Assembly: GCF_000336775.1 (NCBI RefSeq)
Contig: NZ_AOLJ01000011.1
Span: 416,748-449,956, forward strand
DNA length: 33,209 nt
Origin: Haloferax gibbonsii ATCC 33959
GTDB taxonomy: Archaea > Halobacteriota > Halobacteria > Halobacteriales > Haloferacaceae
Direction of reading: 5' to 3'
Part shown: in pieces, positions 1 through 33,209 of the stretch
Numbering within the stretch: position 1 is the stretch's first letter
Layout: every line of letters starts with the position of its first letter
Program-made: the position numbers and the translations under genes
The notes under the pieces: generated by a model
What the model was told of the DNA's origin: nothing
The model's database searches: none
The model's input: only the letters and a program-made list of their open reading frames with translations

Positions 1-33
1 CCTCGCGCCATCAGAGATGTGTATAAGAGACAG
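1..33. other. Sequencing adapter (454 adapter A tail plus Nextera transposon end)
   Basis: Bases 1-14 (CCTCGCGCCATCAG) match the 3' part of the Roche 454 adapter A as I remember it. Bases 15-33 (AGATGTGTATAAGAGACAG) are the Tn5/Nextera mosaic end. Genomic sequence therefore begins at base 34. Reading through the adapter gives the artefact peptides MCIRDS and MYKRQ, which should not be annotated as protein N-termini. This marks position 1 as an assembly contig edge. Confidence 0.97.
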
Positions 34-34
34 C

Positions 35-574
35 CACCTCGACCGCGTCGCCAACGTCCACGTCGCGGCCGACGAGCGCGACGGGGACGTGACCTTCCTC
101 AGGACCGTCGTCGACGGCCCGACCGACCGGAGTTACGGGATTCACGTCGCCGATTTGGCGGGGGTTCCGCGCCCGGTCGTCGACCGCGCCGCCGACGTGC
201 TCGACCGGCTCCGCGAGGAGAAGGCCATCGAGGCGAAGGGGTCCGGAACCTCGGAGCCCGTACAGGCCGTCTTCGACGTGGGGAGCGGACAGATGAACGT
301 CGCGGAGGGCGGCGACGCCGCCGGCGATTCGGCGGGCTCCGGCGCGCCCGCGAACGGCGCGACGGGCAACGGGTCGGCCGGGGCGCTCGCCGGGGCGAGC
401 ACCGAGGCGGCCGACGCCGAGACAGAGACCGAGTCCGGGGCCGCGGTGGACCCGGAGGCCGAAGCCGTCCTCGACGAACTCCGGGCGACCGACGTGAACG
501 ACACGTCGCCGCTGGACCTGATGGCGAAGGTGCAGGCCTGGCAGTCGAAACTGGACGGCGGTGACGGCGAATGA
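35..574 (+). CDS. mutS: DNA mismatch repair protein MutS, C-terminal fragment
   Basis: Only the last 179 residues are present; the mismatch-binding, clamp and Walker A/B parts lie beyond the contig edge. The first 60 or so residues (ANVHVAADERDGDVTFLRTV, then GPTDRSYGIHVADLAGVP) are the end of the MutS ATPase domain with its helix-turn-helix dimer contact. They are followed by a low-complexity Ala/Gly/Glu linker and a short conserved tail ending DLMAKVQAWQSKL. MutS recognises mispairs and passes the signal to MutL. The stop codon overlaps the mutL start as ATGA (571-574), so the two genes are translationally coupled. The apparent ATG at 17 lies inside the adapter and is not a start. Confidence 0.93.
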   Translation, partial: HLDRVANVHVAADERDGDVTFLRTVVDGPTDRSYGIHVADLAGVPRPVVDRAADVLDRLREEKAIEAKGSGTSEPVQAVFDVGSGQMNVAEGGDAAGDSAGSGAPANGATGNGSAGALAGASTEAADAETETESGAAVDPEAEAVLDELRATDVNDTSPLDLMAKVQAWQSKLDGGDGE

Positions 575-2817
575 GCGGCATCAAACAGCTCGACGAGAAG
601 ACCATCCAGCGCATCGCCGCCGGCGAGGTGGTCGAACGACCCGCCTCGGTCGTCAAGGAACTGTTCGAAAACAGCCTCGACGCGGACGCGACGCGCATCT
701 CCGTGGCCGTCGACGCCGGCGGCGTGGAGGGCGTCCGCATCCGCGACGACGGCGTCGGCATGAACGAGGAGGACCTCGAACTCGCCGTCCGCGAGCACAC
801 GACGAGCAAAATCGGCGACATCGAGGACCTCGAAGCCGGCGTCGGCACCCTCGGCTTCCGCGGCGAGGCGCTCCACACCATCGGCGCGGTCTCGCGGCTG
901 ACCATCCGGTCGAAGCCCCGCGGCGGCGACGTGGGGACGGAGCTGAACTACGAGGGCGGCGAGGTCGAGTCGATTCGGCCCGCCGGCTGTCCCGAGGGGA
1001 CGGTCGTCGAGGTCGACGACCTGTTTTACAACACGCCCGCGCGCCGGAAGTTCCTCAAGACGACGGCGACCGAGTTCGACCACGTCAACGCGGTCGTCAC
1101 CCACTACGCCCTCGCCAACCCCGACGTGGCCGTCTCGCTCGAACACGACGACCGCGAGGTGTTCGCCACCGAGGGTCGCGGCGACCTCCAGTCGACCGTG
1201 CTCTCGGTGTACGGCCGCGAGGTCGCGGAGTCGATGGTTCCGGTCGACCGCGACGCCCCCGGCGTCTCCGTCTCGGGGCTCGTGAGCCACCCCGAGACGA
1301 CCCGAAGCACCCGCGACTATCTCTCGACGTTCGTCAACGACCGCTACGTCACCGACCGCGTGCTCCGCGAGGCCGTCCTCGACGCCTACGGCGGCCAACT
1401 CGACGCCGACCGCTACCCCTTCGCGGTGCTGTTCGTCGAGGTCGCGGCCGACGCCGTGGACGTGAACGTCCACCCGCGGAAGATGGAGGTCCGCTGGGAC
1501 GACGAGGCCGGCGTCAAGCGCGACGTGACCGACGCGGTCGAAGACGCCCTGCTGAATCACGGCCTCGTCCGGTCGTCGGCCCCGCGGGGCCGGTCGAAAG
1601 CCGACGAGGCGGCCATCGAACCCGGTTCGCCGGACGACGACGACGCGGCGTCGATGGACCCCCACGAGGTCCGGGAAGCGGAATCGGCCGGCGAAACAGA
1701 CGACGCGGACCCCCCGTCCGCGCGGGACGTGCAGTCGGCGCGGGAGGCCCGCGAGTCGGACGCGCGGTCGAATCCGGACCCGGACCCGGACGCGGCCGAC
1801 GACGCCGGACCAGACACCACGACTGCAACTGAACGTGGGGCGGGAGTCGGCACCGACAATCCGACTGACGGCGACGCCGATACGCCCGCCGAGACGCCCG
1901 AGGGTTCGGGGGGTTCGTCCGGTTCGACTTCGCCCTCGACGCCGGCGTCCGCGCCGCCGACGCCGCCCCGCGAGTACGACCTCGCGCCGGGACCGGAGAC
2001 GACCGAGCAGTCGTCGCTTTCGACCGACGACGAGACTGAACCGGAGGCGGCGCAGGCACCGAGGCCGTCCGACGACCCCGAATCGGAGACCGAGTCGGAC
2101 AGCGAAACCCCGCCACGTCGTCCCTCGCGCATTACCGCGCCGACGACCCAGCGCGACCTCTCCGGGGAGGAGGCGGACCTCTCGCCCGAGTTCGATTCGC
2201 TCCCGTCGATGCGAATCATCGGCCAACTCGCGGACACCTACATCGTCGCCGAGACCGGCGAGGGGTTGGTCCTCGTCGACCAGCACGCCGCCGACGAGCG
2301 CGTGAACTACGAGCGCCTGAAGGGCGAGGTCGAAGGCGACACGCCGACGCAGGCGCTGGCCGAACCGGTCGAACTCGAACTCACGGCGCGCGAGGCGGCG
2401 CTGTTCGAGGAGTACCGCGAGGCGCTGGCGCAGGTGGGCTTCCACGCCGGGCGGACCGGCGAGCGGACCGTCTCCGTGCGGACCGTCCCGGCGGTGTTCG
2501 ACGCCGCGCTCGACCCCGGACTGCTCCGCGACGCGCTGACGGCGTTCGTCCGCGAGGAGGCCGACGGCGGCCGGAAGACCGTCGACGCCGTCGCCGACGA
2601 ACTGCTGTCGGACCTCGCGTGTTACCCCTCGATTACGGGCAACACGTCGCTCCGGGAGGGCTCCGTGCTCGACCTGCTCGCCGCGCTCGACGACTGCGAG
2701 AATCCCTACGCCTGCCCCCACGGTCGCCCGGTCATCATCGAGTTCGACCGCGACGAAATCGCCTCGCGCTTCGAGCGCGACTACCCCGGCCACGGCGGGC
2801 GGCGACGCGAGGAGTAG
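571..2817 (+). CDS. mutL: DNA mismatch repair protein MutL (endonuclease type)
   Basis: A 748-residue MutL. The N-terminal GHKL ATPase is clear: AAGEVVERPASVVKELFENS with E30 and N34, then RDDGVGM and GFRGEAL. Residues about 335-530 form an acidic, Ser/Pro/Asp-rich linker. The C-terminal dimerisation domain carries DQHAADERVNYE at residue 570, which fits the DQHA(X)2E(X)4E metal-binding motif of nicking MutL proteins, and CPHGRP at about residue 715. An intermediate motif, ACYPSITGNTSL, departs from the usual ACH-type sequence. It acts with MutS to nick and direct repair of the mismatched strand. The ATGA overlap with mutS fixes the start. Confidence 0.95.
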   Translation: MSGIKQLDEKTIQRIAAGEVVERPASVVKELFENSLDADATRISVAVDAGGVEGVRIRDDGVGMNEEDLELAVREHTTSKIGDIEDLEAGVGTLGFRGEALHTIGAVSRLTIRSKPRGGDVGTELNYEGGEVESIRPAGCPEGTVVEVDDLFYNTPARRKFLKTTATEFDHVNAVVTHYALANPDVAVSLEHDDREVFATEGRGDLQSTVLSVYGREVAESMVPVDRDAPGVSVSGLVSHPETTRSTRDYLSTFVNDRYVTDRVLREAVLDAYGGQLDADRYPFAVLFVEVAADAVDVNVHPRKMEVRWDDEAGVKRDVTDAVEDALLNHGLVRSSAPRGRSKADEAAIEPGSPDDDDAASMDPHEVREAESAGETDDADPPSARDVQSAREARESDARSNPDPDPDAADDAGPDTTTATERGAGVGTDNPTDGDADTPAETPEGSGGSSGSTSPSTPASAPPTPPREYDLAPGPETTEQSSLSTDDETEPEAAQAPRPSDDPESETESDSETPPRRPSRITAPTTQRDLSGEEADLSPEFDSLPSMRIIGQLADTYIVAETGEGLVLVDQHAADERVNYERLKGEVEGDTPTQALAEPVELELTAREAALFEEYREALAQVGFHAGRTGERTVSVRTVPAVFDAALDPGLLRDALTAFVREEADGGRKTVDAVADELLSDLACYPSITGNTSLREGSVLDLLAALDDCENPYACPHGRPVIIEFDRDEIASRFERDYPGHGGRRREE

Positions 2818-2926
2818 CCGGCGCGGGTCGGTCGCGTTGCCGCCGCTATCCGCGACCCGACCTCCGATTCTCGGAACCGATAGCATCGGCGAGGATTCAA
2901 GTCGGGGCACCGAGACGGTGGAGGCG

Positions 2927-3229
2927 ATGAACCCGCTGGTCTTTCTGGGCATCTGCTTCGGGCCGCTGGCGCTCGTCGTCTCGTATCTCTTCACGGCGGC
3001 GACCGGACCGAGCGTGCCGCCGTGGGCCGACGCGGCCGGGCAGGCGATTCGGCTCTACGGGACGGCGGCCGCCGTGGTCGTCGGCCCGCTGGCGCTCCAC
3101 GCCGACCGGCTGGACCTCGCCCGCGAGAGCGACTGGGTTCCCTCGCCCGTGTACTACCTCGTGGCGATTCCGTTTCTGAGCATCCCAATCGCGTTCATCT
3201 ACCTGGTCCGGCGATTGACAGCCGCGTGA
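2927..3229 (+). CDS. Small three-helix membrane protein
   Basis: A 100-residue hydrophobic protein of unknown function. Three likely membrane helices are visible at about residues 3-25, 36-55 and 70-95, and the chain ends in a basic LVRRLTAA tail. An in-frame ATG at 2837 would add 30 polar residues unlike a membrane protein start, so ATG 2927 (MNPLVFLG) is preferred. It follows mutL by 109 bases on the same strand and could be co-transcribed or have its own promoter. I recognise the type as a conserved haloarchaeal membrane protein but cannot assign a role. Confidence 0.75.
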
Positions 3230-3289
3230 GCCGGCGCGGGGGGCGAGCGAATCGACCGCAGGCGTGTCATTCGACGGCAACGCCGGAGG

Positions 3290-3297
3290 TTTATATC
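3290..3297 (+). promoter_or_regulatory. TATA box of kdgK
   Basis: TTTATATC is centred about 25 bases upstream of the kdgK ATG at 3318. That spacing places the transcription start at or next to the ATG, giving a leaderless message. The match to the archaeal TATA consensus is one of the best in the window. Confidence 0.7.
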
Positions 3298-3317
3298 GCG
3301 CCCGCGAACGGCCTTCC

Positions 3318-4274
3318 ATGACAGCACTCGTGACCTTCGGCGAGACGATGCTTCGGCTGTCGCCGCCGCGTGGCGAGCGACTCGAGACCGCCCGCGAACT
3401 CGAAGTGCAGGCGGGCGGCGCGGAGTCGAACGTCGCCGTCGCCGCCACCCGACTCGGAGGGGACGCAGCGTGGTTCTCGAAGCTCCCGGACTCGCCGCTC
3501 GGCCGGCGAATCGTCGGCGAACTCCGGAGCCACGGCGTCGACACCGACGGCGTCGTCTGGACCGACGACGCCCGGCAGGGCGTCTACTACCTCGAACACG
3601 GGGCGTCGCCGCGCCCGACGAACGTCGTCTACGACCGCGCCGACGCGGCCGTGACGACGCTGGAGACGGGCGAAACCGACCTCGACGCCGTCCGCGACGC
3701 CGAGGTGTGCTACACGAGCGGCATCACCCCCGCGCTCTCCGAGACGCTCCGCGAGACCACGGCCGACGTGCTCGATGCGGCGCAGGACGCCGGGACGACG
3801 ACCGCCTTCGACCTGAACTACCGGACGAAGCTCTGGTCGCCCGAGGAGGCGGCCGAGGGCTACCGAGCCCTGCTCGGCTCCGTCGACCTGCTGTTCGCCG
3901 CCGAACGCGACGCGGCGACCGTCCTCGGGCGCGACGGCGACGCCGAGTCGGTCGCCCGCGGGCTCGCCGAGGACTACGGTATCGAGACCGTCGTCGTCAC
4001 CCGCGGCGAGGAGGGGTCGCTCGCCGTCTCCGGCGGAGCGGTGTCCGAACAGGGCGTCTACGAGGCGGAGACCCGCGACGCCATCGGGACCGGCGACGCC
4101 TTCGTCGGCGGCTACCTCGCCAAGCACCTCGACGGCGGGAGCGTGGCCGAGTCGCTGCAGTGGGCGTCGGCGACGGCGTCGCTCAAGCGGACCGTCGACG
4201 GCGACATCGCGGTCGTCAACCCCGAGGACGTCGAGCGCGTCGTCGCCGACGAGGGCGACGGCATCTCGCGGTAG
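3318..4274 (+). CDS. kdgK: 2-keto-3-deoxygluconate kinase (PfkB family)
   Basis: A 318-residue PfkB-family sugar kinase. It has the first signature [16 protein letters not shown] (residues 33-48) and the second, [15 protein letters not shown], with the catalytic base at D260 and the GTGD anion hole. The start [11 protein letters not shown] and the DLNYRTKLW segment are typical of 2-keto-3-deoxygluconate kinases. The enzyme phosphorylates KDG to KDPG in the semi-phosphorylative Entner-Doudoroff route used by haloarchaea. ATG 3318 is chosen because a TATA box lies 21-28 bases upstream; the in-frame ATG at 3264 precedes that box. Substrate assignment is from family resemblance; another PfkB substrate is possible. 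Confidence 0.87.
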
Positions 4275-4335
4275 GGTCGCCCGGCGACCGGCGGCGACCG
4301 GCAGGCGTATTTCCGTCCGTCCAGTAGCCGCCGAC

Positions 4336-4980
4336 ATGGAGGTCACGACGACCGGCCGGTTCCGGGTCTATCGCAGTCCGCGCGACGGAGACGAACTCCT
4401 CTTGCTCGAACTCCCCGAGGAGCGCGTCGACTGGACCGACCCGGCCGTCGAGACCGACGCCGACGACGCCTACTCACCGACCTACGTGCCACAGACCGGC
4501 TACGACGGCGACCTCGCAGAGCGCGTCTCGGCGCTCGAACCCGGAAACGAAATCGAGGCGACGTTGACGTGGGACGACGGCGACCCGCAGTTTGCGAACG
4601 TGTCGGTCCGCGACCGGACCCGCTTTCGGTTCGTCGGTGCCGCGACGGGGCTGTTCGAGGCCGCCCGCGAGACGTGGCAGGCGACCGGCGACGGCGAGGC
4701 CATCGGCTCGCGCGTCACCTACGGCACCGACGGCGACCCGAACGCCGTGCTCTACGTCTTCGCGAAACAGCCCGGCGCGCGCGACCTGTTCGACGAGTTC
4801 GGCGACGGCGTCGTCCCCGTGGACCCGCTTTTAGACCGCCTCGACGAGGAGGCCGACGTCTCCGACGCGCCCCGCGAGGTGTTCGTCTTGCGCCCCCTCG
4901 ACGAGGAGTTCGTCCTCGTCGCCATCGCGCTCGACCGAGACGGACTGTTCGCGCGGACGATGCGCGACACCTACTGCTGA
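4336..4980 (+). CDS. Conserved haloarchaeal protein of unknown function
   Basis: A 214-residue soluble, acidic protein without signal peptide or membrane segment. It opens with MEVTTTGRFRVYRSP and contains a stretch NAVLYVFAKQPGARDLFDEF near residue 140, then a C-terminal beta-rich part ending RTMRDTYC. I see no catalytic motif. It resembles a family found only in haloarchaea (DUF6663 is my guess). It starts 61 bases after kdgK on the same strand. GTATTTCC at 4308 is a possible TATA element 27 bases before the ATG, so it may be transcribed separately. Confidence 0.8.
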   Translation: MEVTTTGRFRVYRSPRDGDELLLLELPEERVDWTDPAVETDADDAYSPTYVPQTGYDGDLAERVSALEPGNEIEATLTWDDGDPQFANVSVRDRTRFRFVGAATGLFEAARETWQATGDGEAIGSRVTYGTDGDPNAVLYVFAKQPGARDLFDEFGDGVVPVDPLLDRLDEEADVSDAPREVFVLRPLDEEFVLVAIALDRDGLFARTMRDTYC

Positions 4981-5021
4981 CGCGCCGCGGGTCGTCGCCG
5001 GTCACTCCCGAGCGCACTCGG

Positions 5022-5177
5022 TCACTCGGCGTCGCTCGGCGCGCGGGAACCGCACTCAGAACACCGATAGACGGCCCGCCAGCCGCCGCCGGTGACGAAC
5101 CGCCGCCGAAACGAGTGTCTCGCGCCGCACTCGTCGCAGACCGTCGGCGGTCCGTTCGGGTCGGACGGGTCGCGCAT
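5022..5177 (-). CDS. Small zinc-ribbon protein (51 aa)
   Basis: The reading frame encodes 51 residues starting MRDPSDPNGPPTVCDECG. Two CxxC knuckles, CDECG (C14, C17) and CSECG (C39, C42), are separated by 21 residues rich in Arg and aromatic residues, a classic zinc ribbon. The ATTTAG element at 5201-5206 on this strand lies about 27 bases upstream of the ATG, fitting a leaderless transcript. Haloarchaea encode many such single-domain zinc microproteins, most of unknown function. No function can be given here. Confidence 0.82.
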   Translation of the reverse strand: MRDPSDPNGPPTVCDECGARHSFRRRFVTGGGWRAVYRCSECGSRAPSDAE

Positions 5178-5336
5178 ACGCCGAATCGTGGCGGAGAGGA
5201 CTAAATGCCACCGTCGCCAGTCGTCGCCGACGCCGTCGTGTCCGGGCGGCGAGCGGGCGGCGAGCGGGCGGGGTGCGGCCGGCGACGAGTTCGACTGAAC
5301 TGACAGACTCGACAGAAAAGCGGGGACGACGAAGCG

Positions 5337-5834
5337 TTAGTTCTCTTGGGTCCAGCGCTGGTAGACCGCGGAGCCGCCGAGAACGGCGAAGACGAGCGAA
5401 CCGAGACCGGGCGCGCCGACGCCGGAGATGACCGGGACGCCGACAGCAGCGGCGATCATGAGGACGATGCCGAGCGCGGCGAGCGCGGCGTAGTACTCGC
5501 TCCACGAGAGTTCGCCCTCGGGGACGACCTCCATGTAGACCGTCACGTCGCCCGCCTCGGCCAGCGAGACGACCTTCGACTCGTCGTCGTAGTTCACGAT
5601 GTCCAGTTCGGCGAGTTTGGGGATGTGGGTCTGTTGCAGCGAGACGTAGGCGCTCTGGCGGATGTTCCGCGGCGGCGGCGACTCCCCGGTCTCCGCTTCC
5701 GCGATGCGCTCCGAGAGTTCGCGGAGGGTCAGGTCGCCGTCTTGGAGGAACTCGATGGCCATCCGACGGCGGTCGTTACTCAGTACCTCGTGAATTCGCG
5801 TCTCGGAGAGTCCGGGTTCGGATGTTGTCGCCAT
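5337..5834 (-). CDS. Winged-helix protein with C-terminal membrane anchor
   Basis: A 165-residue protein in two parts. Residues about 10-100 read as a winged helix: SETRIHEVLSNDRRRMAIEF is the start seen in many haloarchaeal ArsR-like or DUF7344-type domains, followed by LTLRELSERIAEAE and a beta-wing VNYDDESKVVSL. Residues about 112-160 form two hydrophobic helices, so the domain probably sits on the cytoplasmic face of the membrane. An AT-rich TATA-like element lies about 40 bases upstream (5870-5880), giving a short leader. A regulatory role is inferred from fold only; the target is unknown. Confidence 0.82.
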   Translation of the reverse strand: MATTSEPGLSETRIHEVLSNDRRRMAIEFLQDGDLTLRELSERIAEAETGESPPPRNIRQSAYVSLQQTHIPKLAELDIVNYDDESKVVSLAEAGDVTVYMEVVPEGELSWSEYYAALAALGIVLMIAAAVGVPVISGVGAPGLGSLVFAVLGGSAVYQRWTQEN

Positions 5835-6212
5835 ACGAGGATTCGATCGATTTGTGACTGGTCGCTTCTTCTATATTAACAGTTCGCCTCCGGAATCGCC
5901 GTCCGGAATAACGAGTATCGGCAGAAACCAAGGCCCTTATTCACTCTAACGCCCGAATTGCGGCTCTATTTCGACTGCCAATCGGCCAAAAGATACATTA
6001 ATGACACGTTCTGCGCCCGACGCGACCCGAAACGTAGTGGCCCGGTGACACGAATTCCTCGCACGCATCACCGGGGTTACGATGCGGTCGTCGCCAACGG
6101 CCCCGCGCCTGCGGACTGTCAGGAACCGCTCGGCCCGTTCGCCAGCGAAGGGGCGTCCGGCGGAACGAGCCCGACGAGAAGACTCAACAGGCCGCGGCGA
6201 CGACATCGGGCG
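5835..6212. other. Intergenic region between divergent genes
   Basis: These 378 bases separate the winged-helix gene from the glutaredoxin-like gene. The half next to the winged-helix gene (5865-6010) is AT-rich and holds its promoter and a second TATA-like element near 5990-6000 facing right. I see no convincing ORF. An in-frame extension of the glutaredoxin gene from 5958 is Arg-rich and unlike the rest of that protein. A small RNA from the 5990 element is possible but unsupported. Confidence 0.4.
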
Positions 6213-6473
6213 ATGAGCGACCCCGTCCCCGTCATCATCTACACGCGCACGGAGTGTCACCTCTGCGACGAGGCGGAGGCGACCGTCCGCGAGGTCGCAG
6301 GCGAGACGGACGTCCCGGTCGATATCGAGCTCGTGAACGTCGATACCGACGACGAACTCAGCGAGAAGTACGGGGAGCGAGTGCCGTACGTCTACGTGGA
6401 CGGCCGACCGGCGTTCAAGTTCCGCGTCGACGCCGACCGGCTCAGGGAGAAACTGACCGCGGCCCAGGAGTGA
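6213..6473 (+). CDS. Glutaredoxin-like thioredoxin-fold protein
   Basis: An 86-residue protein of glutaredoxin length. It opens VPVIIYTRTECHLCDEAEAT, with a CHLC redox pair at the N-terminus of the first helix. It then has VNVDTDDELSEKYGERVPYV, which carries the cis-proline (VP) that closes the active site in thioredoxin folds. It probably handles dithiol/disulfide exchange in the cytoplasm; a haloarchaeal partner could be gamma-glutamylcysteine rather than glutathione, which is inference. ATG 6213 gives the standard domain start. The genes on either side do not suggest a specific substrate. Confidence 0.87.
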   Translation: MSDPVPVIIYTRTECHLCDEAEATVREVAGETDVPVDIELVNVDTDDELSEKYGERVPYVYVDGRPAFKFRVDADRLREKLTAAQE

Positions 6474-6479
6474 GCGCCG

Positions 6480-8573
6480 TCACTCGGCGTCGTCGATGTC
6501 GACCCACTCGACGCCGCGGAACTCGAAGCGCGCGCCGCCGTCGGTGCCGTCGGTGAGCGTGACCGACCAGCCGTGGGCCTCGGCGATGTTTTCGACGATA
6601 GCCAACCCGAAGCCCGTCCCGGTTCGGTCGGTCGTGTACCCGTGTTCGAACACCCGCTCGCGGAGCGACTCGGGGATGCCGTCGCCGTCGTCTTCGACGT
6701 AGAAGCCCGCGTCGTCGTCGAGTCGGCCGACGGTCACGGTCGCGGCCGCGGCGCCGTGCTCGACAGCGTCACCAGACGTAGTCTGGTTGCCTGTAGAACC
6801 ATGTTCTACAGCGTTGCGAAACAGGTTCTCGAACAGTTGGAGGAGCCTGCCCGTGTCGGCGCGGACCACGCCGAGGTCGAGCGGTTCGAGACGGGCGTCC
6901 TCGGTGGCGACGAAGCTCCACGCGTGGGTGACCTTCGACCGGAGGTCGACCGCCTCGAACTCCGTGACCGGCGAGCCCTGTCGGGCGAGCGTGAGCAGGT
7001 CGCTGATGAGGGCGTTCATCCGTTCGAGCGCCGTCTCTATCTTTTCGAAGTGCTCCGGGTCGCCGGTGTCGGCCGCGATTTCGAGGTAGCCCTTGGCGAC
7101 CGAAAGCGGGTTTCGGAGGTCGTGTGCGACCACGGAGACGAACTCGTCGAGTCGCTCGTTCGCCGCCGCGAGTTCGGCCTCGCGGTCGCGGAGCGTCTGT
7201 TCGCGCTTCGCCCGCTCGACGGCCGACGAGACGGTGGACGCGAGCAGTTGGAGGAGTTCGACGTCGACGTCGGTGAACGCCCCCTGACGGGTGTCGCCGG
7301 TGAGGAGGACGCCGTACTCGCCGAGCGGGACGTGGACCTCAGACTCGATGGACGAGTCGGGGTGCTGCACCTCCGACCCGCCGACGGTTCGCTCGTACAC
7401 CCGCACCTCGTTGGCGTCGAACGCCTCCCAGATGAGCGTCTCCTCGCCGTCGCGGTGGAGGGTGGGCGACTCGCCGAACACCTGCCGGGCGGCGTCGGAC
7501 TGCGCGACCGGGACGAGCGCGTCGTCGTCGGGGTCGTAGAACCACACGCCCGAGATGGGCCAGCCGACCACGTCGCGGACGGCCTCGACGGCGACGGCCG
7601 CGACCGCCTCGCTCGTCTCGACGCGGAGGAGTTCGCGGGCGACCGACTGCAGGTCGCGAAGCGCCCGTTCGAGGCGCTCGCGCTCGGCGGCGTCTCTCCC
7701 CGGGAGACGCGTCCCCGCGTTCGCTCCGGCTCCGGAGTCGCACCGGTCCGCGACTTCCCCGGCGTCGAGGCCCGCATCGTCGGTACCGGCTCTGTCCGCC
7801 GCGGCTGTGGCATCGGAGGCGACCTCTCGGATGAAGACGCTTACCCCGCTGTCGTCGGGGTAGATTCGCGCCGAGACGCGAACGTCGAAGGCGTCGATTC
7901 GGGTGTCGAGTCGCGTCGTGGCTCCCGACGCCATCGCGGCTTCGAGCGCCCCGTGAATCTCGGAGCCGACCTCGGGGAACAGCTCGCGGAAGTCGCGGTT
8001 GAGTGCCTCCGCGGCCGGAACGCCGGTTCGCTCGGCCATCGCGTCGTTCCAGTAGCTGACGGCCCAGTCGTCGTCTAACGCGAAGATGCCATCGGTGACG
8101 CGGCCGTAGACGGTCGCGAGGTGCGCGTCGGACTCGGTGAGTCGCTCCTGGACGCGGTACTGCGACACCGCGTTGAACACGCGGCTCGCGAGGAGGTGGA
8201 AGTCCTCGTCGCCGGCGGTCCGCCGGACGTAGTCGCTGACGCCGAGCGAAATCGCGCGGCTCGCCACCGCCTCGTCGCCGTGGGCGGTGTAGAGGATGAA
8301 CGGCAGGTCGGACGAGCGGGCGCGAACGGCGGTGAGGAGGTCGAGGCCGTCGCCGTCCCGGAGGTGGTACTCCGAGACGACGCAGTCGACGCCGTCGTCC
8401 TCGACGACGGAGATACCGTCGATGACGGCGGTCTCGCCCCGGACGTCGAGCCGGTCGGACTCGCGTTCGAGCGCCGTCGCGACGAGGGCGACGAACTCCG
8501 GGTCCCGGCCGACGTAGAGGACGGAGATGGGGTCGTCACCGCCGTTCCCGGTGGTGTCGTCGGGGGTGGACAT
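6480..8573 (-). CDS. Sensor histidine kinase, REC-PAS-GAF-HisKA-HATPase
   Basis: A 697-residue soluble signal-transduction protein. Residues about 16-130 form a receiver-like domain, 145-250 a PAS domain (VTDGIFALDDDW, SYWNDAMAERTG), and 305-455 a GAF domain. Residues 475-535 are the HisKA dimer with the phosphorylated H484 in VVAHDLRNPL. The ATPase follows, with the N box (LFENLFRNAVEHG), G1 (DDGDGIP) and G2 (GTGFGLAIV). In the receiver, the position that normally holds the phospho-accepting Asp is E68 (VVSEYHL) and the conserved Lys is Arg (SDYVRR), so it may not be phosphorylated normally. No membrane segment is seen. The input signal and the output regulator are unknown, and no response regulator is adjacent. 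Confidence 0.9.
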   Translation of the reverse strand: MSTPDDTTGNGGDDPISVLYVGRDPEFVALVATALERESDRLDVRGETAVIDGISVVEDDGVDCVVSEYHLRDGDGLDLLTAVRARSSDLPFILYTAHGDEAVASRAISLGVSDYVRRTAGDEDFHLLASRVFNAVSQYRVQERLTESDAHLATVYGRVTDGIFALDDDWAVSYWNDAMAERTGVPAAEALNRDFRELFPEVGSEIHGALEAAMASGATTRLDTRIDAFDVRVSARIYPDDSGVSVFIREVASDATAAADRAGTDDAGLDAGEVADRCDSGAGANAGTRLPGRDAAERERLERALRDLQSVARELLRVETSEAVAAVAVEAVRDVVGWPISGVWFYDPDDDALVPVAQSDAARQVFGESPTLHRDGEETLIWEAFDANEVRVYERTVGGSEVQHPDSSIESEVHVPLGEYGVLLTGDTRQGAFTDVDVELLQLLASTVSSAVERAKREQTLRDREAELAAANERLDEFVSVVAHDLRNPLSVAKGYLEIAADTGDPEHFEKIETALERMNALISDLLTLARQGSPVTEFEAVDLRSKVTHAWSFVATEDARLEPLDLGVVRADTGRLLQLFENLFRNAVEHGSTGNQTTSGDAVEHGAAAATVTVGRLDDDAGFYVEDDGDGIPESLRERVFEHGYTTDRTGTGFGLAIVENIAEAHGWSVTLTDGTDGGARFEFRGVEWVDIDDAE

Positions 8574-8728
8574 ACTCGTCCGAGAGCCGTGAGTTCAATA
8601 GGTGTTTCGTCAGCAGCAGCGACCGACGGCCACGGGTTCAGCGACGGGGGCGAGCCGTACGGTTCGCGCTCCGGTCGCTCGGACGGGGCGGGCGTACGAC
8701 TATGGCCTCGGCGCCCCTTTGGATACTC

Positions 8729-9148
8729 ATGGAAGCTGACAGACGACTCCTCCGACAGGCGCGCGAGCGACTCGACGGGTGGACCTACACGGCCCGCGAC
8801 CGGGCCTACCGCGAGCTGTTCGCCGGCGACGACGCCGCCGTCACCGCCGAGGAGCGGCAGCTTCTCGACGAGGTGGACGCGGAGCTCGCGGGCGACGGCG
8901 GCGACGGACTCTGGGGGACGGACGAGTACGCGGTCGTCATGGGACATCCGAAGAATCACCCGATTTCGGTCGTCTGCACCCGCCACCCGGAGATTCCCTC
9001 GTCGTGGTCGCGGGGCGGGGAGAGCCTGACCGAACCGGAGCGCGAGCAGTTCAACGACCTCCTGTGGGACTACTGCGAACGCGTCCGCCGGTACGTCCAA
9101 GACGAGGTCAACGAGTTCGTCGGGGTCGCCGGCGTCCCCGAGGAGTAA
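8729..9148 (+). CDS. Conserved haloarchaeal protein of unknown function
   Basis: A 139-residue soluble protein, MEADRRLLRQARERLDGW at its start and rich in charged helices. A central stretch GTDEYAVVMGHPKNHPISVV holds two His residues and resembles no motif I know. ATG 8729 is chosen because the ACTATGG element at 8699-8705 lies about 27 bases upstream; the in-frame ATG at 8702 overlaps that element. It runs into the small zinc-finger gene 10 bases downstream, so the two probably form one transcript. Confidence 0.75.
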   Translation: MEADRRLLRQARERLDGWTYTARDRAYRELFAGDDAAVTAEERQLLDEVDAELAGDGGDGLWGTDEYAVVMGHPKNHPISVVCTRHPEIPSSWSRGGESLTEPEREQFNDLLWDYCERVRRYVQDEVNEFVGVAGVPEE

Positions 9149-9158
9149 TCCGAGGCCG

Positions 9159-9341
9159 ATGCGCGTCATCCACCCGGCGGACCACCGGCCCTGTTATCGC
9201 TGCGGCGAGCGCGCCGACGTGGTCGTCGCCCGCGGCCACGACCTGCGGTACTGTTGCTGGGACTGTTCGTACTCGCTTCTCGAACACGGCGGCGTCATCG
9301 TCGCGGGCGAACTGGGGAAGTCGCGACCCAGACCCCCGTGA
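9159..9341 (+). CDS. Small zinc-finger protein (60 aa)
   Basis: A 60-residue protein with CYRCG (C12, C15) and CCWDC (C32, C33, C36), which would bind one zinc. The spacing and compact size fit the haloarchaeal zinc microproteins. The start codon lies 10 bases after the previous gene, with a weak GAGG ribosome-binding sequence between them, which supports co-translation. Function unknown; binding to nucleic acid or to a partner protein is the usual expectation. Confidence 0.75.
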   Translation: MRVIHPADHRPCYRCGERADVVVARGHDLRYCCWDCSYSLLEHGGVIVAGELGKSRPRPP

Positions 9342-9459
9342 GCCGGCGTTAGGCCTCCAGAGCCCCGGATATCGCCGCTCTGGAGCTCCGTTCGCCTCGA
9401 TTCCGACGCCGTGAGAACGAGTCCCGCATTCAAGCCCGCGGAGACCCTACCGGTCGACT

Positions 9460-12273
<2,814 letters not shown>

Positions 12274-12405
12274 ATCAGGACGCTGCGCCGGTGAACTGAG
12301 TCGGGGCGGCGACCGGCCGCCTTCGACCCACGCGTCGGACTCGCCGAGAATCACGAACCGCCGAAGACGCGTAGATTCATCAGCCGTGGAGTGCTATGTT
12401 GTGGC

Positions 12406-12855
12406 ATGGCAACCGTGACACCGGCGGTCCGCCCGACGTGGACAGACCTCATGCGTCGCGGAGCGGCGACCGCGGCGGTCGCGACCGTCGCGAACGCGCT
12501 CCTGTTGACGCTCGTCCTCGAAACGGGTCTCGTCGAGGTCTTCGGACCGCTTTCGTACCCGCCGGTCGTGTTTCTCTCGGCCGCCGGCGCGGTCGCGGCG
12601 ACGCTCGTCTACGGACTGCTCGCGGGCCGCGTCGCGGACGCGGACCGGACGTTCCTCAGGGTCGCCGTGGCGGTGCTCGTAGTGTCCTTCGCACCCGACC
12701 TCGGACTCCTGTACGTCGATCCCGGAGCGACGGTCCCGGGCGTTCTCGTGTTGATGCTGATGCACGTCGTGGTCGCGGCGGTCTGCGTGGCGTCGCTCAC
12801 CGAACTCGGCTGGGGCGTCCCGGAGGGTAAACGACCGGACCCGACCGACGAGTGA
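12406..12855 (+). CDS. Small four-helix membrane protein
   Basis: A 149-residue integral membrane protein with four predicted helices at about residues 18-40, 48-70, 82-103 and 110-132, a short polar N-terminus and an acidic C-terminal tail. The pattern resembles DUF6069-type haloarchaeal proteins, recalled without a search. A GTG at 12391 is in frame but would add MLCCG; ATG 12406 looks better. No functional residue stands out. It lies between acnA and the iron-type locus, with no obvious tie to either. Confidence 0.75.
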   Translation: MATVTPAVRPTWTDLMRRGAATAAVATVANALLLTLVLETGLVEVFGPLSYPPVVFLSAAGAVAATLVYGLLAGRVADADRTFLRVAVAVLVVSFAPDLGLLYVDPGATVPGVLVLMLMHVVVAAVCVASLTELGWGVPEGKRPDPTDE

Positions 12856-12897
12856 CCGCCTGACGCTCGACGCGCGGGCGCTTCCGTGCCACTCGTA

Positions 12898-12913
12898 TTT
12901 AGGACGGCCTAAA
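12898..12913. promoter_or_regulatory. Palindromic operator 1, TTTAGG-N4-CCTAAA
   Basis: A perfect 6+4+6 palindrome (spacer ACGG). It lies upstream of the likely TATA element of the leader ORF/coiled-coil/regulator transcript, at about -56 to -41 from the ATG at 12954. The same half-sites recur at 12934 and 14353. The sequence and the linked DtxR-like gene suggest an iron-type operator. Confidence 0.75.
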
Positions 12914-12933
12914 AACCGAAGACACTATGTTGT

Positions 12934-12949
12934 TTTAGGTTGCCCTAAA
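12934..12949. promoter_or_regulatory. Palindromic operator 2, TTTAGG-N4-CCTAAA
   Basis: A perfect palindrome with spacer TTGC. It sits between a TATA-like CTATGTT (12925-12931) and the ATG at 12954, so a protein bound here would block transcription initiation. It ends 4 bases before that ATG. Together with operator 1, 36 bases upstream, it could allow cooperative binding. Confidence 0.78.
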
Positions 12950-12953
12950 TGGT

Positions 12954-13010
12954 ATGACCAGAGCGGATTCCGAGGCAACCGCGTCGACGGCGTCCTCGCA
13001 GGGAGATTGA
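12954..13010 (+). CDS. Tiny leader ORF (18 codons) before the coiled-coil gene
   Basis: The frame encodes MTRADSEATASTASSQGD and stops at 13008-13010, one base before the next ATG at 13012. A TATA-like element about 27 bases upstream suggests this ATG is the transcript's first codon. A GGGAG ribosome-binding sequence for the next gene lies within its last codons. It could be a leader peptide that hands ribosomes on, or a decayed N-terminus: the Ser/Ala/Glu-rich start resembles the opening of the 55-residue gene at 14377. No conservation data were available. Confidence 0.45.
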   Translation: MTRADSEATASTASSQGD

Positions 13011-13011
13011 G

Positions 13012-13818
13012 ATGAACGCTGAGCGCACCGCGGGCGTCAGGGACGCGCTGGACCGCGTCGAACGCGAGCGCGAACAGGTGCTGGCGAAGCGGCGGGCCGT
13101 CAGGCGGTTCGAGCGACGCGTTCGAAAGCTCGCCGCACGGCCGGAGCGCCCACCGAGCGGGACCGTCCGAGCGACCGCCTGCGGGACCACATCGATACCC
13201 GCGGCGACGCGACGAGACGCCGGCCCGGGGCGACGGCGGGTCCGGGAGCTATTCGCGGAGACGATACGCCCGCACAGCGTCTCCGACGTGAACGGGTCCG
13301 AACCGCTCGCGGTGACGATTCGCGAGGAGTTCGGCCCCGAGGTCGCGACGGCGCTCTCCCCCGACGCTGGGGGGCGGTTCACACCGGCGGTCAAGGAGGC
13401 GGTCGTGTCGGCGGCGACGGACCGGCAACGGTGCCTCGACGGGATGCGCCGGGCGCTCGACGCCGAGGAACGGTCGCTCCGGGCGGCGCTCGCCGTGCTG
13501 GACGAGTGCGAGAACTGGCTGGGCCGGGCGGACGCGACGCCGCTTTCGGAACTGGGGTTCGAGGGGCTCCGGCAGCGCCACGAGACGCTGGCCGACCACC
13601 GAGAAGCGTGCGACCGACTCGTCCGCGAGCGACAGCGGCATCTCGACGGGGCGACCCGCCACACCGCGGCGGTCGAAATCGACCACCGGTTTCTCGCCGA
13701 GTATCTCTACGAGGACCGCGCGACCGACTACCCGGTCTTGACGGCCGCGACCCGCGCGGCGGGCGTCTGCGCGGATTGCCAGCGGGCCGTTCGCGACCAC
13801 CTCGTCCGCCGCGTATGA
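13012..13818 (+). CDS. Coiled-coil haloarchaeal protein with C-terminal CxxC
   Basis: A 268-residue, Arg-rich helical protein. Residues 1-50 and 130-225 look like long amphipathic or coiled-coil helices (ALDRVEREREQVLAKRRAV and similar). A CADC motif (C253, C256) lies close to the C-terminus. It resembles the haloarchaeal DUF7260 group as I recall it. It begins one base after the leader ORF and overlaps the DtxR-like gene by ATGA at 13815-13818, so it is coupled to both and controlled by the two upstream palindromes. The role is unknown; the coupling suggests a link with the regulator. Confidence 0.78.
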   Translation: MNAERTAGVRDALDRVEREREQVLAKRRAVRRFERRVRKLAARPERPPSGTVRATACGTTSIPAATRRDAGPGRRRVRELFAETIRPHSVSDVNGSEPLAVTIREEFGPEVATALSPDAGGRFTPAVKEAVVSAATDRQRCLDGMRRALDAEERSLRAALAVLDECENWLGRADATPLSELGFEGLRQRHETLADHREACDRLVRERQRHLDGATRHTAAVEIDHRFLAEYLYEDRATDYPVLTAATRAAGVCADCQRAVRDHLVRRV

Positions 13819-14267
13819 TCGGCGCGCCGCAGTACCTCCTCACGCTGTACATCGCCGAGCGGGAGGACGACGAGGAGACGCCGATTTCGCCGGGCTACGT
13901 CGCCGACGCGCTCGACCGCTCGCCGCCCGCGGCGACCGAGCGCCTCCAGAACCTCGACGCGAAGGGGCTCGTTCGCTACGAGCCCTACGAGGGCGCGACG
14001 CTCACCGACGAGGGTCGCGACGCCGCCGGAGAGCTCTACGACACCTACCGAATCCTCTCGCGGTTCTGTCGGGACGTGCTCGGCGTCGACGACCACGAAG
14101 AGGAGGCGATGCAACTGGTCGGAAACGTCAGTCCGACGGTTGCCGAACGGCTCGCGGCGACGCTGCTCCGCGGGGGCGACAACCGCGGCGAAGCGACCGA
14201 GGCGAACGGGGCGGCCGAATCGGCCGAATCGGCGTCGCAACCCTCCCCCGACAGCCCCGCGAGCTGA
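13815..14267 (+). CDS. DtxR/SirR-family transcriptional regulator, degenerate metal site
   Basis: A 150-residue regulator. Residues about 5-65 form the N-terminal winged helix (ISPGYVADALDRSPPAATER, then LQNLDAKGLVRYEPYEGATL). Residues 66-118 are the DtxR dimerisation helices (YRILSRFCRDVLGVDDHEEE). The tail from 120 is acidic and low in complexity, and there is no SH3-like domain. By alignment from memory, the usual metal ligands (Glu in RLLERF, and the Cys, Glu and His of HEEACRLEH) are Ser82, Met99, Val102 and Gly103, so classic metal binding may be lost. It probably controls the TTTAGG-N4-CCTAAA sites nearby. It may correspond to an Idr-type haloarchaeal iron regulator. Confidence 0.85.
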   Translation: MIGAPQYLLTLYIAEREDDEETPISPGYVADALDRSPPAATERLQNLDAKGLVRYEPYEGATLTDEGRDAAGELYDTYRILSRFCRDVLGVDDHEEEAMQLVGNVSPTVAERLAATLLRGGDNRGEATEANGAAESAESASQPSPDSPAS

Positions 14268-14352
14268 ACACGTCGCGGTAAAGTCGCCTCCGGTACTGAT
14301 AGTTGTCAACAAATAGCACGCAAATACCGCCGCAGAACCGCACCCTTTTTGT

Positions 14353-14368
14353 TTTAGGTTTCCCTAAA
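14353..14368. promoter_or_regulatory. Palindromic operator 3, TTTAGG-N4-CCTAAA
   Basis: A perfect palindrome with spacer TTTC, overlapping the end of a T-rich TATA-like stretch (14345-14355) and lying 8 bases before the ATG at 14377. Its position relative to the start codon is similar to that of operator 2, so the two promoters are probably co-regulated. Confidence 0.78.
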
Positions 14369-14376
14369 TCATCGTA

Positions 14377-14544
14377 ATGGCCGCTGGTACGCAGTCGAAC
14401 GCTGAATCCGCGTCGGAACCGGACCGACCCGACTCCCCCGAGATATCCGTCTGCAAGGGCGGGCCGGGGAAGTCGGTGTTCATGGAGTCGGGCAACAGCG
14501 ACGGCTGGATTTCGAGCGACGTGACCGTCGACGTCACGCGGTAA
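14377..14544 (+). CDS. Small haloarchaeal protein (55 aa) under operator 3
   Basis: The frame encodes 55 residues: a disordered Ser/Glu/Pro start (MAAGTQSNAESASEPDRPDS), then a compact tail PEISVCKGGPGKSVFMESGN and SDGWISSDVTVDVTR. The tail resembles short haloarchaeal proteins that end in an aromatic-ExGN-x-x-WI-xSD pattern (DUF7331-like, recalled). It has one Cys and no signal peptide. The operator just before the ATG and the position next to dpsA suggest induction with the iron regulon. A leaderless start at 14377 is likely. Function unknown. Confidence 0.72.
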   Translation: MAAGTQSNAESASEPDRPDSPEISVCKGGPGKSVFMESGNSDGWISSDVTVDVTR

Positions 14545-14686
14545 CTCCGTTCGGACCGGGTTGCGCGGAGTGCGGACCTGACGAGCGCAGTAGCTGAACA
14601 GCGCTGGCAGCTATCGCGAGAAAAAGCGTAGAACGTCGGAAACGTCGGAACGGGGGCGTCGTCCTCCGACGCGTCGGCGGCGGTGC

Positions 14687-15217
14687 TTACTGGACGAGCG
14701 TGTCGTCTTCGAGGTAGTGGTCGATGACGTGGGCGTGTTCTTCGATTTCGATGAGCTGCTCGCGGAGCATGTGCGCCGTCGCGTGGTCGCCGAGACCCGC
14801 GGCGAGTTCGATGTGCTCGCGGTAGCTCTCGATGATGTCGCCGTACATCTCGAGGTCGTTCGAGAGCGACGTGCGGATGTCGTAGACGTCCTCGTCCTCG
14901 GGCTCGACGGTCGCCGCCTCGCTCAGCGCCGGCATGCTGGCGTGAGGGACGCCGCCGATGGACTGGAGGCGCTCTGCGATTTCGTCCGCGGCCTCCTCGA
15001 CTTCCTCGTAGGCCTCCTGGAGGAACTCGTGGATGCGGAGGTGCTCGGCACCCTCGACGTTCCAGTGGTGCTTGTGGAGCTGGTGGTAGAGGACGTAGGC
15101 GTCCGCGAGGTCGGTGTTCAGCGCTTCGATTATCTGTTCGGCCTTCTCGGTGTCGAGCCGAACGGGGTTGTCGCCGACGCTGCCTGCTTCCTTGAGGACT
15201 GACTTCTGCGTGCTCAT
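14687..15217 (-). CDS. dpsA: DNA-protecting ferritin-like protein DpsA
   Basis: A 176-residue Dps. The inter-subunit ferroxidase site is visible: H51 (in HKHHWN), H63, D78 and E82 (EAADEIAERL), followed by QSIGGVPHASMPAL, the usual Dps turn. The protein forms a 12-subunit shell that oxidises and stores iron and limits hydroxyl-radical damage. The promoter is a TATA-like element at 15245-15256, giving a leader of a few bases. A half-operator CCTAAA lies at 15283-15288. The gene converges on the 55-residue gene. Its neighbours (DtxR-like regulator and palindromes) fit iron-responsive control. Confidence 0.95.
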   Translation of the reverse strand: MSTQKSVLKEAGSVGDNPVRLDTEKAEQIIEALNTDLADAYVLYHQLHKHHWNVEGAEHLRIHEFLQEAYEEVEEAADEIAERLQSIGGVPHASMPALSEAATVEPEDEDVYDIRTSLSNDLEMYGDIIESYREHIELAAGLGDHATAHMLREQLIEIEEHAHVIDHYLEDDTLVQ

Positions 15218-15282
15218 TACAATCAGTAGTTGGGACCGAGGCCACTTAATACTTATCCGAGAACAAACAATTTTTCGTGTGG

Positions 15283-15288
15283 CCTAAA
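15283..15288. promoter_or_regulatory. Half-operator CCTAAA upstream of dpsA
   Basis: One intact half-site of the palindrome found at 12898, 12934 and 14353; the opposite half is degenerate (TTTCGT at 15273-15278). It lies about 66 bases before the dpsA start and about 30 bases upstream of its TATA element. This is where an activator rather than a repressor would bind. A chance match is possible. Confidence 0.4.
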
Positions 15289-15709
15289 ACATCGTTTGCC
15301 GGAACCGTCTGATTGCTTCTAAAACGACGAATGACGTGTGTGAGATGGGCACACGACCTGGGCCGATGAATACACCTGTCCGTGATAGGCACGCACAACA
15401 TATCACATTCATTATGAATTTTCGAGTGGGTGGCGCGGCGTCTCGTGGGGCCGATTCGCGCGTTTCAACCGGGTCGTCGCGCCGCTCGAAGACGGACGGC
15501 GAGGGAACGACGCCAGAGTGGCTCGCAAGCAGTCGCCGGGCGGTCGCCGTCGGCTCTATAGACCGCGGGACGGCGACGGGGTCCGTCAAGAAATCCGTTC
15601 GAATCACGTCCGCCGAGCGGACCGCTCGTGTTTCGAACGGCCGGAGCAGGGGCGGTATCGTACAGAATCGGCCGATACGCTGTGGGCTCGATTCCGTGTG
15701 GAGAACGTA
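15289..15709. other. Intergenic region without a convincing gene
   Basis: About 420 bases between the dpsA promoter and the tRNA(CAU) 3' end. Open frames on both strands here have no recognisable protein character, and those on the plus strand run into the tRNA antisense. An AT-rich block near 15390-15425 contains the 13-base odd palindrome ATTCATTATGAAT (15407-15419), a possible operator or small-RNA promoter. No copy of the tRNA 3' end was found here, unlike at three other tRNA genes in the window. Confidence 0.4.
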
Positions 15710-15784
15710 TGGGCCCTATGGGGTTCGAACCCATGACCACCCGGTTATGAGCCGAGCGCTCTGACCAGACTGAGCTAAGGGCCC
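15710..15784 (-). tRNA. tRNA with CAU anticodon (Ile2 favoured over elongator Met)
   Basis: The complement folds as a full cloverleaf: 7-bp acceptor stem GGGCCCT/AGGGCCC, D arm, anticodon stem with loop CTCATAA (anticodon CAU), T arm with GGTTCGAAC, and discriminator A. A CAU anticodon can be elongator Met or the AUA-reading Ile2, which carries a modified C34. The acceptor end resembles bacterial Ile2, so I favour Ile2, but this is weak. A TATA-like CATAAGAG lies near 15810-15817. No intron is present. Confidence 0.9.
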
Positions 15785-15881
15785 TCGGTCGATTCTTTCC
15801 CGTCGTCCCTCTTATGTCTTATCAGAAGCCGCCGCCGGCGAATCGGAGACGCACCGCTCATCGACGTGAGAAACGGAGAAG

Positions 15882-15954
15882 CGCCACCGCCAGGACTCGA
15901 ACCTGGGACAACCTCGTTAACAGCGAGGTGCTCTACCAACTGAGCTACGGCGGC
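15882..15954 (-). tRNA. tRNA-Asn (GUU)
   Basis: A complete cloverleaf on the complement: acceptor GCCGCCG/CGGTGGC with one G-T pair, anticodon stem CCTCG/CGAGG with loop CTGTTAA (anticodon GTT), T arm with GGTTCGAGT, and discriminator G. A TATA-like GAATACGA lies about 25 bases upstream near 15980. It sits upstream of and divergent from the CCA-adding enzyme gene. Confidence 0.95.
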
Positions 15955-16090
15955 TTTCGTCTGCACTCTCTCGTATTCGATGTTTCTTGATAGGGCTTTC
16001 GTTTTTACCCGACGGCTGGCGGATGCCACCGCCTGACGCGGTCGGGGGAGCACCGTCACGCTTTCGCCCGCCCGCGGGAAACCAGCGGGC

Positions 16091-17470
16091 ATGACGAACT
16101 CGGACCTCGACGCGGTCGTCGCCGCGGTCCGCGAGCGCATCGACCCCGACGAGGCGGAGCGTCGGGCGCTCGCGGAGGCCGCGTCGGCCCTCGAATCCCG
16201 CGTCCGCGACGCCCTCGCGGACCTGCCGGTGGACGCCGACGCGCTCCAAGTCGGCAGCACCGCCCGCGGCACGTGGCTCTCGGGCGACCGCGACATCGAC
16301 CTGTTCGTGCGCTTCCCGGCCGACCTCGACCGCGAGGAGCTCGAAACGTACGGCCTCGAAGTCGGCCACGCGGTCCTCCCCGACGGCCACGAGGAGTACG
16401 CCGAACATCCCTACGTGAAAGGCGACTACGACGGCTTCGACGTGGACCTCGTCCCCTGTTACGACGTGCCCACCGCCTCCGACATCCGCTCGGCGGTCGA
16501 CCGGACGCCCTTTCACAACGCCTACCTGACCGAGCGCCTCGACGACGACCTCGCGGCCGACGTGCGCGTCTTCAAGCGGTTCCTGAAGGGTATCGGAGCC
16601 TACGGGAGCGACCTCCGCACCGAGGGCTTCTCCGGCTATCTCGCCGAACTCCTCGTGGTCGAACACGGCGGCTTCGAGCCGCTGCTTCGGGCGGCCGCCG
16701 ACTGGAGCCCGCAGGTCGATTTCGACCCGGAAAGCCACGGAACGCGGCGTTTCTCGGACCCGCTCGTCGTCATCGACCCGACCGACCCCGAGCGGAACGT
16801 CGCCGCGGTCTGCTCGGCTGAGAACGTCGCCCGACTCCAGCACTACGCCCGCGACCTGCTCGCTGAGCCGCGCGAATCGCTGTTTTTCCGGCCCGGCCCG
16901 CCGGCGCTCGACGCCGACGGCGTTCGGAGCCACCTCGACCGCCGCGGGACCACGGCCGTCGCCGTCGTCTTCGACTGCCCGGACCTCGTGGACGACCAGC
17001 TCTACCCGCAGCTGAGAAAGTCGCTGACCGGCGTCACCGACGGCCTCGACAGGCGCGGCTTCGACGTGTTCCGGCGCGCGACGTTCGCCGCCGACGACGC
17101 CGGCGACGAAGCAGAGGCCGTCCTCTTCGCGGAACTCTCGGTTGCCGAGCGTCCCGCGGTCGAGCGCCACGAGGGGCCGCCGGTCCACGTCCGACGCCAC
17201 GCCGAGGGGTTTTACGACGCGTACGAGGACGGCGACGACCACTACGGACCGTTCCTCGACGGCGACCGCTACGTGGTCGAGCGGGAGCGGGAGTTCACCT
17301 CGGCGACCGACTTCCTCGAAAGCGACGCGCTGTTCGACGTGGCGCTCGGAAAACACGTGAAATCGACGCTCAGGGAGGACGGCTACGACGTGCTCGTCGG
17401 CGACGACGTGGCCGCGCTCGCCGAGTCGTTCGGCGCCGACTTGGGTCGTTACTTCGTGCCGAGACCGTGA
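16091..17470 (+). CDS. cca: CCA tRNA nucleotidyltransferase (archaeal class I)
   Basis: A 459-residue class I CCA-adding enzyme. The nucleotidyltransferase core is LQVGSTARGTWLSGDRDIDL with metal-binding D68 and D70, and a third carboxylate at D119 in FDVDLVPCY. The segment VRVFKRFLKGIGAYGSDLRT with EGFSGYLAELLV is the helical domain typical of archaeal enzymes. It builds or repairs the 3' CCA end of tRNAs, which these genes do not encode. Two tRNA genes lie immediately upstream on the other strand. Its 3' end overlaps the convergent HDAC-family gene by 22 bases. Confidence 0.95.
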   Translation: MTNSDLDAVVAAVRERIDPDEAERRALAEAASALESRVRDALADLPVDADALQVGSTARGTWLSGDRDIDLFVRFPADLDREELETYGLEVGHAVLPDGHEEYAEHPYVKGDYDGFDVDLVPCYDVPTASDIRSAVDRTPFHNAYLTERLDDDLAADVRVFKRFLKGIGAYGSDLRTEGFSGYLAELLVVEHGGFEPLLRAAADWSPQVDFDPESHGTRRFSDPLVVIDPTDPERNVAAVCSAENVARLQHYARDLLAEPRESLFFRPGPPALDADGVRSHLDRRGTTAVAVVFDCPDLVDDQLYPQLRKSLTGVTDGLDRRGFDVFRRATFAADDAGDEAEAVLFAELSVAERPAVERHEGPPVHVRRHAEGFYDAYEDGDDHYGPFLDGDRYVVEREREFTSATDFLESDALFDVALGKHVKSTLREDGYDVLVGDDVAALAESFGADLGRYFVPRP

Positions 17471-18462
17471 GCAGCGCGCACGTCGTCGACTAGCTCGACG
17501 TTCTTCTCGTCGGGGTCTTCCTCGGGGTCCATCGCGATGCGGCCGTCGAACGTCTCGTGGACGGTCGCGACGCCCTCGGAGAGGGTGTCGAGGCCGTAGC
17601 CGCCTTCGAGGACGAAAGCGATGGCGGCGTCGGTCGCCTCACAGAGGTCCTGGACGCACTCGGTGAGCATCGCGTACCCCTCGGTCGAGACGCGCATCCG
17701 CGAGATGGGGTCGTGGCGGTGGGCGTCGAAGCCGGCGCTCACGATGAACAGGTCGGGGTCGAACCGTTCGACTGCGGGGGCGACCGCCTCGTCGAACGAG
17801 TAGACGTAGTCGGCGTCGCCCGCGCCGGCGTGGAGCGGCACGTTGAGAGTCGTCCCCTCGCCGTCGCCCTCGCCGGTCTCTTCGACCTCGCCCGTGCCGG
17901 GGTAGAGGCCGTCCTCGTGGATGGACGTGTAGAACACGTCGCCGCGGTCGTAGAAGATGTCCTGCGTGCCGTTGCCGTGGTGGACGTCCCAGTCGAAGAT
18001 GGCGACGCGCTCGGCGAGGCCGTCGTCGATGACCGCCTGCGCGGCGACGGCGGCGTTGTTGAAGAAACAAAAGCCCATGGCGTCGTCCTCGACGGCGTGG
18101 TGGCCCGGGGGGCGGCCGAGCGAGAACGGCGTGTCGCGGCCGTCGTCGCCGTCGAGGGCGGCCCGGGCGGCCCACTCGGCGAGGCCGGCGGAGGTGAGCG
18201 CGGCGTCCCACGACGCCTCGACGGCGACGGTGTCGGGGTCCCAGTTACCGCCGCCGTCGCGACAGAAGTCGTGGAACTCGTCGACGTAGCCGTCTTCGTG
18301 GACGGCCGCGACGGTCGATTTCTCGGCGGGGGGCGCGTCGACGTACTCGACGCCGTGGCGCTTCGCCAGCCCGCGTCGTATCGCTCGGAGTCGGTCGGCC
18401 GTCTCGGGGTGTCGCGGCCCGGTGTCGTGGTCGAGACACGTTTCGCTGTAGCCGAATTGCAT
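17449..18462 (-). CDS. Histone deacetylase family protein
   Basis: A 337-residue arginase-fold deacetylase of the HDAC/AcuC/acetylpolyamine group. The catalytic site is intact: the HH dyad H121-H122 (GRPPGHHAVE), metal ligands D159 and H161 (FDWDVHHGNGTQD), D157 for potassium, D246 (AGFDAHRHDP), and a Tyr in EGGYGL. The start codon shares one base with the histone stop (TAATG at 18460-18464), so it is made with the histone. The substrate could be acetyl-lysine on proteins or a small acetylated amine; sequence does not decide this. The coupling favours a chromatin-linked role, as inference. Confidence 0.92.
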   Translation of the reverse strand: MQFGYSETCLDHDTGPRHPETADRLRAIRRGLAKRHGVEYVDAPPAEKSTVAAVHEDGYVDEFHDFCRDGGGNWDPDTVAVEASWDAALTSAGLAEWAARAALDGDDGRDTPFSLGRPPGHHAVEDDAMGFCFFNNAAVAAQAVIDDGLAERVAIFDWDVHHGNGTQDIFYDRGDVFYTSIHEDGLYPGTGEVEETGEGDGEGTTLNVPLHAGAGDADYVYSFDEAVAPAVERFDPDLFIVSAGFDAHRHDPISRMRVSTEGYAMLTECVQDLCEATDAAIAFVLEGGYGLDTLSEGVATVHETFDGRIAMDPEEDPDEKNVELVDDVRAAHGLGTK

Positions 18463-18893
18463 TATTCGAAGAGGGAGAAGTAGGTCTCGATGTCCTCGGA
18501 TTGGACCGTCCGCCGGTCGGCGTGGTGGGCGAGTTTGACGGCGGCGCCCGCCACGTTGACGGCGTAGTCCTCGAGGATATCGGCCAGGGCGATTCGAGCG
18601 TCCATCGCGACGCGGTAGCGGTCGTCGATTCGGAGGCGGGCGATACGGTCGATGGGGGCGATAGGGAGGAGGAGTTCGTCGCGGTCGACGACCTGCTGGA
18701 CGCCGAAGTCCTCGGCCATCAACGTCTTGCGACCGTCCGCCGTCGCCCGGTCGGCGGCGTCTATCGCGAGTTCCGCGCCGCGGTCCTGAATCCGGCGGGC
18801 GAGCGCCTCGGCGGCGCCGGCGCTCACTCGCAACTCACCTGCGTTCTGCCGGATAATCGCGTCTACCGGGGCGAACGGTAGCTCGACACTCAT
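18462..18893 (-). CDS. hstA: Archaeal histone, fused doublet
   Basis: A 143-residue protein made of two histone folds in tandem. The first is at about residues 1-68 (MSVELPFAPVDAIIRQNAGE to the KTLMAEDF end) and the second at about 75-143 (LPIAPIDRIARLRIDDRYRV to TVQSEDIETYFSL). It acts as a self-contained dimer unit. It is acidic and has only two lysines, in GRKT and AVKL, as expected of halophile histones. A GTG two codons earlier is ignored because the GATTATAC box at 18918-18926 predicts a leaderless transcript from ATG 18893. The next gene, an HDAC homologue, is translationally coupled. Confidence 0.93.
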   Translation of the reverse strand: MSVELPFAPVDAIIRQNAGELRVSAGAAEALARRIQDRGAELAIDAADRATADGRKTLMAEDFGVQQVVDRDELLLPIAPIDRIARLRIDDRYRVAMDARIALADILEDYAVNVAGAAVKLAHHADRRTVQSEDIETYFSLFE

Positions 18894-18917
18894 ACCCACA
18901 TATCGGGTCCGTGCGGC

Positions 18918-18926
18918 GTATAATCC
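18918..18926 (-). promoter_or_regulatory. TATA box of the histone-HDAC operon
   Basis: GATTATACG on the minus strand is centred about 28 bases upstream of the histone ATG at 18893, which supports a leaderless transcript covering histone and deacetylase-family genes. Confidence 0.65.
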
Positions 18927-19113
18927 TTTCCGTCGCGGCCCCTTCTGTATTTTATCGCACGCAGCGCTCCCGAGCGATGGGATTTCGCTGTGAGAACCCG
19001 CAAAACCGGACGAACGATGAGTGGGATTCGATGGCCCGCCGACGGCGGGACGATGGGCGACCGGCCGTCGCCTCGGCGCTTCGCAGCGCCGTCGTTTCGT
19101 CGCGCCCTCGTCG

Positions 19114-20574
19114 TTACCGCTGTGCGCCGGTGTGGACCTCGACCGTCTCGGCGCTGATGCGGCCGTCGGTCTCCGTGCCGGAGACCGTCACCTCGTCGCC
19201 GAGGCCGAGGTCGGCGTCGGTGTCGACGGTCTTGGTCTGCGTGCCGTCGTCGAGGATGACCGGCGTCCCGGCCTGCACGACCGTCCCGGTGAACTCGACC
19301 GACTCGCCGGCGGACTCCGTCGCGGTCGCGTCCGACGAGGACCCGCCGTTCGCGGCGGACGCGTCACCGGACGACTCGGACGAACCGCCGCCGGAGAACG
19401 CGCCGAGGCCCTGGTCGCTCGGCGGCGTCGGTCCCGAATCGCCGGCATCGGTCCCGGCCGCGCCCTCGGGGGCCTCGTCCATCACGGTGACGGACGACCG
19501 CCAGCCGGCGGAGGCTTCGAGGTCCTCCTGCCAGCCGTCTTTTATCTCCACGTCGGTGATGACGACGTAGTCCGCGAGGTCGACGTCGGCGTCGGCCTTC
19601 TCGCCCCAGAGGGCGACCCGGATGTCGCCGGTGTCGTCCTTGACGCGGATGTTGCGGACCTGTCCCTCGGAACCGTCGTCGCGGTCGAAGGTGCGCTTGC
19701 CGTCCGCCTCGATGACGCCGCCGGCGATGTCGACCGTCTGGCCGAGTTCGAGCGTGCCGATGTCGGTCGTCTCGGGGACGTACTCGATGTCCTCGTCGAT
19801 GACTTCGACCGCGCCGCGGGAGCCGACGTGGAGTTCGAGCGAGCCGTCGCGCTCGCGGACGTAGCCGTCGACGACCTCGACCGACTGGCCGGTTTCGAGC
19901 TCCTCGGCGAGGTCCGCTCGCTCGTCCCAGAGCGTGACGCGGACGCGGCCGGTCGGATCGCCGACCGAGAGGTTCGAGACGCGACCCTCGGTACCGTCGT
20001 CGCGGTCGAACGTTCGGACGGTTCCGGTGTCGAGAATCTTGCCTTCGAGGTTCACGTCCGAGAGGCCGAGCGCGAGGTCTTCGACGCGGTAGGTGTCGAG
20101 CACCTGCACGTCGACCTCGGCGTCGAGGTCCTCTTCGACCTTGCTCGCGCTGACCTCGACGCCGTTGTAGCCGTCTTTCGGGCGACCGCCGATGCGGAGG
20201 ACGGTGCCGACTTCGAGGTTCTCCTTCGCGCCGGCGGCCATCTCGTCCCACAGCGAGACGCGGATGCGACCGGTCTCGTCGGCGACCTCAATGTTGACGA
20301 CCCGCCCGTCTTCGTCCTCGCCGTCGCGTTCGAACGTCCGGACCTCGCCGATGCTGACGACCTTGGCGAGGAACTTCACGTCCTCCATGCCCGGTTCGAT
20401 GTCGGCGATGCCGTTGACCTCCTCGTCGCGTAGTTCGTGGGCGATGAGCATCGCCGCCGTCTCCTCGTCGGCGAGGCCGCCCATCTGTTCGACCTTATCG
20501 TTGACCGCCGCCTCGAACTTCTCGAACTCGACATCGGTGTCGAGGTCGTCGTAGACCTCCCGAATGACGCCCAT
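19114..20574 (-). CDS. rpa2: Replication protein A (multi-OB-fold single-strand DNA-binding protein)
   Basis: A 486-residue RPA. Three related OB folds are visible at about residues 65-150, 174-265 and 276-365. They share an RTF-x-RD-(D)G-x-E/D-G motif and a TGRIRVSLWDE-type strand (WDEMA, WDERA, WGEKA). A Ser/Gly/Asp linker (370-425) follows, then a fourth, shorter OB-like domain at the C-terminus. The protein coats single-stranded DNA in replication and repair. It matches Haloferax RPA2 in length and in lacking a linked RPA-associated gene. A full Shine-Dalgarno GGAGGTGA lies just before the ATG, inside an upstream leader ORF. Confidence 0.92.
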   Translation of the reverse strand: MGVIREVYDDLDTDVEFEKFEAAVNDKVEQMGGLADEETAAMLIAHELRDEEVNGIADIEPGMEDVKFLAKVVSIGEVRTFERDGEDEDGRVVNIEVADETGRIRVSLWDEMAAGAKENLEVGTVLRIGGRPKDGYNGVEVSASKVEEDLDAEVDVQVLDTYRVEDLALGLSDVNLEGKILDTGTVRTFDRDDGTEGRVSNLSVGDPTGRVRVTLWDERADLAEELETGQSVEVVDGYVRERDGSLELHVGSRGAVEVIDEDIEYVPETTDIGTLELGQTVDIAGGVIEADGKRTFDRDDGSEGQVRNIRVKDDTGDIRVALWGEKADADVDLADYVVITDVEIKDGWQEDLEASAGWRSSVTVMDEAPEGAAGTDAGDSGPTPPSDQGLGAFSGGGSSESSGDASAANGGSSSDATATESAGESVEFTGTVVQAGTPVILDDGTQTKTVDTDADLGLGDEVTVSGTETDGRISAETVEVHTGAQR

Positions 20575-20633
20575 CAGGCGTCACCTCCCGGAACGAAGCG
20601 CGCGCGTCGCGGCAGACCAAACGTCGTACTCAT
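20574..20633 (-). CDS. Leader ORF (19 codons) coupled to rpa2
   Basis: The frame encodes MSTTFGLPRRARFVPGGDA and its stop overlaps the rpa2 start as TGATG (20572-20576). A CTTAAG box at 20661-20666 predicts a transcript beginning only about 5 bases before this ATG, so it is the first ORF on the message. Its own 3' codons contain GGAGGTGA, a perfect complement of the 16S rRNA 3' end, placed for rpa2. This looks like a regulatory leader peptide or translation hand-over element. Conservation in related genomes was not checked. Confidence 0.6.
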   Translation of the reverse strand: MSTTFGLPRRARFVPGGDA

Positions 20634-20761
20634 ACTATGGACGAACAGGGAAGGGCGGCGCTTAAGCGTTGTTTTCCTCCGGATTGGACCGCCGAACCGG
20701 CCGCGCGAATCGAGCGACATAGCGGGGGTGGCCGCGGCCTCGGATTTGAACCTTCGGACCG

Positions 20762-21259
20762 TCAGGCGTCCGCGTCGACGCGGGCGACCTCGCGGCGACC
20801 GTCGGCGTCGTCGTGGACGACGACCGCCCGGCCGGGGAGGCCGCTTTCGAACCGGAGCGTCGCCTCGTAGCCGCGGGCGACCGGCGATTCGGCGCAGTTC
20901 TTCACGTCGGTCCGCTCGACGGCCTCGACGACGAGCGTGGCCGTGTCCGCGTCGGCGTCGTAGTCGGCCCGCGTGAGTCGGGCGATGGTGCACTCGGTCG
21001 CCCCCGAGACACAGCCGACGACCGAGAACCCGGTCTCGGTCTCGGTCGCGAGCGCCCCGTCGGCCGGACAGGCGTCGGCGCGGACGGGCGTGAACGAGCG
21101 CCCGACGAGTCGCGGACGGCGGGGCGTCTCCGTCGTCGACGCAGCCTCGGTCTCGGTGCTCGCCGTCGACCGCTCGGCGGCGTCGTCGCCGCCGCTCGCG
21201 CACCCCGTGAGCGAGGTGCACAGCCCGAGGGTTCCGAGGAGGAGCGCGCGTCGATTCAC
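20762..21259 (-). CDS. Predicted lipoprotein, unknown function
   Basis: A 165-residue secreted protein. The N-terminus VNRRALLLGTLGLCTSLTGC is a short signal peptide with a lipobox (LTGC), followed by a Ser/Thr/Glu spacer typical of haloarchaeal lipoproteins. The mature part has paired Cys residues (ADACPAD, VVGCVSGATEC, VKNCAES) that may form disulfides outside the cell. The GTG at 21259 is preferred: longer starts add an Arg-rich segment, and a T-rich element at 21282-21291 lies about 27 bases upstream. I recognise no enzymatic motif. Confidence 0.72.
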   Translation of the reverse strand: MNRRALLLGTLGLCTSLTGCASGGDDAAERSTASTETEAASTTETPRRPRLVGRSFTPVRADACPADGALATETETGFSVVGCVSGATECTIARLTRADYDADADTATLVVEAVERTDVKNCAESPVARGYEATLRFESGLPGRAVVVHDDADGRREVARVDADA

Positions 21260-21492
21260 ACACGAGACTAGGCTCGCCGGCGAAAAAGTCCTTTGCGTGC
21301 GGTCCGCACGGTCGCCGCGGCGGACGGAAACGCGCCGGAGACGGCGTGAGAAGCGGTCGTCGTTCACGCCGGAGACCGGGTTCCGTGCCCGGAGTTCGAC
21401 GCCCGCCTCGTGCCGTGGTCCCGCGGTTCACTGGGAGTTCACATCGTAACCGTCTTAAGTAACCGTCGAGTACCGAAGAATGCAGCAAGACA

Positions 21493-21565
21493 GTCCTGAT
21501 AGGGTAGTGGACTATCCTCCTGGCTTGCGGAGCCAGGGACCGGAGTTCAAATCTCCGTCAGGACG
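21493..21565 (+). tRNA. tRNA-Arg (GCG)
   Basis: A complete cloverleaf: acceptor GTCCTGA/TCAGGAC, anticodon stem CTGGC/GCCAG with loop TTGCGGA (anticodon GCG), T arm GGAG-TTCAAAT-CTCC, and discriminator G. The TATA-like CTTAAGT at 21454-21460 is the likely promoter. The last 23 bases recur exactly 140 bases downstream, and a degenerate third copy follows. Confidence 0.95.
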
Positions 21566-21587
21566 CTTTCCTTTAGAACACTATTCT

Positions 21588-21611
21588 CCGAGAGCCCTCT
21601 GTGGCTCTCGG
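21588..21611 (+). terminator. Hairpin after tRNA-Arg
   Basis: CCGAGAGCC and GGCTCTCGG form a perfect 9-bp stem with a 6-base loop, starting 23 bases after the tRNA. A weaker version of the same hairpin recurs after the second tRNA-end copy (about 21727-21750). It may be a terminator or processing signal, or part of the duplicated unit. Confidence 0.45.
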
Positions 21612-21636
21612 TCTGTCTGCGGTGAGCGGCCACCGA

Positions 21637-21705
21637 GGAGATTTGAACAGGGAGCGTAGCGAACGCAGTGAGCGAAGTGAGTGAGTTCAAATCTCCGTCA
21701 GGACG
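21637..21705 (+). repeat. tRNA-Arg 3'-end copy closed by an inverted T-arm sequence
   Basis: Bases 21683-21705 repeat exactly the tRNA-Arg bases 21543-21565 (T arm, 3' acceptor strand and discriminator). Upstream, GGAGATTTGAAC (21637-21648) is the perfect reverse complement of GTTCAAATCTCC (21685-21696). The copy therefore closes a 12-bp stem around a 36-base loop rich in GAGCG/GTGAGCGAAG-like motifs. The 5' half of a tRNA is absent, so this is not a functional tRNA gene. Confidence 0.85.
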
Positions 21706-21770
21706 TTTCTCTCTGGAACTGACCTCCGAGAGCCTTCTGTTCTCCCGGGTCGGTCTACAGTCTCCGTACG

Positions 21771-21823
21771 GAATCTGAACGGCGAGCGATATCGCCGCGA
21801 GCGAGTTCAGCGCGCGTCAGGAC
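21771..21823 (+). repeat. Degenerate further copy of the tRNA-Arg repeat unit
   Basis: AATCTGAAC (21772-21780), a GCGAGC-rich middle, GTTCAG (21805-21810) and CGTCAGGAC (21815-21823) follow the same order as the unit at 21637-21705, with CTGAAC/GTTCAG still complementary. Its end overlaps the last codons and stop of the SGNH esterase gene on the other strand. Confidence 0.5.
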
Positions 21824-22500
21824 TCGGCGTGGGCGGCCAGTCCGAGGTCCAGTTCTTCGACCCCGTCGAGCACTAGGTCGGCCATGCGGCGCGCTCCGTG
21901 CTCGCTGAAGTGCGTGTCGTCGGCGATTCCATCGGGGTAGTTCGGATGTTCGCCCGGCTCCAGATGGTTGTAGAGCGCCGTCGAGTCCGCGGGACCGAGT
22001 TCCTCCAAGAGCGACCGCGTTCGCTCGTCCATGTCGATAAACGGCACGTCGCGGTCGCGCGCGACGGCTCTCGTCAGGTCGGCGTACTCGCGGTGGGTGT
22101 CCTTCGGGACGCCGTCGTCGTCGAAGTGACGACGCGCGATGGAGGTGAGCAACACGGGCGTCGCCCCCTGCTCGCGCGTCTCGCCGACGAACGTCCGGAG
22201 GTTGTCGACGAACGCCTCCTCGGTCGTGTGCTGTTCCTTCGAGGGCACCTCGTCGTTGTGGCCGAACTGGACGAACACGTAGTCGGTCTCGGTCAACTGC
22301 CGGACGACGGGACGCCAGCGGCCCTCCTCCAGAAACGTGCGGGTGCTCCGGCCGTTTCGGGCGTGATTCGCCACCGCGACGGCGTCGTCGAAGCGGTCGG
22401 CGAAGGGCATTCCCCAGCCGGTTTCGGGACGCTCGTTGGCATCCTTATCGGCCATGGTGGAGTCCCCGACGAGATGGACGGTAATCGACTCGGACGACAT
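21817..22500 (-). CDS. SGNH/GDSL hydrolase, rhamnogalacturonan acetylesterase-like
   Basis: A 227-residue esterase of the SGNH fold. Block I is VHLVGDSTMADK with the nucleophile Ser14, block II has ARNGRST, block III is FVQFGHNDEVPSK, and block V is DDTHFSEHGA with the catalytic Asp and His. The GDSTM start and FGHND are characteristic of rhamnogalacturonan acetylesterases and pectin-related acetylesterases, which remove acetyl groups from plant polysaccharide. There is no signal peptide, so it would act on imported oligomers in the cell. The TCTATAGG box near 22523-22533 supports a leaderless start at 22500. Confidence 0.88.
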   Translation of the reverse strand: MSSESITVHLVGDSTMADKDANERPETGWGMPFADRFDDAVAVANHARNGRSTRTFLEEGRWRPVVRQLTETDYVFVQFGHNDEVPSKEQHTTEEAFVDNLRTFVGETREQGATPVLLTSIARRHFDDDGVPKDTHREYADLTRAVARDRDVPFIDMDERTRSLLEELGPADSTALYNHLEPGEHPNYPDGIADDTHFSEHGARRMADLVLDGVEELDLGLAAHAES

Positions 22501-22678
22501 TTCGATAGCGCTCGTCCGGGCGGCCTATAGAGTCACCGGTCGGGTCAATCCGCGGGGCGAACGCGTCCCCTAACCGTCGCTAACGGGAGCCTACCCGTCG
22601 CGGGTACGAACGTGGCGGTTGACGAAACCGAACCCGGACCCCCGAGCGCACTCGGCAGTCTGGCCGGAAAAAACGAGC

Positions 22679-22903
22679 TTACGCCTCGTCGTAGGGCGGT
22701 TCGAGGCCGGGCGACCGCTCGTCGTCCTCGCGGCGGCGGACCGACGAGGTCGTGCGCGGCCGCTGTGGACGGGGGCGAGGCGCCTCCTCGGACCGGGGCT
22801 TCGCGGCCCACGACCCGTGGCAGTCCCGACAGTAGTTGCCTTTGTACGCCCGCGTGAACAGGTACTGCTCACCGCAGCGGATACAAACCGGGGACTGGGT
22901 CAT
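22679..22903 (-). CDS. Small zinc-finger protein with basic tail (74 aa)
   Basis: A 74-residue protein. MTQSPVCIRCGEQYLFTRAY and KGNYCRDCHG place four Cys (C7, C10, C25, C28) for one zinc. The second half is an Arg/Pro/Ser-rich tail with no fold. Longer upstream starts are rejected because they run through the promoter region shared with the divergent DUF309 gene. An AT-rich TATA-like stretch lies at 22936-22946. Possibly a nucleic-acid-binding protein; not recognised further. Confidence 0.7.
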   Translation of the reverse strand: MTQSPVCIRCGEQYLFTRAYKGNYCRDCHGSWAAKPRSEEAPRPRPQRPRTTSSVRRREDDERSPGLEPPYDEA

Positions 22904-23047
22904 CGTACGACACCTCGGACGAGGGTTTCGAGGGCATTCATATGCTATCATACCACATATGTTCCCGAGAGGCATAAGTATGCAAGGCCTACAGCGGGTG
23001 CCCCCGCTTTTCGCGGAATCTTTACTCGTAGACGGCGAACGGTTCGC

Positions 23048-23659
23048 ATGGACGATTCGCTTCGCGCAGGCGTCGCCATCTACAACGCGGGCGCGTACCG
23101 GGCGGCCCACGGCGCGTGGGAGGCGAAGTGGCTCTCGCTCGACCGCGGGAGCGACGACGAGCGGTTCCTCCACGGCCTCATCCAGTTCACCGCGGCGGTC
23201 CACCACGCCCGCGACGGCAACGACTCGGGCGCGGTCGGCCTCGCCCGGAGTGCGCGGGAGTACCTCGACGGCCTCGGCGACGACTACCGCGGCGTCGACC
23301 TCGCCGGCGTTCGGACGTTTCTCGCACGACTCGAAGCCGACCCCGCCGTCGCCGACGACCCGCTCGCGCTCCGACTCGACGGGGGAGTCGTCACCTACGA
23401 CGACCTCGATTTCGACGCGGTCGCCGTCGCGGCCGAGACGCTCGCGGAAGAACTCGACGGCTACGACGAGGATATCGTCGCCGACGCGGTCGCGTACGCC
23501 CGCGAAGAGGTCGCCGACGGGGCGCAGACGCAGTTCACGGCGATGGTGTTCGACTTCGTGCGCAACGAGGCCCAGCGCGGGTTGGTGTTTCAGCGATTGG
23601 GTGAGCACGTCCGCCGTCGGCGACGGCGCGAAGACGACGTGAGCGGCCTGTTCGAGTGA
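23048..23659 (+). CDS. DUF309-family protein
   Basis: A 203-residue protein. Residues about 5-65 match the DUF309 core: YNAGAYRAAHGAWEAKWLSL, with the His and WE of the H-x-x-WE pattern, and FLHGLIQFTAAVHHARDGN, with further His residues that could bind metal. The family occurs in bacteria and archaea and has no assigned reaction. The C-terminal half is acidic and helical and ends in a basic RRRRRRED stretch. TTTACTC at 23021 lies 27 bases before ATG 23048, so the transcript is leaderless and upstream in-frame ATGs are not used. Confidence 0.85.
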   Translation: MDDSLRAGVAIYNAGAYRAAHGAWEAKWLSLDRGSDDERFLHGLIQFTAAVHHARDGNDSGAVGLARSAREYLDGLGDDYRGVDLAGVRTFLARLEADPAVADDPLALRLDGGVVTYDDLDFDAVAVAAETLAEELDGYDEDIVADAVAYAREEVADGAQTQFTAMVFDFVRNEAQRGLVFQRLGEHVRRRRRREDDVSGLFE

Positions 23660-23699
23660 GAAGAGAGAGATGCCGAACGTCGTTGGAGACGATATCGTT

Positions 23700-23909
23700 T
23701 CAGAAATACGCCTCTCTAATTACGAACAGGAGCCAGACTACCGGAGCGAGGGCGAGTAGCAAGCCGACGACGCCTAGCAGGTAGTTCCCTTCGACGAGTC
23801 CCCGCGCCCATCCCCGACCGAGGTGAAAGATGAACAGGGAGCAGAGGAGTAAAACCGCGTTGCGGAGCGAAACTCCTGCTCCCTCCGCATTGGAACCGGG
23901 TGACGACAT
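23700..23909 (-). CDS. Small two-helix membrane protein
   Basis: A 69-residue protein with a polar start MSSPGSNAEGAGVS and two hydrophobic helices at about residues 16-31 and 43-63. The second of two possible ATGs is chosen because CTTATAG at 23933-23939 lies about 27 bases upstream of it. It converges with the DUF309 gene. Function unknown. Confidence 0.65.
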   Translation of the reverse strand: MSSPGSNAEGAGVSLRNAVLLLCSLFIFHLGRGWARGLVEGNYLLGVVGLLLALAPVVWLLFVIREAYF

Positions 23910-24046
23910 TACGTACACCATCGTGTCGTATTTCTATAAGCTTTCTCCGACACGTTCGCACGCCTCCTGACCGGCTGTTTCACACGACGACTCATCTGAA
24001 GAATCGGCGTTCAACGGGGCCGAAAATCGGGGTTCCGACGACGCAA

Positions 24047-24835
24047 TCAGGCCTCGTCCAGCGGTTCGCCCTTGAAGGTGAACTCGGCGGAGTTGTCCTG
24101 CGGGTCGTAGCCGAGCACCGCGCGGGCGCGGTCGATGGAGTAGTACTTCCGGTCGTTGTCGGAGATACCGTAGACGATTTCGTAGTCGTAGTCGGCCTCG
24201 ATACAGCACTCGAAGAGGTGCGCGCAGTCGCGGTACGACAGCCACATCGCCTGGCCGCGCTCGTACTCCTTCGGCGGGTGGTGCTGGGTGAGGTTGCCGA
24301 TGCGGACGTTCACGACCGAGATGTCGTGGTGGTCGTGGTAGTACCGGCCGAGCGTCTCGCCGGCCGCCTTGCTCACGCCGTAGAGGTTACTCGGACGCGG
24401 GAGTTCGGTCCCGTCGAGTCGGAACTCGTGGTGCGGACGGTACATGTCCGGGGTCCGGTCCATCGTCTCGTACGCGCCGACGGCGTGGTTCGAGGAGGCG
24501 AACGCGAACTTCTCGACGCCCGCGTCGACGGCGGCGTCGAACATCTGCTGGGTGCCGTCGATGTTGTTCCGCAGGACGCTGTCCCACGGCGCTTCGGGAC
24601 GCGGGTCGCCCGCGAGGTGGATGACGGCCTCGGCGCCGTCCATGGCGTTTCGCACGGCGGTCTCGTCGGTGACGTCGGCGACGTACACCTCCGTGGGGTC
24701 GACCGAGTCGGGTATCTTCTCGTCGGAGAGTGGCTCGCGGTCCAGCAGCCGCCAGTCGTAGGCGTCGCCGATGTGCCCTAGTATCGCCTGGCCGACGCGC
24801 CCGCCAGCCCCCGTCAGCAAAACCGGCTGGTCCAT
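24047..24835 (-). CDS. azf: Glucose-6-phosphate dehydrogenase, archaeal Zwischenferment type
   Basis: A 262-residue extended short-chain dehydrogenase, the size of Haloferax Azf. The Rossmann glycine motif is TGAGGRVGQA (residues 8-17). D32 at the end of the second strand (WRLLDREP) favours NAD over NADP. The catalytic Y152 and K156 lie in SNLYGVSKAAGE, after the Ser-rich FAFASSNHAVG. Azf oxidises glucose 6-phosphate in the oxidative pentose phosphate pathway and is unrelated to classical Zwf. ACTTAG-like sequence at 24861-24869 supports a leaderless start. A UDP-sugar epimerase-type role is the alternative, but length and motifs fit Azf. Confidence 0.87.
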   Translation of the reverse strand: MDQPVLLTGAGGRVGQAILGHIGDAYDWRLLDREPLSDEKIPDSVDPTEVYVADVTDETAVRNAMDGAEAVIHLAGDPRPEAPWDSVLRNNIDGTQQMFDAAVDAGVEKFAFASSNHAVGAYETMDRTPDMYRPHHEFRLDGTELPRPSNLYGVSKAAGETLGRYYHDHHDISVVNVRIGNLTQHHPPKEYERGQAMWLSYRDCAHLFECCIEADYDYEIVYGISDNDRKYYSIDRARAVLGYDPQDNSAEFTFKGEPLDEA

Positions 24836-24936
24836 TCGGTGTAAGTTCTAACAAGAGAGGCTAAGTAAGGACCGGTTCGCGCTCGCGCGACCCCTCAAAC
24901 CGCCGAACTTTACCCGAGGGCGACGGAGTTCCGGGT

Positions 24937-25278
24937 ATGGTCACAGACCCGCAGACGGCCTGCTTCGAGGCGGGCATCAAGTTCGGGACGCTCTACCACC
25001 AGTTCGCCGGCACGCCGGTCTCGCCCGACAGCGCCCGGAGCCTCGAACGGGCCATGGCCGAGGCCATCGAGAACCAACCGTACTGCGAGTCGGTCTCCGT
25101 GCGCATCCTCGACGACGCGCTGGACGCCGAACTCGCCGAGTCGACCGCCGACTACACGGAACTCACGGGGCGGTTCATGGAAGTCGAGATGGAAATCGAC
25201 TACGAGGGCGTGCGCGTCCGGACGCGCATGGAGATGGAAGACGGCTACCCGCTGATGAAACTCGTGTCGGTCGAATGA
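24937..25278 (+). CDS. mptD: Archaeal dihydroneopterin aldolase MptD
   Basis: A 113-residue protein matching the archaeal aldolase family that replaces FolB. The diagnostic segment is CFEAGIKFGTLYHQFAGTPV (residues 9-28), followed by an acidic beta-sheet half (MEVEMEIDYEGVRVRTRMEM). The enzyme cleaves 7,8-dihydroneopterin to 6-hydroxymethyl-dihydropterin plus glycolaldehyde, on the route to pterin cofactors. Its stop overlaps the next start as ATGA, coupling it to a Nudix hydrolase. Confidence 0.88.
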   Translation: MVTDPQTACFEAGIKFGTLYHQFAGTPVSPDSARSLERAMAEAIENQPYCESVSVRILDDALDAELAESTADYTELTGRFMEVEMEIDYEGVRVRTRMEMEDGYPLMKLVSVE

Positions 25279-25745
25279 CCCGGCCGCGAAGCGCCGCCCG
25301 CGGGCTCGTCGTCCGCGACGGCGAACTCCTCACGATTCGGTACCGCACCGACGGCGAGGACTGGTACGTCGCGCCCGGCGGCGGCCAACAGCGCGGCGAG
25401 TCGCTCGCGGAGACGGTCCGCCGGGAAGTGTACGAGGAGACCGGCTACGAGGTCGCCGTCGGGTCGCTCGCGTTCGTCAGGGACTTCGTCCCCTCGACGC
25501 ACTACGACGACAGAGGCGACGACGGCCACCAAGTGGACCACTTCTTCTGGTGCGAGCGAGTGAGCGAGGACCCGGACGACCCGACAGAGCGCGATTCGGT
25601 TCAGGTGGGCGTGCGGTGGCTCCCCCTCGACGAACTCGGCGAGGTCCGATTCTTCCCCGGCCCGCTCGGCGACCGACTTCGGGACGGCGACCCCGACGAG
25701 ATGGGCGGCGGACGCGACGCGGTCTACCTCGGCGACGTGGACTGA
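25275..25745 (+). CDS. Nudix hydrolase coupled to mptD
   Basis: A 156-residue Nudix protein. The box is complete: GGQQRGESLAETVRREVYEE followed by TGYEV, fitting GX5EX7REUXEEXGU. Nudix enzymes split nucleoside diphosphates linked to another moiety. The ATGA overlap with mptD raises the possibility that it removes pyrophosphate from a pterin triphosphate earlier in the same pathway. That substrate is inferred from position only; a housekeeping (d)NTP or NADH hydrolase is equally possible. Confidence 0.88.
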   Translation: MTRPRSAARGLVVRDGELLTIRYRTDGEDWYVAPGGGQQRGESLAETVRREVYEETGYEVAVGSLAFVRDFVPSTHYDDRGDDGHQVDHFFWCERVSEDPDDPTERDSVQVGVRWLPLDELGEVRFFPGPLGDRLRDGDPDEMGGGRDAVYLGDVD

Positions 25746-25801
25746 GAATCCACCCGCGACGAGCGCGGAGTCGTTCGATTTCACTTTCACTTTCGGGGTC
25801 G

Positions 25802-25809
25802 TTTTTAAA
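25802..25809 (+). promoter_or_regulatory. TATA box of the acidic helical protein gene
   Basis: TTTTTAAA is centred about 28 bases before ATG 25834, a strong archaeal TATA element that selects this ATG over the in-frame GTG at 25828. Confidence 0.65.
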
Positions 25810-25833
25810 CCCCCGCGCGCCGAACGTGTGAGC

Positions 25834-26268
25834 ATGAGTCAAAGCACGCTCGGCGACGACGACCTGTTCGGAGAGGCGGCGGCGGAGATGCGCGCCGACG
25901 TCGAGGAGCACCTCGACGAGGCCCGGTCGGCGCTGCCCGACCCGGACGACGTGTGGGACGCGGAGGCCGACAACGTCCTCGGCGTCCTCAACGGTCTCCG
26001 CTCCTCGCTCGACGTCGAGGGCGCGGCCGAACACGTCCGACAGGCCAAGAAATGGTACGTCATCGGCCAGCGCGCCGAGGCGTTCGACGACCCCGAGGAC
26101 CTCGAAGAAGCCATCGAGGAGCTCCAGGAGCTCATCGAGATGGTCGAGGAGGCCCACGAACTCGTCGGGGAACTCACCAACACGATGCCCCAGCTCCGCG
26201 GCGCGCTCACCGACGCCGCGGAGGCGGCGGAAGCGGCCGACGACGAAGAAGAAGAGGAAGAGGAGTAA
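25834..26268 (+). CDS. Acidic helical haloarchaeal protein
   Basis: A 144-residue, strongly acidic protein made mostly of helices (MRADVEEHLDEARSALPDPD, LEEAIEELQELIEMVEEAHE) with an Ala/Glu repeat and a terminal run of Glu residues. The middle segment DVEGAAEHVRQAKKWYVIGQ is the most conserved-looking part. It resembles a haloarchaea-only family (DUF5790 by memory). It has no membrane segment and no Cys. A coiled-coil scaffold is plausible; function unknown. Confidence 0.8.
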   Translation: MSQSTLGDDDLFGEAAAEMRADVEEHLDEARSALPDPDDVWDAEADNVLGVLNGLRSSLDVEGAAEHVRQAKKWYVIGQRAEAFDDPEDLEEAIEELQELIEMVEEAHELVGELTNTMPQLRGALTDAAEAAEAADDEEEEEEE

Positions 26269-26316
26269 CCCGCCGACCGGCCCGCCGGTGAGCCGGCGCG
26301 CCGACTTGCGAGCCGT

Positions 26317-27039
26317 TCAGTCGAGTTGCCGGCGCTCGACCGCGTCGAGGAGCGACGCGAGCGCCTCGGCCGCGAGCGATTCCAGCTCCGCGCCGCGGTC
26401 GGCGTCCCCCTCGGCGGGGTCGCCGACGACGCCGTTGTCGGTGAACTCGTCGGAGTCGTGGGCGAGGTTGACGCCCGAGACCCACTCGCCCCAGCGGTCG
26501 GCACCCCCATCGCGGGCCTCGTCGATTCGGTCCTCGCGGACCAGTTCGGGGTGCGTGTGACGGAGTAAGGCGGTTTCTAGCGGACCGCCGTGGCCCATGT
26601 CCGAGGAGTGGTCGCCGACGGCGTCGAACCACGTGAAGGCGACCGCGTAGACGTCGCCCGTCCGCGAGACGCGCCGGCAGAGCTCCGCGAGCGCGTCGAT
26701 GTTGCCGCCGTGGCCGTTGACGACGACGACGCGGTCGAAGCCGTGGTGGGCGAGCGATTCGATAGTCTCGCGGACGTACGCGCGAAAGGTGTCCGGCGAG
26801 ACCCAGAGCGTGCCGTCGAACGCGCGGTGTTCCTCGGCGACGCCGACCGGGATGGTCGGGCCGACGACGACCTCGCCGTCGAACGCGTCGGCACCCGCCT
26901 CGGCGACCGATTCGGCGTTGAGCGCGTCGGTTCCGAGCGGCGCGTGCGGGCCGTGCTGTTCCGTGCTTCCGACCGGGAGGAGCGCGAGGTCGCCGTCGAG
27001 GGCAGCGACCTCGGTCCAAGTGGCTTCGGAGAGTCGCAT
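26317..27039 (-). CDS. Creatininase-family amidohydrolase, ArfB-like
   Basis: A 240-residue metal-dependent amidohydrolase. Metal ligands of the creatininase fold are visible: E27, H29 and D38 in GSTEQHGPHAPLGTDAL, H110 in VVVNGHGGN, and E155 in DMGHGGPLETALL. Archaeal members include ArfB, which deformylates a pyrimidine intermediate of riboflavin and F420 synthesis, and this is the likeliest role; creatinine hydrolysis is not. The ATG at 27039 is preferred to the TTG at 27045 because ACTAAGA near 27062-27068 lies about 26 bases upstream. Confidence 0.85.
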   Translation of the reverse strand: MRLSEATWTEVAALDGDLALLPVGSTEQHGPHAPLGTDALNAESVAEAGADAFDGEVVVGPTIPVGVAEEHRAFDGTLWVSPDTFRAYVRETIESLAHHGFDRVVVVNGHGGNIDALAELCRRVSRTGDVYAVAFTWFDAVGDHSSDMGHGGPLETALLRHTHPELVREDRIDEARDGGADRWGEWVSGVNLAHDSDEFTDNGVVGDPAEGDADRGAELESLAAEALASLLDAVERRQLD

Positions 27040-27081
27040 GCGCAAAGAAGTGTTTGCCCCCTCTTAGTGGTACGCGAAGCC

Positions 27082-29022
27082 TCAGTCGTCGCCGGCGTCG
27101 ACCTCGGCCTGCCGGCGGGCCGCGCGCTCGACGAACTCGTCGGGGAGTTGGTCGATTTCGCCGGCTTGAACCCCCCACAGATGGGCGTAGAGGCCGTCCT
27201 CCGACAGGAGGTCGTCGTGCGCCCCGCGCTCGACGATGCGCCCGTCTTCGAGGACGACGATTTGCTCCGCGTCCTTGATAGTCGACAGGCGGTGGGCGAT
27301 GCTGAACGTCGTCCGGTCGGCCGTGAGTTCGTCCAGCGAGCGCTGGATGAGCATCTCCGTCTCGGTGTCCACGTCCGAGGTCGCCTCGTCGAGGACGAGG
27401 ATGTCCGGGTCCTTCAGGATGGCGCGGGCGATGGAGACGCGCTGGCGCTGGCCGCCCGAGAGCTTCACGCCGCGCTCGCCGACCTTGGTGTCGTAGCCCT
27501 CGGGGAGGTTCGAGATGAACTCGTGAGCCTCGGCGGCTTTCGCGGCCGCGACGACCGCCTCGTCGTCGGCGTCGAACGTCCCGTAGGTGATGTTGTCGCG
27601 GACGGTCCCGTAGAACAGGAACGTCTCCTGGCTGACGTAGGCGATGGACTCCCGGAGGCTGGAGATGGTCACGTCGCGCACGTCTTGGCCGTCGATGTTG
27701 ACGTGCCCCTCGTCGGGGTCGTACATGCGCATCAGGAGCTTGAGAATCGTCGATTTCCCCGCGCCCGTGGGGCCGACGAGCGCGAGCGTCTCGCCGCCGT
27801 CGACCTCGAAGGAGATGTCCTCGACGATGGTCTCGCCGTCGCCGTAGCCGAAGGTCACGTCGTCGTACTCGACGCGGCCCTCGGAGACGGCGAGGTCGGG
27901 GGCGTCGGGCTGTTCGGCCAGCCGCGCGGGCTCGTCCATCAGGCCGAAGATGCGGGCGCTGGAGGCGTGGGCGCGCTGGTACATGTTGATAATCTGCCCG
28001 AACTGGGCGAGCGGCCAGACGAACTGCTGGGTGAGCAGGATGAAGGTGACGAACTCGCCGACCGCGAGGTCGCCGGTGAAGGGACCGGGGCCCTCTCCGT
28101 TGATGACCCACAGGCCGCCGACGACGAAGGTGAGGGTGAAGCCGATGCCCGCGAGGATTCGGAGCGCGGGGAAGAACTTGATTCGGGTGTTGATGGCGTC
28201 CCAGTTGGCGTCGAAGTAGTCCATCGAGACGCCGTCGACGCGGTCGGACTCGTGGGGTTCGGCGTTGAACGTCTTGATGACCTGGATGCCGCCGAGGTTG
28301 TTCTCCAACCGGGAGTTGAGTTTGCCGACCGACGAGCGCACGTCGGCGTACTTCGGCTGGATGATATCGACGAACTTCCACGTGAACAGCGCGATGAGCG
28401 GGACCGGCAACAGGGCGACGAGCGCGAGTTGCCAGTTGTACGACATGAGGACCACCGCGATGGCGACGACCATCACGGAGAGGCGGAAAAACGAGTTCAT
28501 CCCGTCGTTGAGGAACCGTTCGAGCCGGTTCACGTCGTTCGAGAGGATGGACATCATCTCGCCGGTCTGCTTGTCGGCGAAGAAGTCCATGTTGAGCAGT
28601 TGCATCCGGTCGTAGGTGTCGGTCCGGACGTCGTGTTGAATCTGCTGGGCGTAGGCGTTCCAGCCCCAGTTTCGGAGCCAGTGGAACAGCGCGCCGGCGG
28701 TGAAACTGAACACGATGATGCCGACGGCAAAGAAGAACTGACCGTCTCTGGTCGCGGGGACGTACGGCGCTATCCACGCCTCGGGGAGGACGGGAAACCC
28801 GGCCGCGAAGGACTTGTCCTGCCGGATGATGGCGTCGATGGCGAGGCCGAGGATGACCGGCGGCATGAGGTCGAGCACGCGGGCGGCGACGCTCGCGAGG
28901 ACGCCCACGACGAACTCGAAGGTGTTCTCGCGGCCGTACTCGGCGAACAGCCGCCGCATCGGGTTGTCGACCCGCGCTCGTTGGTCCTCGAACGGGTCGT
29001 CGTCGTCGATATCAGGGGGCAC
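27082..29022 (-). CDS. ABC transporter, fused permease and ATPase (exporter type)
   Basis: A 646-residue half-transporter. The first 385 residues hold six membrane helices of the type I exporter fold, with the coupling segment DTYDRMQLLNMDFFADKQTG. The ATPase domain has Walker A GPTGAGKST (417-425), signature LSGGQ (521-525), Walker B ILVLDEATSD with D545 and E546, and the H-loop in IAHRLS. It would work as a homodimer in the membrane; lipid, peptide or drug export are all possible and nothing nearby decides it. Translation starts at GTG 29022; TTTACTTC near 29046-29055 lies about 27 bases upstream, so the transcript is leaderless. Confidence 0.93.
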   Translation of the reverse strand: MPPDIDDDDPFEDQRARVDNPMRRLFAEYGRENTFEFVVGVLASVAARVLDLMPPVILGLAIDAIIRQDKSFAAGFPVLPEAWIAPYVPATRDGQFFFAVGIIVFSFTAGALFHWLRNWGWNAYAQQIQHDVRTDTYDRMQLLNMDFFADKQTGEMMSILSNDVNRLERFLNDGMNSFFRLSVMVVAIAVVLMSYNWQLALVALLPVPLIALFTWKFVDIIQPKYADVRSSVGKLNSRLENNLGGIQVIKTFNAEPHESDRVDGVSMDYFDANWDAINTRIKFFPALRILAGIGFTLTFVVGGLWVINGEGPGPFTGDLAVGEFVTFILLTQQFVWPLAQFGQIINMYQRAHASSARIFGLMDEPARLAEQPDAPDLAVSEGRVEYDDVTFGYGDGETIVEDISFEVDGGETLALVGPTGAGKSTILKLLMRMYDPDEGHVNIDGQDVRDVTISSLRESIAYVSQETFLFYGTVRDNITYGTFDADDEAVVAAAKAAEAHEFISNLPEGYDTKVGERGVKLSGGQRQRVSIARAILKDPDILVLDEATSDVDTETEMLIQRSLDELTADRTTFSIAHRLSTIKDAEQIVVLEDGRIVERGAHDDLLSEDGLYAHLWGVQAGEIDQLPDEFVERAARRQAEVDAGDD

Positions 29023-29084
29023 GACAACGGTTCAGGGGGCGCTCGAAGTAAAGTACTCGGGTGCGGGAGGGGTCCGCCGGTAGA

Positions 29085-29978
29085 TTAGCACCGGGCGTTC
29101 CGGACCGTGTTCCCGGTCGAACCGCCTGATTCGACGACCGGTTGTTGGCTGACGCCGCAGAGGTCGTTCTGGATGAGCCGATTGCGGTGAGAGTCCTCCA
29201 GCGTGACGCCGTGAGCCAAGAGTCCCGTCGTGACGACGTTCTTGTGAATCGCGTTTCGGTCGCTTCCCGCGAGTTCGAAGCCGGCGATGAGAATATCGAC
29301 CTCGTTCTCGACGAAGCGGTTCCGGTGGCTGTCGCGGAGTTGGAAGCCGGGACCACCGCCGTCGGCGAGGTTCTGTCGGAACAGGTTTCGATTGCTTCGG
29401 ACGAGTCTCACCGGGAAGTCCTCGGTGAGGAACTCGCAGTCGACGAACTCGTTTCGGTGCGAGTCAGTGAGCGTGAGCACGACGGGACTGATGAGTGTAC
29501 ACGACTCGAACCGCGTCTGCGTGGTTCGTCTGAGAACCACGCTCTCCGACTCGAAGATGAAAAAGCTCGTATTCCTCACCTCACACCGCGTCGAGTCCGC
29601 GAGGACGAACTGCGAGAGCGGGTCATACTGGTCACCCGGATGGCCGACGACGCGCGAGTCCGCGATCGACACCCGGCTCGAATCGGTGATTCGGCCGCCC
29701 TTCGTCAGCACGATGTCGGTTATCGAGACGCGACTTCCCGAAACCGTCGTCTCGCCGACGACGGCGTACCCCCGGCCGTCGATGCGAACGTTGTCGGCGA
29801 GAACCTCCAGACAGTCGAGGTTGCCGTCGAGGACGTACCGCCCCGGCTCGGTGATGCTCGCGCATCCCGAGAGTACCGTTCCGTCGGACCCCGATTGCAG
29901 TACGCCCGGCATGAGCGCCGGAACTGCGGCGAGGCCCAGCCCCCGAAGCGCTCTTCTCCTCGTGAGTCGAGTCGACAT
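29085..29978 (-). CDS. Exported right-handed beta-helix protein
   Basis: A 297-residue protein with a twin-arginine type N-terminus (TRRRALRGLGLAAVPALMPG), expected to export a folded protein through Tat. The rest is a series of about 23-residue rungs with recurring SHRN-RF/EF and N-x-x-R/H-N patterns (SHRNEFVDCEF, SNRNLFRQN, SHRNRFVENEV, SHRNRLIQND). These fit NosD/pectate-lyase-like beta-helices. No polysaccharide lyase catalytic triad is evident, so a surface or binding role is possible. Substrate unknown. Confidence 0.85.
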   Translation of the reverse strand: MSTRLTRRRALRGLGLAAVPALMPGVLQSGSDGTVLSGCASITEPGRYVLDGNLDCLEVLADNVRIDGRGYAVVGETTVSGSRVSITDIVLTKGGRITDSSRVSIADSRVVGHPGDQYDPLSQFVLADSTRCEVRNTSFFIFESESVVLRRTTQTRFESCTLISPVVLTLTDSHRNEFVDCEFLTEDFPVRLVRSNRNLFRQNLADGGGPGFQLRDSHRNRFVENEVDILIAGFELAGSDRNAIHKNVVTTGLLAHGVTLEDSHRNRLIQNDLCGVSQQPVVESGGSTGNTVRNARC

Positions 29979-30106
29979 GACACCTTCTCAACTACAACAC
30001 GTCGGCACAAATACAGATATTGTGAGATACATACCAATTACGTATCAGAATTCGTGACGTACTGTCATTCCGACCGGCGGGGTCGAGTGGGGTTCGGACT
30101 CGGCGC

Positions 30107-30376
30107 TCAGACGACTCGTTTTTCCACTTCTGGGTCGATACCCGCCTCGACGAGGTCCTGTCGGACGCGCTCGCGCAACGGGTCTGGGACCGTGTCGCGA
30201 CTGACGGGGACCGCGACCTCGCCGTCGCCTTTCACCTTCCAGTAGAGGACGCAGTCCGACGGTTCGTAGTACTCGATGCTGTAGGCGTCGTCCGCCCCGC
30301 GGTAGTGGACCCGCGCGGCGAACCCCTCGGCGCGCCACCCTTCGAGTTCCGAGAGCGCCGCGACGTGTGCTGTCAT
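30107..30376 (-). CDS. Small conserved haloarchaeal protein
   Basis: An 89-residue soluble protein, MTAHVAALSELEGWRAEGFA at the start, then a beta-rich YSIEYYEPSDCVLYWKVKGD and a helical C-terminus. ATG 30376 is chosen; an upstream in-frame ATG would overlap the preceding DUF192 gene. It follows that gene by 40 bases on the same strand and is probably on its transcript. I know no function for it. Confidence 0.72.
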   Translation of the reverse strand: MTAHVAALSELEGWRAEGFAARVHYRGADDAYSIEYYEPSDCVLYWKVKGDGEVAVPVSRDTVPDPLRERVRQDLVEAGIDPEVEKRVV

Positions 30377-30416
30377 AGTGGGGTCAACGGTCGCCGGCCC
30401 TTCGGGTGTTTCGCAT

Positions 30417-30914
30417 CTACTCGACTTCGACACGGTCTCCCGCGTCGATGCCGGTCTCGTTCGTGTACCCGTACGGGAGTTCGAGGACGTACTTCCCGGT
30501 TCCGCGGTAGCGGGTGAGGTCGGACTCGCTCGTTCCCTCGGGGTCGAGTTCGGCGTGGTGGATGCGCGTGATGGTGCCGTTTTCGGCGACGAAGACGATG
30601 TCCAGCGGGAAGTCCATGTCGCGCATCACGTAGGCGTAGGTGCCAGACGAGTCGTGGACGAACCACATCCCTTCGTTTTCGGCGAGCGACTCGGTGTCGC
30701 TCAGGCCGGTAAAGCGCTTGGCGCGGGTGTCGGCGACGCGGGCGTCCACGGTCGCCAGCGTCTCGCCGGTCTCGTCGTCGACGACGGTGAGCGTGGTCCG
30801 TTCGTAGTCGTCGGTCGAGCCGGGGACGACCGCGGGGTTGGAGAGGTACGCGACGCTCGCGACCGCGACGACGACGGCGACGACGAGCAGCGCGGTTCGC
30901 GCGCGGGAGGTCAT
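30417..30914 (-). CDS. DUF192-family protein with N-terminal membrane anchor
   Basis: A 165-residue protein. Residues 7-25 are a membrane helix or uncleaved signal. The DUF192 domain follows: RVADTRAKRFTGLSDTESLA, GMWFVHDSSGTYAYVMRDMD, FPLDIVFV and GKYVLELPYGYTNETGI. The compact beta-fold occurs in bacterial and archaeal exported proteins and its function is unknown. CTTAGACC near 30937-30944 lies about 26 bases before the ATG, supporting a leaderless start. Confidence 0.9.
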   Translation of the reverse strand: MTSRARTALLVVAVVVAVASVAYLSNPAVVPGSTDDYERTTLTVVDDETGETLATVDARVADTRAKRFTGLSDTESLAENEGMWFVHDSSGTYAYVMRDMDFPLDIVFVAENGTITRIHHAELDPEGTSESDLTRYRGTGKYVLELPYGYTNETGIDAGDRVEVE

Positions 30915-31008
30915 TGCCGGACGTGACGGTCGCCGCGGGTCTAAGGGTTCCGGGGGACCGGTCGAAACGAAAACCGTTATGAGCGCGAACCGGTTCGATT
31001 GAGATGCA

Positions 31009-31082
31009 GGGCTCGTGGTCTAGTTGGTTATGACGCGGCCTTTACAAGGCTGAGGTCGGTGGTTCGAATCCGCCCGAGCCCA
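31009..31082 (+). tRNA. tRNA-Val (UAC)
   Basis: A complete cloverleaf: acceptor GGGCTCG/CGAGCCC, anticodon stem CGGCC/GGCTG with one G-T pair and loop TTTACAA (anticodon TAC), T arm with GGTTCGAAT, and discriminator A. GTTATGAG at 30976-30983 is the likely TATA element. The last 24 bases recur exactly 117 bases downstream. Confidence 0.93.
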
Positions 31083-31083
31083 T

Positions 31084-31122
31084 CAGATTTTGTGACGAAC
31101 CGAACGGTGAGTCACAAATCTG
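31084..31122 (+). terminator. Strong hairpin after tRNA-Val
   Basis: CAGATTTTGTGAC (31084-31096) pairs with GTCACAAATCTG (31111-31122) with a single bulged T, and the loop contains a further ACCG/CGGT pair. It begins 2 bases after the tRNA. A terminator or 3'-processing structure is plausible, although no T tract follows it closely. Confidence 0.5.
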
Positions 31123-31130
31123 TTCCGTGA

Positions 31131-31199
31131 GGGCGGGAGAACCTTGCGGCAACCGAGCGTAGCGAGGTTGACGGAGTGGTTCGAATCCGCCCGAGCCCA
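31131..31199 (+). repeat. tRNA-Val 3'-end copy with inverted T-arm-like partner
   Basis: Bases 31176-31199 repeat exactly tRNA-Val bases 31059-31082. Upstream, GGGCGGGAGAACC (31131-31143) is an imperfect reverse complement of the copied T arm (31178-31192). The loop between them contains CAACC-GAGCGTAGCGA-GGTTG, itself a small hairpin. Same order as the tRNA-Arg unit. Not a tRNA gene. Confidence 0.8.
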
Positions 31200-31204
31200 C
31201 TTCT

Positions 31205-31269
31205 GACGACACGCCACGACGAGCTAGCGAACGGCAGAGCCGTGAGCATAGCGAGGAGTCTGTGTCGTC
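31205..31269 (+). repeat. Further stem-loop of the same style after the tRNA-Val copy
   Basis: GACGACAC (31205-31212) and GTGTCGTC (31262-31269) are perfect complements flanking a loop with GAGCTAGCGAACG and GTGAGCATAGCGAGG. The loop resembles that of the tRNA-Arg repeat unit (21649-21684). This one carries no tRNA 3' end. Confidence 0.55.
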
Positions 31270-31278
31270 TGAGCCGAC

Positions 31279-31485
31279 TCACACACTCCGTTGCATCACC
31301 AAAAGCGACATCGGGACGTTGGCGGCGACGAGACCGTACGCGCCGCCGAGGAGCGGTTCGACACCCAGCGACGGGGCGAGGAGGTAGCCGCCGACGAACC
31401 CGAGCGGGTCGAAGACCAACGCGAGGATGATGAGCTGTACTGCGAACGGTTTGGAGGTGAACCAGCGGGGGAGCATCTGTGACAC
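31279..31485 (-). CDS. Small membrane protein (68 aa)
   Basis: A 68-residue protein with MSQMLPRWFTSKPFAVQLII at its start and two hydrophobic helices at about residues 15-36 and 45-64. A second ATG three codons in (31476) is an equally good start. Its likely promoter, ACTAAATGG on the minus strand at 31515-31523, lies within an inverted repeat (CACAGA 31508-31513 / TCTGTG 31523-31528) between it and the divergent VanZ-like gene. Function unknown. Confidence 0.62.
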   Translation of the reverse strand: MSQMLPRWFTSKPFAVQLIILALVFDPLGFVGGYLLAPSLGVEPLLGGAYGLVAANVPMSLLVMQRSV

Positions 31486-31592
31486 AGTCGTCTCGGAAGT
31501 GTTGCCCCACAGACCATTTAGTTCTGTGTGGTCGCGCTCAGAGCCACGAGGACGCGAACCCTTTTAGCCCGACACGAACCCACCACCGAGTA

Positions 31593-31991
31593 GTGAACAC
31601 AGTCGCACGACTCCGTGAGACCCCTCGGCGGGCGGCCGTCGCGCTCGGCTACGCGCTCGTCGTCCTCGTGGCGTCGATCGTTCCGACGCCGCCGGGGAGC
31701 CTCACACCGATGGGTCCGCTCGGACTCGTCGGCCTCGATAAGTGGGTCCACGCGGCCGGGTACGCCGGTCTCGGGTTCGCCTTCGCGTCCGCGGTGCGCG
31801 CCAGGGGACGCAAAGAGGTCGTTGGAGCCGTCGTCGTCGCCGCCGCGTTCGGGGCGGGTATCGAACTCGTGCAGGCGGTGCTGCCGTACCGGTCGTTCGG
31901 CGTCGCCGATGCGGGGGCGAACCTCCTCGGTGCGGTCGTGGGCGGGGCGCTCTGGGTCGCGGTCGCGTGGGTCGCGGAACCCCGGAGGTAG
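31593..31991 (+). CDS. VanZ-like membrane protein
   Basis: A 132-residue integral membrane protein with four helices. GLDKWVHAAGYAGLGFAFAS is the VanZ-type DK-x-x-H-x-x-x-Y-x-x-L motif, and GAGIELVQAVLPYRSFGVAD with GANLLGA is the second conserved block (E-x-x-Q, D-x-x-AN). GTG 31593 is taken as start because CTTTTAG at 31561-31567 lies about 27 bases upstream. VanZ proteins confer low teicoplanin resistance in enterococci, but an archaeal role is unknown. Confidence 0.85.
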   Translation: MNTVARLRETPRRAAVALGYALVVLVASIVPTPPGSLTPMGPLGLVGLDKWVHAAGYAGLGFAFASAVRARGRKEVVGAVVVAAAFGAGIELVQAVLPYRSFGVADAGANLLGAVVGGALWVAVAWVAEPRR

Positions 31992-32035
31992 GGTTATCTC
32001 ACCCCCTCACGAAGGGCGAACGAACGGTGAACGCA

Positions 32036-32704
32036 ATGGGCACGAGACGACTCATCCGGGCACTCGGTCTCGCGGGAATCGGCGTCGTCGGGACGTACCT
32101 CCTCGCGGTTCGACCGTGGCACAGGCGCTGGGGGACCACCGACGACGAGGCGACGGGCTGGCTCCCCGGCGATGATTTCGTCGGCGACGCGGACGTCACC
32201 TCGACGCGGGCGATTACGATTGCGGCCCCCGCGCGGGCTGTCTGGCCGTGGCTCGTCCAGTTAGGGCAGGACCGCGGCGGCTTCTACAGCTACGAGCGAT
32301 TGGAGAACCTGTTCGGGTTACAGATTCACGACGCGGACCAAATCCTCCCGCAACACCAGCGGCTCGACGTGGGCGACGAGATACGACTCGGCCCGCCGGG
32401 CTCGGGCGCGCCGTCGTTCCGCGTCGCCTTGGTCGAACCCGAGCGGACGCTCGTGTTGAGTGCGCCGGGCTGGGAGACCGGCGAGAGCCCGGCGGTGTGG
32501 ACGTTCGCGTTGCACGAGGTGGCACCCGGCGCGACGCGGTTGATCATCAGATACCGCGGCCGGTCGGAGACGCTCCGCGGGCGCGCGATGAACCGCTTGG
32601 TCGTCGAGCCGGTCCAGTTCGCCATGGAACGAAAGATGCTCAAGGGGATTCGGTCGCGGGCGGAGCGGGCGCGGGCGAGCGCGACGGGCGGTCGGCACCG
32701 CTGA
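32036..32704 (+). CDS. SRPBCC-fold protein with N-terminal membrane anchor
   Basis: A 222-residue protein. Residues about 7-25 form a hydrophobic anchor (ALGLAGIGVVGTYLLAV). The rest is a helix-grip (START/polyketide-cyclase-like) domain: ITIAAPARAVWPWLVQLGQD, GGFYSYERLENLFGLQ and RGRAMNRLVVEPVQFAMERK. Such folds bind hydrophobic ligands. A GTG at 32027 in frame is a possible alternative start, given TTATC at 31994-31998. It follows the VanZ-like gene by 44 bases and may share its transcript. Ligand unknown. Confidence 0.82.
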   Translation: MGTRRLIRALGLAGIGVVGTYLLAVRPWHRRWGTTDDEATGWLPGDDFVGDADVTSTRAITIAAPARAVWPWLVQLGQDRGGFYSYERLENLFGLQIHDADQILPQHQRLDVGDEIRLGPPGSGAPSFRVALVEPERTLVLSAPGWETGESPAVWTFALHEVAPGATRLIIRYRGRSETLRGRAMNRLVVEPVQFAMERKMLKGIRSRAERARASATGGRHR

Positions 32705-32765
32705 CCCAGCGCCGACGGGCGATTCGAAAGTCTTTTTGATGCGGTCCGGCTTCGGAAGAGTGCGA

Positions 32766-32839
32766 GCCGCCTTAGCTCAGACTGGGAGAGCACTCGACTG
32801 AAGATCGAGCTGTCCCCGGTTCAAATCCGGGAGGCGGCA
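32766..32839 (+). tRNA. tRNA-Phe (GAA)
   Basis: A complete cloverleaf: acceptor GCCGCCT/AGGCGGC, anticodon stem CTCGA/TCGAG with loop CTGAAGA (anticodon GAA), T arm with GGTTCAAAT, and discriminator A. A T-rich TATA-like TCTTTTTGAT lies at 32731-32740. The last 22 bases recur exactly 127 bases downstream. Confidence 0.95.
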
Positions 32840-32902
32840 TTTTCCTGCGAACTACCGAAGGAGCGTCGCGACTGAGTCGTGAGCAGTGAAAATGCGACCC
32901 GA

Positions 32903-32966
32903 CCGGATTCTGAATCAGCGAGCAAATCTCCGATTTGCGAGCGAGGTTCAAATCCGGGAGGCGGCA
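32903..32966 (+). repeat. tRNA-Phe 3'-end copy with inverted T-arm-like partner
   Basis: Bases 32945-32966 repeat exactly tRNA-Phe bases 32818-32839. Upstream, CCGGATTCTGAA (32903-32914) is a near reverse complement of the copied T arm (GGTTCAAATCCGG, 32945-32957). Between them sits a perfect inner hairpin GCAAATC/GATTTGC (32922-32928/32932-32938) flanked by GCGAGC sequences. Same layout as at tRNA-Arg and tRNA-Val. Confidence 0.8.
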
Positions 32967-33103
32967 GTCGAGTCCTCGACGACCAATCGGAACAACGCCC
33001 GAGTCCGGCGGCTCAGACCCGTATACTCGAACACACAGCAGCACAGGGACCTGCGGCGTTCTTCAGAAGACTTATCCGCGTGAGGTCGCTGGATTCAAAG
33101 GCA

Positions 33104-33209
33104 ATGGCGAAAGGTAAGGTCGACTTCTTCAACGACACTGGCGGCTACGGTTTCATCTCTACTGACGACGCGGACGACGACGTGTTCTTCCACATGGAAG
33201 ATGTTGGCG
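33104..33209 (+). CDS. cspA: Cold-shock domain protein, N-terminal part
   Basis: The first 35 residues of a CspA-family protein, cut by the window end. MAKGKVDFFNDTGGYGFIST covers the first strands with the aromatic RNP1 motif (GYGFIS), and DDVFFHMED is RNP2 (VFFH). Such proteins bind single-stranded RNA or DNA as OB folds; haloarchaea carry several short acidic ones. ACTTATCC at 33070-33077 is the likely TATA element, giving a leaderless message from ATG 33104. Confidence 0.93.
   Translation, partial: MAKGKVDFFNDTGGYGFISTDDADDDVFFHMEDVG

Follow-up and report, generated by a model that had tools for sequence, protein, structure and literature searches.

The stretch of DNA analysed here, 33,209 nucleotides in length and called the window, belongs to the 4.06-Mb genome of a haloarchaeon assembled in 30 contigs (G000), and ARAGORN predicts five tRNA genes in it. 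Three of these, tRNA-Arg(gcg), tRNA-Val(tac) and tRNA-Phe(gaa), are followed by a unit of the order X - HP1 - X' - HP2 - X, in which X is the segment of the tRNA gene from the T-loop to the discriminator base, X' is an inverted X, and HP1 and HP2 are hairpins 1 and 2 (Table 1). We use the term cassette for HP1 - X' - HP2 together with one copy of X. Units measure about 90-130 bp and are devoid of ORFs, these mini-units being too small to accommodate a gene. Behind the tRNA-Phe array the window holds the start of a cold-shock-protein gene (33104-33209), and the DNA between the two tRNA-Phe genes of congeners contains several csp copies.

Table 1. Coordinates of the repeat units and their parts at three tRNA genes of the window
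Feature	Positions	Strand	Remarks
tRNA-Arg(gcg)	21493..21566	+	ARAGORN; X = 21543-21565
Cassette at tRNA-Arg: HP1, X' (21632-21648), HP2	21566..21682	+	absent in congener G188
X copy at tRNA-Arg, 23/23	21683..21705	+	
Second, degenerate unit at tRNA-Arg, end = GCGCGTCAGGAC	21706..21824	+	in G188 this flank directly adjoins the tRNA
tRNA-Val(tac)	31009..31082	+	ARAGORN; X = 31061-31082
Cassette at tRNA-Val: HP1 31083-31122, X' 31123-31143, HP2 31144-31175	31083..31175	+	
X copy at tRNA-Val, 24/24	31176..31199	+	
Extra HP1-type hairpin CTTCTGACGACAC..GTGTCGTCTGA at tRNA-Val, without X' or X	31200..31270	+	second-unit remnant
tRNA-Phe(gaa)	32766..32839	+	ARAGORN; X = 32818-32839 (direct repeat D1)
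HP1 module at tRNA-Phe, type a, TTTTCCTGCGAACTACCGAAGGAGCG...	32840..32892	+	this HP1 type is also seen at tRNA-Phe1 and tRNA-Phe2 of congeners
X' at tRNA-Phe, partial inverted copy of X, TGCGACCCGACCGGATTCTGAATC	32893..32916	+	
HP2 module at tRNA-Phe	32917..32944	+	inner perfect stem 32922-32928/32932-32938; fold z -3.4
X copy at tRNA-Phe, 22/22 match to the tRNA 3' end	32945..32966	+	

An earlier note on this DNA had described, downstream of tRNA-Phe, a copy of the tRNA 3' end (exact over 22 nt), an inverted T-arm-like sequence (32903-32914) and an extra perfect hairpin, and had counted the same layout at three of the five tRNAs, with offsets of 140, 117 and 127, but not at two tRNAs near 15.8 kb. 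All of these features were reproduced: the copy reads GGTTCAAATCCGGGAGGCGGCA, the inverted arm reads CCGGATTCTGAA and has one base more than a perfect inverse, and the inner hairpin is GCAAATC-TCC-GATTTGC (32922-32938). The offsets are 140 at tRNA-Arg, 117 at tRNA-Val and 127 at tRNA-Phe, and behind the two tRNAs near 15.8 kb, Met and Asn, the longest match is 7 nt. The feature is wider than that note described, since the unit begins directly behind the tRNA with an additional hairpin, HP1, which opens with a T-rich stretch. In the tRNA register, the copy is identical to the tRNA gene from the T-loop's 5' edge as far as the discriminator, and sometimes on into the trailer. At tRNA-Val, X plus one HP1 arm and the opposite HP1 arm plus X' form one continuous inverted repeat (pair I1), and the X' of tRNA-Phe is near-perfect in the congener G188 (TGTCGCCTCCCGGATTCTGAACC). 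Single-strand folds of X'-HP2-X are much more stable than those of shuffled sequences at tRNA-Phe (z = -3.4), tRNA-Arg (z = -2.9) and tRNA-Val (z = -4.0).

The genome-wide scan for 3'-end copies and inverted partners proposed in the earlier note was run on the tRNA neighbourhoods of G000, comprising 44 tRNA loci (the last tRNA of each tandem cluster), by searching 300 bp downstream with each tRNA's own last 30 nt. Exact copies of the own 3' end of at least 13 nt were found at 26 of the 44 loci and of at least 18 nt at 19. In the controls, none of 34 upstream regions without a nearby tRNA reached 10 nt (maximum 9 nt), one of 4400 dinucleotide shuffles gave a match of at least 12 nt, and none of 1798 comparisons with foreign tRNA 3' ends gave one of at least 18 nt. 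Nearly all of the 26 copies start at the T-loop edge and end at the discriminator. About 20-23 loci display the full layout; Met(cat), Arg(tct) and Thr(cgt), which are among the 26, have no inverted arm or lie next to assembly Ns. Plain tandem tRNA duplication was rejected as an explanation, tandem tRNAs having been recognised and excluded. At tRNA-Met (C11:222094), Tyr (C11:379172), Thr (C19:104836) and Arg (C11:739291) of G000 we observed tandem copies with N just behind the first; these N-separated copies may be duplications made by the assembly at contig joins.

The inverted partner is specific for its own tRNA: the inverted arms scored 482 against their own tRNAs compared to 398 +/- 11.4 upon reassignment, and none of 20000 permutations did as well. 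An earlier test of arm specificity with a 17-mer across the whole T-arm had given a weak signal, because X' lacks the 5' strand of the T-stem, and the arm was redefined afterwards. X' matches X well in the T-loop and T-stem, poorly in the middle of the acceptor and to some extent at the last bases; in the position profile, own-specific match occurs at positions 5, 7 and 10-12 (T-loop and T-stem) and 20-21 (last bases), and none at positions 13-17. A test restricted to the acceptor part of X' was significant in two other genomes, G007 (a distant family) and the congener G266, and not in G000; together with the position profile, this led us to discard a general inverted copy of the entire acceptor stem. 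Chance or likeness to a tRNA consensus is ruled out by the shuffles, the upstream and other-tRNA controls and the permuted assignments, and the non-random layout with its inverted partner held in G000, in the congener, in the distant family and across the class.

Across Halobacteria, the pattern GATTTGAA-N20-50-TTCAAATC occurs in 251 of 292 genomes and in 72 of 77 genera, at up to 16 matches per genome, with zero matches to the reversed control pattern; in the same phylum outside Halobacteria, seven of 124 genomes contain a single match, and the three listed ones look unrelated. All seven matches in G000 lie within 700 bp downstream of a tRNA. At least 120 stretches of named genomes contain a more specific subtype of HP2; the titles of nearly all of them are those of Halobacteria (genera such as Natrialba, Natrinema, Halorubrum, Haloarcula and Haloferax), and two stretches are contigs of unassigned euryarchaeote MAGs. 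In 70 of the 77 cases in which the sequence reaches far enough upstream for a test, this subtype has a tRNA on the same strand within 600 bp upstream, representing 22 tRNA kinds, and in 62 of the 77 the local X is identical to that tRNA at 18 or more of 21 positions; at least four of the remaining seven cases lie behind an X-like, tRNA-Trp-type end missed by ARAGORN run without introns, and one, part of an array, is separated from its tRNA by 3.1 kb. Copies, counted with tandem tRNAs included, follow 21 of 42 tRNAs in the single contig of G007 and 23 of 46 in G266 (selected loci). About half of haloarchaeal tRNA genes carry gene-free cassette arrays downstream. Two HP2-like hairpins of G007 (G007:C1:889320 and G007:C1:1221367) have no tRNA in their immediate neighbourhood and may be the ends of longer integrated elements. 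The tRNA-Phe unit had no match in PLSDB, and a plasmid origin of that unit was accordingly dropped; a scan of IMG/VR with the pattern, directed at a viral origin, gave unspecific matches and was left out of account.

Arrays comprise one to five units and differ between related species. Behind tRNA-Val(tac), no two of the 15 congeners compared have the same array; each array has one to three units, and six HP1 types and six HP2 types form 13 observed combinations. Behind the two tRNA-Phe genes, unit types A, B and C are found as A, B+A, C and B+C; in G151, G266 and G189 B separates the tRNA from C, which stands alone in G154 and G243. At tRNA-Arg(gcg), G188 is empty, and the trailer of its tRNA is the sequence that in G000 follows the copy; four other species have a different unit at the point of the G000 unit, and G266 shares cassette P with G000 although its near kin have cassette Q. 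Empty and filled pairs also exist at Leu(gag), His, Ser(tga) and Lys(ctt), and at Leu(gag) the flank after the copy matches the empty trailer at 114 of 118 positions from base 0. In filled loci the tRNA is intact and the original trailer is displaced behind the new X. As judged from these comparisons of empty with filled sites and of arrays with one another, cassettes are gained, lost and swapped fast among related species, and this turnover points to a recombination process anchored on tRNA genes.

Modules recur at different tRNAs within one genome. Among 50 same-genome pairs of units that share a module at different tRNAs, the own tRNA is the better match for X in 100 of 100 comparisons and for X' in 88 of 100. 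Exchange affects HP1 and HP2 separately, and the local X is always present. Nearly one and the same short unit stands behind Arg(ccg), Lys(ttt) and Arg(tct) in G007, its X matching the local tRNA at 21/21, 21/21 and 18/21 positions, and a relic there, the second unit of Leu(tag), has a Leu(gag)-type X' yet a Leu(tag)-type X. All 171 pairs of similar modules are co-oriented, and with no inverted module among them we rejected shufflon-type inversion. Sequence changes in a tRNA can be followed into its unit: in G112 and G210 the T-loop of tRNA-Val reads GACTC instead of GAATC (A59 to C), the change being repeated in the X copies and, inverted, in X' of the neighbouring unit, and tRNA-Phe1 of both genomes has a swapped T-stem pair, C53-G61, with downstream copies that carry G61. 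The shared change implies that the local sequence was rewritten in both orientations or that the change entered the tRNA from the cassette.

Larger inserts use the same X edges. Behind tRNA-Val(tac) of G243 (L137/L147), a 2-kb low-GC insert with two genes lies between X-like ends; the first gene has a weak match to AriA (PADLOC, E 0.0027), and the second, without a Pfam match, has a start resembling PIN-type nucleases (VILDTNYWISF), which makes the insert possible defence cargo. A 2.1-kb low-GC insert at tRNA-Phe1 of G076 (L125:540-2660) contains small ORFs without a Pfam match and ends in ATTCCAAATCCGGGAGGCGGCA without X', indicating that X' is not required for insertion in general. In Haloterrigena salina (L379, reverse strand, 4752-7893), a 3.1-kb insert behind tRNA-Val(cac) carries a P-loop ATPase-like ORF of 486 aa together with the fragments of a broken tyrosine recombinase; at its right end the insert resembles X'-HP2-X, and its X edges are those of the mini-units. 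A recombinase ORF of intact length adjoins such a unit in Natronorubrum halalkaliphilum, and no integrase was seen in the larger inserts of G243, G076 and G189. Integrase-type elements at these X sites support the action of a recombinase, though the mini-units themselves encode nothing.

Our preferred reading, which we hold with a little less than even confidence, is that these are tRNA-anchored, gene-free mobile cassette arrays changed by site-specific recombination at X; the arrays themselves are observed, the enzyme and the mechanism are what we infer. Units would enter and leave by such recombination, the left edge of X would correspond to the T-loop site of class-IB tRNA integrases, and tyrosine recombinases of the host or of its mobile elements would act in trans; X'-HP2-X and HP1 would be minimal element ends, that is attachment arms whose cargo is gone. 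The T-loop edge, growth on the tRNA side, the displaced trailer and the integrase elements at the same sites fit integration by a T-loop tyrosine recombinase. A plain crossover in the T-loop would import the T-stem and acceptor of the donor, so a local X and X' around a shared HP1 require additional correction or exchange. Hairpin-templated (quasi-palindrome) correction could keep X' complementary to X and, after a module has moved, rewrite X' to the local tRNA; alternatively, exchange might occur at the universal T-loop. Against this reading, the mini-units encode no recombinase, none was tied to them as a dedicated integrase, and circles of about 110-140 bp are stiff. It is conceivable, if on balance doubtful, that Halobacteria possess a dedicated recombination system on tRNA genes, in which the segment from T-loop to 3' end would serve as anchor, each insertion would copy the 3' end both ways, and gene-free hairpin cassettes, sometimes with cargo, would be captured, shuffled and lost at dozens of anchors per genome in an integron-like manner, with the tRNA itself as the repeat.

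Transposition-like insertion of HP1-X'-HP2 would account for X as a target-site duplication of about 22 bp whose length is set by tRNA geometry, with X' as a part of the element that may pair with the target. The strictly local X (100/100) although modules are common to different tRNAs, the mixed X' and X of the Leu(tag) relic in G007 and the intact displacement of the older trailer are all in keeping with it; we nonetheless regard it as unlikely, as X' fits the local tRNA in 88 of 100 comparisons despite the shared neighbouring module, HP1 and HP2 are exchanged independently, and neither terminal repeats nor a transposase were found. Dedicated mobility might be dispensable altogether if replication template switching between X and X' built and expanded the units and homologous recombination across species and loci shuffled the modules: two fold-backs would yield X-HP1-X'-HP2-X, the match of X' is best beside the hairpin and declines outward, the X' and X copies of G112 and G210 share the T-loop base change of tRNA-Val, and the presence of cassette P in G266 among near kin with Q suits homologous shuffling. 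That explanation too has little probability in our estimate, given units only at tRNAs (7/7 pattern matches in G000) and always with a T-loop start, their limitation to Halobacteria, the conservation of module families across genera and the complete lack of inverted modules (0/171).

Covariation of X' with the tRNA arm (0/20000) and the stability of the single-strand hairpins would also be expected of a device acting at the RNA level, in which X' would pair with the X copy or the tRNA under selection and affect tRNA processing, termination or tRNA-derived RNAs; the patchy occurrence of the units, which are absent from orthologous tRNAs of congeners, arrays that differ in 15 of 15 species and the absence of a conserved common core render it highly improbable. 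No more credible is the proposal that the units are ordinary scars, attachment-site remnants of larger tRNA-integrated elements that decayed in a process now ended. Integrase-type elements do use these sites, comparable repeats are on record (PMC3119063) and distal units are degenerate, but a uniform size of 90-130 bp, recurring module families, ordered arrays and free combination of HP1 and HP2 with the local X are not the marks of random decay.

The observations amount to a layer of very short modular units without genes, present throughout the class behind about half of the tRNA genes and different in all related species compared. If the cassettes are mobile, as in our preferred reading of recombination at X, they could show how integrase specificity switches between tRNAs through exchange of modules around the universal T-loop, serve as natural markers for strain typing and as a simple assay for haloarchaeal recombinases, and provide a case in which neighbouring DNA records changes of tRNA sequence in both orientations. 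In the annotation of haloarchaeal genomes, a truncated tRNA 3' end is not necessarily the sign of a prophage.

tRNA genes are classic landing sites for archaeal mobile elements, and in 2002 Williams reportedly described class IB as the T-loop sublocation of tRNA integration. The arrays share with tyrosine-recombinase elements at tRNAs (class IB; SNJ2-type haloarchaeal integrases) a direct repeat from T-loop to 3' end that leaves the tRNA restored and intact (26 loci), tandem accretion on the tRNA side and integrase-type elements at the arrays' own sites. Class-IB elements are distinguished by an internal integrase gene, which the mini-units lack and of which the H. salina insert has a broken one, and by a single tRNA target per element, whereas the HP2 subtype occurs at 22 tRNA kinds and 50 module pairs cross tRNAs; also unlike these elements, the arrays consist of geneless units of about 90-130 bp at about half of the tRNAs, with a tRNA-specific inverted copy. 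Integration into archaeal tRNA genes has been reviewed, including integrase families confined to Halobacteria (PMC8371274), and 22 nt of tRNA-Ala are reported to be duplicated at the end of a prophage, and the 3' end of tRNA-His to be repeated over 43 nt at the end of an island (PMC3119063). The open-access literature yielded tRNA-integrated proviruses and archaeal integrons and no description of arrays of this kind; we file the arrays among tRNA-anchored integrative elements, as a variant for which we found no description, though they may be a system of their own.

Integrons and CALINs resemble the arrays in being ordered and hypervariable, in adding the new unit beside the anchor and in mostly having no adjoining integrase, and X'-HP2-X, like integron attC sites, is a single-strand-foldable palindrome (z -2.9 to -4.0) with imperfect inverted half-sites and a variable loop. 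Unlike integrons, the arrays are anchored on tRNA genes with many anchors per genome, their repeat is the tRNA's own 21-22 nt, and their units are geneless. Searching NCBIfam with five recombinases of G000 gave at most 64 bits for the IntI model TIGR02249 (cut-off 265), the best model being archaeal XerA, below its cut-off; the account of archaeal integrons mentions neither Halobacteria nor tRNA (PMC9668308). With BIME/REP mosaics, which are RAYT-associated, the arrays have in common the alternation of direct and inverted repeats with palindromic mosaic spacers (X-HP1-X'-HP2-X), but the arrays repeat the sequence of the local tRNA in place of a fixed REP, and they are confined to tRNAs. Haloarchaeal MITEs and PATEs are likewise short, gene-free and rich in hairpins; whereas these are defined by constant terminal repeats and dispersed targets, the arrays have no fixed terminal repeats and occur at tRNA 3' ends only, and their X and X' follow the host tRNA.
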